Assembly: GCA_002067235.1 (NCBI GenBank)
Contig: MVQP01000002.1
Location: 1 to 64,000 of the forward strand
Direction of reading: 5' to 3'
DNA: 64,000 bases
Source of the DNA: Syntrophorhabdus sp. PtaB.Bin047
GTDB lineage: Bacteria; Desulfobacterota; Syntrophorhabdia; Syntrophorhabdales; Syntrophorhabdaceae
The notes below the pieces were generated by a model that ran no database searches, was not told the origin of the DNA, and saw only the letters and a list, made by a program, of their open reading frames with translations. Below are positions 1-64,000 of the stretch, in pieces; positions within the stretch are counted from its first letter, which is position 1, and the number at the start of each line of letters is the position of its first letter. A program made the translations under genes and the position numbers.

Positions 1-1782
1 AGCTGGAGCGGGTACGGCAACTACAAGGACAAGGCGGTGGACCTCAAGCTCCAGACGGTGCGCGAGGGGATGTACACGCCCGCCGTCGCCGTGGGGATCA
101 TGGACCCCCACGGGACGAGGCTCTTCTCCTCCCAGTACGTCGTGGCGAGCAAGCAGTTCTACCCCTTCGATCTTACCCTGGGGTTCGGCAACGGCAGGTT
201 CGGGAAGAGCCAGCTGCCCTCGAAGGGGGAGGGGTTCAAGGTGGAGATGTTCGAGGACCCGAGGGCATGGTTCAGGGACTCCCAGTTCTTCGGCGGCATC
301 CAGTTCGCCCCCTCGGAGAAGTTCGCCTTCATGGTGGAATACAGCCCCGTGAAGTACGAGAAGCAGGTGAACGACCCCGCCAGGGACGAGTACTTCACGA
401 AGCCCGTCCCGTCGCCCTTCAACGTCGGGTTTAGGTGGAGGCCGACGACGTGGTCCGAGGTGGGGGTGAGCTACCAGAGGGGCAACCAGGTGGGCGTCAA
501 CCTCTCCCTGACCTTCGACATCGGCAACCCCATCATCCCCATATGGGACAAGCCGTACAGGGAAACGGTCAAGGACAGGGCGAGGCCCCTGTGCGAGAGG
601 CTTTCGCAGGCCCTTGCCATGTCGGGCTTCAGCGACATCGTCGTCTACGTCTCCGATGCCGGCACGCTCACCATCGAGGCCCAGAACGACAAGTACTTCT
701 ACAGCACCCGGGCGATAGGGGTGATACTGAAGCTCATCCCGTCCATCGTCCCCGGCGACACCGGGAACATCGACATCATCCTCCACAGGAACGGCATCCC
801 CCTCATGAGGTTCGCGACGACCCTCCCCGACATCATGGACCTGCAGAAGGAGAGGATGGAGCTCTGGGAGTTCTGCCTCATCTCCCGGACGGACACGACG
901 GTCGCGGACCTGTCGGGCAGGGCCCCCACGCACAGGAGGTCCCTCCACTACGGGATAAAGCCCGATATCAAGGGCTTCTTCAACGACCCCTCGGGGTTCT
1001 TCAAGTACCGGGCGGGTGTCGCCGGATGGGCGAGCTACGGGCCCTGGAAGGGAGGAACCGTCCTCGCGGAGGTCCTCGCCTACCCCCTCAACACCGTCTC
1101 CTCCACGAACGAGCCCCTCTCGCGGCCCGTCAGGAGCGACATCGTCCCCTACCTGGAGGAGAAACTGATACTCTCGCGGCTCATGTTCAACCAGATAGTG
1201 AAGACGGACAGGGAGGTCTATGCCAGGTTTGCCGCCGGGATACTGGAGGTCGAATATACCGGGTTCGACGCCGAGATAGCGAAGCCCCTCAGGAACGGAC
1301 GGTTCATCGTCGGCGCGGGCGGGAGCATCACGAAGAAGAGGGCGGTGGGCAAGGCCTTCGAACTCAAGAAGGACGACGTGAAGGACTACTACAGCACGGC
1401 CTTTCTGAATGGGCGGATCAACATCCCCGAAAAGGAGTTCGCCATTGACATCATGGCGGGGCAGTTCCTGGCGGGCGACAAGGGGATGCGGGTCATGGTG
1501 TCGAAGTTCATCAAGGGCGTCACGGTCTACGCCTGGTACAGCGTCACCGACACGTCCATCTTCAAGGACAGCTACAACAGGGGGTATCACGACAAGGGGA
1601 TCGGTGTGTCGATACCGCTCAACCTGTTCACGGGGACGGATTCGAGGACGACGTACAGCTACGCCCTCTCCCCCTGGACACGGGATGTGGCCCAGGACAT
1701 CGACCACTCTTACGGTCTCTTCGATTACATAGGCAGGGACGTGAAGATCTATCTCGACAAGGACAAGGAATGGATACAATGA
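1..1782 (+). CDS. YjbH-like exopolysaccharide outer-membrane protein (5' end missing)
   Basis: The frame is open from the first base, so the gene enters from outside the window; a GTG at 37 is only an internal codon. About 593 residues are visible. The text reads as a beta-rich outer-membrane protein of the YjbH/GfcD family: alternating aromatic/charged strands, a GVSYQRGN segment followed by a short 'LSLTFD' strand, and a long C-terminal half with repeated amphipathic strands. YjbH/GfcD proteins accompany export of exopolysaccharide or group 4 capsule in enterobacteria. The next gene resembles the small YjbE partner, which supports the call. Family membership is from recognised sequence character, not a search. 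The missing N-terminus would carry the signal peptide. Confidence 0.75.
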   Translation, partial: SWSGYGNYKDKAVDLKLQTVREGMYTPAVAVGIMDPHGTRLFSSQYVVASKQFYPFDLTLGFGNGRFGKSQLPSKGEGFKVEMFEDPRAWFRDSQFFGGIQFAPSEKFAFMVEYSPVKYEKQVNDPARDEYFTKPVPSPFNVGFRWRPTTWSEVGVSYQRGNQVGVNLSLTFDIGNPIIPIWDKPYRETVKDRARPLCERLSQALAMSGFSDIVVYVSDAGTLTIEAQNDKYFYSTRAIGVILKLIPSIVPGDTGNIDIILHRNGIPLMRFATTLPDIMDLQKERMELWEFCLISRTDTTVADLSGRAPTHRRSLHYGIKPDIKGFFNDPSGFFKYRAGVAGWASYGPWKGGTVLAEVLAYPLNTVSSTNEPLSRPVRSDIVPYLEEKLILSRLMFNQIVKTDREVYARFAAGILEVEYTGFDAEIAKPLRNGRFIVGAGGSITKKRAVGKAFELKKDDVKDYYSTAFLNGRINIPEKEFAIDIMAGQFLAGDKGMRVMVSKFIKGVTVYAWYSVTDTSIFKDSYNRGYHDKGIGVSIPLNLFTGTDSRTTYSYALSPWTRDVAQDIDHSYGLFDYIGRDVKIYLDKDKEWIQ

Positions 1783-1807
1783 CTCAAACTAACCCAGGAG
1801 GTGCAGT

Positions 1808-2356
1808 ATGAAGGTTCTTATCAAACCGTTGGCCGTTCTGACGGCGGTGGTCCTCTTCTTTGGCGGTATCCTCATGCCCGTGAGTGCCGGGGCCCAGGCG
1901 GAATCGTTCGCCGTGATGACCCTGGCGAACGGGACCCAGGTAAGCATGACCCAGGCGCAGCTCGCGGAGCTCATCTCGCAGCCGGGAATCTCGTTCTCGA
2001 CCACGGCGGCGATAACGGAGGCCCAGATGGCGGTCCCCCTGCCCGCAGGTCTGGGGGGCGGGTACGTGGTGGCTGAGCCCGCCGCCCTCGCCGCGGCCAT
2101 GAACTCCGTGGGTGTCAGCTCCGGCCTGATGGCGACATCCTTCGCCGGCGCGACCGTGGGGGCGGGAACGATAACGGTGGGCGCCGCAGCCGGCGCCGCC
2201 ATGACCGCCGGAGTGGGTGCCGGCACGATAACCGTGGGGGCCGCGGCAGCCGCGGCAGCCGTCGGAGGAGGAGCGGCCGCGTTCGGAAGCGGAGGCGGTG
2301 GAGGCGGCGGAGGCGGCGGCACAACCACCGCGCACACGACAACGGCGCATCATTGA
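1808..2356 (+). CDS. Secreted Gly/Ala-rich protein with Gly10 and Thr/His tail (YjbE-like)
   Basis: A 182-residue protein with a clear Sec signal peptide (K3-L5 start, hydrophobic core, cut near ASAGAQA around residue 30). AGGAGG lies just before the ATG. The middle region carries a 12-residue unit, VGAGTITVGAAA, twice (about residues 117-128 and 137-148). The C-terminus is Ala/Gly-only, then a run of ten glycines, then TTTAHTTTAHH. The E. coli YjbE/GfcA proteins, encoded with YjbH, are also small secreted proteins with Gly- and Thr-rich tails, so position and composition argue for an equivalent role in surface polysaccharide export. The sequence itself is not alignable by eye, and the function is inferred only from context. 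Alternative: a small surface structural or adhesive protein. Confidence 0.7.
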   Translation: MKVLIKPLAVLTAVVLFFGGILMPVSAGAQAESFAVMTLANGTQVSMTQAQLAELISQPGISFSTTAAITEAQMAVPLPAGLGGGYVVAEPAALAAAMNSVGVSSGLMATSFAGATVGAGTITVGAAAGAAMTAGVGAGTITVGAAAAAAAVGGGAAAFGSGGGGGGGGGGTTTAHTTTAHH

Positions 2357-2391
2357 ACCGCGCAGATTGCCATAATAGCGTGGCGGCCCTG

Positions 2392-2886
2392 ATGAAGGGG
2401 TCCGGCAGGAAGGGTGTCATTCTCTTCATTCTCTGCGCGCTCATTTACCTATCCCCCGCCGTCAGCGCGGCGGCGGGGGAGCAGGGCGACCTCGACGGGG
2501 TCCTCACGTCGGCCGAGCGCTTCTTCCAGTGCCTCAGGAGAGGGAGTTTCAGCCAGGCTTGGTCGCTGATGAGCAACAAGTCCAGAGAGACCATAACCGC
2601 CGATATTTACAAGGGTTCCCGAGGACAGTACTCGAAGGAGCAGATAAGCGGGGACCTCAAGGCGGGCGGTATGATCGCCCGGTCATACTGGACGGGGGTG
2701 CTCGAGTCCTTCGATCCCCTCCTGATACTGGAAGAGAGCAGGTGGGAGGAGGGCTTTGTGCGTCCGGGGAAGGCAGAGCTCCTCATTACCCACAGGAAGT
2801 CGAAATACCCCGTCCGCCTGCAGCTCTTCAAAGAGTCCGGCACCTGGAAGGTGGGGATGGTGGAATCTTTCTGGACGAGAAAGTAG
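2392..2886 (+). CDS. Exported NTF2-like protein
   Basis: The frame can open with TTG at 2353 overlapping the previous stop, but ATG at 2392 puts a standard signal peptide at the very N-terminus (MKGSGRKG, hydrophobic stretch, ending near VSAAAGEQG), so 2392 is chosen; 164 residues. The mature part (helical AERFFQCLRRGSFSQAWSLMS, then strands ending in VRLQLFKESGTWKVGMVESFW) has the layout of an NTF2-like/lumazine-binding cone fold: a helix that senses 'use up in a task', then a curved sheet. No catalytic residues can be named. It follows the YjbH/YjbE-like pair by a short gap and is probably in the same transcript. Function unknown. Confidence 0.65.
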   Translation: MKGSGRKGVILFILCALIYLSPAVSAAAGEQGDLDGVLTSAERFFQCLRRGSFSQAWSLMSNKSRETITADIYKGSRGQYSKEQISGDLKAGGMIARSYWTGVLESFDPLLILEESRWEEGFVRPGKAELLITHRKSKYPVRLQLFKESGTWKVGMVESFWTRK

Positions 2887-2889
2887 AGA

Positions 2890-3127
2890 AGACCGTCTCA
2901 GGTTCCAGGTCTCAGGTCACAAGTCACAAGTCACAGGTTAAGAAGAAATAGAAGAAAGATCGGAAGCGAAAGGCTATTCCGGGTTCAATGATGAGTCCGG
3001 AACAGCCTTTTTTATCTTTCAGCCTGAGACCTGAAACCTGAAACCGTCTTCAGTCGGCCTGTGACTTGTGACCTGAGACCTGTGACCGTCTTTAGGCGGC
3101 CTGAGACCTGGAACTTGAGACCGTCTC
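2890..3127. repeat. Long inverted repeat of 7-nt iterated units (family A, copy 1)
   Basis: Left arm (2897-2938) is six consecutive 7-mers of the form CARGTYN (CAGGTTC, CAGGTCT, CAGGTCA, CAAGTCA, CAAGTCA, CAGGTTA). Right side (3021-3127) is built from complementary CYTGNRA units in three blocks, each closed by CCGTCTT or CCGTCTC. Left and right arms can pair over roughly 20-30 bp around the terminator at 2969. The same unit recurs at 26321-26470 and, in a variant, at 24885-24958. Confidence 0.75.
2969..3013 (+). terminator. Rho-independent terminator
   Basis: A 14-bp stem with a single mismatch (AAAGGCTATTCCGG against CCGGAACAGCCTTT) closes a loop of about 14 nt and is followed by a run of T from 3008. 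It ends the plus-strand transcript from the YjbH-type genes. Confidence 0.8.
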
Positions 3128-3466
3128 TCAGTTGTACTTCCCCACTTTCTTGAGAAAGCTGGCGTAGTCTGTGGGTCTCCAGTAGAATATCTCATTGTCC
3201 GCGATGGTGAAGGTGGGGGAGCTCAAGATCTCGGAGCCTTCCACCCATTTCCATTCGTTGTCGACGAGTACCTGGGCCTGGGCGTGGTGTGTCCACAGGA
3301 AACCACCCGTGAGGAGCCCGTCGATCCCCAGTTTGTATACGGCGATACGTGTTTGATGGCCGTTCTGTGCGAACCTTTCGGCGTCCTCCACCGAGGTGAC
3401 CCTGCACGTGGTGCACCCCGTGAACGATAACATGGCGATGACGGCTGCTATGATGACTATTCTCAT
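3128..3466 (-). CDS. Small putative lipoprotein
   Basis: 112 residues with a lipoprotein signal: MRIVIIAAVIAMLSFTGC, in which LSFTGC is the lipobox and Cys18 would be the lipidated residue. The mature protein is short and has no motif I recognise; it contains a Trp-rich central part (GGFLWTHHAQAQVLVDNEWKWVEG) and ends KKVGKYN. It is alone on the minus strand, convergent with the upstream plus-strand genes, and ends within the family A repeat. Signal peptide and coding character make it a believable gene. Function unknown. Confidence 0.7.
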   Translation of the reverse strand: MRIVIIAAVIAMLSFTGCTTCRVTSVEDAERFAQNGHQTRIAVYKLGIDGLLTGGFLWTHHAQAQVLVDNEWKWVEGSEILSSPTFTIADNEIFYWRPTDYASFLKKVGKYN

Positions 3467-3872
3467 CCGGTACCTCTCATTTCCTGTTTGTCCGTCGCGG
3501 CAAGGTGTCCCCGGCGGTCATATCGTGCTGTCTTTATCGGACGTTTCACCGGGACATTAAGGGTTCGGGGATGCCGAATAGACCCGCGGGGTAGTGTCGT
3601 GTCGGTGCTGTGTCGATACTACCGCAGGATGCGGCCGCACGGGACGGTATGTGATGGGGGAGACAGGGAAAGGGACGACACTCGCCGGGGCAAGGGGGTG
3701 CCGATGCCATCGATACGGTTTAAAGGGGTGCAGCGGCCTTCCCGCCGACGTCCGGAACGGGGTCTGAGGCGGTCTTTTCTGTGGAATTTATAGCGATTTT
3801 GGTTTATCTTACCTATGACAATTTGAACAACCCGGGGGACCAGACCGTCTGCCGTCAGGTGAGATCCGCTAA
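3467..3872. other. Intergenic stretch between divergent genes
   Basis: About 400 bp between the minus-strand lipoprotein and the plus-strand aminotransferase fusion. It must hold both promoters, but no convincing -35/-10 pair was found. The last 60 bp are AT-richer (around 3780-3830), the likeliest promoter area for the fusion gene. An AGACCGTCTGCCGTCAGG string at 3843 echoes the CCGTCTT closers of the family A repeats. A 101-codon frame at 3488-3793 is judged spurious. Confidence 0.5.
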
Positions 3873-5795
3873 ATGAAACTACGATACAGACACGTTATAT
3901 TTGCCGACATTCTCTTAACATTCATCTCTGTTGTGCTGGCGGCCATGCTCCGCTTCGGGACGCTGTACCCCGAAATGACCCACCTGTCGCGGGTCCTTCC
4001 GTTCATGGTGGCGGCCATGGGCATAAGACCTCTCATTTTCGGTCTTGCCGGGGTCTACAGACGCTTGTGGCGCTATGCCACACACCGTGACTTCGGTCTG
4101 CTCGTCGGTGCCGTTCTCGCCGGTTCCCTGGTCCTCTTCGCTTTTACGATGTTCGTGCTGGTTCCCCTGTGGGGCGATTCGTTCCCCCGTTCGGCGATAC
4201 TCTTCGAAGGGATGATCAGCCTAGTTCTGCTCCCCGGACTTCGTTTCGTTCTGAAAGAGACGGAGCGCTATGATGAGGACATCGACTGGGTTAAGGCCGG
4301 TGTTTCCGCTCAACGCAGGGTCCTCATTGTCGGCGCTGGTGACAGCGGCATACAGACGTGCATTCAGATACAGCAGAACCCTCACCTCGGGCTCCGCGCC
4401 GTGGCTTTCCTCGATGACGATCCCAGAAAGATCGGGCGCGAAACCCACGGTCTCCCTGTCTACGGTCCCCTGATCAAGATAGCCGACGTGGTGAGGGAAA
4501 AGTCGATCGATGAGGTTCTCCTTGCCGTACCAGGAGCGCCTCAACAGACGGTCATGAATATAGAGGCTCTGTGCAGGGAGATACCCGTTGCGTTCAGGAC
4601 CATACCATACTTCGGCCAGTTCCTCGACGGCGGCGCCGGATCGATGAATGGCCCGGCTTCCACGCTGAAGGTTCCCATGTCCATGCCTGACATTACCGCG
4701 CAGGAGATAGAAGAAGTGGTGCGCGTCATGCAATCGAGGAACCTGAGCATAGGCATGAGGACGGTTGAATTCGAAAGACTCGTGGCTGACGTGGCGCGGG
4801 CCGACCATGCCGTCGCGGTCACCAATGGTACGAGCGCGCTCCATCTGTGCATGATCGCCTCGGGCGTGGGCCCGGGTGATGAGGTCATCACGTCGCCCTT
4901 CAGTTTTGTTGCCTCGGCCAACTGCATACTCTTCGAGAAGGCAACCCCTGTCTTTGTCGATATCGATCCGGTGACGCTCAACATGGACCCTGGTAAAGTC
5001 GAAGCGGCTATCACCGAACGGACGAAGGCCATCATCGCGGTCCACATCTTCGGGCAGCCGGCGGACATGGATCCGATCATGGCCGTCGCGAAGAAGCACA
5101 AGCTTGTTGTCATCGAGGACGCCTGCGAGGCCATCGGTGCCGAGTATAAGGGTCGCCGTGTGGGCGCCATCGGTCGGGCCGGCACCTTCGCTTTCTATCC
5201 CAACAAGCAGATGACGACGGGTGAAGGCGCGGCTCTCGTCACGAACGATGGTGAGTGGGCGCATCTTTTCCGGAGTCTGCGTAACCAGGGTAGAGACAAG
5301 TTCGACGGGTGGCTGGACCACTCCCGGCTCGGGTACAACTACCGCATGTCCGAGCTTAACGCCGCTGTTGGTGTCGTGCAGCTGAAGAGACTCGACGATA
5401 TCCTGGGGAAACGTGGCAGCGTTGCCGATGTATACACGAGAGCACTTTCGTCCATCGAGGAGGTGGAACCCCTTCAGATATCTCCATTCACCACGCGCAT
5501 GAGCTGGTTCGTTTATGTCGTGAGGCTGAGAGATGGCATATCCCGCTACGAGGTTATCACTGCGATGGAGAAGCTGGGTATTCCGGCGCGGCCCTATTTT
5601 GCGCCCATCCATCTTCAGCCGTTCTACCGCAAAATGTTCGGGTTTGAGCCGGGCATGTTTCCTGTCTCGGAAGCTGCGGGGGAGTCCACAGTTGCCCTGC
5701 CTTTTCACACGAACATGAAGGCGGAGGAGATCGACGTCGTCTGCCGGGCCCTGAAGGACGTGATATCTGAGATGAGGAAGGAGACCGACCGGTGA
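3873..5795 (+). CDS. CapD-type membrane/nucleotide-binding N-terminus fused to DegT/DnrJ/EryC1/StrS aminotransferase
   Basis: 640 residues in two recognised parts. Residues 1-120 hold about four membrane segments, followed by a Rossmann-type nucleotide-binding domain (VLIVGAGDSGIQ near 150-161) as in the N-terminus of CapD/PglF/WbpM-type sugar dehydratases. The catalytic short-chain dehydratase domain that normally follows is absent. Instead, from about residue 275 a complete PLP-dependent DegT-family aminotransferase begins: NGTSALHL, a VEDACEAIGA segment (Asp binding PLP), and Lys445 in FYPNKQ as the Schiff-base lysine. DegT enzymes transaminate nucleotide-linked keto-sugars. The fusion would anchor a sugar aminotransferase at the membrane. 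It is followed, with a TGATG junction, by a sugar isomerase-like gene. The exact sugar is unknown. Confidence 0.85.
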   Translation: MKLRYRHVIFADILLTFISVVLAAMLRFGTLYPEMTHLSRVLPFMVAAMGIRPLIFGLAGVYRRLWRYATHRDFGLLVGAVLAGSLVLFAFTMFVLVPLWGDSFPRSAILFEGMISLVLLPGLRFVLKETERYDEDIDWVKAGVSAQRRVLIVGAGDSGIQTCIQIQQNPHLGLRAVAFLDDDPRKIGRETHGLPVYGPLIKIADVVREKSIDEVLLAVPGAPQQTVMNIEALCREIPVAFRTIPYFGQFLDGGAGSMNGPASTLKVPMSMPDITAQEIEEVVRVMQSRNLSIGMRTVEFERLVADVARADHAVAVTNGTSALHLCMIASGVGPGDEVITSPFSFVASANCILFEKATPVFVDIDPVTLNMDPGKVEAAITERTKAIIAVHIFGQPADMDPIMAVAKKHKLVVIEDACEAIGAEYKGRRVGAIGRAGTFAFYPNKQMTTGEGAALVTNDGEWAHLFRSLRNQGRDKFDGWLDHSRLGYNYRMSELNAAVGVVQLKRLDDILGKRGSVADVYTRALSSIEEVEPLQISPFTTRMSWFVYVVRLRDGISRYEVITAMEKLGIPARPYFAPIHLQPFYRKMFGFEPGMFPVSEAAGESTVALPFHTNMKAEEIDVVCRALKDVISEMRKETDR

Positions 5796-6553
5796 TGATC
5801 GTGATCAACGCCCCGTACCGGATGGTGCGGGACAATATCAGGCGGATAAGAGAGCTTGCCGTGGGCGTGGAGGTGTATTTCAACAACGACTCCATCGGCG
5901 AGGTGGACGAGACACATGTCACGGAGACCGGGAAGATGCTCCGGGGCGAGGGGATACGGTGCACCGTCCACGCGCCCTTCATGGACTTGAGTCCCGGCGC
6001 CGTCGACAGGGATGTAAGGAAGATCACCAAGGAGAAGCTCAAGAGGACGGTCGCCATGGCCAACTGCCTCGGTGCCGCGGGTGTCGTCTGCCACCCGGGG
6101 TACGACAAGTGGCGTTTCGGAGACTATCTTGACATCTGGCTTGAAGGGAGCGCCGATACATGGAGCGAAGTCCTGGCGGCTGCGGGTGACAAGCTTCCGG
6201 TCATGCTGGAGAACGTTTTCGAAGAGGAGCCTCTGAGCTTCGTCGAGCTTTTCACGTACATGAAGCCAAAGAATCTGTATTTCTGTTTTGATTCTGGACA
6301 CTTCAATTTGTTTACTAAAGTATCGCTTGAAGTATGGCTCTCACAACTCGGTAATTATGTGAGAGAAATGCATTTGCACGACAATCACGGCACGAGAGAC
6401 GATCATCTTCCCATTGGGCAGGGCGTCTTTCCCTTCCGGGAGCTGAAAGGTTTTCTCAAAGCCCGGGGAGATGAGATCATATTGACCGCGGAGGTCCATG
6501 AGGAATCTCACGCGGCTGAGGGAATAAAAAATCTAAAGGAGTACGTGGCATAG
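5795..6553 (+). CDS. Sugar phosphate isomerase/epimerase-like TIM-barrel protein
   Basis: 252 residues of the AP-endonuclease-2/xylose-isomerase-like TIM barrel family. Seen motifs are VHAPFMDLSPG, GVVCHPGYDKW, MLENVFEEEP, FCFDSGHFNLF, EMHLHDNHG and LTAEVHEESH, the series of His/Glu/Asp metal ligands on consecutive strands. Start chosen at ATG 5795, which overlaps the preceding TGA by one base; a GTG at 5792 is possible. The tight junction implies co-translation with the aminotransferase fusion, so a sugar substrate in surface carbohydrate metabolism is plausible, but members also act on other metabolites or as DNA-repair nucleases. A GC-poorer patch lies around 6280-6380. Confidence 0.8.
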   Translation: MIVINAPYRMVRDNIRRIRELAVGVEVYFNNDSIGEVDETHVTETGKMLRGEGIRCTVHAPFMDLSPGAVDRDVRKITKEKLKRTVAMANCLGAAGVVCHPGYDKWRFGDYLDIWLEGSADTWSEVLAAAGDKLPVMLENVFEEEPLSFVELFTYMKPKNLYFCFDSGHFNLFTKVSLEVWLSQLGNYVREMHLHDNHGTRDDHLPIGQGVFPFRELKGFLKARGDEIILTAEVHEESHAAEGIKNLKEYVA

Positions 6554-6554
6554 C

Positions 6555-9542
6555 ATGGCTCACAGGATCGAGATATCATGCAGGGAAGGGCTTCGGGACG
6601 TTCCGGGGGAGAAGCTGAAGCGAAGGATCAAACACGATCTCGGGATGGAGGTCAAAGATGCGCGGGTCGTCGATGTCTATACCATAGATGCCGCGGTGGA
6701 TCCCCATACCCTGTACATACTTAGAGATGATGCCTTTGTCGACCCCATCGTTCACAGGGGGCTCCTCAACGAGCCGACCCCCACTGATGCCGATTGGATC
6801 GTGGAGGTCGGTTACAAGCCGGGCGTCACGGACAACGTGGGCAGGACGGCCAAGGAGGTCGTGGAGGCAATGGCCGGCAGGCCCTTCGCGAACGGCGAGG
6901 CCGTCTACAATTCGAAGATGTACTTCCTTAAAGGGACACTCTCCGAGGACGACGTGCACAGGATCGCGGTGGACATACTCGCCAACGTCCTCATCAACCG
7001 GTACAGCCTGAAGGACAGGGCCCGGTATGACAGGGAGGGCGGAATGGGAGTTTTCGTCCCCAGGGTGACCATTGCCACCGAGCCCGTCGTGGAGCACATA
7101 GACGTTGTTTCCCTCTCCATCGATGAACTGATGCGTATCAACAGGGAGCGGACCTGGGCCCTTTCCCGGGATGAACTCCTCGCCGTGAAGGCCTATTTCG
7201 CCGACCCGGCCGTCCTGGCCGCGCGGCACGCGGCGGGGCTCGACGGGCGGCCCACGGACGTGGAGATAGAGGCCATCGCCCAGACCTGGTCCGAACACTG
7301 CAAGCACAAGATATTCAACGCCCGCATCGAATACGAAGAGGACGGCAGGGTAGAGATCGTAGACAGCATCTTCAAGACCTACGTCGTGGGGTCTACGGAA
7401 GAGATCCGGAGGAAGAAAGGCAGGAACGATTTCTGTCTCTCCGTCTTCAAGGACAACGCCGGTGTCATCAAGTTCAACCGCAGGCACAACCTCGCTTTCA
7501 AGGTGGAGACGCACAACACGCCGTCGGCCCTCGATCCATACGGCGGCGCCCTGACGGGGATCGTCGGCGTCAACCGGGACCCCTTCGGGACGGGCAAGGG
7601 TGCGCGGCTTGTGTTCAATACCGACGTTTTCTGCTTCGCGGACCCCGATCACAGGGGCGACATTCCCCCCCGGCTCCTTCATCCCAAAAGGGTCCTCGAA
7701 GGGGTCCGTGAGGGTGTCGAGCACGGCGGCAACAAGAGCGGTATCCCCACGGTCAACGGTTCACTCGTGTTCGACGAAAACTATCTCGGCAAGCCCCTGG
7801 TTTTCTGCGGTACCTGCGGTATCATGCCCGTCACCATACGGGGCGAGGCATCGTATCTCAAGAGGGCCAACGTCGGGGACCACATCGTCATGGTGGGCGG
7901 CAGGATCGGCAAGGACGGCATCCACGGCGCCACCTTCTCATCGGAAGAGCTCTCCGAGGTGTCCCCCACGAGCGCCGTGCAGATAGGCGACCCCATCACC
8001 CAGAAGCGCATGACCGATTTCCTCCTTATTGCCAGGGACAGGGGGCTTTACAGCTCCATTACCGACAACGGGGCCGGCGGTCTCTCATCGTCGGTGGGTG
8101 AGATGGCCACCGACACGAACGGGTGCGTCATGCACCTCGAGCGGGCGCCCCTCAAGTATCACGGCCTCTCCCCCTGGGAGATCCTCTTGTCCGAGGCGCA
8201 GGAGCGCATGACAGTTGCCGTGCCGCCGGAGAAACTCGCGGAGTTTCTCGACCTCTCCCGCAAGATGAACGTTCTCTCGACGGTGCTCGGCGAGTTTACC
8301 GACAGCGGGCGTTTCCACGTTCTCTATGACGGCAGGACGGTGGGCTACCTTGATATGGAGTTCCTCCACGAGGGCCTGCCGAAGATGGACCTCAAGGCGA
8401 AGTGGGAGCGCAGGATGGTCGACGAAGAGCCCCTTGCCGAACCCCGCGACTACGAAAAGGCACTCGCGTCCGTTCTTCGTCGCTGGAACGTCTGCAGTAA
8501 GGAATACGTGGTGCGCCAGTACGATCACGAAGTGCAGGGCTCGAGTGTCACGAAACCCCTCACAGGCAGGTACAACGACGGTCCCTCCGACGCGGGGGTG
8601 GTGCGACCGGACCTCTCAAGCGTGAACGGCGTCGTCATCAGCCACGGGATATGCCCGAAGTACAGCCGCTTCGACACGTACAACATGGTGGCCTGCGCCA
8701 TAGACGAGGCCATAAGGAACAATATAGCCGCCGGTGGTTCCCTGAAGAGGATGGCCCTTCTCGATAATTTCTGCTGGTCCGACCCGGTGCTGTCGGAGAA
8801 GAACCCCGAAGGGCCCTACAAGCTTGCACAGCTCGTTCGGGCCAACAGGGCGCTCTACGACTATACGACCTTTTTTGGCACCCCCTGCATCTCGGGCAAG
8901 GACAGCATGAAGAACGACTACATGCACAACGAGATAAAGATATCGGTGCCCCAGACCGTCCTTATCTCCTGTATCTCCGTCATCGATGACGTGGAGAAGG
9001 TTGTGACCATGGACATGAAAGACCCTGGCGACCTCGTTGTCGTCGTCGGCACGACCTATGGCGAGATGGGCGGAAGCGAGTATTTCGCCCGGTTCGGCAG
9101 GGTAGGGAACATTGCCCCCCGTGTGCGCGGAAAGGAGGCGAAGAAGACCTTCCGAGCCATGGAGAAGGCCATCAGGACTGGCCTCGTACGCTCCTGCCAC
9201 GATATCTCCGACGGCGGCCTCGCCTGCTGCCTCGCCGAAAGCGCCTTCGCCGGCGACAGGGGCATTGAGGTCGATCTCGCGGCCGCTCCCACCTCAGGCG
9301 TCCACCGAGACGACATCCTCCTCTTCTCCGAATCTGCGAGCAGGTTCGTGGCTACGATACGGGAAAAGGACCTTGACGCTTTCAAGCAGGCTTTCAGGGG
9401 CGTTTCCTACGGGGTGATAGGGAAAGTAGAGGCAGGAGACAGGTTCAGGGTGAAGGGACTCGGTGGGAACGTCATCATCGATACGACCCTCGGCACGTTG
9501 AAGGACGCCTGGCAAGCACCCTTTAAGGAAATGTTCGAATAG
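6555..9542 (+). CDS. purL: Phosphoribosylformylglycinamidine synthase, PurS-PurL type
   Basis: 995 residues. Converts FGAR, ATP and glutamine-derived ammonia to FGAM, the fourth step of purine synthesis. The first about 170 residues look like PurS-type small-domain sequence (VEVGYKPGVTDNVGRT, then a second half near 100-170), followed by the two AIR-synthase-like PurL halves. Visible motifs: TWSEHCKHK (about 243-251), KVETHNTPSALDPYGGA, GGAGGLSSSVGEMA, and in the second half GGSLKRMALLDNF and HDISDGGLACCLAE. There is no C-terminal glutamine amidotransferase triad, so a separate PurQ must supply ammonia. ATG at 6555 has AAAGGAG upstream. The gene lies one base after the isomerase stop, with no functional link apparent. 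Confidence 0.93.
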   Translation: MAHRIEISCREGLRDVPGEKLKRRIKHDLGMEVKDARVVDVYTIDAAVDPHTLYILRDDAFVDPIVHRGLLNEPTPTDADWIVEVGYKPGVTDNVGRTAKEVVEAMAGRPFANGEAVYNSKMYFLKGTLSEDDVHRIAVDILANVLINRYSLKDRARYDREGGMGVFVPRVTIATEPVVEHIDVVSLSIDELMRINRERTWALSRDELLAVKAYFADPAVLAARHAAGLDGRPTDVEIEAIAQTWSEHCKHKIFNARIEYEEDGRVEIVDSIFKTYVVGSTEEIRRKKGRNDFCLSVFKDNAGVIKFNRRHNLAFKVETHNTPSALDPYGGALTGIVGVNRDPFGTGKGARLVFNTDVFCFADPDHRGDIPPRLLHPKRVLEGVREGVEHGGNKSGIPTVNGSLVFDENYLGKPLVFCGTCGIMPVTIRGEASYLKRANVGDHIVMVGGRIGKDGIHGATFSSEELSEVSPTSAVQIGDPITQKRMTDFLLIARDRGLYSSITDNGAGGLSSSVGEMATDTNGCVMHLERAPLKYHGLSPWEILLSEAQERMTVAVPPEKLAEFLDLSRKMNVLSTVLGEFTDSGRFHVLYDGRTVGYLDMEFLHEGLPKMDLKAKWERRMVDEEPLAEPRDYEKALASVLRRWNVCSKEYVVRQYDHEVQGSSVTKPLTGRYNDGPSDAGVVRPDLSSVNGVVISHGICPKYSRFDTYNMVACAIDEAIRNNIAAGGSLKRMALLDNFCWSDPVLSEKNPEGPYKLAQLVRANRALYDYTTFFGTPCISGKDSMKNDYMHNEIKISVPQTVLISCISVIDDVEKVVTMDMKDPGDLVVVVGTTYGEMGGSEYFARFGRVGNIAPRVRGKEAKKTFRAMEKAIRTGLVRSCHDISDGGLACCLAESAFAGDRGIEVDLAAAPTSGVHRDDILLFSESASRFVATIREKDLDAFKQAFRGVSYGVIGKVEAGDRFRVKGLGGNVIIDTTLGTLKDAWQAPFKEMFE

Positions 9543-9625
9543 TCAGGGCAGGAGCCCTTCGGGCTGTACCGGGCAACTCGGCCAGTATCTTGCTGAAAGC
9601 TATGAAGTTATGAAAAAATGAAATA

Positions 9626-9660
9626 GGCCGGTTCCCATGACGGGAATCCGGCCGTTGTCT
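9626..9660. terminator. Bidirectional intrinsic terminator
   Basis: GGCCGG-TTCCC (9626-9636) pairs with GGGAA-T-CCGGCC (9642-9653), 11 bp with one bulge. T-rich tracts occur on both sides (TGTCTTTTTATT on plus; ATTTCATTTTTTC on minus), so it can end both purL and the convergent panBCD transcript. Confidence 0.75.
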
Positions 9661-9699
9661 TTTTATTCTTCCAATGCTCAACAGGCTGTCGATAAACTC

Positions 9700-9735
9700 A
9701 TTTTCCACGTCATCTCCAGCGAAGGCCGGAATGAC
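9700..9735. repeat. Degenerate dispersed palindromic element
   Basis: The string around 9708-9734 (GTCATCTCCAGCGAAGGCCGGAATGAC read in pieces) has the GTCATTCC...GGAATGAC character of dispersed intergenic palindromes found in many proteobacteria. Only one copy is seen here and its ends are not clear. Confidence 0.4.
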
Positions 9736-9800
9736 GAAAGAGCACGAACCGCCTTCAGAAATCACCTTGTCAACAGCCTGTCAAGCGGTTCAAGCTGTCT

Positions 9801-10172
9801 TCAGTTAACTGCCTGCAGCAGCTGCGTCTTTATCTTGTTCGCGCCGTCGACGTACACCTTCTTCGGTTTGAAGGTTTCCAGTTCCTGTTCCTCGAAGCTG
9901 GCGTAGGTGGCGATTATGATGATATCACCTTTCTTTGCCTTGTGGGCGGCGGCGCCGTTGATGCAGATGACGCCTGAATCCTTGTCGCCCCGTATGGCGT
10001 ACGTGGTGAAGCGTTCGCCTGATGTGACGTTGTAGATGTCGACCTGTTCGTAGGGGATGATGTTCGCCTTATCCATGAGCTGGGAATCGATCGTGATACT
10101 TCCCTCGTAATCGAGGTTGCTGTCAGTGACCGTAGCCCTGTGGATCTTTGATTTCATCATGGTACGTCTCAT
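9801..10172 (-). CDS. panD: Aspartate 1-decarboxylase
   Basis: Makes beta-alanine from L-aspartate for pantothenate synthesis; acts as a self-cleaved pyruvoyl enzyme. 123 residues, normal length. The N-terminus [16 protein letters not shown] fits the family, and the cleavage pair Gly24-Ser25 sits in YEGSITID, so Ser25 would become the pyruvoyl group. Later conserved parts are [16 protein letters not shown] and [12 protein letters not shown]. The initiator ATG at 10172 is five bases downstream of the panC stop, so it is the last gene of a panB-panC-panD operon. Maturation usually needs PanM/PanZ only in enterobacteria. Confidence 0.96.
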
Positions 10173-10176
10173 TTCG

Positions 10177-11022
10177 TCATGCCTCCGTTAATATCGTGTT
10201 GTCGATCAGCCTTGTCTTGCCTATGCGGCAGGCCACGGCGAGGACAGCCCGTCCGGCGATCACGGGGACATCCTCCAGCGTCCCGGTGTCGCAGATATTA
10301 ATGTATTCCACGTCAATGCCGTCTTCCTGATGCAGCACATCGTCAACGGCCCTTCTTATTGTATCCGTGTTGCGTTCTCCCGACCCCACCATCTCCTCCG
10401 CCTTTCGTAACGAGGCGCTGATGAGCCGGGCCTTCTTCCGTTCGATATCGCTGAGGTAGGTGTTTCGAGAGCTCATGGCCAGGCCGTCGGGTTCACGGAC
10501 GGTGGGATAGGGGACTATCTCCACATCCATGTTGAGGTCTTTCACCATCCTCTCGATGACCATGAGCTGTTGATAGTCCTTCTGCCCGAAAACGGCACAG
10601 TGGGGTTTCACTATATTGAAGAGCTTTGCCACCACGGTGGCCACACCGGTGAAGTGTCCCAACCGTGTCTTCCCGCAGAGATGGTCCTCCAGCTTCCTGA
10701 CCTCGACGTACGTGGTGAATCCCTTCTCGTACATCTCGCCGTCATTGGGGTAGAAGATGATGTCCGTCCGTTCCTTTTCCAGGAGTGCCGCGTCGCGGTC
10801 GAAATCGCGGGGGTACCGCGCCAGGTCTTCCGTGGGGCCGAACTGGATGGGGTTGACGAAAATGCTCACGACAACCACGTCGGCGAGTTCCCGCGCCTTC
10901 CTGACAAGTGCCAGGTGGCCTTCATGCAGGTAACCCATGGTGGGTACGAAGGCGATCCGCCTGTCTTTTCTGAGTTCGTCGGCTGTTGCCTGCATTTCGG
11001 AGACGGTTCGGATCGTTCTCAT
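10177..11022 (-). CDS. panC: Pantothenate synthetase
   Basis: Joins pantoate and beta-alanine with ATP to give pantothenate. Start set at ATG 11022 ([10 protein letters not shown]), one base after the panB stop, giving 281 residues, the usual length; the longer reading frame to 11079 would lie inside pan[11 protein letters not shown] (27-36) carries the HxGH nucleotide-binding motif of the cytidylyltransferase superfamily, followed by [20 protein letters not shown] and MSSRNTYL (the KMSKS-like position). It is the second gene of the panBCD operon. Confidence 0.96.
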
Positions 11023-11023
11023 A

Positions 11024-11821
11024 TTAGTGGAATGATTGGCTGTCATCGGGAAAGCTTCCGGATGTGACCTCTTCAACATACTCCCTGACGGCCTTGTCTA
11101 TCTCTTCGGTAAGGTTGCGGTATTGTTTCACGAACTTGGGCCGGAAATCCCCGAGAAGGCCCAGCAGGTCATGGATGACCAGCACCTGTCCGTCGCAATC
11201 GGGGCCCGCGCCGATGCCTATCGTCGGGATCGAGAGCATCTCCGTGATCTCCTTCGCGAGCTGTCTGGGAACGCACTCGAGGACGACCATGAAGGCGCCC
11301 GCCGCTTCCACGGCCTTCGCGTCCTCGATGAGCCTTTCCACATCCTTGCCCTTGCCCTGCACCTTGTATCCGCCCATGCGATGGATGGACTGGGGGGTGA
11401 GGCCAATGTGCGCGCAGACGGGTACATCCATGTCGACGATGGCCTTTATGGTATCCTTCATCGTGACGCCGCCCTCGAGCTTCACCGCCTCGGCACCGCT
11501 TTCCTTGAACATCCTGCCGGCATTGCGCTTCGCCTGCTCGATGCTTTCCTGGTAGGACATGAAGGGCATATCGATGATGAGAAGGGCCCTCTTGACGCCC
11601 CGTGCCACCGCCCGGGTGTGATGGATCATTTCATCGATGGTAACGGGAATGGTGTTGGGATAGCCCAGAACGACGGGACCCAGGGAGTCGCCGACGAGAA
11701 TGGTGTCGATGCCGGCGTTGTCAAGGATGCGGGCAGTCGGATGGTCGTAGGCGGTGAGCATTGTAATCCTGCGTCCGCCTTTCATGCCTTTTAGCGCCGG
11801 TACGGTTACTTTGTCCATCAT
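11024..11821 (-). CDS. panB: 3-methyl-2-oxobutanoate hydroxymethyltransferase
   Basis: First step of pantothenate synthesis: transfers a hydroxymethyl group from methylene-tetrahydrofolate to ketoisovalerate. TIM-barrel enzyme; seen motifs are MLTAYDHPTARI, ILVGDSLGPVVLGY, MPFMSYQES, KLEGG, CAHIGLTPQS and IGIGAGPDCDGQ with the conserved metal and substrate residues. Two adjacent ATGs (11821, 11818) could start it; a TTG at 11833 is less likely. Only about ten bases separate the ATG from the T-tract of a strong terminator hairpin, so transcription must run through that hairpin to reach panB; see the attenuator entry. Confidence 0.96.
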   Translation of the reverse strand: MMDKVTVPALKGMKGGRRITMLTAYDHPTARILDNAGIDTILVGDSLGPVVLGYPNTIPVTIDEMIHHTRAVARGVKRALLIIDMPFMSYQESIEQAKRNAGRMFKESGAEAVKLEGGVTMKDTIKAIVDMDVPVCAHIGLTPQSIHRMGGYKVQGKGKDVERLIEDAKAVEAAGAFMVVLECVPRQLAKEITEMLSIPTIGIGAGPDCDGQVLVIHDLLGLLGDFRPKFVKQYRNLTEEIDKAVREYVEEVTSGSFPDDSQSFH

Positions 11822-11830
11822 GATACCTGT

Positions 11831-11866
11831 CAAACAAAAAACCTTCTGAACTCGTGTCAGAAGGTT
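11831..11866 (-). terminator. Terminator hairpin directly upstream of panB (candidate attenuator)
   Basis: On the minus strand AACCTTCTGA and TCAGAAGGTT form a perfect 10-bp stem with a 7-nt loop (11840-11866), followed by TTTTTTGTTTG. The tract ends about ten bases before the panB ATG, leaving no room for a promoter between. Upstream GAAGG at about 11880-11885 could pair with CCTTC of the left arm as an antiterminator. Either an attenuator of panBCD or the terminator of the upstream zinc-ribbon gene with panB served by read-through. Confidence 0.7.
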
Positions 11867-11923
11867 ACCGTAACTACGCGCCTTCCGTCTCGGTCCAGAT
11901 CAGGATCCAAGCGGCATCCGGGT

Positions 11924-11955
11924 AATATCAAACACCCAAACCCGGCGAATGTCAA
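11924..11955 (-). promoter_or_regulatory. Candidate panB promoter
   Basis: TTGACA (11955-11950) is a perfect -35; downstream TGATATT gives a weak -10 at a spacing of 19-20. It would yield a leader of roughly 90-100 nt ending in the panB hairpin. The -10 is poor, so confidence is low. Confidence 0.4.
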
Positions 11956-12004
11956 CATTTATTTCCAACGGGCAGACGGGTCCTACCGCCGGCCCGCGCA
12001 CTTC

Positions 12005-12199
12005 TCAGGCTCCTTTGTTCTTGTATTCATCGTACCTTAGCATGGCGATGAACGCCTCTTCGTCGTCGAGGAATTCGTCGTAGCTGAGTTCCTTGACGAC
12101 CTGGCTGCTTCCACAATTGGGGCAGAACAATTCAGGCACCTCGCCGTCGAGAAAAGAGTATCCGCAAAGTTTGCAGGTGTATTCATCGGGTATTCTCAC
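12005..12199 (-). CDS. Small zinc-ribbon protein
   Basis: 64 residues: MRIPDEYTCKLCGYSF, then LFCPNCGSS, giving two CxxC knuckles (Cys9/Cys12 and Cys26/Cys29) typical of a rubredoxin- or FmdB-like zinc or iron ribbon, and a C-terminal acidic tail (DEFLDDEEAF). Too short for a catalytic domain. A good ribosome-binding site (AGGAGG) and promoter precede it. It lies between panB and a metallo-hydrolase, near PP-loop and DUF39 sulfur-transfer genes, where a small metal/sulfur protein could serve as partner, but that is only context. Role unknown. Confidence 0.75.
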   Translation of the reverse strand: MRIPDEYTCKLCGYSFLDGEVPELFCPNCGSSQVVKELSYDEFLDDEEAFIAMLRYDEYKNKGA

Positions 12200-12226
12200 T
12201 GTTCCTCCTATGAAACTGACACTTCA

Positions 12227-12254
12227 AATATATACTTACGGGTAGAATTGTCAA
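12227..12254 (-). promoter_or_regulatory. Promoter of the zinc-ribbon gene
   Basis: On the minus strand TTGACA (12254-12249), a 16-bp spacer, then TATATT (12232-12227), followed after about 25 bp by the gene with its AGGAGG site. Confidence 0.7.
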
Positions 12255-12261
12255 TGACAAT
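12247..12261. promoter_or_regulatory. Perfect 15-bp palindrome over the -35 box
   Basis: ATTGTCA-A-TGACAAT reads the same on both strands and covers the -35 hexamer of the zinc-ribbon promoter. No T-tract follows, so it is more likely a repressor operator than a terminator. The regulator is unknown. Confidence 0.5.
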
Positions 12262-12273
12262 CTTGGACCCCGT

Positions 12274-12927
12274 TCAAAAGAATTCATTCAGGACCACTTT
12301 GAAGTTCTTTTCGATCCTGTCCCGTCCGGCAACGACCTCCCCATGGCCTGGAACGAGATATTCGATGTCGAGGGAAGCCAGCCTCCCGATGCTGTGGCCG
12401 AGTGCTTCCATGTTCCCCCCCGGCAGGTCCGTCCGTCCGACTCCCAGGTAGAAAAGCGTGTCGCCTGATATGAGAAGCTTCTTCTGTTCGCAATAGAAGC
12501 ACAGCGATCCGGGTGAGTGGCCGGGAGTGAGGATGACGCGGAAGACGGTATCACCCAGGGCGAGAGCGCCTTCCCTGAGATAGAAAGAATAGGGTTTCCG
12601 GGGTATTTCGCAGCCCGTCATGAGGTAGAGGTCCTTGCCGCTGCCGCCCAGGTAGTCGGACTCCGCCCTGCCTATGGCCCTCAACGTCTGCCCGTCGAAA
12701 GCGTCGGTGGCCTCAATGTGGTCGGGATGGCCGTGGGTGCCAATGACGAGCCTCACAGACTCTATGCTCCTGCCGTCCCGTGCCATGCCGTTCACAACAT
12801 TTCCCAGGAAGTTCTTGTGACCCGGATCGATAAGCGTCGGTACCGGTCCGTCGATGAATACGGCGTTGCAGTTGTTCGCCTCGTATGAGGTCCAAGGGTA
12901 GACGTATATGTTGTCGAGGAGTTTCAT
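12274..12927 (-). CDS. MBL-fold metallo-hydrolase
   Basis: 217 residues of the glyoxalase II/metallo-beta-lactamase superfamily. THGHPDH (64-70) is the HxHxDH di-metal motif; TPGHSPGS supplies the next His, ISGDTLF the bridging Asp and VPGHG the last His. Such enzymes hydrolyse thioesters or related compounds; substrate cannot be read from sequence. Its start overlaps the stop of the PP-loop gene (ATGA), so the two are co-translated. With DUF39 and the PP-loop gene upstream, a thioester or persulfide substrate is possible but unproven. Confidence 0.88.
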   Translation of the reverse strand: MKLLDNIYVYPWTSYEANNCNAVFIDGPVPTLIDPGHKNFLGNVVNGMARDGRSIESVRLVIGTHGHPDHIEATDAFDGQTLRAIGRAESDYLGGSGKDLYLMTGCEIPRKPYSFYLREGALALGDTVFRVILTPGHSPGSLCFYCEQKKLLISGDTLFYLGVGRTDLPGGNMEALGHSIGRLASLDIEYLVPGHGEVVAGRDRIEKNFKVVLNEFF

Positions 12928-13928
12928 CGGTTTTCCTGTTGTATGAGCATGACATCGCTGTCGATCTCCTCCGGCCGAAAGGAAAGGGTCTTCCTCACCC
13001 CGCTGCCTATCTCCACCGTTGCCGTCGGCGGAACGTCCTTGCCGTAACGCGCGAGAATGCGGGCGGACATGAGGATGATCTCTTCGGAGGGCTGCTCTGC
13101 CTTGAGTATCCCCCTCGGTCCCCTGAAATCGACGGGGTCCACGGTGATATACGGACTTTCCCCCATGACGCCCAGCAGTTCGTTCTCTCGTTCGCTCCGG
13201 GCGACGACGAACTTCGCTGAAGGGGATAGTCTGAAATGCCTGCCCAGGGTCAGGAGCTCAATATCCTTCGTGGTGTACTGCCTGTCCGTTGCCATGAGAT
13301 CCCTGAGCTTTATCGAAAAAATGGGGTCCGTGAGCAGGCATCCCCCTCCGGGAAGGTCGAACGCGGAAAGCCCATAAGTCTCGACGAGCCGGTACTGCAC
13401 CTGCCGGGACCTGCCCGAGATATCAAGGAGCTTTTCCCTGTCGATGATACCCTCCTCTTCGGGGATGGTCGGCGGAAACAGCCTGGCGGACAAGGGCCGC
13501 ACGATGAGCCCCGTCAGTTCGCTCCGCTTCTCGATAAGCTCTATGGTGTTGCGCCGCTGGGACATGGGTCTCTGCCCCAGTACCTCCCCGGTGACGACAA
13601 AGGACGCATCGATCTCGGAGAGAAGTTGTTTCGTGAGGCGGAGCATGTATATGCGGCAGTCGATGCAGGGGTTCATGTTCTTTCCGTATCCGTATCGAGG
13701 GTTCTTGACGATCTCGATGTAGTCGTCGCCCTTGTTCTTCGTGACGATCTCGATGCCCAGTTCCCGCGCCGTGCGAAGGGCCATGTGGCCGCGCTGTTTG
13801 TCCCTCTTGCTCGCGAATATTGAGGTGAAATGGAGGCCGATCACCTCGATGCCCTGTTCGATGATGAGCTTTGTGGCAACGGCGCTGTCAAGGCCGCCGG
13901 ATATCAGTGATATGGCGCGTTTCTTCAT
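12924..13928 (-). CDS. PP-loop ATPase of the ThiI/MnmA-like tRNA sulfurtransferase group
   Basis: 334 residues. LISGGLDSAVA (Ser10-Ser15) is the PP-loop that adenylates a target before sulfur transfer. NPCIDCRIYML holds a CxxC pair and DLPGGGCLLTDP another Cys, the pattern of 2- or 4-thiouridine synthesis enzymes. The C-terminal third (from about residue 225, GRHFRLSPSAKFVVARSEREN) resembles the NFACT-R/DUF814 nucleic-acid-binding part. There is no THUMP domain, so it is not classical ThiI. This architecture is common in deltaproteobacteria and thermophiles and is annotated as tRNA thiolation-related without assay. It overlaps the metallo-hydrolase and lies 35 bp from DUF39. Confidence 0.8.
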   Translation of the reverse strand: MKKRAISLISGGLDSAVATKLIIEQGIEVIGLHFTSIFASKRDKQRGHMALRTARELGIEIVTKNKGDDYIEIVKNPRYGYGKNMNPCIDCRIYMLRLTKQLLSEIDASFVVTGEVLGQRPMSQRRNTIELIEKRSELTGLIVRPLSARLFPPTIPEEEGIIDREKLLDISGRSRQVQYRLVETYGLSAFDLPGGGCLLTDPIFSIKLRDLMATDRQYTTKDIELLTLGRHFRLSPSAKFVVARSERENELLGVMGESPYITVDPVDFRGPRGILKAEQPSEEIILMSARILARYGKDVPPTATVEIGSGVRKTLSFRPEEIDSDVMLIQQENR

Positions 13929-13963
13929 GATGCGATGCCCGCCGCATTATCCCGGGGGCCTGT

Positions 13964-15175
13964 CTATTGCATCTCCTCCGGTGTCCGCTCGTCGAGTGTG
14001 ACCAGGCTGATCCCCGAGTCGATCCCCGGCAGGGACTCCACAGGATTGGTGAGCAGGAAACTGCCCGTCTCCACCCATGTCTTGAGGGTGGAGGCTATTT
14101 CACGGGCCTTTGAATAGCTTGAAATGGGGAAGGTGGGTACATCCTTTCCCTTCACGTTAATCCTACCCGACTTGAGCTCTGCATAGGTGACCTCGCACAG
14201 GCTGGTCCCGGTCCGCTGGGGGTAGTCCGTGGAGTAATCCACCACCTGGGCACAGAAATCCTTGTCGGCTCGGGACGTGAAAAATGCCATCTCCTCGTCG
14301 AGGACGGGTATGGGGATCCCCAGTCCCACGAACATAGTGGGACCGTACCCGAGGAAGCTCGCGCCCCGGAGATAGCTGCCTGACATCTGCTTTGCATCCC
14401 CGATGACGGCCAGGGTTCCGGCGCCCCCTTTGGGGATGCCTTCCGGCGTCCGGGCGGCGCAGGGGTTGTGCTGCGTGCCGTTCCATGCGACGTATCCGAC
14501 CCCGCCTCCGAGGAAGATCCTGGTCCCGATGCCAATCGTTCTATACTTCGGGTCCTTGAGGAGGGGAGACAGCTGGCCGGCGCTGCAGTAATTGGCGCTC
14601 CCCAGGTTGGGTTTGATCACTCCCATGTACGTGTGGATGACCCGGTTGGAGACGTTGACCCCCACGTTGTAATTCTGGTAACTGTTCCTGGGGCTGTATA
14701 TGTACGCCTCGTTGACGGTCTCCTTGTTTATGTAGGTCTCGATCCTCTTTCTGGGGTAACAGTCCGTCCCGTAGGTGGTCGCTTCGAGCCTGACGGGTTT
14801 CCCGCTCACGAATTCCTCTATGACATGCCCCCCGCCATATTTGAAGGCGCCGGGATAGACGGTGTTCCTCGGGTCGTTGTCCGGGATGGAGGTAGCGCCG
14901 AGATAGATATCCACGGCGGCGATCCCGCAGTATGCCGGGACGTCGTTAAGATAGCATTTCCCGCCACCTATCTTGATCCTGGGCTTGGAATGCCCGAGGT
15001 TCATGAACATGCCGCTTGAACACATGGGGCCGAAGGTACCCGTCGTGACGACGTCGACATGCTGAGCAGCTTTCTTCGTGCCGTCCCTCTTTACGATCTC
15101 CACCATTTCTTCGGCGGTTACGACGATAACCTTGCCCTTCTTTATCTTCTCGTTGATCTCGGTGATACTCTTCAA
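13964..15175 (-). CDS. DUF39 homocysteine biosynthesis protein (L-aspartate semialdehyde sulfurtransferase)
   Basis: 403 residues of the DUF39 family, shown in Methanosarcina to make homocysteine directly from aspartate semialdehyde and sulfide. Recognised blocks: VVTTGTFGPMCSSGMFMN, IKIGGGKCYLNDVPAYCG, GGGHVIEEFVSGK, YGTDCYPRK, NPRNSYQNYN-like YSPRNSYQNYNVGVN and RIFLGGGVGYVAWNGTQHNP; several conserved Cys are candidates for the persulfide-carrying residue. No CBS or ferredoxin domain is attached, and the usual NIL-ferredoxin partner is not adjacent. Start is TTG at 15175 with GGGAGG seven bases upstream; no in-frame ATG fits better. A TATACT box near 15262 may be its -10. Confidence 0.9.
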   Translation of the reverse strand: MKSITEINEKIKKGKVIVVTAEEMVEIVKRDGTKKAAQHVDVVTTGTFGPMCSSGMFMNLGHSKPRIKIGGGKCYLNDVPAYCGIAAVDIYLGATSIPDNDPRNTVYPGAFKYGGGHVIEEFVSGKPVRLEATTYGTDCYPRKRIETYINKETVNEAYIYSPRNSYQNYNVGVNVSNRVIHTYMGVIKPNLGSANYCSAGQLSPLLKDPKYRTIGIGTRIFLGGGVGYVAWNGTQHNPCAARTPEGIPKGGAGTLAVIGDAKQMSGSYLRGASFLGYGPTMFVGLGIPIPVLDEEMAFFTSRADKDFCAQVVDYSTDYPQRTGTSLCEVTYAELKSGRINVKGKDVPTFPISSYSKAREIASTLKTWVETGSFLLTNPVESLPGIDSGISLVTLDERTPEEMQ

Positions 15176-15295
15176 TATATCCTCCCTGGAACATTGCGCG
15201 GGTCCAGCTTATATGGCTAAAGGGACCGATCCGCCCTGGATTGCCCGACAGACCAGTACATAGTATACACCAATTCGGGCTCTTTTTTTAGTCTT

Positions 15296-15985
15296 TTAGT
15301 CGATAGCCACGTTGAACTTGATCTCCGCTTCGGAACGACGTCCGTAAACGGGTCTCAGGTCGGCCGGGCGACCCGGGCCGGGAAGCGGAAGCCGCCCATC
15401 GATAAGGACATCTCCGCGCACATGGTCGAAGTCATCGTGGATGACGGTGACACCATCGAGCTCCGAAAGGTGCTCCTCGCAGAGGCGGGAGCCCGTGCCG
15501 AAGCATATGCAGGGGGTTCTGAGCACGCCCGGCACGTCGCCGGGTTTCATGGCCGTGTAGGCTGAAAGGCGTGTAAGGGTGCCGCGGGAGACATGGTAGA
15601 GGGACAGGAACACCTCGGACTTCTTCGCGTCCACGATCGGGCACAGATACGAGCCTTCCCGGGCCTTGAGGGCGAAGGCGAGCGCGTCGAGCGTGGGCAC
15701 CCCGGTGAGAGGCACTCCCGTTGCTGCATGTATGCCTTTGCAGAAAGACAGCGCCACCCGGATACCCGTGAAAGAACCCGGCCCGAGGGTGACAACGAGA
15801 CCCGTCAGGTCTCTCACGGTGTTGCCGTGGGAGAGAAGGATGGCCCCGGCGGCCTCGGGCAGTATCTGGGACGGTGAGCGCGCCTCACTGATCCTGCGTT
15901 CTTCGATAAGACCCCGGTCCCCCGCCAGCGCGAGGAGAAGGTGATCGATGGAATTGTCGATGGCAAGTACAAGTCTATTTGCCAT
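15296..15985 (-). CDS. tsaB: tRNA threonylcarbamoyladenosine biosynthesis protein TsaB
   Basis: 229 residues from ATG 15985 (MANRLVLAIDNS), which overlaps the rseP stop by 11 bases; the longer frame to 16018 would be wholly inside rseP. ASKHA-fold, inactive paralogue of TsaD that scaffolds TsaD/TsaE for t6A37 formation in tRNA. LVVTLGPGSFTGIRVAL and CKGIHAATGVPLTGVPTLDALAFA are diagnostic. Last gene of the rpsB-to-tsaB run; no hairpin terminator was found after it. Confidence 0.93.
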   Translation of the reverse strand: MANRLVLAIDNSIDHLLLALAGDRGLIEERRISEARSPSQILPEAAGAILLSHGNTVRDLTGLVVTLGPGSFTGIRVALSFCKGIHAATGVPLTGVPTLDALAFALKAREGSYLCPIVDAKKSEVFLSLYHVSRGTLTRLSAYTAMKPGDVPGVLRTPCICFGTGSRLCEEHLSELDGVTVIHDDFDHVRGDVLIDGRLPLPGPGRPADLRPVYGRRSEAEIKFNVAID

Positions 15986-17057
15986 GGAAGTACTTGCCGA
16001 AATCGAAGATCCTGTCAAAATCGTTGTAGAAGGCGAAGACCATTATCATGAGGAGGATGACAAGACCCACCGTCTGGGCCACCTCCTGCACCCTCTGGGA
16101 GATCTTTCTGCGGATAAGGATCTCGATGGCGTTGAAGAGGATATGTCCGCCGTCGAGGACGGGAATGGGAAGGAGGTTGATGATGCCCAGGTTTATGCTG
16201 ATAAGGGCGAAAAAGAAGACAAAATCACCGATGCCCTTCTTTGCTCTCTTGCTTGCCTCCTGGAAGATGAGGACGGGCCCTCCGATGTTTCTGGGCGAAA
16301 TGGAGCCCTGTATGATCTTCACTATCCCGACGACGGTTATGCGGGAATACTCCCAGGTCATGTGAAGGGCGAGCCCCACGGCCTGCGCCGGGTTCTGTCT
16401 CCTCTTTATTACCTCATCGGACCTTTCTATGCCGAGCACCTTGCGCTTATACGGTTCACCGAAGATGTCCTTCTCTTCGATGGTCATGGGTTTGATGGCA
16501 AGACTGATGGGGGAGCCCGCCCGATCCAGGGTCACCGAAACGGTGTCTCCCTGTGCGGCGTCTATCGTGGAGGCGATATCGAGGAATTCCCTTATCTCCT
16601 TGCCGTCGATCTTGACGATGATGTCGCCCGACCGTATGCCCGCCGCCTGTGCGGGGGTGTTCTCAGCGACCTTGCCAACGCGTGCGGAAGGCACGTTGTA
16701 GCCGATGATGGAGACCAGATAAAAGACGAAGAGGGCAAGGAGGACATTGAACAGAGGGCCTGCCAGGGCGACGAGTATCCTTACGTACGGGGGTTTGTGG
16801 GAGAAGGACCGGTGTTTTTCCTCTTCGCTGACCTCCTCATCGGGGGATTCCCCGAGAAGTTTTACATAACCTCCCATGGGGACCGCCGATATGGCGTATT
16901 CCGTTTCTCCCCGGGTGAAGCGGAGCAGTTTCTTACCAAAGCCTATGGAGAAAGTGAGGATCTTGATGTTAAAGAACCTCGCCACCAGGAAATGCCCGAA
17001 CTCGTGCACCAGAATGAGGAGCGCGAGGGCGATGAGAAAATACAAAAAGGAGATCAT
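15975..17057 (-). CDS. rseP: RIP metalloprotease RseP (site-2 protease)
   Basis: 360 residues, inner-membrane M50 protease that cuts anti-sigma factors and remnant signal peptides. HEFGH at 18-22 (zinc ligands and catalytic Glu) in the first membrane segment; one PDZ domain at about 110-200 (ARVGKVAENTPAQAAGIRSGDIIVKIDG); the third zinc ligand in NLLPIPVLDGGHIL near 300; C-terminal membrane segments. E. coli RseP has two PDZ domains (450 residues); a single-PDZ form of this size is common outside gammaproteobacteria. Start ATG overlaps the dxr stop (ATGA). Confidence 0.95.
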   Translation of the reverse strand: MISFLYFLIALALLILVHEFGHFLVARFFNIKILTFSIGFGKKLLRFTRGETEYAISAVPMGGYVKLLGESPDEEVSEEEKHRSFSHKPPYVRILVALAGPLFNVLLALFVFYLVSIIGYNVPSARVGKVAENTPAQAAGIRSGDIIVKIDGKEIREFLDIASTIDAAQGDTVSVTLDRAGSPISLAIKPMTIEEKDIFGEPYKRKVLGIERSDEVIKRRQNPAQAVGLALHMTWEYSRITVVGIVKIIQGSISPRNIGGPVLIFQEASKRAKKGIGDFVFFFALISINLGIINLLPIPVLDGGHILFNAIEILIRRKISQRVQEVAQTVGLVILLMIMVFAFYNDFDRIFDFGKYFHGK

Positions 17058-18214
17058 GATCTTTTTCGTCCTGTACCAGTTATTTTAGTCATTGTTATGT
17101 CCCGTGTCCATGCCGCTGCCGCAAGTACCCCTTCGAGGGTGTCGACGACACGCCCGCCGGAGACCTCAGCCAGTGTCTCGGCAACGATGCGTGGTATGTC
17201 GGTGAACCGGATGCGTCCGTCGATGAAGGTCTGAACAGCCATCTCGTTGGACACGTTGTACGCGATGCATGCGCTGTCACCTTCCGCGAGGGCCTCATAT
17301 GCGAGGCGGATCGAGGGGAACTTCCCGAGGTCCGGCGGATGAAAGGTGAGTTTCATGCGTCCGCCGAGGTCGAGGGGCGAGAAAGGCAGGGGAAGCCGCT
17401 CTTCGTCGTTCAGCGCATATGCGATGGGGATCTTCATGTCCGGGCATGCCATGTAGGCCAGAAGGGAATTGTCGGACAGCTCGACCATGCCGTGAACGAT
17501 GCTTTCGGGATGTACAAGGGTCTTTATCCTCCCGGGTTCGAGATCGAAGAGCCAGCGAGCCTCCATGATCTCAAGCCCCTTGTTCATGAGCGTTGCCGAA
17601 TCGAGGGTGATCTTCTGCCCCATCCTCCAGGTGGGATGGTTCATGGCCTCCGAAAGCTGCACGCTCTCCAGTGCTCTTTTCGTGTGTCTCCTGAAGGGGC
17701 CCCCCGAGGCGGTGATGATAAGGGACCGGACCTCCTTGCCCTCCACACCCTTGAGGAGTTGATAGAGGGCGGAGTGCTCGCTGTCGACCGGTATGAGCCG
17801 GGACCCCTTCCCGGACAGGATCTTCCTGATGATCCTTCCCGCCATGACAAGACTTTCCTTGTTGGCGAGGGCAAGGACCTTTCCGCACTCCAGGGCCTCG
17901 ATGGTGGGTTCGAGCCCGATGCTGCCGGGCAGGGCATTGACGACGGTCTCAACGTCGGAGCGGATCAGTTCCTTCATGCCTTCGATGCCCGTGTGGACGC
18001 GTACGCCCCGTGCCGTGACCGCGCTCTTCTGCCTTTCGTCGAAGACGCAGACGGCCCGGGGTTTGAACCGGGTTATCTGTTCGTTGAGGAGATCTATGTT
18101 GTTCCTACAGGCGAGCCCGCAGACTTCAAAGGCCGCAGGGGCGTTGGCAATGACCTCGAGCGTTGCGGTGCCGATGGAGCCGGTGGAACCCAATATAAGA
18201 ACTTTCTTGCTCAT
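17054..18214 (-). CDS. dxr: 1-deoxy-D-xylulose 5-phosphate reductoisomerase
   Basis: 386 residues from ATG 18214, which overlaps the cdsA stop by four bases (ATGA); the frame to 18238 is inside cdsA. Second, committed step of the MEP isoprenoid pathway, NADPH-dependent. GSTGSIG at 9-15 binds NADPH; NKESLVMAG, DSEHSA, TASGGPFR and HPTWRMGQKITLDSATLMNKGLEIMEA are the conserved metal and substrate loops. Its isoprenoid product feeds UppS encoded two genes upstream. Confidence 0.97.
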   Translation of the reverse strand: MSKKVLILGSTGSIGTATLEVIANAPAAFEVCGLACRNNIDLLNEQITRFKPRAVCVFDERQKSAVTARGVRVHTGIEGMKELIRSDVETVVNALPGSIGLEPTIEALECGKVLALANKESLVMAGRIIRKILSGKGSRLIPVDSEHSALYQLLKGVEGKEVRSLIITASGGPFRRHTKRALESVQLSEAMNHPTWRMGQKITLDSATLMNKGLEIMEARWLFDLEPGRIKTLVHPESIVHGMVELSDNSLLAYMACPDMKIPIAYALNDEERLPLPFSPLDLGGRMKLTFHPPDLGKFPSIRLAYEALAEGDSACIAYNVSNEMAVQTFIDGRIRFTDIPRIVAETLAEVSGGRVVDTLEGVLAAAAWTRDITMTKITGTGRKRS

Positions 18215-19011
18215 AGGTATCTCGTCCAAACCAGACACGTGTAAAGAAAGGGCGCCGTGAAGATGAAGCTGTCGATACGGTCCAGAATACCACCATGCCC
18301 GGGAATGAGCCGCGATGAATCTTTAATGTTGAACACCCTCTTGCACGCAGATTCGAGGAGGTCGCCTGCCTGACCGAGGAGGCCCATTGCCGCCCCGATG
18401 CCGACGGCCACCGGTATGCTTGTGCCCAGCAGCTGATAGCACGCCGTGATGACGGCCAGAGAACCCAGGGTCGCGCCCAGAAGGCCTTCAACCGTCTTCT
18501 TCGGACTGATCCGGGGGGCCAGGGGGTGCTTCCCGAATCTTTTCCCGATGCCGTAGGCGAAGATGTCGCTCGCCCAGATGGAGAAGAGAAGAATGAGGGG
18601 AAACAGCCCGTCCAATTCCTTCAGCAGGTAGAGATAGAAGAAGGGGACGAGAATGAACAAGTTGCAGAAAAGGACAAGGGCGGCCTGGCCCGTGAGGTCC
18701 CTGTTTGCATCATCAGAGGATGTTTGCCTGTCGAAGACCTTGATGACGATGACGATGAATGCCGATGCCATCATCCAGAGCATGTAGATCTGGAAGAAGC
18801 GGAAATAAAGGGGCACCGTTCCGACGATGACGAGGATGGCGATAAGGTACTTCATGTGGCAGCCGGCAAGGGACGCGGCCTCGAGGAGCGCGACAACAGC
18901 TACGGCGAGAAGAAGGGCGAGGAGCCACACCGGGGGCAGGATATAGAAGAGAAGGGCAATGACAGGGGCAATACATATGCCCGTGATGACGCGATTCTTC
19001 AGTTCTCCCAA
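18211..19011 (-). CDS. cdsA: Phosphatidate cytidylyltransferase
   Basis: 266 residues, polytopic membrane enzyme making CDP-diacylglycerol for phospholipids. About eight hydrophobic segments; the C-terminal signature reads RISPKKTVEGLLGA and later GDLLESACKRVFNIKDSSRLIPGHGGILDRIDS, with the conserved Lys, Asp and His. Starts with TTG directly after the uppS stop (TGATTG), with AAGGAT upstream. Confidence 0.95.
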   Translation of the reverse strand: MGELKNRVITGICIAPVIALLFYILPPVWLLALLLAVAVVALLEAASLAGCHMKYLIAILVIVGTVPLYFRFFQIYMLWMMASAFIVIVIKVFDRQTSSDDANRDLTGQAALVLFCNLFILVPFFYLYLLKELDGLFPLILLFSIWASDIFAYGIGKRFGKHPLAPRISPKKTVEGLLGATLGSLAVITACYQLLGTSIPVAVGIGAAMGLLGQAGDLLESACKRVFNIKDSSRLIPGHGGILDRIDSFIFTAPFLYTCLVWTRYL

Positions 19012-19743
19012 TCAGAAATCCTTCACGTTTCCAAACCTTCTGTCACGCTTCGCGAATTCGGCCAGCGCGTCGAGGAAGGCCTGTTTTCGAAAATCGGGCC
19101 AGAGGATATCGGTCACGTAGATCTCGGTATAGGCTACCTGCCAGAGCAGGAAGTTCGAGAGTCTCATCTCGCCGCTCGTGCGGATGAGAAAATCGGGATC
19201 GGGTATCGCCGGACTGTAGAGATGTCTCCTGAAGGCCCTCTCATCGATCCTCTTCACAAGGCCCTTCTTCACGTCCTCGCACAGAAGGCGCACGGATCGT
19301 ATAATCTCCTTGCGTCCGCTGTAGCTGAGGGCAATGGTCAGGACAAGGTTCCTGTTGCCCGCCGTCTTCTTCATCACGTCATCGAACTGTGCCTGGAGAG
19401 ACCTCGAGAAATCACTCCTCTCGCCGATGATGTTGAAGCGTATGCCCCTGTCCATCATCATGGGAAGCTCCTGCTCCAGGTAGAGGCCGAGAAGGAACAT
19501 GAGCATCTTGACCTCTTCCTTCGGCCGGGACCAGTTCTCCCTGGAAAAGGCATAGAGGGTGAGATAGGGTATGCCGAGGTCACAGGTTGTCTCCGTGATC
19601 TCCCGGACGGAGTCGATCCCGACCTTATGGCCTTCCGCTCGCTTAAGTTTCTGTTGTTTCGCCCATCTGCCGTTACCGTCCATGATGATGGCGACGTGAG
19701 TGGGCAATCTGTCGGGAGCCGTCTTTGTCATCGATAGCGTCAC
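19012..19743 (-). CDS. uppS: Undecaprenyl diphosphate synthase
   Basis: 243 residues from GTG, immediately after the frr stop; an ATG four codons on is an alternative start. Cis-prenyltransferase that makes the C55 lipid carrier for peptidoglycan and surface polysaccharides. HVAIIMDGNGRWAKQ (Asp22) is the signature P-loop-like motif, followed by GHKVG, LTLYAFSRENWSRP and the C-terminal DPDFLIRTSGEMRLSNFLLWQVAYTE region. Confidence 0.97.
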   Translation of the reverse strand: MTLSMTKTAPDRLPTHVAIIMDGNGRWAKQQKLKRAEGHKVGIDSVREITETTCDLGIPYLTLYAFSRENWSRPKEEVKMLMFLLGLYLEQELPMMMDRGIRFNIIGERSDFSRSLQAQFDDVMKKTAGNRNLVLTIALSYSGRKEIIRSVRLLCEDVKKGLVKRIDERAFRRHLYSPAIPDPDFLIRTSGEMRLSNFLLWQVAYTEIYVTDILWPDFRKQAFLDALAEFAKRDRRFGNVKDF

Positions 19744-20301
19744 TCAGATGGAGAGGATCTCTTTCTCTTTCTCGGAAAAGAGCTTTTCTGCCATTTCTAT
19801 ATGCTTGTCCGTGAGCTTCTGGACGTCGTCCTGCTTCTTCTTAAGGTCGTCCTGGGAAATGGTCTTGTCCTTTTCCAGTTTCTTCAGCTTCTCGTTTATG
19901 TCCCTCCGCACGTTTCTCATGGCGACGCGGGTGCCCTCGAGCATCTTGCTGCCCTGCTTCGTGAGTTCCTTGCGCCGCTCCTCTGTGAGCTTCGGGAAGG
20001 TCAGCCGGATGGTCTTGCCGTCGGACATGGGATTGACGCCGAGGTCCGATTTCTGGATCGCCTTTTCGATCTCCGCGATGACGGTGTTGTCCCATGGCTG
20101 GATGGTGATGGTCCGTGAATCGGGAACGCCGATTGTCGCCACCTGGTTGAGCGGTGTGGGCTGCTTGTAATAATCTATCTTGATATCTTCGAGCAGAGAC
20201 ACCGAGGCAACGCCGGTGCGCAGTTTCGAGAAGTCCTTCTTCAGTGCCGCGAGAGATTTCTTCAGCTTGTCCTCAAGTTCGGTCATAACGTCATTGCTCA
20301 T
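19744..20301 (-). CDS. frr: Ribosome recycling factor
   Basis: 185 residues, standard size. Splits post-termination ribosomes with EF-G. The helical-bundle ends carry LRTGVASVSLLEDIKIDYYKQPTPLNQVATI and the C-terminal RNVRRDINEKLKKLEKD...DDVQKLTD pattern. AGGAGG lies a few bases before the ATG; the gene follows pyrH by four bases. Confidence 0.97.
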   Translation of the reverse strand: MSNDVMTELEDKLKKSLAALKKDFSKLRTGVASVSLLEDIKIDYYKQPTPLNQVATIGVPDSRTITIQPWDNTVIAEIEKAIQKSDLGVNPMSDGKTIRLTFPKLTEERRKELTKQGSKMLEGTRVAMRNVRRDINEKLKKLEKDKTISQDDLKKKQDDVQKLTDKHIEMAEKLFSEKEKEILSI

Positions 20302-20305
20302 AGGG

Positions 20306-21013
20306 TTACCTCCTCACGATTGTCCCTATTTTTTCGCCAAGAACCACTTTCTTCAGGTTGTCCCTGACGCGTACGCTGAACACGGCAATGGGGATGTCGT
20401 TCTCCTTGCAAAGCGTTATTGCAGTGAGGTCCATGACCTGAAGGTCTCTCTCGAGGACCTCGCTGTAAGATATCTCCGGGTAGAAGACGGCGTCCGCATG
20501 GGCCTCGGGGTCCCTGTCGTAAACACCGTCCACCTTTGTAGCTTTCATGAGTATGTCGGCTTTCGTCTCGACCGCACGGAGGGCCGCGGCCGTATCGGTG
20601 GTGAAGTAGGGATTGCCGGTCCCGCAGGCGAAGATGACGACCTTCCCCTCGTCAAGGTACCTCCTGGCCCGTGCATGGTCGTAGGGCTCGGCGATCCTTT
20701 CCAGTGCAAGCGCCGTCTGCACCACCGCCGGAGTGCCCATCCTGACGAGGGTGTCCTGGAGAACGAGGGCGTTGATAACGGTTGCCACCATACCCACGTA
20801 ATCCCCGGTGACCCTGTCCATCCCCTGCTTCTCTCCTCTTTTTCCACGGTATATGTTGCCACCGCCGAGAACGATGGCCACCTCGACCCCGAGTCTCCGG
20901 ACATCACCGATCTGGCCGGCAATGTCGGCGACGACGGCATGGTCTATGCCATGCCCCTCGTTGCCCATGAGAACCTCGCCACTGAGTTTGAGGAGGATCC
21001 TCTTGTATCCCAT
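20306..21013 (-). CDS. pyrH: UMP kinase
   Basis: 235 residues, amino-acid-kinase fold, phosphorylates UMP for UTP/CTP synthesis. ILLKLSGEVLMG (Lys, Gly nucleotide loop), VLGGGNIYRG (50-57 region) and the C-terminal VMDLTAITLCKENDIPIAVF are typical. Lies one base after tsf. The order tsf-pyrH-frr is widely conserved. Confidence 0.97.
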   Translation of the reverse strand: MGYKRILLKLSGEVLMGNEGHGIDHAVVADIAGQIGDVRRLGVEVAIVLGGGNIYRGKRGEKQGMDRVTGDYVGMVATVINALVLQDTLVRMGTPAVVQTALALERIAEPYDHARARRYLDEGKVVIFACGTGNPYFTTDTAAALRAVETKADILMKATKVDGVYDRDPEAHADAVFYPEISYSEVLERDLQVMDLTAITLCKENDIPIAVFSVRVRDNLKKVVLGEKIGTIVRR

Positions 21014-21014
21014 G

Positions 21015-21620
21015 CTAGTCCTGAAGTGTCTCGCCCAACTGGAACCTCACGAAACGGTTGATGACGATCTTTTCCCCCGTCTTCACGAGGAGCTCCTCGA
21101 GAAGGTCCTTGATGGTCATGTCCGGGTTCTTTATGAAGGTCTGCTCCACGAGGCAGACCTCCTGGTAGAACTTCTCCAGTTTCCCCTCAGCTATCTTGTC
21201 GATGATCTTCTCCGGTTTGCCCGATTCGAGGGCCTGGTTCCGGTAGATGGTCTTTTCCCTTTCGATCTGGTCGGCGGGAATGTCCTCGCGCTTCACGTAC
21301 AGCGGATTCGAGGCCGTTATCTGCATGGCCACGTCCTTCACGAAATTTTGGAACTGGTCGGTTTTGGCGACGAAATCGGTCTCGCAGTTGATCTCGACCA
21401 TGGCGCCCACCTTGCCGCCCGTGTGTATGTAAGAGGCGACGGAACCCTCGGAAGCGACCCGGCCCATCCTCTTCTGAAGCTTGGCAAGGCCTTTCTCCCG
21501 AAGGAAATCGACGGCCTTTTCCATATCTCCATTAGAATGCTTCAGGGCCTCTTTGCAGTCCATGAGGCCGACACCTGTCTTTTCACGTAATTTTTTTACT
21601 GCGTCAGCAGAAATATCCAT
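21015..21620 (-). CDS. tsf: Elongation factor Ts (short form)
   Basis: 201 residues from ATG 21620, preceded by GAGGAGGAC; the upstream frame to 21635 is not needed. Nucleotide exchange factor for EF-Tu. N-terminal UBA-like domain with VKKLREKTGVGLMDCKEAL, then the core motif VEINCETDFVAKT. Compared with the about 283-residue E. coli protein it lacks most of the C-terminal module and second core half, as in Thermus- and deltaproteobacterial-type short EF-Ts. Follows rpsB by 18 bases. Confidence 0.96.
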   Translation of the reverse strand: MDISADAVKKLREKTGVGLMDCKEALKHSNGDMEKAVDFLREKGLAKLQKRMGRVASEGSVASYIHTGGKVGAMVEINCETDFVAKTDQFQNFVKDVAMQITASNPLYVKREDIPADQIEREKTIYRNQALESGKPEKIIDKIAEGKLEKFYQEVCLVEQTFIKNPDMTIKDLLEELLVKTGEKIVINRFVRFQLGETLQD

Positions 21621-21638
21621 GGAAGTCCTCCTCAACTG

Positions 21639-22427
21639 TTAAGCTTCGTACTCGTCGTATTTTTCCTCTTCCAGCACGCTTTCGTCGACAAAGGGCTTGA
21701 GGTCTTCGGCCGGCCCTTCATCCTTGCCCTGGAACTCTTCCACGTACAGGGCTTTCCCTTCCAAAACCGCATCGGCGATGCGGGAAGTAATGAGCTTGAT
21801 GGCACGGATGGCATCGTCGTTGCCGGGGATGACGAAATCGATATCGTCGGGATCACAGTTCGTATCGACGATGCCGACTGTGGGGATGCCCAGCTTCTTG
21901 GCCTCGTTCACGGCGATATACTCCTTCTTCGGGTCCACGACGTATATGGCCCCGGGGAGCCTCTCCATCCCCTTGATGCCTCCGATGTTCCTTTCCAGCT
22001 TCTCTATCTCGCGCTCTATGCCTATGGCCTCCTTCTTCGGGAGGACCTTGTATATGTCGCTTCCCTTGAGTTCCTCGTACTTGCGGAGCCGGTCGATGCT
22101 CTTCTCGATGGTCTGGAAGTTCGTCATCGTACCGCCGAGCCAGCGGTTGTTGACGTGAAAAGCCCCGCAGCGTTTCGATTCTTCGGCGATGGATTCCTGG
22201 GCCTGCTTCTTCGTGCCGACGAACAGGATGTATTCATTGCGGGACGCCACTTCCTTGACGAAGTTGTAGGCCTCCTTGAACATCTTGAGGGTCTTCTGAA
22301 GGTCGATGATGTAGATGCCGTTGCGGGCGCCGAATATATAAGGCTTCATCTTGGGGTTCCAGCGTTTTGTCTGGTGCCCGAAGTGAACGCCAGCTTCCAG
22401 CAATTGTTTGATGGTAAGGTTCGACAT
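21639..22427 (-). CDS. rpsB: 30S ribosomal protein S2
   Basis: 262 residues. Motifs [51 protein letters not shown] and [11 protein letters not shown] identify S2. First gene of the operon, with AGGAGG before the ATG and an acidic C-terminal tail. A 95-nt leader separates it from the promoter; in many bacteria S2 represses rpsB-tsf by binding this leader, but no specific structure was established here. Confidence 0.98.
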
Positions 22428-22528
22428 TATTCCTCCTGGTTTTAGTCTTCCGCCTTTCGCACTTTAACGGCAGACAGTTTCCTGCACCCTGACATTAATT
22501 GAAAGACGTGCAAATTTGATCGAGTTGT

Positions 22529-22557
22529 AAAATACCATATGATTACGTGTATTTCAA
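22529..22557 (-). promoter_or_regulatory. Promoter of the rpsB operon
   Basis: Minus strand: TTGAAA (22557-22552), 17-bp spacer, TATTTT (22534-22529). AT-rich surroundings contrast with the GC-rich genome. It heads the rpsB-tsf-pyrH-frr-uppS-cdsA-dxr-rseP-tsaB run. Confidence 0.75.
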
Positions 22558-22620
22558 GAAAAAAGGGGGAAGGGGGGCGGGAACATGGGGCAGGGGGCGG
22601 GGAAAAGCAAGCGGAGGGGG

Positions 22621-22669
22621 ATAGGACCTATAGGTCCTATCAATCCTATAGGTCCTATTTTCTTTCCCC
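22621..22669. repeat. 9-nt iterated palindromic repeat (family B, copy 1)
   Basis: ATAGGACCTATAGGTCCTAT is a perfect palindrome, followed by a second TATAGGTCCTATT unit. The 9-nt unit GGACCTATA is shared with the larger array at 32072-32237. It lies just past the stop of the PAS gene and behind a purine-rich (GGGGGA-type) stretch at 22556-22620. Confidence 0.7.
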
Positions 22670-22675
22670 TGGTCC

Positions 22676-24679
22676 TTATCCCTTCTTTTCCCTGATTATC
22701 GCCAGCAGGTACTTTGTTCCCGAGAGATCGAGGGAGTTGAGGCTGATCTCGGTGTCGAAATCGGTCCCGTCAAACCTCCTGTGCCGCCAGTGGAAGAACT
22801 GAGGCCTGCCTTTAAAGGCCTCCCGGATGATCTTAACAGCTTTTTCCTTTGAATCACTTCCGTCGGGTTGCATGGGAGGAGAGAGCCTGTGAGGAGGCTG
22901 CGAGATGATGTCTTCCTTGGTGCCCCCGAACACGGAGAGGGCCTTCCGGTTACACTCGACGATGGCGAACCTGTCCATCAGGAATATCGCATCGTTGGCG
23001 TTCTCGAAGATCGCGTGGAACTTCATTTCGCTGTCCCTGAGCGCGTCCGACGCCAGCTTGCGTTCCGTGACATCCCTCAGGAATGCCAGTGTGACCGGTT
23101 CGTTGCGGTATGTGGTGCCTGTGGCCGACACCTCCACGTAGATGAGGCTCCCATCCTTCCTTCTCCCTCTGAACTCGTACTTGTCGGGCACCTGTTCTCC
23201 CCGCTGGCGTCTCTGGTTGATATCCCGGACTCGCTCCAGGTCCTCGGGGGCTATGGTCTTCTCATGACCCTGTCCGATGACCTCATCGGGGGAATCGAAT
23301 CCGAAGATGTCGCAAAAACGCTGATTCACGTAGAGATGAATGCTGCCCTTAACGATGGCCACGCCGTCGTTGGAACATTCGATCGCCGTCCGGTAGCGCT
23401 CCTCCGATTCTTTCAGTCTTTCCTCGGCCTCTTTCTGGGCGGTTACGTCCCGGACCGACTGTATGACCCCGGTGATGTTGCCGTCAAGGTCGTATATTGG
23501 GCTCGCCTTCGCCCAGATGTAAAGAGGCTTGCCGCGCACCATGAGAGGTTCCCGGGGTTCGGCGACGAGGCGGTCCATCTCCTTGGCGATGAAGGAATAC
23601 CGCTTCTCCGCCTCCCGGTCAGGCTTCAGGACGAAGTCGGCGAGGAGGGGCTGACGCTTTCCGTAAAAGGGTAGGGAATACTCGTGGTTTCCCTTGCCGA
23701 GGATGTCGACGGCCCGGACACCGGACAGTTCTTCCATGGCCCTGTTCCATGCGATCACGCGACCGTCCTTGTCGATGGCGAAAGTGGCGTCGGGAAGGAA
23801 GTTGATGATGTCCGCGAGCCGTCTTTCCGACTCGATCAGGGCCTCTTCGGTCTTTTTGTACTCCGTGACGTCCTGTACCACCGTCAGGATCGTATTCTCA
23901 CCGGTAATGGCATGGGGCACGATGCTGAGGAGTGCGCGAAGTATCTGCCGATCCTTGCGCCGAAGGTCGACAAGGTAATTATGCAGGATCCCCTTGTTCC
24001 TGAGGTGTTTGAGGAGAACCTGCCTGTCATGGCTCCTGGCAAAGAAATCCCGCGTCCGCATGTTCGATATCTCGGTACGGGTGAACCCGGTCATCCTCTG
24101 GAGCATCGAGTTGTAAGATACAATCCTGCCGTCGGGAGTGTTGATGCATATGCCCACGGGAATGTTTTCGAACAGTGCCTGGTAGCGGTCCTCGCTCCTG
24201 CGCAGGCCCGTCTCGATCTGTCTCTCCTCCGTGGCGTCGGAGATGAGCGCATATACACCGTCTATCTGTGACCCCGGGCCCGTGCAGGGTATGATCGTGC
24301 TCCTGACGTGGCGTGCCACACCGGCGTTGTCGGACACGTCCTGTTCGAAGACCACTGTTTCTCCCTTGAGGGACCTTTCGACGTATCCTCTCAGGAGAGA
24401 CCATTCCCGGGTACCGAGGACCTCCGCGACCAGTTTCCCGCAGATGTCGCTACCTGCCCTGCCGTACCATGATTCATAGGTCTTGTTGACGAAGCGGTAG
24501 CGAAAGTCCCTGTCTATGTAAACGATCGACATCGGCAGGGAATCGGCTATGAGGCGGAGCCTCTCTTCGTCTGCATTCGCACGGGGAGCGGTGGCCGGCC
24601 CGCCGGCAATGCCTGCCTCAATGCCCACAGGGTCAGCTATGCCATCGGCCCTGCGGGTTCTGTCATGAAGGTCTCTCAT
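22676..24679 (-). CDS. Multi-PAS sensor protein without an output domain
   Basis: 667 residues made of five PAS/PAC units: about 38-155, 165-285, 290-415, 425-540 and 545-665, each opening with a form of 'SE-RYRALFEN-P-GI' and closing with 'RDVTE-K-AE'. No membrane segment, no histidine kinase, GGDEF, EAL, HTH or sigma-54 domain is present: the protein stops at LLAIIREKKG, exactly where an output domain usually begins. The stop is followed at once by the family B repeat, and I saw no kinase or GGDEF residues in the other frames of the next 250 bp. Either a PAS-only sensory adaptor acting in trans or the remnant of a longer kinase. Ligands unknown. Confidence 0.85.
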   Translation of the reverse strand: MRDLHDRTRRADGIADPVGIEAGIAGGPATAPRANADEERLRLIADSLPMSIVYIDRDFRYRFVNKTYESWYGRAGSDICGKLVAEVLGTREWSLLRGYVERSLKGETVVFEQDVSDNAGVARHVRSTIIPCTGPGSQIDGVYALISDATEERQIETGLRRSEDRYQALFENIPVGICINTPDGRIVSYNSMLQRMTGFTRTEISNMRTRDFFARSHDRQVLLKHLRNKGILHNYLVDLRRKDRQILRALLSIVPHAITGENTILTVVQDVTEYKKTEEALIESERRLADIINFLPDATFAIDKDGRVIAWNRAMEELSGVRAVDILGKGNHEYSLPFYGKRQPLLADFVLKPDREAEKRYSFIAKEMDRLVAEPREPLMVRGKPLYIWAKASPIYDLDGNITGVIQSVRDVTAQKEAEERLKESEERYRTAIECSNDGVAIVKGSIHLYVNQRFCDIFGFDSPDEVIGQGHEKTIAPEDLERVRDINQRRQRGEQVPDKYEFRGRRKDGSLIYVEVSATGTTYRNEPVTLAFLRDVTERKLASDALRDSEMKFHAIFENANDAIFLMDRFAIVECNRKALSVFGGTKEDIISQPPHRLSPPMQPDGSDSKEKAVKIIREAFKGRPQFFHWRHRRFDGTDFDTEISLNSLDLSGTKYLLAIIREKKG

Positions 24680-24823
24680 GTTTTCTGCGCACCTCTATTC
24701 GGAGATTCTCACATCATGCCTTAATGGAGATCAGGGCCCGACAGGATACCGGCGGAAGGTGGCGAAGAACCAGTGCAACGAGACGGTGACTGTCATCTGA
24801 GGATCGGGCCTTATGTCGTTGCT

Positions 24824-24847
24824 TGCACTATAGTCACTATAATAGCA
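24824..24847. promoter_or_regulatory. Imperfect palindrome with TATAAT, possible operator/promoter
   Basis: TGCACTATAGT-C-ACTATAATAGCA: two ACTATAR T-type half-sites and a near-palindrome flanked by TGC/GCA. A TATAAT hexamer is embedded on the plus strand but its -35 is weak. About 145 bp upstream of the PAS gene. Confidence 0.35.
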
Positions 24848-24884
24848 CGATTTGAGACAGATGGGGAGATAAATAGGGGGCGGG

Positions 24885-24958
24885 TCATAGGTCATAGTTC
24901 ATAGGTGATAGGAAGGTGTTTCTCCATTACCCATGACCAATTACCCGTGACCTGCTTT
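24885..24958. repeat. 7-nt iterated inverted repeat (family A variant)
   Basis: Left side GGTCATA-GGTCATA-GTTCATA-GGTGATA, right side CCATTAC-CCATGAC-CAATTAC-CCGTGAC: 7-nt units in opposite orientation around a short loop, the same layout as the arrays at 2890 and 26321. Confidence 0.6.
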
Positions 24959-24976
24959 ATGGCCTGCTTTACCTTC

Positions 24977-25006
24977 TTGAAAACATTGGGGGTTATGTGG
25001 TATGTT
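24977..25006 (+). promoter_or_regulatory. Promoter of the small basic protein/radical SAM operon
   Basis: TTGAAA (24977-24982), 18-bp spacer, TATGTT (25001-25006), followed by AAGGAGGG and ATG at 25031; the leader is about 20 nt. Confidence 0.65.
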
Positions 25007-25030
25007 GACGAAAACTGCAAGGAGGGCCAC

Positions 25031-25159
25031 ATGCCATCTCTTTCCAAGAAGACGGAATTAAAAAGAAAAAGGAAGAAAGCGTCCCAGAACCCGAAGAGGA
25101 AGAAAGCGATGTCCAAGGCGTCTACCCCGGCATTTGCCGTTCACGTAGACAAGGAATGA
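25031..25159 (+). CDS. 42-residue Lys/Arg-rich small protein
   Basis: A short gene with an excellent ribosome-binding site (AAGGAGGGCCAC-ATG) and a promoter 25 bp upstream. The protein is MPSLSKKTELKRKRKKASQN..., with two clusters of basic residues (KRKRKK and KRKK), then STPAFAVHVDKE. Its stop overlaps the ATG of the radical SAM gene (ATGA), so translation is coupled. Tiny basic proteins of this style (K/R-rich, about 45 residues) occur in deltaproteobacteria, but no function is known to me. Nucleic-acid or ribosome association is guessed from charge only. Confidence 0.65.
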   Translation: MPSLSKKTELKRKRKKASQNPKRKKAMSKASTPAFAVHVDKE

Positions 25160-26313
25160 GCGACAGGTCCCTGCGATATGAGATAGGGCCCATACGCCCG
25201 CCCAACGAAGCTTACAGTCTTCTCGTACGGTTCACCAGGAACTGTCCCTGGAACAAGTGCCTCTTCTGCCAGGTCTACAAGGGAAAGCGTTTCGAGAAGC
25301 GCTCTCTTGAAGAGATCAGGTCGGACATAGATACCATCAAGGCCATCCACGATGATATCAGGGAGCTTTCGTGGAAAAAGGGTTTCGGGGGAAAGATCAC
25401 CGATTCCCTGGTGGAAGCGGTGTTCGACAGCCACACCATCAACGAGAGCTACAAGTCGGTTGCCGTCTGGATGTACTTCGGGTGCAAGAATGTCTTCATT
25501 CAGGATGCGAACTCTCTTGCCACGAAGGCGGACGTTCTGGTCGACGCCCTGAGATATCTCAAGGAGACCTTTCCCACCATCGACCGCGTGACCTCCTACG
25601 CACGGTCCCGCACGCTTGCAAGGAGCGTGTCGGCGGAGAACCTGAAGAGAATGAAGGAAGCAGGGTTGACGAGGCTCCACGTGGGATTGGAATCCGGTCA
25701 CGATCCTCTCCTCCTCTACGTCAACAAGGGGACGACCCGCGAGGACCATATGCTTGCCGGCAGAAAGGTCAAGGAATCGGGGATCGAACTTTCGGAGTAC
25801 GTGGTCCTCGGTCTGGGAGGAAAGAAATGGTGGAGGGAGCACGCCCTCGACACCGCCGATGTTCTCAATCGCATCGACCCCGATTTCATCAGGTTCCGGA
25901 CCCTGAAGGTGCTGAGGACCATGCCGCTATACGAAAAACTGGAAACGGGCGATTTTCTCCTCCCCGACGAAGAGGACATCCTCAGGGAGGAGAGACTGCT
26001 CATCGAGAACCTCGAGGGAATAGGCAGCTACGTCAAGAGCGACCATATCCTCAACCTCCTGGAAGAGATCGACGGAAGACTTCCCTCGGACAGGAAGAGA
26101 TTCCTCGAGACCATTGACCGCTATTTCAACCTCTCCGAAGAGCAAAGGCTCATATACCGTTTCGGCAGGCGCTCCGGCATCTATCGATGCCTTGACGACC
26201 TGGGGGACGAACTCACCTCATTTCGCATCAGAAGATCCATCCGGGAAATGGAAGAAAAGGAACCCGGCAGCGTGGAAAAGGCCATCTCCCTGCTCCTCGA
26301 AAACTACATCTAG
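25156..26313 (+). CDS. Radical SAM protein
   Basis: 385 residues. RNCPWNKCLFC gives Cys30, Cys35 and Cys38 (CX4CX2C, the CPWNxCxFC variant of the radical SAM cluster motif). The TIM-barrel core continues with VWMYFGCKNVFIQDANSL, TSYARSRTLARS, LTRLHVGLESGHDPLLLYVNKGTT and LSEYVVLGLGGK, like Elp3/HemN-related 'B12-binding-less' members. The last about 110 residues are helical and charged, with no extra Cys clusters for auxiliary iron-sulfur sites. Substrate unknown. Co-translated with the 42-residue basic protein; ends in a long repeat hairpin. Confidence 0.85.
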   Translation: MSDRSLRYEIGPIRPPNEAYSLLVRFTRNCPWNKCLFCQVYKGKRFEKRSLEEIRSDIDTIKAIHDDIRELSWKKGFGGKITDSLVEAVFDSHTINESYKSVAVWMYFGCKNVFIQDANSLATKADVLVDALRYLKETFPTIDRVTSYARSRTLARSVSAENLKRMKEAGLTRLHVGLESGHDPLLLYVNKGTTREDHMLAGRKVKESGIELSEYVVLGLGGKKWWREHALDTADVLNRIDPDFIRFRTLKVLRTMPLYEKLETGDFLLPDEEDILREERLLIENLEGIGSYVKSDHILNLLEEIDGRLPSDRKRFLETIDRYFNLSEEQRLIYRFGRRSGIYRCLDDLGDELTSFRIRRSIREMEEKEPGSVEKAISLLLENYI

Positions 26314-26320
26314 ACAAGAA

Positions 26321-26470
26321 GACGGTTTCAGGTTTCAAGTTTCAGGTTTCAAGTCAAAGACAAGAACAGGAAGTCTCCGGTAGTACCGGACATCAACACG
26401 CATTCCACGCAGATCGTTTTCCTGGTTTTGAGCCTGAAACCTGAAACTTGGAACCTGAAACGGTTTTTTT
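26321..26470 (+). repeat. Long inverted repeat of 7-nt units ending in a T-tract (family A, copy 2)
   Basis: Left arm 26321-26356 (GACGGTTTCAGGTTTCAAGT and on) and right arm 26432-26463 (CCTGAAACCTGAAACTTGG and on) are complementary over about 30 bp with a few mismatches, separated by about 75 nt and followed by seven Ts (26464-26470). It could act as a very large terminator for the radical SAM transcript. The inner part has an own small hairpin (TCCGGTAGTACCGGA at about 26376-26390). Confidence 0.75.
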
Positions 26471-26566
26471 GTTTATTGACATTTGACAATGGTCCGTGAG
26501 AATATTTTGCCTGTCGTCGCCGTGAAAAAGGGGGCTTTTGGGCGTCGATTTCACCATTCGTCAATT

Positions 26567-27580
26567 ATGACCTTTCGTGGAAAGCTTTTGTTCGTATTCT
26601 CGATGATCGCTTCGTCGGGTGTGGTTCTGTCTTCTCTGCTCACACACAGGTCGGCGAGCAGACGGCTCGGATCGGCGGCGAAGACGGAGATGGAACGCAC
26701 AGCCGCTCTGATCGCCAGGCAGAGCGAGACAACCCTCGACATTTTCGCCTCCGGTATCCGGTCGCTGGCCCGCGAGGAGTGTGTCCGCCGGGCGATCCTT
26801 CGTCCACGCGCTGCCGCTGTCATCGAGGAGGCTTGCAGGCGCCTTCAGGAAGTCCTCGAAGAGGCGAAGGTATATCAGTCGATAAACCTTCATGACCGTG
26901 ATGCCCGGTGTGTCGCCTCTTCGTTCCCGGACCGGGTGGGTCTCAAGACCATGCAGAGGGACGTGGCAGCAAATCCCGATTTTCTCTCCGCCCTGAAAGG
27001 GAAGATGGCCATATCCCAGATCTTTGTCAGTCGGGGAACGGGCCGGCCCGTCATAACCATCACAGTCCCCGTGGAGCACGGCGGCACCATCCGTGGTGCC
27101 GTGCGGGCAGTCATAGACCTTACATACTTCAACGACTATGTTCTTGCCCCTCAGGACTATGTATACGGGGGAAAGGCCTACATCTTCGACCCGAAGCTCG
27201 AGAGGGAGGTTCCCGACGGCTGGAAGGCCCACAACATCATCCAGGCGCGGGCATACGAACAACCGGACATACCCATCCCTGAGGACATGCTTGCGCGGGG
27301 GAGCGGTTTCGTCCGCTATCCATCACCGCAGGGCGAACAACTGGCGGCGTTCTGCAAGACGCTGCAGCCCGAATGGTTCTTCGTCGTTGAAAAACCGCGG
27401 AAGGATACCATGAAACCCATACATGCGATGGCAAGGGTGACCGCGGGCACTCTGGTCAGCATGCTTTTCGGTGTGTGGGGGGGGAGCGCTCGCCGTGGCG
27501 CAGCCGCTGCTCACGAGACTCGGCCGGTGCATGGACCTCGCCCGCGATATCGAAGCCGGACGTCTCGACCGGCGCGTTGA
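26567..27580 (+). CDS. Sensor histidine kinase, 5' part (sensor domain; frame broken at G8 tract)
   Basis: From ATG 26567 the frame gives MTFRGKLLFVFSMIASSGVVLSSLL, an N-terminal membrane anchor, then about 250 residues of periplasmic sensor of the Cache type (IARQSETTLDIFASGIRSLARE, VGLKTMQRDVAANPDFLSALKGK, ISQIFVSRGTGRPVITITVPV, GAVRAVIDLTYFNDYVL), and the first half of a second membrane segment (VTAGTLVSMLFGVWGG). At the run of eight Gs (27477-27484) the frame leaves the gene and ends in about 33 meaningless residues. With one G less, it would continue smoothly into the downstream HAMP-PAS-kinase frame. A longer TTG start at 26483 exists but has no signal-like sequence. See the next entry. 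Confidence 0.75.
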   Translation: MTFRGKLLFVFSMIASSGVVLSSLLTHRSASRRLGSAAKTEMERTAALIARQSETTLDIFASGIRSLAREECVRRAILRPRAAAVIEEACRRLQEVLEEAKVYQSINLHDRDARCVASSFPDRVGLKTMQRDVAANPDFLSALKGKMAISQIFVSRGTGRPVITITVPVEHGGTIRGAVRAVIDLTYFNDYVLAPQDYVYGGKAYIFDPKLEREVPDGWKAHNIIQARAYEQPDIPIPEDMLARGSGFVRYPSPQGEQLAAFCKTLQPEWFFVVEKPRKDTMKPIHAMARVTAGTLVSMLFGVWGGSARRGAAAAHETRPVHGPRPRYRSRTSRPAR

Positions 27581-28682
27581 GGTCAGGGGCACCGATGAGG
27601 TCGCCCATCTGGGAAGGGGGCTCAATGCAATGGCCGACAGTCTTGAGGAGAGCCACGCGGCGCTTGAAGAGGCGGAACGCCTTTACAGGGGCATCTTCGA
27701 GAACGCGGTGGAAGGGATATTCATCATGGATCCCGATGGCCTTCTCCTGAATGTCAACCCGGCTTTTGCCCGCCTGGCAGGCTGCGAAGGCCCGGGTGAG
27801 GTGTTGGGAACGAACATCGCGGACCATTGCGGTACGGATGCGGGTACCCTTCTACTCGGGGAATTGCGGCGATCAGGCAGCGTCAGGGGTCTGGAGGTCG
27901 ACCTTGTCCGGCGCGACGGGACGACAAGGACAGGAATCATATACGCGAGGGCGGACCACGACAGGGAAGGAGCGCTTGTAAGGATCCAGGGCCTGCTCAA
28001 TGACATCACCGAAAAGAAGGAGATCGAAGAGGAACGCCACAGAGCGCAGGAGGCGCAGCGAAGGTTCGTTGAAGCCCAGCTTGAGACACTGAGGTACCAG
28101 ATCAATCCTCATTTTCTTTTCAATGTCCTTAATTCGCTGGACGCCCTTTCGAAGACGGACCCTGGCCGTATCACCGAGCTGGTGCGGCAGCTCTCCCGGT
28201 ACCTGCGCGCGACTCTCTCGTCGCGGGAATCGGGACTTACGCCCCTCGAAAGGGAAATGAGCATGATCGAGAGCTATCTCAGTCTGGAGAAGGTCCGGTT
28301 CGAGGGGGACCTCTCAGTCTCTGTCAGCATGCCCGAGGAGATAGGAGACACCATGGTTCCCGAGCTGCTGGTACAACCCATCGTGGAGAATGCCGTGAAG
28401 CACGGGATGAAGACATCGCCCCTTCCTCTTCGGGTCGATGTCTCGTGCAGGGTGGCAGGCGAGTATGTGAGGATCGAGATCAGGAACACGGGGAAGTGGA
28501 TCGCCCGGGACGCCCCGGCAGATGCAGGAAAGGGCGGCGGCATCGGGCTTGAGAACATACGTAAACGGCTCCAGCTTACCTACGGAGACCGCCATGTCCT
28601 TGAGATGGGCGAGTCAGGCGGCCGGGTGGTGGTCACCGTTGAAATCCCGCGGAGAGGAGACAAGAATGAAAAAGGACTCTGA
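27471..28682 (+). CDS. LytS-type sensor histidine kinase, 3' part (HAMP, PAS, His kinase, HATPase)
   Basis: The second part of the split kinase. It could be read from GTG 27471 as a 403-residue protein but starts in the middle of a membrane helix (GGGALAVAQPLLTRLG), then HAMP (MDLARDIEAGRLDRRVEVRGTDEVAHLGRGLNAMADSL in sections), a PAS domain (about 70-180), the His_kinase domain with QINPHFLFNVLNSLDAL (phospho-acceptor His in the NPHFLFN motif) and a GHKL ATPase with VQPIVENAVKHG and GIGLENIRKRL. The LytTR regulator begins inside its 3' end. Joined with the 5' part, a protein of about 705 residues results. Whether the split is real, phase-variable or an assembly indel cannot be told here. Confidence 0.8.
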   Translation: MCGGGALAVAQPLLTRLGRCMDLARDIEAGRLDRRVEVRGTDEVAHLGRGLNAMADSLEESHAALEEAERLYRGIFENAVEGIFIMDPDGLLLNVNPAFARLAGCEGPGEVLGTNIADHCGTDAGTLLLGELRRSGSVRGLEVDLVRRDGTTRTGIIYARADHDREGALVRIQGLLNDITEKKEIEEERHRAQEAQRRFVEAQLETLRYQINPHFLFNVLNSLDALSKTDPGRITELVRQLSRYLRATLSSRESGLTPLEREMSMIESYLSLEKVRFEGDLSVSVSMPEEIGDTMVPELLVQPIVENAVKHGMKTSPLPLRVDVSCRVAGEYVRIEIRNTGKWIARDAPADAGKGGGIGLENIRKRLQLTYGDRHVLEMGESGGRVVVTVEIPRRGDKNEKGL

Positions 28683-29466
28683 AGAGATCCGGGCACTCAT
28701 CGTTGACGATGAGCGGCTTGCACGGGAGAACCTGAAGGAACTGTTGAAGGATCAGTGGGATGTCAGAATAATTGGCGAGGCAAGGAACGCGGACGAGGCC
28801 GAAAGGATGATCAACGCCCTCAGTCCGAACCTGGTGTTCCTCGACATTCAAATGCCGGGAGGATCCGGCTTCGACCTCCTTGCCGGTCTTGAGGACCCGC
28901 CGTCCGTCATTTTCGTCACGGCCTATGACCAGTATGCCATACGGGCGTTCGAAGTCAACGCGCTGGACTACCTCCTGAAACCCATCGAACCAGAACGTCT
29001 GAAGAACGCATTGAGAAGGGCGGCGTTCCGTCTGCCTTCCTTCGACCCCGCGGGAGAGATCTTTTCGGCTGCCGACCAGGTCTTCCTCAACACGGGAAAA
29101 AAGGCCTCTTTCGTGTCTGTGAGCAACATCGTGGCCATCTTCTCTGAGAGGAACTATACCAACGTCCACAATGTTCAGGGCGAGCGTTTCATGGTCCGGT
29201 CGTCGCTGAGAGACTGGGAGAGACGTCTGCCTGCCGACATGTTCGTTCTCCTCGATCGTTCGACGATCATCAACAAGAATCACGTTGAGCTGTGGACACT
29301 TCATGCGAGAAAAGCGGAACTGAAGATGACGGGCCTTGCGGAGCCGATCGAGCTTGGCAGAGCGGCCTACACCCGCTTCAAGGAACTGATCGTGGCCCCG
29401 AAGGCAAAGAGCCGGGAGACCCGGAAGGGTCCGGTAGAAGAAGACGAGGAGGAGAAAGCACAATAG
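28666..29466 (+). CDS. LytTR-family response regulator
   Basis: 266 residues from ATG 28666, with GGAGAGGAG upstream, overlapping the kinase end by 17 bases. Receiver domain: Asp14/Asp15, phospho-acceptor Asp60 in LVFLDIQMPGGSG, Lys105 in DYLLKPIEP. DNA-binding LytTR domain at about 150-245 (VSNIVAIFSERNYTNVHNVQGERFMVRSSL in pieces, LDRSTIINKNHVELW). Ends in a Lys/Glu-rich tail. LytS/LytTR pairs often regulate surface polysaccharide, autolysis or transport genes; no target is evident in the neighbourhood. Followed by a strong terminator. Confidence 0.93.
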   Translation: MKKDSEEIRALIVDDERLARENLKELLKDQWDVRIIGEARNADEAERMINALSPNLVFLDIQMPGGSGFDLLAGLEDPPSVIFVTAYDQYAIRAFEVNALDYLLKPIEPERLKNALRRAAFRLPSFDPAGEIFSAADQVFLNTGKKASFVSVSNIVAIFSERNYTNVHNVQGERFMVRSSLRDWERRLPADMFVLLDRSTIINKNHVELWTLHARKAELKMTGLAEPIELGRAAYTRFKELIVAPKAKSRETRKGPVEEDEEEKAQ

Positions 29467-29578
29467 AGTTGTGGTTTCAGCACTCCAGAGGACACGATCG
29501 TACCATAACGTCAACGTCCGCCATTCATGTCGTGTAAAATCGAATTCAACAAACCCCTGTAGTCGCACCATTCCAATC

Positions 29579-29624
29579 AGGCCGGGACGTGTCAACATCA
29601 TGGTGTCTGCACAAGTCCCGGCCT
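29579..29624 (+). terminator. Terminator after the LytTR gene
   Basis: AGGCCGGGAC and GTCCCGGCCT form a perfect 10-bp stem around a 26-nt loop, followed by TCCTTTCCCTT. Confidence 0.6.
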
Positions 29625-29756
29625 TCCTTTCCCTTGCTGTCTAGGACTTTACTGTCACACGTCACGAATCATGTCAGGTTTGTCCCTCCGTCTCACACCG
29701 GCCCCGATGATCCGGTACAATTGTAACCGCAAACCCCAATGTTTCATCATCCCACC

Positions 29757-29799
29757 AAGCCGGGGCATATTCACAGGGGGGGAGTGAGTGCCCCGGCTT
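29757..29799. other. GC-rich hairpin, possible RNA element
   Basis: AAGCCGGGGCA and TGCCCCGGCTT form a perfect 11-bp stem around a 21-nt loop. No T-tract follows, so termination is doubtful. Resembles the hairpin 180 bp upstream in its flanks. Confidence 0.45.
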
Positions 29800-29969
29800 C
29801 CCTGAATCGACGGACTGCCCGGAGAGATTCACGAGACAGGCCTGGAGGTTCGATGCGACCTCCACGTGGCATACCGGCAACTCTGGCAGGTCGATTCAGC
29901 ACATAGTCCCCGCGCCCTTTGGTAGATTCGATTAAGATACCTCATATATCAGAACCCAGGGAGGACATC

Positions 29970-30158
29970 ATGCTGATGAAATTGTCTTTGACGAATGGCA
30001 GGACGAAATGGGTGGACCATAACGAAGCGAGGATGCTCCAGGGGCGGGGGCAGGTTATCTGTGTTCTCGCCATGAAGGACGAGCAACCTGTGGAGTTCCC
30101 GCCCTTCTGCAGCATGAGGAGCGACTACTGCAGCTCCTGTGTTTCATTGCCCGACTAA
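29970..30158 (+). CDS. Small hypothetical protein with C-terminal cysteines
   Basis: 62 residues from ATG 29970, with GGGAGGAC just upstream; the longer frame to 29919 lacks such a site. Sequence MLMKLSLTNGRTKWVDHNEA, then MLQGRGQVICVLAMKDEQPVEFPPF and a Cys cluster CSMRSDYCSSC at the end (three Cys that could bind metal or form disulfides). No family recognised. About 110 bp before another tiny gene. Confidence 0.5.
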   Translation: MLMKLSLTNGRTKWVDHNEARMLQGRGQVICVLAMKDEQPVEFPPFCSMRSDYCSSCVSLPD

Positions 30159-30273
30159 AGGTCGGATGGGACACGGGTGTCGCCTGCGGCGTTATGAGCT
30201 ATTGCGCGGGCCGGGAACGCCATGGTGCTCCTCTCGGGTGACCCGGAGGTTCTCAAGACCAGGGAGGATGGGG

Positions 30274-30453
30274 ATGGAAGGCAATCGAAAGGAGAACGTC
30301 ACATTCCTCGGGCTTCAGAGGGTGCCGCGGGGAGAAGCGCTCATTCTTGTGAACAACGAAAGCGGGAGCACCGTTACATATGATCCCGCCAGGCACAAGA
30401 TCATCAATATGGACGGATACGTCCGTTCCGTCCTCGCGTCAAGGTACAGGTAA
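30274..30453 (+). CDS. Small hypothetical protein
   Basis: 59 residues from ATG 30274 (CAGGGAGGATGGGG-ATG gives a well-spaced ribosome-binding site; ATG 30268 is too close to it). Contains ENVTFLGLQRVPRGEALILVNNESGSTVTYDP and INMDGYVRSVLASRYR: a compact beta-type pattern with no known motif. Convergent with cobA-hemD, whose stop is 15 bases away. Function unknown. Confidence 0.45.
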   Translation: MEGNRKENVTFLGLQRVPRGEALILVNNESGSTVTYDPARHKIINMDGYVRSVLASRYR

Positions 30454-30467
30454 CGAGGAACCGCTCC

Positions 30468-31973
30468 TTAGGCCCTGGCACCTCTTGCTGAAGGCTGGAA
30501 ATAGGATTCGATAGCATTCAGCAATCCCGGAATATCGGATTGTTGCGCTTCGATATCAACATTGATGCCAGACTTTGTCAGGGTTGCCGTCGTTACAGGG
30601 CCTATTGAAGCGATGACCCTGTTCTTCAGTGTTTCCTTTCCATAGAGCATAATGAAATTGCTGGCCGTGGAAGAGCTGGTGAAGGTGATGATATCGAGAT
30701 CTTCGGGTACCGACGCGGCGGGCAGCGGTATCGTCGCCCTGTAGATGGGCACGACACTGCAGCTCCCGCCGTTTGCCCGTATGTATCGAGTGATCACGTC
30801 GCGGGCTTCTTCGGCGCGGGGAATGAGGAAATTCCTTCCTGAGACGCCGTAGGCCTCAAGGATGGAGACAACTCCCTCGGATGTGAACTTTTCCGGAACA
30901 AGGTCCGCCTGCACGCCATACACGGCAAGATGCGCGGCCGTTGCCCCTCCTATGGCAATGATGGTAAGCCCGCTCAGGGCCCGGGCGTCCCTGCCCGAGC
31001 CTCTGAGGTGCGCGAAGAATATGGAAGCCCCGTTCACGCTCGTGAAGATGATGGCGTCATAGGACGATATCCTGTCTATGGCGGAGCGAAGCCGGGAATT
31101 GGGGACGATGGGCTCGATATCGATGGTTGGGAGATAGACGGGTTCTGCGCCCCTGTCAGCGAGGAGTTCGCCGAACCTGCGTGACTGGTGTGCCGAGCGT
31201 GTCACCGCGACCTTCTTGCCGAAGAGAGGTTTCCGCTCGAACCAGCTCAGCTTTTCCCTCAAGCGGATAACGTCGCCGACCACGATGATCCCTGGCGGAG
31301 CGAGCCGCATCCTGCGCACCTGCTCGGAGATTGTGGCGAGTGTTGCGCAGACCACCTTCTGGGCCGGCAGGGTTCCCGAGCGGACGACGCAGGCCGGGGT
31401 AGCGGGGTCCTTGCCTTCAAATACGAGCCTTTTTGTGATCTTGTGAAGGTTCTTCATGCCCATGAGGAAGACGAGGGTGTCCGGTCCCGTTGCCAGCTCG
31501 TGCCAGTTGATGGTGGAGGCTGGTTTCTTCTCATCCTCGTGGCCTGTTATGAAGACAACGGTGGAGGCGTAGTCCCGGTGTGTGAGCGGTATGCCGGCAT
31601 AGGCGGGGGCGGAGATGGCCGAGGTAACGCCGGGAACGATCTCGAAGGGAACACCGATATCGGCAAGGTGTTCCGCTTCTTCGCCTCCCCGCCCGAAGAT
31701 AAAAGGGTCGCCGCCCTTCAAACGAACGACGACGTGGCCCTGTCGGGCCTTCTCGGCAAGGAGGGCATTGATGTCTTTCTGAGGAAGTTCGTGCCGGGAT
31801 GCCTTCTTGCCGGCGTATATGATCTCCGCGCCGGCGCGGGCGTACTCAAGGAGGCCCTTGTTCACGAGGTTGTCATAGATGATCACATCGGCCTGGCGGA
31901 TAAGCTCGAGACCTCTCATAGTGATAAGCTTCATGTCTCCGGGGCCCGCGCCCACGAGATATACCTTGCCCAT
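30468..31973 (-). CDS. cobA-hemD: Uroporphyrinogen-III C-methyltransferase / uroporphyrinogen-III synthase fusion
   Basis: 501 residues. Residues 1-about 240: SAM-dependent uroporphyrinogen III methyltransferase (VGAGPGD at 6-12, RLKGGDPFIFGRGGEEAEHL, VPGVTSAISAPAYAGIPLTHR, VFITGHE), making precorrin-2 for sirohaem, cobalamin or haem d1/alternative haem. Residues about 250-495: HemD uroporphyrinogen III synthase (KKVAVTRSAHQSRRFGELL, FTSVNGASIFF, IGGATAAHL, FTSSSTASNF). The fusion directs hydroxymethylbilane straight to precorrin-2 and is common in anaerobic deltaproteobacteria and clostridia. Other haem genes are not adjacent. Its promoter lies so close that the mRNA may begin at the ATG. 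Confidence 0.95.
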   Translation of the reverse strand: MGKVYLVGAGPGDMKLITMRGLELIRQADVIIYDNLVNKGLLEYARAGAEIIYAGKKASRHELPQKDINALLAEKARQGHVVVRLKGGDPFIFGRGGEEAEHLADIGVPFEIVPGVTSAISAPAYAGIPLTHRDYASTVVFITGHEDEKKPASTINWHELATGPDTLVFLMGMKNLHKITKRLVFEGKDPATPACVVRSGTLPAQKVVCATLATISEQVRRMRLAPPGIIVVGDVIRLREKLSWFERKPLFGKKVAVTRSAHQSRRFGELLADRGAEPVYLPTIDIEPIVPNSRLRSAIDRISSYDAIIFTSVNGASIFFAHLRGSGRDARALSGLTIIAIGGATAAHLAVYGVQADLVPEKFTSEGVVSILEAYGVSGRNFLIPRAEEARDVITRYIRANGGSCSVVPIYRATIPLPAASVPEDLDIITFTSSSTASNFIMLYGKETLKNRVIASIGPVTTATLTKSGINVDIEAQQSDIPGLLNAIESYFQPSARGARA

Positions 31974-31979
31974 GCGAAC

Positions 31980-32008
31980 ATTATACGGAGGTTGCGCGCT
32001 TTTCTCAA
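31980..32008 (-). promoter_or_regulatory. Promoter of cobA-hemD, leaving no leader
   Basis: Minus strand: TTGAGA (32008-32003), 17-bp spacer, TATAAT (31985-31980), then GTTCGC and the ATG. Transcription would start at or next to the A of the start codon. No ribosome-binding site can fit. Confidence 0.65.
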
Positions 32009-32071
32009 AGGATAAATGGAGGTGGGCAGGGACCGGGGCAGAGGGCAGGGCGAGAGAGGACGGAAGAGGGG

Positions 32072-32237
32072 GAATAGGACGAATAGGAGAATAGGACCTA
32101 TAAGACCAATAGGACCAATAGGACGCTTAGGACCAATAGGACGGGATCGATCGTTCCTTGCGGCCGGCAATTGCACTTCGATAGTCCTATAAGTCCTATC
32201 CTGTCCTATAGGTCCTAATTCTCCTATTCGTCCTATT
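32072..32237. repeat. Long inverted repeat of 9-nt units (family B, copy 2)
   Basis: Left arm 32072-32140 is a run of GGACCAATA-like 9-mers (GGACGAATA, GGACCTATA, AGACCAATA, GGACCAATA, GGACGCTTA, GGACCAATA). Right arm 32181-32237 holds the complementary units (GTCCTATAA, GTCCTATAG, CTCCTATTC, GTCCTATTT). The outer parts can pair for about 30 bp nearly without mismatch. It fills the gap between cobA-hemD and nikR. Confidence 0.75.
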
Positions 32238-32325
32238 TCTTCTCCTATCCTCCTCCTATCCGCTCACAATTCCTTCCCATCCTCCCGCCCTCTTTACCCC
32301 CTTTCCCCCTCTTCCTTTGAACCAA

Positions 32326-32354
32326 TTGACAGCCAATTCTCCTTGTGCTACTCT
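32326..32354 (+). promoter_or_regulatory. nikR promoter
   Basis: TTGACA (32326-32331), 17-bp spacer, TACTCT (32349-32354), followed by AAGGAGG and ATG at 32385. Confidence 0.75.
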
Positions 32355-32372
32355 CCATCTTGAACGTGACAC
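32345..32372. promoter_or_regulatory. NikR operator (autoregulation)
   Basis: GTGCTAC-N14-GTGACAC. The NikR site predicted and studied in Geobacter-type deltaproteobacteria is GTGTTAC-N14-GTAACAC; each half-site differs by one base. It overlaps the -10 box and ends next to the ribosome-binding site, ideal for repression of nikR by Ni-bound NikR. Confidence 0.7.
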
Positions 32373-32384
32373 AAGGAGGTGACC

Positions 32385-32801
32385 ATGGCTGGATTGGTGC
32401 GATTCGGGGTTTCACTTGACGGGGACCTGCTCAGGAAGTTCGACGAGCTTATCAGGGAGAAGAACTACTCCAACCGCTCTGAGGCACTCCGGGACCTGAT
32501 ACGGCAGGAGCTCATAGCGAAGGAGTGGGAGGTCGGGCAAGAGATTGCCGGGGCGATAACGCTCATATACGACCATCATCATCGGGAGCTTCTGAACAAG
32601 GTGACGGACCTTCAGCATGATTACCAGCACACCATCATATCCACGCAGCACGTCCATCTCGACCACAACAATTGCCTCGAGATAGTCGCCGTGAGGGGAG
32701 AACCGGACGAGGTACGCCGGTTGGCGGAGATGCTCAAGGCCATCAAGGGCATAAAGCACTGCACGCTGAGCATGTCCAGCACGGGGAAGGAACTGGGGTG
32801 A
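32385..32801 (+). CDS. nikR: Nickel-responsive regulator NikR
   Basis: 138 residues from ATG 32385 (AAGGAGG five bases upstream). N-terminal ribbon-helix-helix DNA-binding domain (LVRFGVSLDGDLLRKFDELI, NRSEALRDLIRQ) and C-terminal ACT-like nickel domain. High-affinity nickel ligands are present: His78, His89, His91 and Cys97, matching His76/87/89/Cys95 of E. coli NikR. No nickel transporter or hydrogenase gene lies next to it, so it probably acts on distant genes and on itself through the operator at 32345-32372. Confidence 0.95.
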   Translation: MAGLVRFGVSLDGDLLRKFDELIREKNYSNRSEALRDLIRQELIAKEWEVGQEIAGAITLIYDHHHRELLNKVTDLQHDYQHTIISTQHVHLDHNNCLEIVAVRGEPDEVRRLAEMLKAIKGIKHCTLSMSSTGKELG

Positions 32802-32843
32802 GGAACAGGCCTTCCCCGCCTTCCCTGTCGTTCGGTTTCTTTC

Positions 32844-32872
32844 TTGAAAAGGCCCATCCTTTCTTATAGTAT
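32844..32872 (+). promoter_or_regulatory. Promoter of the alpha-2-macroglobulin/pbpC operon
   Basis: TTGAAA (32844-32849), 17-bp spacer, TAGTAT (32867-32872), about 50 bp before the gene. Confidence 0.6.
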
Positions 32873-32930
32873 TGATGGATGAACGAGGGTCGTCCGTCGT
32901 TCTTTCGAGTTCCCAGGGGAGGATAAGGGT

Positions 32931-35900
32931 ATGATGAGAAACATCCTTTGTGTTGTCTTCGCTGTGGTTGTGTGGTTCACCTTAGGCGGCTATGCCGCCG
33001 GTGCCTCCGTGGAACTGTTCTCGCCGGAAGGTTCGGTCAAGGACATCCGACAGGTGACGGTCCGGTTCTCGGAACAGATGGTGGCATTCGGCGACCCTCG
33101 CCCGGCAGAGCCCTTTGCGGTGCAGTGCGCCGGGAAGGGACAGGGCCGCTGGATCGACGGGAAGAACTGGTCCTACGACTTTGAGAAGACGCTCCCTGCC
33201 GGAATGTCCTGCACATTTGCCCTGAAACAGAGCCTGAAAACCCTTGCGGGAACACCGGTTACGGGCAAAAGGACCTTTACGTTCAACACCGGGGGGCCTT
33301 CGGTCCGCGAATCGGAACCCTGGGCGGATGGCAACGAGGTGGAGGAAGGCCAGACGTTCCTTTTTCGGCTCGATGCGCCGGCCACAGAGACATCGATCGT
33401 GAAGAACGTTTCCTGTTCCATCGAAGGTGTGCGTGAGCGGGTCGGCATACGGCTCATAACCGGAGAAGAGCGAAAGAAGCTGCTTCTTGACATGGGTGTC
33501 TCGAAGAAGGAGGAGGAGAATGCCGTCCTCTTCCAGTGCAGGCAGACGTTTCCCCCAAAGGCGCACGTGAAGATCGTCTGGGGCAGGGGTGTGGCGTCGA
33601 AGAGCGGGGTGGCAACGACAAAGGACCAGGTCCTCTCCTACCGTGCCCGCGGGCCTTTCACCGCGAGGTTCCGCTGCATGAAGGAAAAGCCCCAGGGAGG
33701 GTGCATACCATTGTCGCCGATGCGGCTCATCTTCTCTGCCCCGATATCGAAGAAGGATGCGGCGAAGATCACGATAGCGACGGGCAAGGAAGCCGCGAAA
33801 GGAAAGGCCTGGAAGCCGGTGATAGACGAGGACGGCGAAAGCGACATCACGTATATCACATTCCAGGGGCCTTTTCCGGAGAAGAGTCTCCTGAACGTAC
33901 ATCTGCCGGTGGGCCTCAGGGATATTTCCGGACGTTCTCTCGCGAACGCGGACAAGTTTCCCCTTCCTGTCCGGACCCACACCTACCCTGCACTTGCCAA
34001 GTTTCCCGACCGTTTTGGAGTTGTCGAGTCCGGTAAGGAGGCCATTCTGCCCGTCACGGTGCGCAACATCGAGGGGGAGATAGAGACCTGGCTGGCGAGA
34101 GGGGACGAGACGGGTAAGCCGGGACAGGTCGACAGGAAGGACAGTGCCGGCCAGCCGGCCCCGAAGGGTCAGGCCCGGGAGGCCGGAAAGGTTTCCGTGC
34201 CGGGAGAGATGAAGGGGGGTATCCACAAGACGGCTGAAGATGCGGATGCGTCGATCATAGCGTGGCTCCACAAGCTCGCCGCCTCCCCGCGTGAAAGGTC
34301 GGTCCTGAAGGGAACCTCGAGCAGCAGTGTCGTTTCGATACCGAGGCCGGGGGGGACGAAGGAGTTCGAGGTGATAGGCATACCGCTTCGCGAACCCGGT
34401 TTCTACGTTGTCGAGATAGAGAGCCTCATGCTCGGGCAAAGACTCCTCGAAAAGCCGGGCCCGGTATACGTACCTACGGCCGCCCTGGTGACGAACATGG
34501 CGGCTCATTTCAAGTGGGGCCGGGAGTCTTCGCTGGTGTTTGTGACGGCCCTTGACAGTGGTGAACCGGTGCCCGACGCGGCCGTCACCCTCAGGGACTG
34601 CAAAGGCGGCCTTGTCTGGCAGGGCAGGTCCGATGAGAAGGGCATCGCCAGGATAGCGAAACCCCTTCCCGGTGCGGGAAACCTCCCTCAATGCCGGCGC
34701 GCGAAGGAGGAGAAGGACCTTTACTACGAATACTCGCGGGCGTTGTCGGGCATGACAGGGGGGCTTTTCGTGTTTGCCCGCAGTGGCAAGGACATGACCT
34801 TCACCCATTCCAGCTGGGATGAGGGCATCGAGTCCTGGCGCTTCAATCTGCCCGGCGATCATGACGACGGTCGCAGGGAACCCCTCATTGCCCACACCGT
34901 CTTCGACCGGACCCTTCTGCGCGCGGGGGAGACGGTGCACATGAAGCATTTTGTCCGGCAGCGCACAATGGAAGGTCTTTCCGTGCCCCCCGACATCAGG
35001 AGCATCAGTGAGGCCGTGATCGTGCACGTGGGGAGCGAGGAGAAATATACGCTCGGCCTCACGTGGAAAGGGAACGGCACCGCTGAGAACACGTGGAAGA
35101 TACCACTCGCGGCGAAGCTCGGCACCTACAATGTCTATCTCCGCAGGGCGCCTCTGGCGGGCAAGCGGGAGACCACGGGAGAGCTCTCGGGGTCTTTCAG
35201 GGTGGAACAGTTCCGGGTCCCCCTCATGCGCGGCTTCATCCGCGGCCCGAAGGAACACGCCATCGATACCCGTTCCGTTGATCTTGACGTTGACGTGAGG
35301 TATCTTTCAGGCGGGGCGGCCGCTGACCATCCCGTGAAGATCCGCTCCCAAATGGAACAGAAGCACATTTCCTTCGGCGATTACGAGGACTTCATTTTTT
35401 CCACGGGTCGGGTGAAGACGGGTACGGAAAAGCTCGGCGAGACCGGTGATCGCTTTGCCGAAGATGACGCCTCTGAGGACGATGAAGCCGGGGAAGGCTC
35501 CGAGCGGGTGAGGACGGACAGGTTCGGACGGCCGCGGGTACACCTCAAAACGGTTGAGCTGAACCTCGACAGGAACGGGACGGCGCGGACGACCATTGGA
35601 GACCTCCCGCCGTCGGACGTGCCCAGGGAGATACTGAGCGAACTCGAGTTCAGGGACCCCAACGGGGAAGTCCAGACATCGTCGGCGAGGACACCTCTCT
35701 ATCCCTCGATGCTTCATACAGGGATCTTCGCGAGCGGGGATTGGCCGGCGGAAACCCTGAAGTACCAGGTGGTCGTACTCGATCTCAAGGGGAAGCCTCA
35801 ACCGGGGTCGGAGGTCACCGTCAGGGTTTTCAAGCGCTCCACGTACTCTCACAGACGCAGGATAACGGGTGGTTTCTACGCCTTCGACAACACCACGGAA

Positions 35901-38750
35901 ACGAAGGAGATAGGGGAACACTGCAGGGGAAAGACCGACGTCAACGGCATTCTCTACTGCGGAGGCAAGGCGCCCGCAACGGGAAGGATAGTCATCCAGG
36001 CCGAGGCAAAGGACTCCCGGGGGAACGTGTCCTCGACAAACAGGGAGGTCACGGTCTACGGCAAGGATGATACATGGTATGAGGCGCGCAACGACGACCG
36101 CATCGACCTTGTACCCCTCCGGCGGCAGGTAGACCCTGGTGAAACGATGAGTTTCGAGGTGCGAATGCCTTTCCGCGCGGCGACGGCCCTTGTGACCGTC
36201 GAGCGCGAAGGGGTCATGGACGCCTATATAAGAAAGGTGTCCCGGGAGAACCCTGTTATAGATATCCCCGTGAAGCCGAATTACGTGCCGAACGTCTTCG
36301 TATCGGCGCTCGTGATCCGGGGACGGCTGGCAGGCACTCAGCCCACCGCGTCCTTCGATCCCGGGAAACCGGCCTACCGGCTTGGCATTGCAGAGGTGAG
36401 GGTGGGTCTAAAGCCCCATGCCCTCAAGGTGAAGGTCGAGACGGACAGGAAAACGTACGGGGTCAGACAGAAGGTGAAGGCCCGCATCTCGGTGCGGGTT
36501 CCCGACGGTTCCGCTCCGCCGAAGGGTTCCGAGGCCGCCCTGGCCGTTGTTGATGAGGGGCTCCTCGAACTCAAGCCGAACCTGAGCTGGGGGCTTCTCG
36601 AGGCGATGATGCGCCGGAAGGGCTACGAGATGTCGACGGCCACCTCACAGATGATGGTCATCGGCAAACGCCATTTTGGGCGCAAGGCCCTCCCTCACGG
36701 GGGAGGCGGCGGGAAACAGTTGACGCGGGAGCTTTTCGATACGCTCGTGTACTGGAAGAGCGCAATACCGCTCGACGATAGCGGTGAGGCGGACGTTGCC
36801 TTCGATCTCAATGATTCCCTCACATCCTTCAAGGTGGTGGCGATAGCGAGTTCCGGGAGCGATCTTTTCGGGACCGGGGCGGAGACGATACGGACCACCC
36901 AGGACCTCATGGTCCTTTCGGGCCTGCCCGGACTTGTTCGGGAAGGCGACCGTTTTACCGCGGGATTCACGGTGCGCAACGCGTCGACGCGGAATATGGA
37001 CGTGGAGGTGAACGTGAAGCTTCGCGGGGGCAAGGCCCCGCAGTCGTTCGCGCCCCTGTCGCTTGCCATTCCCGCGGGGGAGGCCCGGGAGGCGGCCTGG
37101 CAGGTTATCGTGCCATCCGGCGCCGCGAAACTCGATTACGAGGTATCGGCACGGGAGGCTTCCGGAGACGCGCGGGACGAGCTGAAGGCCACCCAGACGG
37201 TGGTGCCGGCAGTGAGCGTGAGGGTTATGCAAGCCACACTCACGCAGGTGAAGGACGCCCTGAAAATGGATGTTGAGCGACCTGCGGCTGCCGAACCGGA
37301 CCGCGGGGGCATTGCCGTGACCTTGAAGCCCAGGCTCTCCGAGGGGCTTGGCGGCGTTATCGAGTACATGGGCCGCTATCCTTACGTCTGCCTCGAGCAG
37401 AAGGTATCGAAGGCGGTGGCCCTTCAGGACCGCGAGATGTGGAAGGACATCATGGCCCAGGCTCCCGCCTATCTCGACGGCGACGGCCTTGCGAAGTACT
37501 TCCCTCTCATGAGGCGCGGCAGCGATGTCCTGACCTCCTATCTTCTTTCCATAAGCAGCGAGTCCGGGTATGAGATACCGCAGAATGTCCGGGCCGGGAT
37601 GGTCCGGGGCCTGAAAGGGTTTGTGGAGGGGAAGGTCGTGAGACATTCCGCGCTTGAGGCGCCCGACCTTTCTGTCAGGAAGATAGCGGCCGTCGCCGCT
37701 CTCGCGCGGCATGGACAGGCCAGCGCCCAGCTCTTGACCACGATTGATATCGAGCCCAACCTGTGGCCCACGTCGGCCGTGCTTGACTGGATAGATGTCC
37801 TTCGGCGCACGCGGGGAATAGCCAACGCGGAAGGAAACCTCAAGAAGGCGGCTCAGATTCTCAGGGGCCGTGTCAATCTGCAGGGGACCGTGATGGGGCT
37901 CTCCACGGAGAGGTCGGACCAGCTCTGGTGGCTCATGGTGTCCACGGACCTCAACTGCGCCCGCACGCTCATCGCGTCCATGGATATGGGCGCCTGGGGA
38001 GAGGACGTGCCCAGGATCGCCCGGGGACTGGTCTCGAGGATGAAGAGGGGTCGCTGGGACACGACGACGGCAAACGCCTGGGGGGTGCTCGCGCTTCAGA
38101 AGTTCTCGCGTAAGTATGAGTCAGCCGTCGTGAAGGGCGCCTCTTCCATCACCCTGGGAGGAAAGCAGGGCACCGTTTCCTGGACTGACAGTGCGAAGGG
38201 AGGCAGTCTCGTGTTGCCCTGGCCCGCGAGGAAGAGCACCCTCACGATCGACCACAGTGGCGAGGGAAGGCCCTGGGCGAGCGTGCAAAGCCTGGCGGCA
38301 GTTCCGCTGAAAGGCCCTCTGGCGTCGGGCTACACCATAAAGAAGACGGTAACGGCGGTGGAGCGCAGGTCACCGGATGCCTGGACGCGCGGCGACGTGA
38401 TGCGTGTGCGGCTGGAGATCGACGCCCGTGCCGACATGACCTGGGTTGTCGTCAGCGATCCCATTCCATCGGGCGCTGCTATCCTGGGGAGCGGCCTCGG
38501 TCAGGATTCGGCCCTGCTTTCCCGCCAGGGACGTCAGCGGGGATGGGCGTGGGAGGCCTACCGCGAACGGTCTTTCGAAGCGTTAAGGGTATACTATGAA
38601 TTCGTCCCCCGCGGAAAGTGGACCGTTGAGTACAGTGTGAGACTCAACAATGACGGCGTGTTCCGCTTGCCGGAGACACGGGTGGAGGCACTCTATGCGC
38701 CGGAGATGTTCGGAGAGATACCGAACCCGCCCGTGGAGGTAAGGAAGTAG
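32931..38750 (+). CDS. Bacterial alpha-2-macroglobulin (YfaS type)
   Basis: 1939 residues, the largest gene here. Signal peptide at 1-26 (no lipobox Cys, so apparently soluble periplasmic rather than a lipoprotein as in E. coli YfaS). Macroglobulin (MG) domains follow; a bait-type/A2M_N part around 600-800, and the A2M domain near 1280-1330 (ELFDTLVYWKSAIPLDDSGEADVAFDLNDSL in part). The thioester motif CLEQ is intact at Cys1487 in YPYVCLEQK, followed by the alpha-alpha toroid. These proteins trap attacking proteases after bait cleavage. It directly precedes pbpC, the classic pairing thought to guard and repair the cell wall. Acidic low-complexity insert DDASEDDEAGEGSE near residue 845. Confidence 0.93.
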   Translation: MMRNILCVVFAVVVWFTLGGYAAGASVELFSPEGSVKDIRQVTVRFSEQMVAFGDPRPAEPFAVQCAGKGQGRWIDGKNWSYDFEKTLPAGMSCTFALKQSLKTLAGTPVTGKRTFTFNTGGPSVRESEPWADGNEVEEGQTFLFRLDAPATETSIVKNVSCSIEGVRERVGIRLITGEERKKLLLDMGVSKKEEENAVLFQCRQTFPPKAHVKIVWGRGVASKSGVATTKDQVLSYRARGPFTARFRCMKEKPQGGCIPLSPMRLIFSAPISKKDAAKITIATGKEAAKGKAWKPVIDEDGESDITYITFQGPFPEKSLLNVHLPVGLRDISGRSLANADKFPLPVRTHTYPALAKFPDRFGVVESGKEAILPVTVRNIEGEIETWLARGDETGKPGQVDRKDSAGQPAPKGQAREAGKVSVPGEMKGGIHKTAEDADASIIAWLHKLAASPRERSVLKGTSSSSVVSIPRPGGTKEFEVIGIPLREPGFYVVEIESLMLGQRLLEKPGPVYVPTAALVTNMAAHFKWGRESSLVFVTALDSGEPVPDAAVTLRDCKGGLVWQGRSDEKGIARIAKPLPGAGNLPQCRRAKEEKDLYYEYSRALSGMTGGLFVFARSGKDMTFTHSSWDEGIESWRFNLPGDHDDGRREPLIAHTVFDRTLLRAGETVHMKHFVRQRTMEGLSVPPDIRSISEAVIVHVGSEEKYTLGLTWKGNGTAENTWKIPLAAKLGTYNVYLRRAPLAGKRETTGELSGSFRVEQFRVPLMRGFIRGPKEHAIDTRSVDLDVDVRYLSGGAAADHPVKIRSQMEQKHISFGDYEDFIFSTGRVKTGTEKLGETGDRFAEDDASEDDEAGEGSERVRTDRFGRPRVHLKTVELNLDRNGTARTTIGDLPPSDVPREILSELEFRDPNGEVQTSSARTPLYPSMLHTGIFASGDWPAETLKYQVVVLDLKGKPQPGSEVTVRVFKRSTYSHRRRITGGFYAFDNTTETKEIGEHCRGKTDVNGILYCGGKAPATGRIVIQAEAKDSRGNVSSTNREVTVYGKDDTWYEARNDDRIDLVPLRRQVDPGETMSFEVRMPFRAATALVTVEREGVMDAYIRKVSRENPVIDIPVKPNYVPNVFVSALVIRGRLAGTQPTASFDPGKPAYRLGIAEVRVGLKPHALKVKVETDRKTYGVRQKVKARISVRVPDGSAPPKGSEAALAVVDEGLLELKPNLSWGLLEAMMRRKGYEMSTATSQMMVIGKRHFGRKALPHGGGGGKQLTRELFDTLVYWKSAIPLDDSGEADVAFDLNDSLTSFKVVAIASSGSDLFGTGAETIRTTQDLMVLSGLPGLVREGDRFTAGFTVRNASTRNMDVEVNVKLRGGKAPQSFAPLSLAIPAGEAREAAWQVIVPSGAAKLDYEVSAREASGDARDELKATQTVVPAVSVRVMQATLTQVKDALKMDVERPAAAEPDRGGIAVTLKPRLSEGLGGVIEYMGRYPYVCLEQKVSKAVALQDREMWKDIMAQAPAYLDGDGLAKYFPLMRRGSDVLTSYLLSISSESGYEIPQNVRAGMVRGLKGFVEGKVVRHSALEAPDLSVRKIAAVAALARHGQASAQLLTTIDIEPNLWPTSAVLDWIDVLRRTRGIANAEGNLKKAAQILRGRVNLQGTVMGLSTERSDQLWWLMVSTDLNCARTLIASMDMGAWGEDVPRIARGLVSRMKRGRWDTTTANAWGVLALQKFSRKYESAVVKGASSITLGGKQGTVSWTDSAKGGSLVLPWPARKSTLTIDHSGEGRPWASVQSLAAVPLKGPLASGYTIKKTVTAVERRSPDAWTRGDVMRVRLEIDARADMTWVVVSDPIPSGAAILGSGLGQDSALLSRQGRQRGWAWEAYRERSFEALRVYYEFVPRGKWTVEYSVRLNNDGVFRLPETRVEALYAPEMFGEIPNPPVEVRK

Positions 38751-38754
38751 CAGG

Positions 38755-40911
38755 ATGTTTTTCAGACGACAGGGAGGCACGAGGAAGGTATGTGCCGTCG
38801 CGGCGCTCGTCCTCCTGTGTCTCGGTGCAGCCGGGCTCCTTGCTGCGGTCCGGTCGGTAAGGAAAACAGACACAGGGTCCTTTCAGGTACTTAAAGCTTC
38901 CTATCGCACCTCCGATGCCGTGCTTCTCGATCGTCACGGCGAGGTCATCCATACGTTGAGGACCGATGACAGCGGCAGGCGGCTGGAATGGACCCGTCTT
39001 GCCGAGGTCTCGCCATCCTTTCTATCCACCGTCATCCTTGTTGAGGACCGCCGTTTCTTCAGTCATCACGGCGTGGACCCTTTCGCCTTCATCTCCGCCC
39101 TCGTGCGCGGGGCCGCGGGTGGAAGGCTTCGAGGCGCCAGCACCATCTCGATGCAGGTTGCTTCCATTGTGGACAGGGGCTTAAGACCAAAAGGGCTGCG
39201 CAGGGACCTCGGTCAGAAATGGCGGCAGATCATCACCGCCCTTGCCCTGGAACGTTCCTGGACAAAGCAGGAGATACTCGAGGCCTACATCAATCTCATA
39301 TACTACCGCGGAGAACTCCAGGGTGTCAGAGCGGCGTCGAAGGGTCTTTTCGGAAAGGAACCGTCGGGCCTCACCCAGACGGAATCCGTCGTCCTGGCCT
39401 CCCTCATAACATCGCCCAACGCGCCGCGGGAAAAGGTGGCCGCGAGGTCCTGGCGCCTGGCCGAGAGGGCCGGCATGAGGATGACCCGAGAGGAGGTGGA
39501 AAGGAAGACGGCGGATGCCCTGGCATCGGCGTACCGCATAGCCTTCGATGTCTCGCTCGCGCCTCACGTGGCACGCATGCTCATCTCCGGGGGAATGATG
39601 AGAGTTGCGACGACCCTCGACGGACGTCTCCAGAGGTTTGCCCTCGATGCGCTCAGGGACAACCTTGCCGCGCTGCGTGGACGGAACGTGGCGGACGGGG
39701 CCGTCATGGTGGTCGATAACGATACGGGGGAGATCCTCGCCTACGTCGGGAACAGCGGGAGCACATCGAGCGCTCCCTTCATGGACGGCATTCGGGCCAG
39801 AAGGCAGGCAGGTTCGACGCTGAAGCCTTTCCTTTACGGTCTCGCCATCGAGAAGGGTTACCTCACTGCGTCATCCCTTCTCGAAGACACCCCCCTTGCC
39901 ATAATGACCCCGACAGGGCTCTACGTGCCGCAGAATTATGACAACCAGTTCCGCGGCACCGTGAGTGTGAGGTGCGCCCTTGCGTCGTCCCTCAATGTGC
40001 CTGCCGTCAAGACCCTTCTCGTGACGGGCCTCGAGCCTTTCGTCGAGAGGCTCAAGGACCTGGGGTTCGAGAGCATCAGGGAGGAGCCGGAGTTCTACGG
40101 GTATTCCATCGCTCTCGGGTCCGCGGATGTCGAGCTCTATGAGCTTGTCGGGGCATATCTCGCGCTGGCGCGGGGAGGACGGCGTACAGGGATGAAGCTG
40201 ACCTTCGATGGCGCCGCCACTGCTGGTAGCCGCGTCATGGACGAGAGGGCATCGTACATTGTTACCCGGATACTGTCCGACAGGGAGTCTCGTGCAGCCA
40301 CGTTCGGCCTTGAGAACCCTCTCGCCACGCGCTACTTTACGGCGGTCAAGACGGGGACCAGCAAGGACATGCGTGATAACTGGTGCATAGGCTTTTCCCG
40401 CCGCTACACCGTTGGTGTGTGGGTCGGCAACTTCTCGGGAGAGCCGATGCGTGATGTCAGCGGTATCAGCGGGGCGGCGCCCCTGTGGCTCGAGGTGATG
40501 AACTTCCTCCACGGTACGGTGCCGTCGACGGAACCGTACCGCCCGCGGGGCGTCACCGCTGCCAGGGTGCGTTTCGAAGCGGATATCGAGGCCCCGCGGG
40601 AGGAGTTCTTCATCGAGGGCACCGAGCCGGCTCAGGTCGTGCGGGTGCAGGTTGCCCATGAGAAACCTCGCATCGTTTACCCTCCGGAAGGAACCCTCAT
40701 CACCATCGATCCCGACATCCCCGAGGCGCTCCAACGGGTCGCCATGCGCTTCGAGCCCCGATCGAGGCGCTTGAGATGGGTCCTCAACGATGCCGAAGCG
40801 GGTTCCGACACACCGCTTTTCCTCTGGGAGCCGAGGCGGGGCGACTACATCCTCTCCATCGTCGATCGCGATGGCAGCGTCATGGATTCGGTGGGGTTCA
40901 CGGTGAGGTAG
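38755..40911 (+). CDS. pbpC: Penicillin-binding protein 1C
   Basis: 718 residues. N-terminal membrane anchor (11-32); GT51 glycosyltransferase with catalytic Glu97 in VILVEDRRFFSHHGVDP and GASTISMQVA; transpeptidase with SxxK in AGSTLKPFLYG, SLN in ASSLNVP and KTGTSKDMRDNW; C-terminal BiPBP_C domain from about 620. Polymerises and possibly crosslinks peptidoglycan; PbpC proteins are mostly found next to alpha-2-macroglobulins, as here (4-bp gap), probably to repair wall damage. Ribosome-binding site is weak (GGAAGTAGCAGG), consistent with translational coupling. Confidence 0.95.
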   Translation: MFFRRQGGTRKVCAVAALVLLCLGAAGLLAAVRSVRKTDTGSFQVLKASYRTSDAVLLDRHGEVIHTLRTDDSGRRLEWTRLAEVSPSFLSTVILVEDRRFFSHHGVDPFAFISALVRGAAGGRLRGASTISMQVASIVDRGLRPKGLRRDLGQKWRQIITALALERSWTKQEILEAYINLIYYRGELQGVRAASKGLFGKEPSGLTQTESVVLASLITSPNAPREKVAARSWRLAERAGMRMTREEVERKTADALASAYRIAFDVSLAPHVARMLISGGMMRVATTLDGRLQRFALDALRDNLAALRGRNVADGAVMVVDNDTGEILAYVGNSGSTSSAPFMDGIRARRQAGSTLKPFLYGLAIEKGYLTASSLLEDTPLAIMTPTGLYVPQNYDNQFRGTVSVRCALASSLNVPAVKTLLVTGLEPFVERLKDLGFESIREEPEFYGYSIALGSADVELYELVGAYLALARGGRRTGMKLTFDGAATAGSRVMDERASYIVTRILSDRESRAATFGLENPLATRYFTAVKTGTSKDMRDNWCIGFSRRYTVGVWVGNFSGEPMRDVSGISGAAPLWLEVMNFLHGTVPSTEPYRPRGVTAARVRFEADIEAPREEFFIEGTEPAQVVRVQVAHEKPRIVYPPEGTLITIDPDIPEALQRVAMRFEPRSRRLRWVLNDAEAGSDTPLFLWEPRRGDYILSIVDRDGSVMDSVGFTVR

Positions 40912-40971
40912 GCTTAAGGCCTCCGGAACGCAATTTCCCGTATAATATCAAAGGATACCGATAAATTTCGC

Positions 40972-41000
40972 TTGACAGCCATTTTTATTAGGAATAATAT
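40972..41000 (+). promoter_or_regulatory. Promoter of the cold-shock gene
   Basis: TTGACA (40972-40977), 17-bp spacer, TAATAT (40995-41000): near consensus. The leader to the ATG at 41051 is about 45 nt and AT-rich. Confidence 0.85.
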
Positions 41001-41050
41001 TGCTTAAAAGCACAAATGCTTAATATTATCAAAGAAAGGAGTCACGCGGC

Positions 41051-41254
41051 ATGCCAGTAGGTAAGGTGAAATGGTTCAACGATTCCAAGGGGTACGGTTT
41101 CATCGAACAGGATGGCGGCGAGGACGTGTTCGTCCACTTTTCCGCGATCCAGCAGGATGGTTTCAAATCTCTCAAGACCGGCGAGAAGGTCGAATTCGAG
41201 ATCGTGAAGGGGCCGAAAGGTCCACAGGCGGCAAATGTAATGAAAGCTGAATGA
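41051..41254 (+). CDS. Cold-shock domain protein (CspA family)
   Basis: 67 residues, one cold-shock domain that binds single-stranded RNA/DNA. RNP1 KGYGFIEQ and RNP2 VFVHFSAI are intact. Preceded by AAAGGAG and a strong promoter; likely a highly expressed RNA chaperone, though whether cold-induced cannot be told. Stops eight bases before the convergent mazG stop; TAAGGGGC...GCCCTTA at 41255-41275 may serve as a shared terminator stem. Confidence 0.96.
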
Positions 41255-41262
41255 GTAAGGGG

Positions 41263-42024
41263 CTATTTGCCCTTATCCTCCAGAGATTTACTGTCATTCC
41301 ATAGTTTGTCCATCGTGTCGGCATCAGAATTCCGGATATCCGTATTGTTCTCTATGTAGCTGAACCTTCGAGTGAACTTGTCCGAGGTTGCCCGCAGCGC
41401 GTCTTCGGGGTCCACCGACAGGAACCGGGCGATATTGACGATGGTGAAGAGCAGGTCACCCACCTCCTCCCTGACCCGCTCCGGATCGCCTGCCGCCTCG
41501 GCTGCCTTCAGCTCGGCGATCTCCTCGTACATCTTGTCGTACACGTCCTCGACCTTCTGCCAGTCGAACCCGACTTTCGCAGCCCTCTTCGTCATGACAT
41601 ATGCCCTCAGCAGGGCGGGCATGGCCGGGGGGATATTCGCGAGAAGCGAGTAATCATCATCCTTCTTCTCTTCCCTCTTCAGGTCTTCCCACTTCACCTC
41701 GATGGGAGCGTCGAGCACCTCTTTGCGGAAGACATGGGGATGGCGATGGTACATCTTGTTGTAGACGTTCTCGATGACGTCGTTGATGTCGAAGATGTTG
41801 CGTTCCCTGCATATCTGCGCGATGAAGACGATATGGAAGAGAAGGTCCCCGAGCTCTTCCTTGAGCTCATCCATACTGTCTTTCTCTATGGCCTCGATGA
41901 TCTCGTAGACCTCCTCGAGCATGAAGGTCTTGAAGGCGGAGACCTTCTGTCTGCGGTCCCAGGGGCATCCCTCGTCGCTCCTGAGTTTCTCCATCAGCCG
42001 TACGAGCCTGTCAAAGGATTCCAT
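41263..42024 (-). CDS. mazG: Nucleoside triphosphate pyrophosphohydrolase MazG
   Basis: 253 residues, two MazG repeats. CPWDRRQKVSAFKTFMLEEVYEIIEAIE, then EELGDLLFHIVFIAQI in the first and EEIAELKAAEAA...EEVGDLLFTIVNIARFL in the second supply the ExxE/ExxD metal-binding helices. Hydrolyses NTPs to NMP and PPi, cleaning non-canonical nucleotides. It is the last gene of the long envelope operon, two bases after waaA. Confidence 0.95.
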   Translation of the reverse strand: MESFDRLVRLMEKLRSDEGCPWDRRQKVSAFKTFMLEEVYEIIEAIEKDSMDELKEELGDLLFHIVFIAQICRERNIFDINDVIENVYNKMYHRHPHVFRKEVLDAPIEVKWEDLKREEKKDDDYSLLANIPPAMPALLRAYVMTKRAAKVGFDWQKVEDVYDKMYEEIAELKAAEAAGDPERVREEVGDLLFTIVNIARFLSVDPEDALRATSDKFTRRFSYIENNTDIRNSDADTMDKLWNDSKSLEDKGK

Positions 42025-42026
42025 TC

Positions 42027-43292
42027 TCAGCCCTCTTTCCCGCTCTGAGGCCCGCCAAAGAGGCCCCTTATGATCCGCGCTGTCTCATCCATCACGTGTT
42101 GCTGGTCGGCGACGATCGCGAAACCGGCCTGCCGTGTGGACTCATAAAGATCATTATCAGTGACCAGCCTCATCACCGTGCGGTGTATGTCGTCGGCCGT
42201 TTCCACAAGGAAACCTGCCTTTCTTTCGAGGATGGATGCAGAGATGTCGTGGAAGTTCTCCGTGTGCGGTCCGAACAGTACGGGTGTGCCCACGAAGAGG
42301 GGCTCGAGCATGTTCTGTCCACCGTAGGGTGCAAGGGACCCGCCGACGAAGGCGGCGATGCTTCTCGCGTAGATCCCCATGAGGTCGCCCACGGTGTCGA
42401 CGATCACGATATCGGCACCCTCTTCCCCCCTGTCTTCCTTCATCCGGGAATACCGTGCAGTCCTGTAAGTCTTCGAAAGCTTCTCCTCTATAGTGACGGC
42501 CAGATGGAGCTCCCTGGGCGCTATGAATATCCTGTGATCGGGGAGATCGGACTTGAGGAGCTTGACTGCCCTGTAGATCTCGTCAAGCTCCTTTTCTTTT
42601 ACGCTGCCGATGACGATGATCCTCTCACGCTCCAGGGTGCCGGAGGTGTTCCCCGTGACGGGGCGGTAATACTTGATGTTGCCCGTTGTGAAGACCCGCT
42701 CCGGGGCCATGCCGATGGTGATGAAACGCCGTCTGTGTTCTGCGGACTGCGCGATGACAGCGTCCATCCCGGCCAGGGCCGCCCTCATGAAGACGGACAA
42801 TCTCCGGTAGGTCGCGAGGGTGTTGTCCGATATGCGTCCGTTGACGATGACGACCGGGATGCCGCGCTTTTTGGCCTCCCAGATCAGGTTGGGCCAGATC
42901 TCCGTCTCCACGATGATGATGACCGATGGCCTGTGGTGGTTGAGGAAACGGCGCACGGAGAAGCGAAGGTCGAAGGGGAGGGATGCCACCTTCCTGCCTT
43001 CCCTGGAGCCCTCTTTCCTTTCGAGCATTTGCTGCGCATAGGATGTGTTGGCGGTGAAGAGAAAACCGGCCGGACCACCGTTGATCGCGAGGTAGTCGGC
43101 CACGCCCTCGGCGATAATGGCCTCTCCTATCGACGCCCCGTGGATCATCCACGCCCCCTCATTCGGCGTGCCTTCCACCCGAGGGAGAAGACGCTCGCGG
43201 AAATTCTTCCTCATCTTCGCATTTGTGAGGCCGATGACGATGAAGACGGGCAGGACGCACAGGGTGAGCAGGTTGTAGATCACTTTCCACAT
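42027..43292 (-). CDS. waaA: 3-deoxy-D-manno-octulosonic acid (Kdo) transferase
   Basis: 421 residues, GT30 GT-B enzyme that adds Kdo to lipid A at the inner membrane. N-terminal anchor (about 5-22); WMIHGASIGEAIIAEG (catalytic Glu region), IIIVETEIWPNLIWEAKKRGIPVVIVNGRIS split in two strands, FTTGNIKYY, and the C-terminal nucleotide-binding part FVGGSLAPYGGQNMLEPLFVGTPVLFGPHTENF. The ATG overlaps the acyltransferase 3' end when that gene is read in its corrected frame. Confidence 0.95.
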   Translation of the reverse strand: MWKVIYNLLTLCVLPVFIVIGLTNAKMRKNFRERLLPRVEGTPNEGAWMIHGASIGEAIIAEGVADYLAINGGPAGFLFTANTSYAQQMLERKEGSREGRKVASLPFDLRFSVRRFLNHHRPSVIIIVETEIWPNLIWEAKKRGIPVVIVNGRISDNTLATYRRLSVFMRAALAGMDAVIAQSAEHRRRFITIGMAPERVFTTGNIKYYRPVTGNTSGTLERERIIVIGSVKEKELDEIYRAVKLLKSDLPDHRIFIAPRELHLAVTIEEKLSKTYRTARYSRMKEDRGEEGADIVIVDTVGDLMGIYARSIAAFVGGSLAPYGGQNMLEPLFVGTPVLFGPHTENFHDISASILERKAGFLVETADDIHRTVMRLVTDNDLYESTRQAGFAIVADQQHVMDETARIIRGLFGGPQSGKEG

Positions 43293-43941
43293 GCCGCTTC
43301 TTCCGCTCTTTGGGTCAGTTGGACAAGCGTCGCCTCGAGCTTGAGGCGCGTGTTCTCGATCTCTTCAGCGTCGAGGTCACGGGTTACAGGGATAGGGTCT
43401 CCCCAGAGAAAGACAACCCGGGAGAAAGGGTAGGGGAGTATGAAGCGGTCCCAGGAATGAAAGGTTTTTTTTTACGTGCACCGTAGCTGACAGGGAGGAG
43501 CGCCTTGCCGGAGAGCCGTGCGAGTTCCACGATGCCTTTCTTCACGGTAAAGCGCGGCCCCTTGGGGCCGTCAGGGGTGATGGCGATATCGATATTGTTC
43601 TTGAGGTCGTGGAGGATCTCCCTGAGCGAGGAGACGCTGCCCTTTCTGTAGGAGCCGCGGACGGTGCCGATCCCGAAGTAGTTCACTATCCTGGCGATGA
43701 ACTCCCCGTCCCGGTGGCGGCTGATGAGGACCTTGCCCCCTCCGCCCTTCTTCGCGAAGGGCATCATAAGGAGCCTGCCGTGCCAGAAACAGACGATATA
43801 GTTGTGGAGGTTCCCCCATGCCTCTTCGGGCGGCCGGTTCACGTGTTCGATGCGCAGTGTGAATCTCAGCGCCGTCAGGAACACGAATACCATGGGAGGC
43901 ATGACGTGCAGCATCAGAAAGGATTTGATCTTCTTCTTCAT
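43280..43941 (-). CDS. DUF374 (LpxJ-like) lysophospholipid acyltransferase, frame broken at an A9 tract
   Basis: Reads well from ATG 43941: membrane anchor, CFWHGRLLMMPF (HX4-type motif region), RHRDGEFIARIVNYFGIGTVRGS and ITPDGPKGPRFTVKKGI, the DUF374 signature. LpxJ in epsilonproteobacteria, also DUF374, adds a secondary acyl chain to lipid A. At nine As (T9 at 43465-43473) the continuous frame turns into unrelated residues and stops at 43384. One extra A gives K-T-FHSWDRFILPYPFSRVVFLWGDP and a helical end to TGA at 43282-43280, overlapping waaA by 13 bases: plainly the true C-terminus. So there is either an assembly indel or a need for slippage (-1 ribosomal or transcriptional) on A9. Confidence 0.85.
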
Positions 43942-45695
43942 CAGCGTTTCTTTCCCAGGGGGATGACCTTCTTGCGGGCCCCTTCACGGAACTGGATCTC
44001 GTAGAGCTTCCTGTAGGGTCCTTCCTGCTCGATGAGCGACCCGTGGGTACCTTCCTGGACTATCATACCCTTGTCGATGACGATGATCCGGTGGGCATTG
44101 ATGATCGTGGAGAGCCTGTGGGCGATGATTATCGTCGTCCTCCCTTTCATGAGGTTCTCGAGGGCCCTCTGGACCTCTATCTCTGATTGGGCGTCCAGGG
44201 AACTCGTCGCCTCATCGAGGATGAGGATGGGCGCATTCTTGTAAAGGGCCCTGGCTATGGCGATGCGCTGTTTCTGGCCGCCGGAAAGACGCACCCCTTT
44301 CTCGCCGACGACGGTGTCGTACCCCCTGGGGAGCTTGAGGATAAAATCATGGGCGAAGGCCATCCGGGTTGCTTCGAAAAGCCGCTCTTCGTCGGGCTCG
44401 ACCCCGTAGGCGATGTTGCTCCGGATCGTATCGTTGAAAAGGATGACGTCCTGCGTGACGAGGGCGATATTCCTTCTGAGGGAATCGAGAGTGACGTCGC
44501 GGATATCGGTGCCGTCGACCCTGATGAGGCCCTGGGTTACGTCGTAGAACCTGGGGAGCAGGTTGACGAGGGTTGTCTTTCCCACTCCGCTCTTGCCGAC
44601 CACGGCGATCACCTCGTTCTTCTCTATCTTGAGGTCAACGTTGTTGAGAACCATCTTCTCATCGTACCGGAAAGAAACGTCCTCGAACTCTATGACGCCC
44701 TCGACCTTTTCAAGCTCGACGGCGTCAGGTTTTTCCATGACCTCCGGCTGCCTGTCGATGATCTCGAAGACGCGCTCGCTTGCGGCGAGCCCCTGCTGGA
44801 CGTTGTGGTTTTCCTTGTTGATCTTCTTGATGGGTTCGTAGAGCATGATGAGGGATGCCATGAAGGCGAAGAAGGTACCGGGGGTGGAATTTCCCAGGAT
44901 GACCTCCCGTCCGCCGTACCAGATCACGACACCGACGGCAATCCCGCCGATGACCTCCATCACGGGGTGGGACAAAGCCCGGATCTTCGTGCGTTTCATG
45001 GAGATCCTGAAGAGTGTTTCGTTCTCCGCGGTGAACCTCTTGTTCTCATATTCCTCCATGGAGAAGGCCTTGACGATCCTCTGGCCGGTGATGGTCTCAT
45101 GGAGGAAGCTGGTAAGACGCGCCAGATACTGCTGGATATTGAGCCCTATCTTCCTGAGCTTCTTGCCGAAGGCGACGATGGGGTAGATGGAGAAGGGCAG
45201 GATAAGGAAGGCGATCAGCGTCAGTTTCCATTCCATGCGGAAGGCGACGATGACAAGCCCGATGATGGTGAAGGCGTCTTTGAGGACGGCCGCGACGGAA
45301 TCGGAGACGGTGCTCTGGACGAGGGAGACATCGTTCACTATCCGGGAGATGTTCGAACCCGTAGGTGTTTTGTCGAAGAAGGAGAGGGGTTGCCTCTGCA
45401 TGTTGTAGAAGACAAGGTTCCTGATGTCTGTGACCACCCTCTGGCCGACATAACCCATGAAATAGCCCTGAACGTACTCGAAGCTGCCTTTGATCAGGAA
45501 CAGAAGGATGACCGCGGCGGGCATGATATAAAGCTTCGTCATGTCCTTCTCGAAGAATATGGAGTCGAGGACGGGCTTGACGAGGTAGGCGCTGAAGCTC
45601 TGGGCACCGGAGCACAGGGACATGAAGATCATGGCGAGGATGAGCTTTGTTTTGTAAGGGTACGCAAATTTGAGAAGTCTCAGGTAGAGGTTCAT
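43941..45695 (-). CDS. msbA: Lipid A export ABC transporter MsbA
   Basis: 584 residues, half-transporter with six membrane helices (1-about 320) and an ABC ATPase. Walker A GKSGVGKTT, signature LSGGQKQRIAIARAL, Walker B ILILDEATSSLD and the switch His in IIIAHRLST are all intact. Flips core-lipid A across the inner membrane. Stop and the acyltransferase ATG overlap (TGATG). Placed after lpxB in the lipid A operon, in accord with MsbA rather than a drug exporter. Confidence 0.93.
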   Translation of the reverse strand: MNLYLRLLKFAYPYKTKLILAMIFMSLCSGAQSFSAYLVKPVLDSIFFEKDMTKLYIMPAAVILLFLIKGSFEYVQGYFMGYVGQRVVTDIRNLVFYNMQRQPLSFFDKTPTGSNISRIVNDVSLVQSTVSDSVAAVLKDAFTIIGLVIVAFRMEWKLTLIAFLILPFSIYPIVAFGKKLRKIGLNIQQYLARLTSFLHETITGQRIVKAFSMEEYENKRFTAENETLFRISMKRTKIRALSHPVMEVIGGIAVGVVIWYGGREVILGNSTPGTFFAFMASLIMLYEPIKKINKENHNVQQGLAASERVFEIIDRQPEVMEKPDAVELEKVEGVIEFEDVSFRYDEKMVLNNVDLKIEKNEVIAVVGKSGVGKTTLVNLLPRFYDVTQGLIRVDGTDIRDVTLDSLRRNIALVTQDVILFNDTIRSNIAYGVEPDEERLFEATRMAFAHDFILKLPRGYDTVVGEKGVRLSGGQKQRIAIARALYKNAPILILDEATSSLDAQSEIEVQRALENLMKGRTTIIIAHRLSTIINAHRIIVIDKGMIVQEGTHGSLIEQEGPYRKLYEIQFREGARKKVIPLGKKR

Positions 45696-46783
45696 GTTCT
45701 CTCGAGAAAGTGTAATATGGCGTTGGCGGCCAACCGGTATGAATCCTGTTTCCTCAGTTTGTCGACGATCGATCCCAGTTCGCCCGCAACGTCCCGTCTT
45801 CCTTTATCTATCATAGAAAGAGCCTTCCTGGCAATGGTTTCGGGATCGAGGTGCTGAATGAACTCCGGAAAGACCTCCTTGCCGGCAACGATGTTGGGAA
45901 GACCGATGAAATCGACGTGGACAATGAGGCGAGCGATGGCGTAAGAGAGCCGGGATATGCGGTAGATGATGGCGGTAGGTGACCCGAGAAGGGCCGCCTC
46001 CAGGGTCGCACTGCCGGAGGCGACTATGGCGGCGTCGCAGTAGGCCAGTGCGTTGTGCGAATCCCCTTTCAGGACGGCAACCCCATGGTCGCCCCGAAGG
46101 AAAGGCGTGACGACCGCCTCGTCGATATTGTCCGCGAGGGGCAGAAGGACGGTGAGGTCGGGGATGTTCCGGCGCATGATGGCCAGCGTCTGCGCGAGGA
46201 CGGGCATATGCCGCCTTATCTCGTTCCGTCTGCTTCCGGGCATAACGGTCAGGATGGGCTTGCCCCCGGGGACCCCCGCCTTCGCAAGGAACTCGTCACG
46301 GGTGAGAGAGGGCCGCACGGTCTCGGCAAAAGGGTGGCCGATGTAGACCGCCGGAACCCCTGCCTTCGCATACAGGTCTTCCTCGAAGGGAAGGATGCAG
46401 ATGACCATGTCAACATATTTCCGGATCCCTTTGAGGCGCCCCCGCTTCCAGGCCCAGACCTGCGGCGGGATGAAGTATACGACGGGAATACGGAGGGACC
46501 GGGCGAAGGAGGCTATCCTCATGTTGAATCCAGGGAAATCGACGAGGACAACGAGGTCCGGCCGCTCAGTCCTGATATGAGACTTGACGGCACCGAAGGC
46601 CTTCCTGATGTTCCCCGCGTGGGAGAGCACCTCGCTGAGGCCTGTCACGGAGATGTCCCGGTAATCCCGGACAACCCTGACACCGGCGGCGGCGAGCCTG
46701 TTCGAACCCATGGCGGTTATGTGAAGGTCTGCCGTTTTGCTGAGGGATTCGACGAGATGACGGGCATGAACCTCCCCGGACAA
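45692..46783 (-). CDS. lpxB: Lipid A disaccharide synthase, start codon unusual
   Basis: GT19 enzyme that joins UDP-diacylglucosamine and lipid X. Recognised: IPVVYFIPPQVWAWKRGR, ILPFEEDLYAKAGVPAVYIGHPFAE, VMPGSRRNEIRRHMPVL, ASGSATLEAALLGSPTAIIYR and GLPNIVAGKEVFPEFIQ. The first usable canonical start is TTG 46783 (MSGEVHARHL), but this cuts off KKIFISTGEL, whose strand and GExSG loop are needed in the family and which is encoded in frame just upstream (46810-46784). Upstream of that the only candidate initiators before a stop are ATC (46816) or ATA (46804, 46798). The coding region therefore almost surely begins near 46816-46798. Confidence 0.9.
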   Translation of the reverse strand: MSGEVHARHLVESLSKTADLHITAMGSNRLAAAGVRVVRDYRDISVTGLSEVLSHAGNIRKAFGAVKSHIRTERPDLVVLVDFPGFNMRIASFARSLRIPVVYFIPPQVWAWKRGRLKGIRKYVDMVICILPFEEDLYAKAGVPAVYIGHPFAETVRPSLTRDEFLAKAGVPGGKPILTVMPGSRRNEIRRHMPVLAQTLAIMRRNIPDLTVLLPLADNIDEAVVTPFLRGDHGVAVLKGDSHNALAYCDAAIVASGSATLEAALLGSPTAIIYRISRLSYAIARLIVHVDFIGLPNIVAGKEVFPEFIQHLDPETIARKALSMIDKGRRDVAGELGSIVDKLRKQDSYRLAANAILHFLERT

Positions 46784-46808
46784 CTCACCCGTCGATATGA
46801 ATATCTTT

Positions 46809-47741
46809 TTATCGATGGCCTGTACCCTGTCCCGCTATGCGGTCCTGGATCCTGTTTGCAAGTTCCAGCGCTCGGAGGCCGTCGGCTCCGCTGACGCTGG
46901 GGGCCGAGTTGCCCCCCACGGCCCTGACGAACTCCAGGAGCTCGTCCCTGACGGGGTCCATCTGCGTGGCGGTATACTCCGTCGTATGAGGCTCTTCCCC
47001 TTCCTTCCTGACAATGCTTGCCAGCTTTCCCTGCATGAGGTCAACGAAGAGGTACCTGTCCTCCTCGTAGATGGCGAGGGAACGCTCGCGGAACGTGGAG
47101 ACACGGCTCGCCGTGATGTTCGCGACGCATCCGCCGGCGAATTCGACCCGGGCGCTGGCCACGTCCGAGAGATTCGTGAAGAACGGGACCCCGTGAGCCG
47201 TAACGTCGGAAACCTCTTCGCCGACGAGGGACAGGACGAGATCGATGTCATGGATCATGAGGTCGAGGACGACGTCCACGTCAGTGGACCTGCCCGTGAA
47301 GGGGCCGATCCTGCGGGCCTCGATGAACCTCGGCCTCCGAACGAGAGGAAGCGCCTGCCTGAGCGCGGGGTTCAGTCTTTCGAGATGGCCCACCTGCAGG
47401 ACAAGTCCTCGCGCGGCGGCCATGTCGACGAGTTCACGTGCCTCTTCCGGCTGCACGGTGATGGGCTTTTCGAGGAAGACATGCACGCCTCGTTCGAGGC
47501 ATGCCTTCGCGATGGAGTAGTGCAACCGGGTCGGTGTGGCGATGACGGCGCAGGCCGCGTCGGGCAGGGCGTCGGAGTAACGGGAGAAGGATGGCACCGT
47601 GTATTTTTCGGCGTACTCACCGGCGAGAGCATCGTCGACATCCACAACCCCGCAGACGCGGACATCCTCGAAGGAGCAGAGCTTGCCGAGATGGATGCGG
47701 CCCATGTGGCCAAGACCGATAAGAGCGACGTTTACCGGCAT
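46809..47741 (-). CDS. Gfo/Idh/MocA oxidoreductase (GnnA candidate)
   Basis: 310 residues. NAD(P)-binding Rossmann N-terminus (VALIGLGHMGRIHLGKL), IATPTRLHYSIAKACLERGVHVFLEKPI with the EKP motif, GHLERLNPALRQ, and DLMIHDIDLVLSLVG with the catalytic HDID. In Acidithiobacillus and Leptospira a Gfo/Idh protein, GnnA, encoded in the lpx cluster oxidises UDP-GlcNAc at C3, and the aminotransferase GnnB then makes UDP-GlcNAc3N for amide-only lipid A. Its place between lpxA and lpxB makes that role possible, but no gnnB is adjacent; similar genes in other deltaproteobacterial lpx clusters are uncharacterised. Confidence 0.85.
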   Translation of the reverse strand: MPVNVALIGLGHMGRIHLGKLCSFEDVRVCGVVDVDDALAGEYAEKYTVPSFSRYSDALPDAACAVIATPTRLHYSIAKACLERGVHVFLEKPITVQPEEARELVDMAAARGLVLQVGHLERLNPALRQALPLVRRPRFIEARRIGPFTGRSTDVDVVLDLMIHDIDLVLSLVGEEVSDVTAHGVPFFTNLSDVASARVEFAGGCVANITASRVSTFRERSLAIYEEDRYLFVDLMQGKLASIVRKEGEEPHTTEYTATQMDPVRDELLEFVRAVGGNSAPSVSGADGLRALELANRIQDRIAGQGTGHR

Positions 47742-48499
47742 ATCCCCCTCGTTGACGATTCTATGAACTCGATGAGGTACCCGATGTTGTCCCCGTCAAG
47801 TTCCTCCCTTATGATCTTGAGGGACGTCTTCAGAGGGAGAGCGGACCTGAAGAGGATACGGTACGCCTTCTTCAGCTTCATTATCTCCTCTTTGGAGAAA
47901 TTGCGCCTTTCGAGGCCCACGAGGTTGAGGCCATAGAGCTTTGCCCTGTCACCGGCGGCGATGACGAAAGGAGGTACGTCCTTGGGGATCCCCGTCAGGC
48001 CGCTGATGAAGGCGTACTTGCCGACCCTGCAGAACTGGTGGACAGCACAGAGGCCGCTGAAAATGACAAAGTCTGAAACCTCCACATGACCCGCCAGGGT
48101 TGCCCCGTTCGCCATGATGATATTGCTCCCCACCTTGCAGTCGTGGGCGATGTGAGCGTATGCCATGATAAAGTTATTCTCCCCCACCTCGGTGACGCCG
48201 CCTCCCTTCATCGTTCCCCGGTTGATGGTGACGTATTCCTTTATGGTGTTGTTCCGGCCGATGATCACCCGGGTGGGTTCGTACTTGTAGCCGATGTCCT
48301 GTGGAGGCCCTCCGATGGACGCGAAAGGGCTGACGGTGCATCCTTCGCCTATGACCGTGTTTCCCTGGACGACGACGTGGCTCTCAAGGCGGCTTCCGGC
48401 CCCGATCCGAACCCCTCCTTCCACTATGCAATAGGGGCCGATATCGACATCTGCTGCAATCTCGGCGTTGCTGTCAATGATGGCGGTTGGATGTATCAC
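47732..48499 (-). CDS. lpxA: UDP-N-acetylglucosamine acyltransferase
   Basis: 255 residues, left-handed beta-helix with hexapeptide repeats through about residue 190, then a helical C-terminus (EEIMKLKKAYRILFRS, STRGICR). First step of lipid A synthesis, acyl-ACP dependent. AHIAHDCKVG carries the catalytic His pair; INRGT replaces the E. coli IHRGT segment. GTG start with GGGAGAC upstream. Overlaps the oxidoreductase gene by ten bases. Confidence 0.96.
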   Translation of the reverse strand: MIHPTAIIDSNAEIAADVDIGPYCIVEGGVRIGAGSRLESHVVVQGNTVIGEGCTVSPFASIGGPPQDIGYKYEPTRVIIGRNNTIKEYVTINRGTMKGGGVTEVGENNFIMAYAHIAHDCKVGSNIIMANGATLAGHVEVSDFVIFSGLCAVHQFCRVGKYAFISGLTGIPKDVPPFVIAAGDRAKLYGLNLVGLERRNFSKEEIMKLKKAYRILFRSALPLKTSLKIIREELDGDNIGYLIEFIESSTRGICR

Positions 48500-48510
48500 T
48501 TAAGTCTCCC

Positions 48511-48939
48511 TCATTCCTGTTTTAACATGGCCATGATGCGTGCCTCGGCTACCACGTCGTCTACGACGTAAGCCTTTGCGTCGAATACCCAGATCTCCCG
48601 TCTGTGCTTCACGACGTCGACAACGAACCGGAGCTGGTCTCCGGGGATCACGGGCTTGCGGAACCGCGCCCCGTCGATGCCCGTAAAAAAAACGGAACCC
48701 TTCATGCCGGGGAAGGACTTGAAGGCGAGGACACCGCCGGCCTGCGCCATGGCCTCGAGGATGAGGACGCCGGGCATGATGGGCCTGGCCGGGAAATGAC
48801 CCTGGAAGAAAGGCTCGTTGATGGTCACGTTCTTTATGGCGACGATCCTCTTTGTCTCTTCGAACTCGATGACTCGGTCCACGAGGAGAAAGGGGTATCT
48901 GTGGGGCATCAGGCTCAATATCTCATTTATGTCGACCAT
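48511..48939 (-). CDS. fabZ: 3-hydroxyacyl-ACP dehydratase FabZ
   Basis: 142 residues, hot-dog fold. [12 protein letters not shown] and the catalytic [26 protein letters not shown] (His and Glu) are intact. Competes with LpxA/LpxD for hydroxyacyl-ACP, hence its usual position between lpxD and lpxA, as here. Starts inside the lpxD 3' end. Confidence 0.97.
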
Positions 48940-49963
48940 CGTCTTCCTCCGGTAAGAGTTTCTTCTCCAGTTCCCTGATCTTCTCGAAAAGGGCGGGGAG
49001 CTTCTTTATGTACATCTGGAGCCTCATGTATTCCTTGTGGGGCATGTGCGGGGTACCCCATATGAGAGACCCGGCGGGAACATCCTTCGTGATCCCTGTC
49101 CGTCCCCCGGCCATGACCTGGTCGCCGATGCTGACGTGGTCCCTGACCCCTGTCTGACCCGCAAGGACGACGTTGTTTCCTATGCGCGCGCTGCCCGCTA
49201 TGCCCACCTGGGAGACGATGATGGAGTTCTGTCCTATCGTGACATTGTGGGCCACCTGGACGAGGTTGTCGATCTTCGTCCCCCTGCCGACCACCGTGGC
49301 GTCAAGTGCGGCGCGGTCAATGGCGGTGTTTGCTCCGATCTCCACATCGTCCTCTATGATGACGGAGCCGATCTGGGGGACCTTCGCGTGTTTTTTCCCG
49401 TCCCAGGTGTAGCTGAAGCCGTCGGCGGCTATGACGGTGTTGGCGTGGATGATGACGTTCATCCCCACCGTCGTGTCCCGGTAGATGGCGACGTGGGGAT
49501 AGATGACGCTGCCCTCGCCGATGGTGACGTTGGGGCCGATATAGCAGAAGGGATAGATCGTCACCTTCTCCCCGATCCTTGCCTGTCTCTCTATACAGGC
49601 AAAGGGGCCGACGGAAGCGCTTGCGGCGACCTCGGCCTCGGGGCTCACCACGGCGCGCGGGTCTATGCCGGCGGGCGGGGAGGGCTCCTTCCGGAACATG
49701 CCCACGACCTCTATGTACGCGAGGTCGGGGTTGTCCACGATGATGACGCTCATTCCCCGGACGTCGTCACGGGGCGTCTTCTTGCCTATGATAAGGGCGG
49801 AGGCCCTGCACCCGGCGACATACTTGATGTAGCTTGCGTGGGAGACGAAGGTGATCTGGCCTTCCCGGGCGCTCTGAATGCCGGCAACGCCGTCGATCGG
49901 GACATCCCCGTCACCAATCAGATCTCCCTTGACTGCGGCAGCGATATCCCTCAGCCTGATCAT
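48923..49963 (-). CDS. lpxD: UDP-3-O-acylglucosamine N-acyltransferase
   Basis: 346 residues. N-terminal uridine-binding domain (1-100; [12 protein letters not shown]-type segment as [14 protein letters not shown]), left-handed beta-helix with hexapeptide repeats (100-310), catalytic His in QVAHNVTIG, and C-terminal helix. Adds the N-linked acyl chain in lipid A synthesis. Its start touches the skp stop. Confidence 0.96.
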
Positions 49964-50496
49964 TACTTGATAGGTTTGTTTTTGGCCGCCTGGTTGAAGA
50001 GTGTGATCACCTTGCTCGTGATGTCTATGGTGGGAGTCGCGTACAGGATGCCGGCCTGGCTCTTCTCGAGTATGAGGGAGTACTTTTCCCGTTCACCGAG
50101 ACTGCGCACCACCTCTTCGACCTCCTTGAGGACCTTCTGGGTGTATTCCATGTCCTTCTGCTGGAGCTCGGTCTGGTAGTCGTTGTACAGCCTCTGGTAA
50201 TCCTTGAGCTTTGCCTGATACTGTTTTTCCTTGTCGGCCCTGGCTTCGGGCGTGATGGTGGCGCCCTGTTTCTCAAAGGCGTCTTTGAGCCTCTGGAGCT
50301 CGGCCTGCCTGCCATCGAGGTTCTTTTTCAGTCTCTCGGCATCCTGCGTGAGGATCGCCCGTATCTGTTTGCCCTGGTCCGATTCAAGCATCACTTTCTG
50401 CAGGTCTATGTATGCGACGTTGACGGATTGGCTCATCGCCGCAAGGGGTGTCAAAAGAACGGCTACGACAAAAAAGACCGTGATAAAGCGTTTCAT
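49963..50496 (-). CDS. skp: OmpH/Skp-family periplasmic chaperone
   Basis: 177 residues. Signal peptide (1-24), then [25 protein letters not shown], a long coiled coil (about 50-125, Lys/Gln/Glu-rich) and the return helix to FNQAAKN. Trimeric Skp holds unfolded outer-membrane proteins for delivery to BamA, whose gene precedes it. AGGAGG upstream of the ATG. Confidence 0.93.
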
Positions 50497-50508
50497 AAAG
50501 CCTCCTGA

Positions 50509-52758
50509 CTAATATTGGGTGCCGATGGCAAAATCGAAAAGACTTTTCCTTTCGTTTTCTTTGGGGTTGAGGTTGAATCCCAGCTCCAGGCGGATAGGAC
50601 CCATGGGAGAGAACCAGCGTATACCGAATCCTGCCGACGACCGCATCCTCAGGCTGTCGAAGTTGTCGAAACCGGCGCCGGTGTCGGTGAAAATGACCCC
50701 TTTCACGCCCGCCGGCTTGTAGATGGGGAATATCCATTCGAAATTGAAGTACATCTGGTTCTTCGCGCCGACGGGTTCGTCGTTCTCGTCCATGGGCCCG
50801 GCTTCACCATACCTGAATCCGCGGATCGAATTGAGGCCGCCGACGTAGTACTTCTCCGTGATCGGCACCTGGTCGCCGCCGTAACCCCTGATGGCTCCGG
50901 CGGTACCTTTGACGAAGAATGAGCTGTCCCAGAAGTTTATGGGGAAGTATCTGCCGTAGAAGCCGGTGAGAGCCCAGTACCTGTTGTCGGCTCCGAGGGG
51001 CCCGCCGGCTATCTCGGTGGATATGCCGCTGTTTATCCCCTTGGTGGGGTTCATGACGTCGTCAATGGTGTTCTTGTTGAGGCTGAAGGTCATGCTGCTT
51101 GTGAGGCTCGAACCCGACTGCTCTTTGATGTAGGTGCTGGCGTCGGTCGTGACGTTCGTGACGTCGATGTTCTCGAGCCGGTACATGACGGTTCCCTTGA
51201 CATCATCGGTAAGGGGCTTGATGAGGGATACGTTGCCCCCCGTCCGTTTGTAATCGTACGTGTCCATGTAGCGCCTGAAATTGTAGAGACTGGTCCCCGC
51301 CGACAGCTTCTTGTCGAAGATATACGGTTCAAGATAGGTGAGCCGGAACTCGTTGGTGTAGCTGCTGAGTGCGGCCTCGAGGACCACCTTTCTGCCCGTG
51401 CCGAGGAAGTTCTCTTCCGAGACGGCCCCGGAGACGATCACTTTCTCCGCCGTGCTGTAACCGGCGCCGACGCTGAAGGTGCCCGTGGGTTTCTCCTCGA
51501 TGCCGAGGTCGATATTGACCTTCCTGGGATCGTCGGTCTTGACGATCTTGAAATCGGTGTCCTTAAAGAACGTGGTGTTCTTCAGTTTCTTCTTGCTGTC
51601 CTTGATGGCGGTGATGGAGAAGCGGTCGCCCTCGGCGAACTTCAACTCCCTGCGCACGACCTTGTCGCGGGTCCTCGTGTTCCCGACGATGTTTATCCTG
51701 TTGAAATACACTTCCTGGTTTTTTGTGACCTGAAAAGTGACATTGACCACGTGGTTGGCGTCGTCGATGGTGGTCAGCGGAGCGACGTCGGCAAATGCGT
51801 ACCCCTTATCCTGGTAGAGGTCCGTCACGGTGAGGACATCCTCGTAGAAAACGGTGGTCCTGAAGAGTTTTCCCTGCTTGGTCTTGATCTTCCCAAGGAG
51901 CTCTTCCCGGGGGAAGATGATGTCTCCGGCGAAATCGATGGTCCCGACCGTGTGTTTTGCGCCCTCCTCGACAGGTATCGTGATGGAGATGCTCTTGCCG
52001 TCCTTGGAGAGCTGGATATCGGGTGCGCCCACGTGGACCTTGGTATAGCCGTTGTCATGGTAGAAGGCCTCCAGGTTCCTGCGGTCTTCCTGAAGGACAT
52101 CCTCGTCGAGTATGCCCGATCCCGTGAACCATGAGAACCAGCCTTTTTCCCTGGTTTGCATGTAACCCTGCAGCTTGCTGTCCTTGAAATTCTTGTTGCC
52201 CGTGAAGGCTATCTTCCTCACGTAGGACTGCTGCGGTTCGTCTATGACGAAGTTCACCGTGGCCTCGTACTTCTCACCGTAATCTATTTCGTAGGTGATC
52301 TTCGCGGCGTAGTAACCCTTGCTGCCATAGAGCTTGCGGATCTCGTCCATGCTCTCTTTGACTTTTTCAATATTGAGAACGGTACCGGTCTTGATCTTCA
52401 GCTTGTCCTTGAGATCCTCGGTCTTGATCTTCTTGTTGCCGGTCATCAGGATGTCCTTCACGGGAGGCCTTTCGATCACGACGAAGGTGACGGCCTTGCC
52501 CTTGTCGGTGTCCTTTACGTCTATCTGGACGTCGCTGAAAAAACCCGTCTTGTATATGTTCTTCATGTCCTCGCGGAGTTTGTCGAGGCTGTACACGTCG
52601 CCTTCCTTCGTCTTGACGTTGTTGGATATGACGGCGGTGTCGACACGTTCATTGCCGGTAATCTCCACCTTGGCGACCCTTCCGGCTTCTTGGGCTTGGA
52701 TCAGGACAGGCAGGCACAGTATCAGGAAGAGGAGAGTGATACACTTCAATTTTTTCAT
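50509..52758 (-). CDS. bamA: Outer-membrane assembly factor BamA
   Basis: 749 residues from ATG 52758 (signal peptide MKKLKCITLLFLILCLPVLIQAQ). Five POTRA domains (about 25-410; e.g. VAKVEITGNERVD, DILMTGNKKI, VRKIAFTGNKNF, GTIDFAGD, FNRINIVGNTRTRD) and a C-terminal Omp85 barrel with the lock motif GGLNSIRGFRYG (VRGF-type RGF) and the C-terminal aromatic end GTQY. Inserts beta-barrel proteins in the outer membrane. Upstream, the kinase 3' end includes a run of eight Ts after a weak stem, and TTTACA-N18-TAATTT lies near 52780, so bamA may have its own promoter with a very short leader. Confidence 0.97.
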   Translation of the reverse strand: MKKLKCITLLFLILCLPVLIQAQEAGRVAKVEITGNERVDTAVISNNVKTKEGDVYSLDKLREDMKNIYKTGFFSDVQIDVKDTDKGKAVTFVVIERPPVKDILMTGNKKIKTEDLKDKLKIKTGTVLNIEKVKESMDEIRKLYGSKGYYAAKITYEIDYGEKYEATVNFVIDEPQQSYVRKIAFTGNKNFKDSKLQGYMQTREKGWFSWFTGSGILDEDVLQEDRRNLEAFYHDNGYTKVHVGAPDIQLSKDGKSISITIPVEEGAKHTVGTIDFAGDIIFPREELLGKIKTKQGKLFRTTVFYEDVLTVTDLYQDKGYAFADVAPLTTIDDANHVVNVTFQVTKNQEVYFNRINIVGNTRTRDKVVRRELKFAEGDRFSITAIKDSKKKLKNTTFFKDTDFKIVKTDDPRKVNIDLGIEEKPTGTFSVGAGYSTAEKVIVSGAVSEENFLGTGRKVVLEAALSSYTNEFRLTYLEPYIFDKKLSAGTSLYNFRRYMDTYDYKRTGGNVSLIKPLTDDVKGTVMYRLENIDVTNVTTDASTYIKEQSGSSLTSSMTFSLNKNTIDDVMNPTKGINSGISTEIAGGPLGADNRYWALTGFYGRYFPINFWDSSFFVKGTAGAIRGYGGDQVPITEKYYVGGLNSIRGFRYGEAGPMDENDEPVGAKNQMYFNFEWIFPIYKPAGVKGVIFTDTGAGFDNFDSLRMRSSAGFGIRWFSPMGPIRLELGFNLNPKENERKSLFDFAIGTQY

Positions 52759-52814
52759 ATGTTTTGCAAAATTACCAAAAAAACATCCTCTTTGTAAAGG
52801 TAAAAAAAAGGCGG

Positions 52815-54236
52815 TCACCACGATTCGACCTTCAACCCGTGCGCACCCTGGTAGACGATCTCCCGTCCGGCGGAGTCCCGCGCCACTTTTTCGAGCAGCT
52901 GCCTCCTGTCGAGACCCGACGAGGACGTGAGCCTGGCGAGGAATCGCAACCTGTCCCGGGTTGCGATCCTCCTGGGAAGAGTGGTGTTGAGCTGAAGGAG
53001 CATCCTGTGGAGAACGTCCCCGTCCACCTCCCGGAAGCTGATATCCTCGACATCGAGGAAACGAAAGGTGCCGTCATCCAGCCTGAAGACATTGCAGGCC
53101 TTCAGATCGCGATGGACGACCCCGGTCCTCAAGGCCCCCTTGAGGAAGAGCGCAAGGGAATCCGCCAGGACCTTCCTCTGCCTGTCGGAGGCCCTGTCGT
53201 ACACCCTGTCCACGTGGCGGTCCAGCTCCTCTCCCCGCTCGCCGAGGTCCTCCATGGCGATGTACCCGCGCCGGAAGAGGGCGGGCATAGCGAGGCAGAA
53301 CGTGTCGGGGATGAGCGGAAGGTTCAGGTAGACAAGGGCGATGTGCGCCTTCCATGCCCTCCTGAGCCTCCTTCTCCCGGCGTATATCTTCCGCACGTGG
53401 TCGGCGTATCTCTCGACGGTGACCTTTGCATCCTTCTTGAGGGTCTCCACAAAGGCGCCGCGCCCGCGGTCCTGCCTGCCAAGGACGTACAGGTATTTGC
53501 CTTCCCAGCCTGTCTTTGAAGTGTTCTCGAAGGCCCGGCGCTGTTTCCTCAGGATCCATCGCATGTGCATTGCCCTGAGGGTCCGTTCGGCCTCATCCCG
53601 TATCCCGTCCTTTCCGTAACGCCGGAAGAACGTTTCCTTCTCGTCGGGGGTCATCGTCCAGTAGGCCATGGCGAGGGCGTGAGAGAGGTTCGAGATCTCG
53701 TCGGTCCGGGTAAAGGAGCCCTTTATCTTCATCTTGTGGAGGTCGATGAGGTAGAGCCGGCCTTTCGAAACAAGCACGTTGTTCAGGTGGAGGTCGTTGT
53801 GCAGGACATGGTGTTCCTCCAGGGCCTTGAGCAGCTGTGCGAGTGCCGCGATGAGCTTCTCCCGGTCACCGGACCTGTGAAAGACGTCTATGAAGCTTTC
53901 CCCCTCGATATACTCGTGGACGACGCAGGAGCGACCCGGTCCCGATCCGTATCCGTAGGACGTGGGCGTCGATATCCCGAGAGAGGCGAGTTTCCTGCTC
54001 ATGAGATACTCGATGCGTCCCCGGGGATGCACCCTGTTCCGCAGCGCCCCGAGAAGGCCTTTTTCCAGAAAGGATTTTACGAACACCCTGCCGGCCCTGA
54101 AGGGATAGGTGCCGTAGAGCCTTCGTTCTCCTCCCCCATGGGAGAAAGGCTGCAGGACCTCGACGAGCCCCCTGTCCTCGAGGTGCCACTCGATGCCGTT
54201 TATGCTGGCGTTTGTTAGTCCTTCGGGGTCTTTCAT
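52815..54236 (-). CDS. Tandem lipopolysaccharide-kinase-like protein (two kinase domains)
   Basis: 473 residues from ATG 54236, which overlaps the glycosyltransferase stop. Two protein-kinase-like domains of the Kdo/WaaP/InaA group follow each other. Domain 1 (about 30-235): Lys54 in VFVKSF, HNDLHLNN (146-153), IDLH with Asp165. Domain 2 (about 265-470): HRDLKACN (375-382) and LDVED with Asp395; the expected beta-strand-3 Lys appears as Glu275 in VTVERY, so ATP binding may be altered. Proteins of this group phosphorylate Kdo or heptose in the LPS core. A double-domain form is unusual. Its place between a glycosyltransferase and bamA/lpx genes supports an LPS-core substrate. Confidence 0.85.
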   Translation of the reverse strand: MKDPEGLTNASINGIEWHLEDRGLVEVLQPFSHGGGERRLYGTYPFRAGRVFVKSFLEKGLLGALRNRVHPRGRIEYLMSRKLASLGISTPTSYGYGSGPGRSCVVHEYIEGESFIDVFHRSGDREKLIAALAQLLKALEEHHVLHNDLHLNNVLVSKGRLYLIDLHKMKIKGSFTRTDEISNLSHALAMAYWTMTPDEKETFFRRYGKDGIRDEAERTLRAMHMRWILRKQRRAFENTSKTGWEGKYLYVLGRQDRGRGAFVETLKKDAKVTVERYADHVRKIYAGRRRLRRAWKAHIALVYLNLPLIPDTFCLAMPALFRRGYIAMEDLGERGEELDRHVDRVYDRASDRQRKVLADSLALFLKGALRTGVVHRDLKACNVFRLDDGTFRFLDVEDISFREVDGDVLHRMLLQLNTTLPRRIATRDRLRFLARLTSSSGLDRRQLLEKVARDSAGREIVYQGAHGLKVESW

Positions 54237-55201
54237 AGCGAATCCACGATCCTGGCGAACCTCTTGCCCCAGGTCTGCAGAGAATACCTTTCCACCGCTG
54301 TCTGCCGCGCCGCCGCACCGATGCGGCGGCGAAGGGCCACGTCGGAGGTGAGAGCTCTTATGGCCTCGTCCCATCCCACGGGGTCGGTCCTCAGGAACCC
54401 GTTCACGCCATCCGCCACGATCTCCTTCGAGACGCCGACGGGGTTCGTGACCGAAGGAAGGCCCATCGCCATGTACTGGATCAGTTTCAGCCCGCACTTT
54501 CCCCTGGACCACGTGTCGTCCGCGGCGGGCATGATGCCCATGTCGAAATCGAGGAGCATCTCCTTTTCCCGCTCCTTGTTCCATCTTTGAAAGGTTATCC
54601 CCCGTTTCTCGACGCCGAAAGGTCTGTCGGCGATAACCCTGAATTCGATCCCTTCCCTGTCGGTGATGGAAAGTATAAGGTCCCGGATGCCGTCGAGGTA
54701 CCGCAGCGTCGAGCTGGTCCCGATCCATCCGACGACGAACGTCCTCCGTTCTTCGTGCACCTTCACGGGGTATTCGTTGATGTCCACGGTGGTGGGCATG
54801 TAGTGGATGCCGGAATCCCTGTACCTGCCCGCCTCCTCCATGAGAAAGGAGTTCCCGCAGAGGACCGCCTTCGAGGCCCTGACGATGGCTGCGAACCTGT
54901 TCCTTCTCGTTGCGCTCTCACCCTTCCTGCCGTACATGACGGCATCGTCGAAATCGTAGACCATCTTCTTCGCGAACATCTTGAGAAGGGAGAGCTTCAT
55001 GGGGCTCAAGAGGACCCTCTGCACGACGACGACGTCGGACCGCGAGGCGGTCCTTAGCAGGGTGCCGAGGTCCGCCTTCGTTGTCAGGAGAGAGACCTTG
55101 AAACCCCTTTCCTCGAGATACGGGAAATACTGCTGGATCCTGTATCCCACAGGGTTCTCCTTCGTGAATATATTGTGGGTGTAGAAGAGTATCTTTTTCA
55201 T
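54233..55201 (-). CDS. Glycosyltransferase, GT-B fold (family 1/4 type)
   Basis: 322 residues from ATG 55201 (MKKILFYTHN); the frame upstream to 55267 is the promoter. N-terminal half with AKKMVYDFDDAVMYGR, C-terminal nucleotide-sugar domain with VVGWIGTSSTLRYLDGI, DFDMGIMPAADDTWSRGKCGLKLIQYMAMGLPSVTNPVGVSKEIV (E-x7-E-like site in G-KLIQYMAMGLP) and NGFLRTD. No signal peptide; a cytoplasmic enzyme using a nucleotide sugar, likely for LPS core. First gene of the envelope operon. Acceptor and donor unknown. Confidence 0.85.
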   Translation of the reverse strand: MKKILFYTHNIFTKENPVGYRIQQYFPYLEERGFKVSLLTTKADLGTLLRTASRSDVVVVQRVLLSPMKLSLLKMFAKKMVYDFDDAVMYGRKGESATRRNRFAAIVRASKAVLCGNSFLMEEAGRYRDSGIHYMPTTVDINEYPVKVHEERRTFVVGWIGTSSTLRYLDGIRDLILSITDREGIEFRVIADRPFGVEKRGITFQRWNKEREKEMLLDFDMGIMPAADDTWSRGKCGLKLIQYMAMGLPSVTNPVGVSKEIVADGVNGFLRTDPVGWDEAIRALTSDVALRRRIGAAARQTAVERYSLQTWGKRFARIVDSL

Positions 55202-55238
55202 GGAGTACGGCGCGCCATCGCCTTTAAGGGACTCGTTG

Positions 55239-55267
55239 AATATATCATCGCCGTATCGGGCTGTCAA
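55239..55267 (-). promoter_or_regulatory. Promoter of the long envelope operon
   Basis: Minus strand: TTGACA (55267-55262), 17-bp spacer, TATATT (55244-55239). It precedes the glycosyltransferase and could drive the whole run down to mazG (about 14 kb); leader about 30 nt. Confidence 0.8.
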
Positions 55268-55309
55268 CGCCGGGAATGGGTGGGCACGGACCGTTGCGGC
55301 GGCCGACCG

Positions 55310-55972
55310 TCATCTCGACCTCGCGACCCCTTCCCTCGGGCAGAGGTTTTCGATGGGGCACTCGCTGCATCTCGGCGACAGGGGGGTGCAGATCCGCTTG
55401 CCGAAGGTCACGAGCAGGGAGTTGTAGACGATCCAGTATTGCCCGGGCAGCACCCGTCTCAGGGCATCTTCGGTAGCGTGGGGATTTTTCGTCGAGACGA
55501 TGCCGAGCCTGTTGGAAATCCTATGGACATGCGTATCCACGCAGATACCCGGTTTCCCGTACCCTTCGGTGACGACGAGGTTCGCCGTCTTGCGGCCTAT
55601 TCCCCGCATGGAAAGAAGTTCTTCGATCGTATCGGGGACCCTCCCGCCGTACCTGTCGATGATGGTCCTGGCGACCTCCTCGAGAACCCTGGCCTTATTC
55701 CGGTAAAAACCCACGGGATAGATCATCCTCTCCAGCTCTCCATCGGGGATGGCAAGGAGCGCCCGGGGGGTCGCGGCGCGGGGTATGAGAGTCTCCATCA
55801 CCTTCTCCGTCGTCTCGTCCTTTGTCCGAAGGCTGAGAAGCGTCCCGACAAGTACCACGAAGGGGTCTGACGTCTCCCCCCGGGATATGCGGGTGATGAT
55901 CGGAGCTGCCTCCTCGGGGAAGAAATCCATGAGGCTCTTCATCATTTCATCAAAGGGGAATCCTCTCTTCAC
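55310..55972 (-). CDS. nth: Endonuclease III
   Basis: 220 residues from GTG 55972 (VKRGFPFDEMM), which has AGGTGA upstream; GTG 55981 or ATG 55945 are alternatives. Base-excision repair glycosylase/AP lyase for oxidised pyrimidines. Helix-hairpin-helix LLSMRGIGRKTANLV with the catalytic Lys, VDTHVHRISNRL with the catalytic Asp, and the [4Fe-4S] loop CX6CX2CX5C (CTPLSPRCSECPIENLC). Last gene of a four-gene run with Mut7-C and the methylthioadenosine genes. Confidence 0.95.
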   Translation of the reverse strand: MKRGFPFDEMMKSLMDFFPEEAAPIITRISRGETSDPFVVLVGTLLSLRTKDETTEKVMETLIPRAATPRALLAIPDGELERMIYPVGFYRNKARVLEEVARTIIDRYGGRVPDTIEELLSMRGIGRKTANLVVTEGYGKPGICVDTHVHRISNRLGIVSTKNPHATEDALRRVLPGQYWIVYNSLLVTFGKRICTPLSPRCSECPIENLCPREGVARSR

Positions 55973-56006
55973 CGGTTTCACCTCGTATACCCCCGTACCC
56001 GACGGC

Positions 56007-56462
56007 TCACCGACCGGTGCGGCCGATGAGCTTCTCAACCCACTCACGCATTTCTTCCGCATGCGAGCCTTCCCAGTACACCTTCCCGCACGACGGGCAG
56101 GTCTTGAACCGGTCGTGATGGTGGTATATGTATTCCGGGACGAAGGGCTCGATCTCCTCCCTCCCCGTGTCGGTGAGCAAAATGTTGCAGTCAAGGCAGC
56201 GGGACATGAATGCGTTTGGATCGATATGTCTGTCTATAATCTCTTTTATCTCGAGGATCTGTTTCGCGGTGTCGTTGTCGCGGATCACGACCGTGTGGGG
56301 ACGGCCCGTCCTGTCCTGTCTTCTAGTGAGGAGGATGCATCGGTCGGAAGGCGTGGGGAGAGACGCCGGGTCGTCCCCCTGGCGCACATAGCGGGCGTCG
56401 AATCCCAGTGTCCTCAGGTACCGGGCAAGCTTTCCCAGCATGACGTCGCAGACGAATATCAT
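56007..56462 (-). CDS. Mut7-C (DUF82) PIN-like RNase domain protein
   Basis: 151 residues. MIFVCDVMLGKLARYLRTLGFD is the typical Mut7-C opening with conserved Asp6; CILLTRRQDR, then a zinc ribbon CLDCN (about 91-95) and CPSCGKVYWEGSH (about 121-133). The Mut7-C domain is a PIN-like fold, so an RNase or tRNA/rRNA-associated role is predicted; some stand-alone bacterial members have no assay. Overlaps the mtaD stop region (ATGA). Confidence 0.88.
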   Translation of the reverse strand: MIFVCDVMLGKLARYLRTLGFDARYVRQGDDPASLPTPSDRCILLTRRQDRTGRPHTVVIRDNDTAKQILEIKEIIDRHIDPNAFMSRCLDCNILLTDTGREEIEPFVPEYIYHHHDRFKTCPSCGKVYWEGSHAEEMREWVEKLIGRTGR

Positions 56463-57715
56463 CTCGTGACGAGGGCACGGGCCGTCTCGGCGGCCCTTGC
56501 CATGATCTCCTCTTCGCCTGGAACGACACGGTTTTCCATGAGGACCTCTCCCATGCAGATGACCGTGTCGACGGCGGAGCCGTTCACCGCATAGACCATG
56601 TCGGAATAGATGTCAAAATTGGGGACAAACTCGGGTCTTGCGAGGTCGATAAGGATGATGTCGGGACTCAAGCCTTCCCTGATCGACCACTCGCCGAGGC
56701 GGAAGATGTCGGCGGCGGTGCGCGTCGCCATGTCGAACGTCTGCCGGGCCGGCAGCATCGTCGGGTCCGATGTGTGGAACTTGGCGAGCAGGGAGGCAAA
56801 CTTCATCGTTTCCAGGACGTCGAGGTGGTTGTTCGAGGCGCAGCCGTCGGTCCCAAAACAATAGGGTATCCCTGCCTTACCGACAAGGCGATGGGGAAAG
56901 ACCCTTCCCACGGCAAGCTTGAGATTGGACACGGGCACGTGGACGAGCCTTGCTCCGCGATCCCTGAGGATGGCCGCGTCGGCCTCATCGAGCGCACAGC
57001 CGTGGCACCCGATGTAGCGCTCGGAAAGAAGGCCGATGGAGTCAAGGAACTCCACGGGGGACATTCCGTACTTTTCCTGCGAGAAATGGGTCTCATCGGC
57101 GGTCTCCGCCAGGTGCATGTGAATGAGGATGTTCCTGTCTATGGAGAAGTCGCGCATCCATTCGAGGCTTGCCTTCGATACCGTGTACAGGGCGTGGGGG
57201 CCGAAGGTGAAGGTCGCGTAGGGCTCGTACCTCTTGGAGAGTGCGTGGAGATCGCGATTGAGTGTTATCTGTTCCCGGGCCTTGCCATCATCGAACATAT
57301 CGATAAAGACGGCGCTGATGAAGCCACGCACCTTCATCTCGGTGACGGCCCGGGCCGTTGCCTCCCAGTGCCAGTACATGTCGTTGAAGGCCGTGACGCC
57401 GTTCTTTATCATCTCCAGGCAGGCGAGCTTAGCACCCCAGTACACATCCTCTTCGGTCAGCTTCGATTCGAGGACCCATATCTTCTCTTCAAGCCATGAT
57501 TTCAAGGGCATATCGTCGGCATAGCCCCGAAAAAGGGTCATTGCGGCGTGGGTGTGACCGTTTATGAGAGAGGGCAGGGCGGCCTTGCCCGTGCCGTCTA
57601 TCGTTCTGTGGGCACCGCGAGTGCATGACGGTGAGATCTCGATGATGACGCCGTTCTCGATGAGGATGTCCCTGACGGCGCCCTCGAGGAGGACACCCTT
57701 GATGAGGATCGTCAC
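56459..57715 (-). CDS. mtaD: 5'-methylthioadenosine/S-adenosylhomocysteine deaminase
   Basis: 418 residues, amidohydrolase of the SsnA/MtaD branch. NGHTHAAMTLFRGYADDMPLKSWL (HxH metal pair and the MtaD-type signature), FGPHALYT, LIHMHLAETADE, GCHGCALDEADAAIL and FGTDGCASNN (metal Asp) are intact. Would turn methylthioadenosine into methylthioinosine (and may act on SAH or deoxyadenosine). The co-translated phosphorylase downstream in pathway terms lies directly upstream in the operon, giving an MTA-to-hypoxanthine route. Confidence 0.93.
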   Translation of the reverse strand: MTILIKGVLLEGAVRDILIENGVIIEISPSCTRGAHRTIDGTGKAALPSLINGHTHAAMTLFRGYADDMPLKSWLEEKIWVLESKLTEEDVYWGAKLACLEMIKNGVTAFNDMYWHWEATARAVTEMKVRGFISAVFIDMFDDGKAREQITLNRDLHALSKRYEPYATFTFGPHALYTVSKASLEWMRDFSIDRNILIHMHLAETADETHFSQEKYGMSPVEFLDSIGLLSERYIGCHGCALDEADAAILRDRGARLVHVPVSNLKLAVGRVFPHRLVGKAGIPYCFGTDGCASNNHLDVLETMKFASLLAKFHTSDPTMLPARQTFDMATRTAADIFRLGEWSIREGLSPDIILIDLARPEFVPNFDIYSDMVYAVNGSAVDTVICMGEVLMENRVVPGEEEIMARAAETARALVTR

Positions 57716-58407
57716 GAAAGGCCCCGCGTGATGAGAGTGCTGAGGACGGTCTCGATGGTCGAGAGGTTCCGCGACACATTCGCATGGATCTCGTCCATGG
57801 TCAGGGGTACCTCGACTATGCCGTGGCAGTAATTATCGATGGAACAGATGCTGGCATAGGGCAGGTCCATCTCCATGGCGAGGGTCGCCTCGGAGGCGAG
57901 CGTCATTCCGACGATGTCCCCGAAGCCCTTGAGTATATTGATCTCGGCCTTCGTCTCCAGCCTGGGCCCGATGGTCTGAACGTAGGTGCCGCCCATCCGT
58001 ACCGCCATTGTGTGCTCCCTGCATGCAACGAACACGTCGTGGGCGAAATTCCCGTCCATCACGGGTATCATGAAACGCATCTCATCGTCGAAGAAGGTCT
58101 CGATGTGCCAGGGAGAGACGAAATCGTCGGGAACGAGGAGGGTGCCGGGCTCAAGGGAGAACTTGAGGCTCCCCACGGAGTTGACGGCCACTATCTTACG
58201 CACCCCCAGTTCCTTGAGGGCCGCGATGTTTGCCCGGTGCCGTATCCTGTGCGGAGGCATCGGGGGGTTGCCGTGTCTCTGGAGAAAAAGAACCCCATCG
58301 CCTTTCTTCACGGTGACGGTGCCAAAAGGGGTCTCTACAGTTTCCTCGGGCCAGCCGGAGAAGATCCGGCAGTCGAGCAGCGATGTTCCTCCAAGTATCG
58401 CGAACAT
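57712..58407 (-). CDS. Methylthioadenosine/methylthioinosine phosphorylase family protein
   Basis: 231 residues, shorter than the about 250-290 of typical MTAP. FAILGGTSLLD, FLQRHGNPPMPPHRIRHRANIAALKELGV and IVAVNSVGSL, YVQTIGPRLETKAEI and GMTLASEATLAMEMDLPYASICSIDNYCHGI are PNP/MTAP-family blocks. The GMTLASEA segment holds the substrate Glu/Ala-Ser region, and pairing with MtaD suggests a methylthioinosine phosphorylase (as in Pseudomonas aeruginosa) rather than MTA phosphorylase. ATGA overlap with mtaD. Confidence 0.88.
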   Translation of the reverse strand: MFAILGGTSLLDCRIFSGWPEETVETPFGTVTVKKGDGVLFLQRHGNPPMPPHRIRHRANIAALKELGVRKIVAVNSVGSLKFSLEPGTLLVPDDFVSPWHIETFFDDEMRFMIPVMDGNFAHDVFVACREHTMAVRMGGTYVQTIGPRLETKAEINILKGFGDIVGMTLASEATLAMEMDLPYASICSIDNYCHGIVEVPLTMDEIHANVSRNLSTIETVLSTLITRGLS

Positions 58408-58421
58408 GGTTTCCAGATATT

Positions 58422-58450
58422 CTTGTACAGGGAATGGCGCGTCGAGTCAA
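58422..58450 (-). promoter_or_regulatory. Promoter of the MTA-salvage/nth operon
   Basis: Minus strand: TTGACT (58450-58445), 17-bp spacer, TACAAG (58427-58422), 15 bases before the phosphorylase ATG; a very short leader with no clear ribosome-binding site. Confidence 0.55.
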
Positions 58451-58477
58451 TAGAATTGTTGGGAGACAGCGCTCCTG

Positions 58478-58993
58478 TCACCACTCCACGGTGATCGTGA
58501 GTCCATCTTCAAAGCTTTGTGCGGCCACATTCTGCCGTGCCCGAATGCTTCCGTAGACGAAGAACTCTTTCTCGCCGCCATCCTTCCCGAAGGCGAAGTC
58601 TCCCTTATATGTTCCTTGCTCGCCGTCACCCCAGATCTTTGTGCAGGACGTGTCCTCGTAGAGATTGTACAGAAGGATGTCACCCCCGTCTCTCTTCATC
58701 AATCTCTGACTGAAATTCCCGGAAGCGCCGGCGCTCAGTAGAACCCTGCCTTGAGCGGCGGTCTTGCAGTACACCTTGAATGAGCCGGCCCCCGTGGCAG
58801 GATTCGGAGAAAACGGATTATACTCGATAAACGTGATGCCCGACACGGATATTATCTGGCAGGGTTCCTGGGAGATACAGGTGCCCGCGGAAAGAACAAG
58901 AAGGAGGAGTGCAACGGAAACTACAAAGCAAATGGAAAACAGCGATGATGATTCTCCATGGTCAGTGCTGTTCTTCAACAAGGATGCCTCCAA
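58478..58993 (-). CDS. Spore coat U (SCPU) domain pilin, likely tip subunit
   Basis: 171 residues. Hydrophobic signal segment at about 19-40 ending near ISQEPCQ, preceded by a polar stretch that may mean a later start. SCPU signature: CQIISVSGITFIEYNPFSPNP, GSFKVYCKT, VLLSAGASGNFSQRLM, LLYNLYEDTSCTKIWGDGEQGT and C-terminal FEDGLTITVEW as the donor-like last strand. Such proteins are subunits of archaic/sigma-type chaperone-usher pili. Overlaps the usher 3' end by 32 bases; last gene of the locus. Confidence 0.88.
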   Translation of the reverse strand: MEASLLKNSTDHGESSSLFSICFVVSVALLLLVLSAGTCISQEPCQIISVSGITFIEYNPFSPNPATGAGSFKVYCKTAAQGRVLLSAGASGNFSQRLMKRDGGDILLYNLYEDTSCTKIWGDGEQGTYKGDFAFGKDGGEKEFFVYGSIRARQNVAAQSFEDGLTITVEW

Positions 58994-61334
58994 GGTCTAC
59001 CATCGTATCGTCGGACTGCGGTATCCTGATGGTGATGTGATATGTCCTGCCGGCCTTCTCTATGCCTCCGCGATGGCTGCCGGCCGGGATGTTCTCGAGA
59101 TAGAACTCACCCCGGGCGTCGGTGACGAAAGGGACTTCCTTCCCGTCTACGGTGAGTTTCGCCTCGCAGAGACCCAAGGGAGTGGTTCCCTCCCGGGTCC
59201 TTCTTTCGATGCGTCCCGTGAAGGCCCGGACCCTCACCGCATCGAAGGAGAGAAAGGTGCCGCCCCTTAAGGGCGGCGAGACATATCTTCCGACCTTCTC
59301 GAGGGAGTATTCCACGGGTACATCCCTGTCATCGATGGAGACGTAGTTGTCCTGATACGAAGCCATGACCGGTATGAACGCCTTTCCCGTTCCGTCAGTG
59401 CGTCCGATGAGGTGATTGTTGTGATATACCCGTACGCCCTTCAGGTCACCCACCTTCACCACGCCGTAACTGTCGCTGATAGGACGGCCGAAGGCGATCG
59501 TCCTGCCGACGTAAGCGATCCCCCCTGACGCGTTGAGCCGTATGGATTCGCTGGAATTCGTCGCCCCTGCCGGGTATTTTCCGGAGAGCTCTGCGCTGTA
59601 GATCCCGTACGGCCCGTTGTATTGGATGTAGGGGTTCACAAAGAGCGACCGGGTATCCGGCAGCTCTTCCCGCGAGGCCGACACCCTGTACCCGAAGCCT
59701 TCGCCAACGGGGGCGTTCTTCTGCATCTGCACGCCCTGGGATTCGCCGCCGCTGTCCTTCTGGAGGTTGACGGAAAGCATTACGTCCTTCCAGAGGTGAA
59801 AGGTGAGGCCAAGGCTGATCTCTGTGCTGGAGACCTCGTCCTTCGTGTGCCTTATGGAAAAGTAAAGGTTCGAGTCTCTTGTGATGCCTCGTGAGTAACT
59901 GAGGGTAACGCTCTGCCGCTCCTGCCCGGTGTACCTGCCGATACCGGCGTAGTCAAGGGAGATCGATCCCAACGTTCCCGTGCCGTATCCGATGGTGGTT
60001 CCCAGCTCGTATCTCTTCCGGTCATTCACGGTCCGAGGTGTGACCGTTGAGTATCCTTGTGTATAGGCGGCGTAGAGGAATCTCAGGTTGATGTTGCGCC
60101 GCTGGTAACTGTAACCCAGGGAACCGGCATATCCCGTCGATCTCACGCCGTCCCTGTCAGCGCTTGCAGCACCCGAGAGGCTTAGCACCCCGTAGTTCCT
60201 GATGAGGAACGACATCCGGGGGCCGATGTTGACGAGGTGGCTCGAGGATTCACCTCGCGCACCGACCGTAAGGGAGTCGGTGGCACCGTAATTGTGGAAG
60301 AAGAAAGCGGCGAACCGTCCGTAATCGTTGCTGTCGATCCCGTAGTTGTTCCTGAGGAAGCCGGCGTTGTAACTGAATTCATGCAATCCGGCGCGAAGGA
60401 GGACGTCGGAGGAATAGAAGGGGTACCTGACGGTCTCCTCCCGGCCGAAGGCATCCCTGACGGCGATCTCCAGGTTGTGGACACCGTTGAAGGAAAGGAT
60501 GTTCTTCAGGTCGAAAGGCCCCGGGCCCACCCTGTCGGAGCGTATCCGGGTGCCGTCCACGGAAACCCCGACCTCCGAGGGCAGGGTGGCGAACCCGGTG
60601 TAATCCACCATGGGCTGCTTTATGAAGTAGGGGTCGATGGAGAAGTTCCTCGAGAGACCGATCCCACCCATGTTCACGGCGCTGCCGAGATATCCCGAGG
60701 CGGCGTAGAGATCGCCGACGACGGCGCGGTTCAGGTTGTGCCTTGACTCACAGGTCATGTTCGTTGACAGGCGCACAAACCTTTCGACGCTGTCGCCCCT
60801 GGTGTACAGCGAATCATTGAGAAACAGGATATCTCCCATCCGTGCGCCCAACTGGGTTGTGCCGGCAAAGGACCTGTAGTTGAGGAGACCGTCGCCGGCA
60901 TAGTTGAGGCCGTAATTGAAGAAGGCGCCGGTATCCTTCGGATGATAGATGTCGGTCCGTCTTGCGGGCCTGACATCGATGGACCTTCTCCTGAGAAGGT
61001 GGGCCTCAGCCACGATATCGAGAGAGACCGTTTCCTGGTCGAAGGCGAAGGATACTCCTTTCATGGACCTCAATGATATGAACGTTTCGCCCCCTGTGAC
61101 CGATACCATGCCCGTCGGATCGGTGAACCCCATTGCGGTGAGATCTTCCCTGTTCAAAAGGCAGTCGCCGTCCGGCGTGAGATAGGCAAAGAACTCGCCT
61201 TTCCTTTCCGTGTTGAGGACGACCTCGAGGACGAGATGCTCCCGGCCCGGGCAATCGAGCGGCGTGAGAAGGGCAAGGACAGCGAAGAGATACAGGGACA
61301 AACTCCTCGGCCAACGGGGGTGGTACGGGGCCAT
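58962..61334 (-). CDS. Outer-membrane fimbrial usher
   Basis: 790 residues from ATG 61334 (signal peptide MAPYHPRWPRSLSLYLFAVLALLTPLDCPG); GTG 61352 is a less likely start. Usher features: N-terminal domain with VLNTERKGEFFAYLTPDGDCLLNREDLTAMGF, 24-strand barrel (GYLGSAVNMGGIGLSRNFSIDPYF region with a plug inserted), and C-terminal domains with GLCEAKLTVDGKEVPFVTDARGEFYLENIPAG. Secretes and assembles SCPU pilins delivered by the chaperone. Shorter than FimD, as usual in archaic systems. Confidence 0.92.
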   Translation of the reverse strand: MAPYHPRWPRSLSLYLFAVLALLTPLDCPGREHLVLEVVLNTERKGEFFAYLTPDGDCLLNREDLTAMGFTDPTGMVSVTGGETFISLRSMKGVSFAFDQETVSLDIVAEAHLLRRRSIDVRPARRTDIYHPKDTGAFFNYGLNYAGDGLLNYRSFAGTTQLGARMGDILFLNDSLYTRGDSVERFVRLSTNMTCESRHNLNRAVVGDLYAASGYLGSAVNMGGIGLSRNFSIDPYFIKQPMVDYTGFATLPSEVGVSVDGTRIRSDRVGPGPFDLKNILSFNGVHNLEIAVRDAFGREETVRYPFYSSDVLLRAGLHEFSYNAGFLRNNYGIDSNDYGRFAAFFFHNYGATDSLTVGARGESSSHLVNIGPRMSFLIRNYGVLSLSGAASADRDGVRSTGYAGSLGYSYQRRNINLRFLYAAYTQGYSTVTPRTVNDRKRYELGTTIGYGTGTLGSISLDYAGIGRYTGQERQSVTLSYSRGITRDSNLYFSIRHTKDEVSSTEISLGLTFHLWKDVMLSVNLQKDSGGESQGVQMQKNAPVGEGFGYRVSASREELPDTRSLFVNPYIQYNGPYGIYSAELSGKYPAGATNSSESIRLNASGGIAYVGRTIAFGRPISDSYGVVKVGDLKGVRVYHNNHLIGRTDGTGKAFIPVMASYQDNYVSIDDRDVPVEYSLEKVGRYVSPPLRGGTFLSFDAVRVRAFTGRIERRTREGTTPLGLCEAKLTVDGKEVPFVTDARGEFYLENIPAGSHRGGIEKAGRTYHITIRIPQSDDTMVDLGGILVEEQH

Positions 61335-62131
61335 CTCATCCGCGGACCACACATGCCCCCTGTTACCTGCATCGTCTCCTCGAAGGAATTCCTGGTGGTC
61401 CTGACGGCCGTCCTGATCGTCGAGAGTTTTTCGCAGACTGCCGGAGGGATCTGCGTCCCGTAGGTCCTGGAGGCGCCGGCGAGCAGGTACCAGCCATTGA
61501 GGCTCCTCGAGAACGCCTCTTCGCCCCTGTCATCCCGGCCGCTTACCGTGATCGACTGGATGACGAGATGCGTATTGCCGGCATTTTTCATACTGAGAGA
61601 GAGCTTTCCTCCCTGCATCGCGAGAGACCCGACGGCCCCCCTGTCCTCGCTTTTCAGGGGGTTGACGAAAAGGGGTACCCCGATCTTCAACGCAAAGCTT
61701 ACCCCCGAACCTCTTGTCTTCCCGTCCCCCACGGGCAGTTCCTCGACGTAGACCCTGTATGTCTTTTCCCGTGTCGCCGGACCTGCGGTCGTGCCGAGAC
61801 GGATGAGCCGCTGTCCCCCCCTGGGTATCCTGACGATTCTGGGGAAGACCAGGATGTCGGAGGTATCTTCGTAGACATCCTTTCCATCATTGTCCTGCGT
61901 CCATTTGAAGGTCTTTGCCTGGACGGTGAGGTCGCCGTCGCTGAGATTGTTGACGACGAGCTTCTCCGCCCTTGTCCTGGTAGTGAAAGATACGCGCACG
62001 GGCTGCACGTCAAAGCCGGCGGCCCGCGATGTTGCAGGGGCCGAGAGCACGGCTCCACAGAGAAGGGTAAAGAGAAGGATAAAGAGAAGGCCGGTCCCTG
62101 GGGCCGGCCGTTCCCCGCGATACGTGCCCAA
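61154..62131 (-). CDS. PapD-like periplasmic pilus chaperone, probable 3' frame break
   Basis: The first about 260 residues are a complete chaperone: signal peptide (1-38), VQPVRVSFTTRTRAEKLVVNNLSD, ILVFPRIVRIPRGGQRLIRLG (F1/G1 strand with conserved Arg/Lys binding the pilin C-terminus), YRVYVEELPV, then domain 2. In the continuous frame it then runs 60 further, low-sense residues through the usher start. If the C5 (G5 in the gene) at 61356-61360 is shortened by one, the gene ends VTGACVVRG-TGA at 61338-61336, one base before the usher ATG, a normal junction and a normal length (about 264). So an indel is likely. Confidence 0.8.
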   Translation of the reverse strand: MGTYRGERPAPGTGLLFILLFTLLCGAVLSAPATSRAAGFDVQPVRVSFTTRTRAEKLVVNNLSDGDLTVQAKTFKWTQDNDGKDVYEDTSDILVFPRIVRIPRGGQRLIRLGTTAGPATREKTYRVYVEELPVGDGKTRGSGVSFALKIGVPLFVNPLKSEDRGAVGSLAMQGGKLSLSMKNAGNTHLVIQSITVSGRDDRGEEAFSRSLNGWYLLAGASRTYGTQIPPAVCEKLSTIRTAVRTTRNSFEETMQVTGGMCGPRMRWPRTTPVGRGVCPCISSLSLPFSRRSIARAGSISSSRSSSTRKGKASSLPISRRTATAF

Positions 62132-62140
62132 GGTCTTCCC

Positions 62141-62650
62141 CTAGTATTCCAGAACCGCCGTCAATTTGGCCTGCCAATCCGTGACGCCGCCTTTCACATC
62201 CTGGTTCTTCGCGATTACGCCGTATATTGTCTGCGTTATCGCGTTTTCCTCTCCGATGCCCTTTCCGATGCCTCCAAAGCCATCCGTCTTCACCGTGGGG
62301 ATCTCCTGTAAGTACGAGGCGTCCTGATACAGCTGGAAGGTAAGCACCTGGCCGGCCGCGCTGCCGGATGTCATTTCCCGCGTGCCCGTGATGTAATAGC
62401 TGTACGCCTGGTCCTTGGTGCAGGTGAGCTTGATATCCGTCGATCCTGTCGTCTCGGTCGTGGCGAGCGGACTATAGGCGCCGAAGTCCAGGGTGAACGC
62501 GGTGGTGCTGAACTGGCAGCCGCCGTTCGACGTTGCCTTCACGATGAAATCGCTCGTGGCTGTGCCCGCCGCCGCGCCGGCGCAAAGAACCATGGTCGCA
62601 AGCAGGGCCACAGACAATAGAGCCATCGACTGTGTCAGAGTATGTTTCAT
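62141..62650 (-). CDS. Spore coat U domain major pilin
   Basis: 169 residues. Signal peptide 1-28 (cut near AGAAAG), then FIVKATSNGGCQFSTTAFTLDFGAYSPL, TTGSTDIKLTCTKDQAYSYYI (Cys pair), LTFQLYQDASY, and TDWQAKLTAVLEY. SCPU fold, first gene of the pilin-chaperone-usher-pilin locus, preceded by AGGAGG. Probably the main structural subunit. Nine bases separate it from the chaperone. Confidence 0.88.
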   Translation of the reverse strand: MKHTLTQSMALLSVALLATMVLCAGAAAGTATSDFIVKATSNGGCQFSTTAFTLDFGAYSPLATTETTGSTDIKLTCTKDQAYSYYITGTREMTSGSAAGQVLTFQLYQDASYLQEIPTVKTDGFGGIGKGIGEENAITQTIYGVIAKNQDVKGGVTDWQAKLTAVLEY

Positions 62651-62882
62651 TAAATACCTCCTGTCTCTTGATTTTTGCGTATTATCGCGTGTGGGGAGGG
62701 ATGAAAAGCGTGCATTTGTGACCTGTCCCTGCGGAAAGGGGACGAATCGGCACCTGTGAAGGCTGGGGCTCTGTGATCCGGGTCCAAAGAAGGAGACCGG
62801 GGTGGTCTGAAATTGATCCTGGAAGAAAATGGGGTTGGGTTGGAGAGAGGTGAGAGGTCGGGGAGTGTCGGGTGTTATTCCC

Positions 62883-64000
<1,118 letters not shown>

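Follow-up and report, generated by a model that had tools for sequence, protein, structure and literature searches.

A candidate lipopolysaccharide core kinase with two fused WaaP/Kdo-type domains, encoded beside a GT4 glycosyltransferase in Syntrophorhabdus

The stretch of 64,000 nucleotides from Syntrophorhabdus sp. PtaB.Bin047 that was analysed here (the window) carries a tandem (two-domain) kinase gene of the lipopolysaccharide (LPS) type at 52815-54236, on the minus strand. It encodes 473 amino acids plus a stop and is supported by its translation, its Pfam matches and a start that is kept in relatives; the coordinates given in an earlier sequence-only note on this DNA are correct, with the coding strand running from 54236 to 52815. 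Directly upstream lies a GT4-family glycosyltransferase gene (54233-55201, minus strand; Pfam), whose stop shares four bases (54233-54236) with the kinase start, in agreement with the overlap described previously. The GT4 start was placed at ATG 55201 on the strength of a conserved promoter shortly before it, a sigma-70-like extended -10 element (55239-55267, minus strand; TTGACA-17-TATATT, 11/12, with TG extension) kept in all six genus members compared. Because this promoter is conserved just before ATG 55201, the GT4-kinase pair probably stands first in a transcription unit, in line with the operon-head position proposed for the kinase; this reading covers the pair and does not extend to co-transcription with bamA.

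On the same strand, 3' of the kinase, follow bamA, skp, lpxD, fabZ, lpxA, a Gfo/Idh oxidoreductase gene, lpxB, msbA, a DUF374-like gene and waaA, these names having been assigned from reading the sequences. The kinase-bamA spacer (52760-52814, minus strand), between the kinase stop and bamA, holds a T-rich block and is strongly kept in 6/6 genus members; it may serve bamA as a promoter or leader. A terminator behind the kinase was considered and rejected, since the hairpin lacks conservation and terminator counts are no higher than in shuffled sequences. Further upstream, at 58478-62650 and on the same strand, stand open reading frames which, judged from their sequence, resemble a chaperone-usher fimbrial cluster.

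The kinase divides into an N-terminal WaaP-like domain (D1, residues 1-238; 53523-54236, minus strand) and a C-terminal kinase domain (D2, residues 239-473; 52818-53522, minus strand). The whole protein matches Pfam PF06293 (Kdo/WaaP) in two stretches with 41.2 bits, against a cut-off of 21.3; D1 alone scores 28.8 bits, and D2 of the window protein alone falls below the cut-off at 16.0 bits. D2 of the relative L044 reaches 47.4 bits, and among relatives both domains pass as PF06293. The profiles of the two halves recognise each other (profile-profile match 98.9%, E 2.5e-17), and an AlphaFold2 model of the whole protein (pLDDT 94.6, pTM 0.86) contains two full kinase folds (about 10-227 and 259-459), with the LPS core heptose(I) kinase WaaP (PDB 6dfl) as its top Foldseek match. 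The proposal of two LPS-kinase-like halves in one chain is thereby borne out by profiles and structure prediction alike.

The two domains differ in how near they stand to WaaP. Searched against PDB sequences, the D1 profile finds WaaP 6dfl at 2.2e-18 and the second-best entry at 2e-7, while the D2 sequence profile retrieves generic Ser/Thr kinases, not WaaP. The score of E. coli WaaP drops from 63 bits on D1 to 23 bits on D2. Folded alone (pLDDT 96.2), D2 has WaaP 6dfl as its best Foldseek match (5.5e-9; second 5.3e-7) and at the top of a structure search by Z (Z 17.2 over 210 residues, 3.8 A), where PRPK/Bud32 is tied with it. A protein kinase or Bud32/PRPK-like ATPase unrelated to LPS would be in keeping with folds that score level with WaaP within error, and NCBIfam Bud32 models do reach up to 41 bits; these 41 bits, however, lie far under the Bud32 cut-offs, which start at 125 bits; by sequence, D1 matches WaaP better than anything else by eleven orders of magnitude; and most relatives sit in a glycosyltransferase context, so that such an identity is highly improbable. 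The profile searches thus did not assign the halves to one single kinase family unrelated to LPS, the result named beforehand as fatal to the LPS-kinase reading. A defence kinase (PADLOC PD-T4-6) was also rejected, as the scores stay at generic kinase level.

The NCBIfam equivalog models for the Kdo kinase KdkA (PRK01723), WaaP and the heptose(II) kinase WaaY (PRK10359) all score below their cut-offs on the window protein (29.7 vs 142, 23.3 vs 170 and 22.9 vs 248 bits, respectively). The KdkA and WaaP models each match D1, and the KdkA matches, although weak, recur in 35/35 D1 members (best 1.3e-15). Because no equivalog reaches its cut-off, sequence alone does not name the sugar (heptose or Kdo).

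Conservation of active-site residues was counted over 94 non-redundant tandem proteins, with fewer scorable rows at some positions; all codons given below lie on the minus strand. D1 carries the complete WaaP-type set: the beta-3 ATP lysine K54 (54075-54077; 91/91 scorable), the alpha-C glutamate E76 (54009-54011; 92/93), the catalytic loop H146-N-D148-L-H150-L-N-N153 (53778-53801) and the metal motif D165-L-H167 (53736-53744), which is the same Asp-Leu-His (DLH) that belongs to the definition of the WaaP motifs (PMC6147952). The lysine, the glutamate and both aspartates are kept in nearly all 94 proteins, His146 in 77 and His167 in 73. D2 has its own beta-3 lysine K283 (53388-53390; 91/92 scorable), a catalytic loop H375-R-D377-L-K379-A-C-N382 (53091-53114; D377, K379 and N382 in 93/94) and a metal motif D395-V-E397-D398 (53043-53054; D395 in 94/94). 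Overall, the catalytic residues of both halves, among them the aspartates of the motifs noted earlier (D148/D165 in D1, D377/D395 in D2), stand in 91-94 of up to 94 proteins. Two elements of the WaaP-type set are replaced in D2: DLH gives way to DxE/D, and E76 of D1 aligns to A294 in the alpha-C site A294-W295 (53352-53357), where Ala, Ser or Gly stands in 89/94 proteins and the next residue is Trp in 94/94. On the model, D2 is WaaP-like by fold and not a canonical WaaP-type member.

It had been suggested that D2 lacks the ATP-binding lysine, with Glu275 (53412-53414) in its place. This was a misreading: the model places beta-2 at 272-277, beta-3 at 281-285 and alpha-C directly after, at 288-304, so Glu275 lies in beta-2, outside the lysine position. 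Residue 275 is variable (E in 32, S in 26 and T in 10 of 94, with L and others besides), in contrast to the conserved 283, and beta-3 of D2 reads VCVKQF, ICVKEY or LCVKWY in distant relatives. The case resembles that of WaaP, where a reading of the sequence first gave K69 as the catalytic lysine and the structure put K51 in its place.

The regulatory role for D2 that the earlier note derived from the missing lysine loses its ground with it, and D2 shows none of the losses (beta-3 Lys, HxD Asp or metal Asp) that would mark a pseudokinase. An arrangement with D1 as the only active LPS kinase and a degenerate D2 that positions the substrate or regulates D1 still deserves weighing, as the alpha-C Glu is missing from D2 in essentially all homologues and the D2 sequence is farther from WaaP. 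A domain freed from catalysis, however, usually loses some of its catalytic residues, whereas Lys283, the HxDxK loop, Asn382 and Asp395 are conserved as well as their counterparts in D1; both halves are under purifying selection within the genus (dN/dS 0.07-0.26), D2 comparably to D1; and single kinases fused to GT2 that group with the D2 clade are likewise without the alpha-C Glu. A lone active D1 is accordingly regarded as unlikely, if worth keeping in mind, and the strict conservation of D2 argues for catalysis by this domain too, despite the absent glutamate.

The tandem architecture is widely distributed. Matches occur in 41/43 sampled genomes of the same order (40-86% identity), and among 247 genomes drawn evenly from the phylum Desulfobacterota a profile search found matches at 1e-20 in 53, most of them across both halves; the survey of this phylum advised in the earlier note therefore recovers the double architecture. 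More tandem homologues come from Planctomycetota, anammox lineages and Omnitrophota; none was found to be plasmid-borne. Judged by this distribution, the family of tandem proteins is old and conserved, and not a local oddity. In a tree of 80 domains, where the deep order inside D1 is without resolution and the E. coli rows form long branches that leave the placement of E. coli WaaP unsure, one branch splits D1 from D2 with support 99/89 and in 100% of bootstrap trees. This split agrees with the fusion having arisen once and not by repeated duplications. A recent internal duplication was rejected, as D1 and D2 fall on opposite sides of that branch and D1 is by far the better match for E. coli WaaP. 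An apparent natural split into two genes at one locus (L115) was likewise dismissed, as a run of N in the assembly separates the halves.

The bamA/lpx neighbourhood emphasised in the earlier note is real at the window locus and was given too much weight, for it recurs in only 5/94 non-redundant relatives, the closest ones; on this comparison, the placement is a recent, genus-level feature. The glycosyltransferase, by contrast, is the conserved part of the context: one lies within 4 kb of the kinase in at least 76/94 relatives and, in at least 59, no more than 150 bases away on the same strand, both counts being lower bounds because calls based on open reading frames are imperfect in GC-rich DNA and missed the window gene itself. 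In one group the tandem kinase stands between two heptosyltransferases and a GT2-kinase fusion is nearby; a Scalindua homologue directly follows a heptosyltransferase. In a same-genus genome (G009), the GT4-kinase pair lies in a stretch rich in glycosyltransferase genes, about 13-17 kb from two heptosyltransferase (waaC/waaF-like) genes and two hldE-like genes, so that heptosyltransferase and heptose-synthesis genes are present together in that genome. GT9 heptosyltransferase matches were obtained in 12/12 genomes of the order tested, with at least two in 11 and one in the remaining genome.

Both domains might instead be active and have a glycan other than the inner core as their target (outer core, O-antigen or capsule, as with WbdD). 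Some contexts are indeed rich in GT4, GT2 and methyltransferase genes, and a Wzt-type ABC transporter lies near some homologues. Against this stand the heptosyltransferases that flank the kinase in one group, the existence of a GT9-kinase fusion, and the ranking of WaaP above WbdD in both the D1 sequence-profile search and the D2 fold search. This alternative is considered quite unlikely, even though the glycosyltransferase context does not by itself tell the inner core apart from the outer core or the O-antigen. The GT9 fusion is a single open reading frame of 589 amino acids (L167, 1685-3451) in which a Kdo/WaaP kinase is joined to a GT9 heptosyltransferase. Unusual fusions of a GT2 glycosyltransferase to a Kdo/WaaP-type kinase, situated near heptosyltransferases, were observed at three further loci (L093, 9556-11253; L098, 700-2412; L089, 1715-3451), and it is their kinase domains that group with the D2 clade.

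Among characterised systems, WaaP/RfaP (E. coli waaP) is the closest counterpart, sharing its kinase fold with each half and the K, alpha-C E, HxD and DLH motifs with D1, and LPS-core gene context is common to both. WaaP is nevertheless a single domain of about 265 amino acids, unlike the two domains in one chain described here, and D2 differs from it by the lack of the alpha-C Glu and by its HRDLKxxN and DxE/D motifs. WaaP also requires acyl-ACP binding through its C-lobe. The O-antigen methyltransferase-kinase WbdD likewise joins a sugar-modifying kinase to another enzyme, but that partner is a methyltransferase and not a second kinase, and the profile and fold matches of WbdD are weaker. 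In Pseudomonas aeruginosa, the putative LPS kinase PA5006 has at least 493 amino acids, about twice the length of a single kinase (PMC8707732), and adjoins the carbamoyltransferase gene wapO (PMC8005017), beside wapQ-wapP-waaP; a carbamoyltransferase also adjoins the GT4-kinase pair in several Syntrophorhabdaceae. Given its length and neighbours, PA5006 might be an already named gene of the same architecture.

Taken together, the protein is probably a tandem sugar kinase that takes part, in the cytoplasm, in assembling the LPS core, its two fused WaaP/Kdo-type domains most likely serving two inner-core positions. The GT4 glycosyltransferase and the kinase would be expressed together. In each domain, the beta-3 lysine (K54; K283) and the metal aspartate (D165; D395) would hold Mg-ATP, and the HxD aspartate (D148; D377) would serve to pass the gamma-phosphate on to a hydroxyl of a core sugar. 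We infer that both domains are catalytic and that they divide the labour, D1 and D2 most likely acting on different inner-core positions (heptose or Kdo) of a molecule that MsbA has yet to export. A pair of kinases for successive positions of the core, one of the options raised at the outset, is thus a possible and the favoured reading; counted against it is that D2 has no alpha-C Glu, the partner of the lysine in WaaP. The broader proposition, of a widespread LPS core kinase with two active sites for two core positions, D1 following the WaaP mechanism and D2 using a distinct site without the alpha-C glutamate, is advanced more tentatively, at a little less than even confidence.

Phosphates of the inner core bind divalent cations and hold the outer membrane together; little is known of how LPS is phosphorylated in the large Desulfobacterota and Planctomycetota, most of which are uncultured. 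With its two distinguishable active sites, the conserved tandem kinase offers a concrete candidate for this activity in both groups, and D2 provides a natural kinase domain without the usual partner of the lysine-glutamate salt bridge. The literature search found no paper on a tandem LPS kinase, though a subscription paper could exist; the kinase domains are known, and their combination in tandem, with a second site that diverges, appears to be undescribed in the literature searched. The source genome has only one other clear gene of the Kdo/WaaP family (L050, 8930-9772; G000:C4, about 17 kb), which encodes a single domain and shares a clade with InaA of E. coli and further single kinases, apart from D1 and D2.
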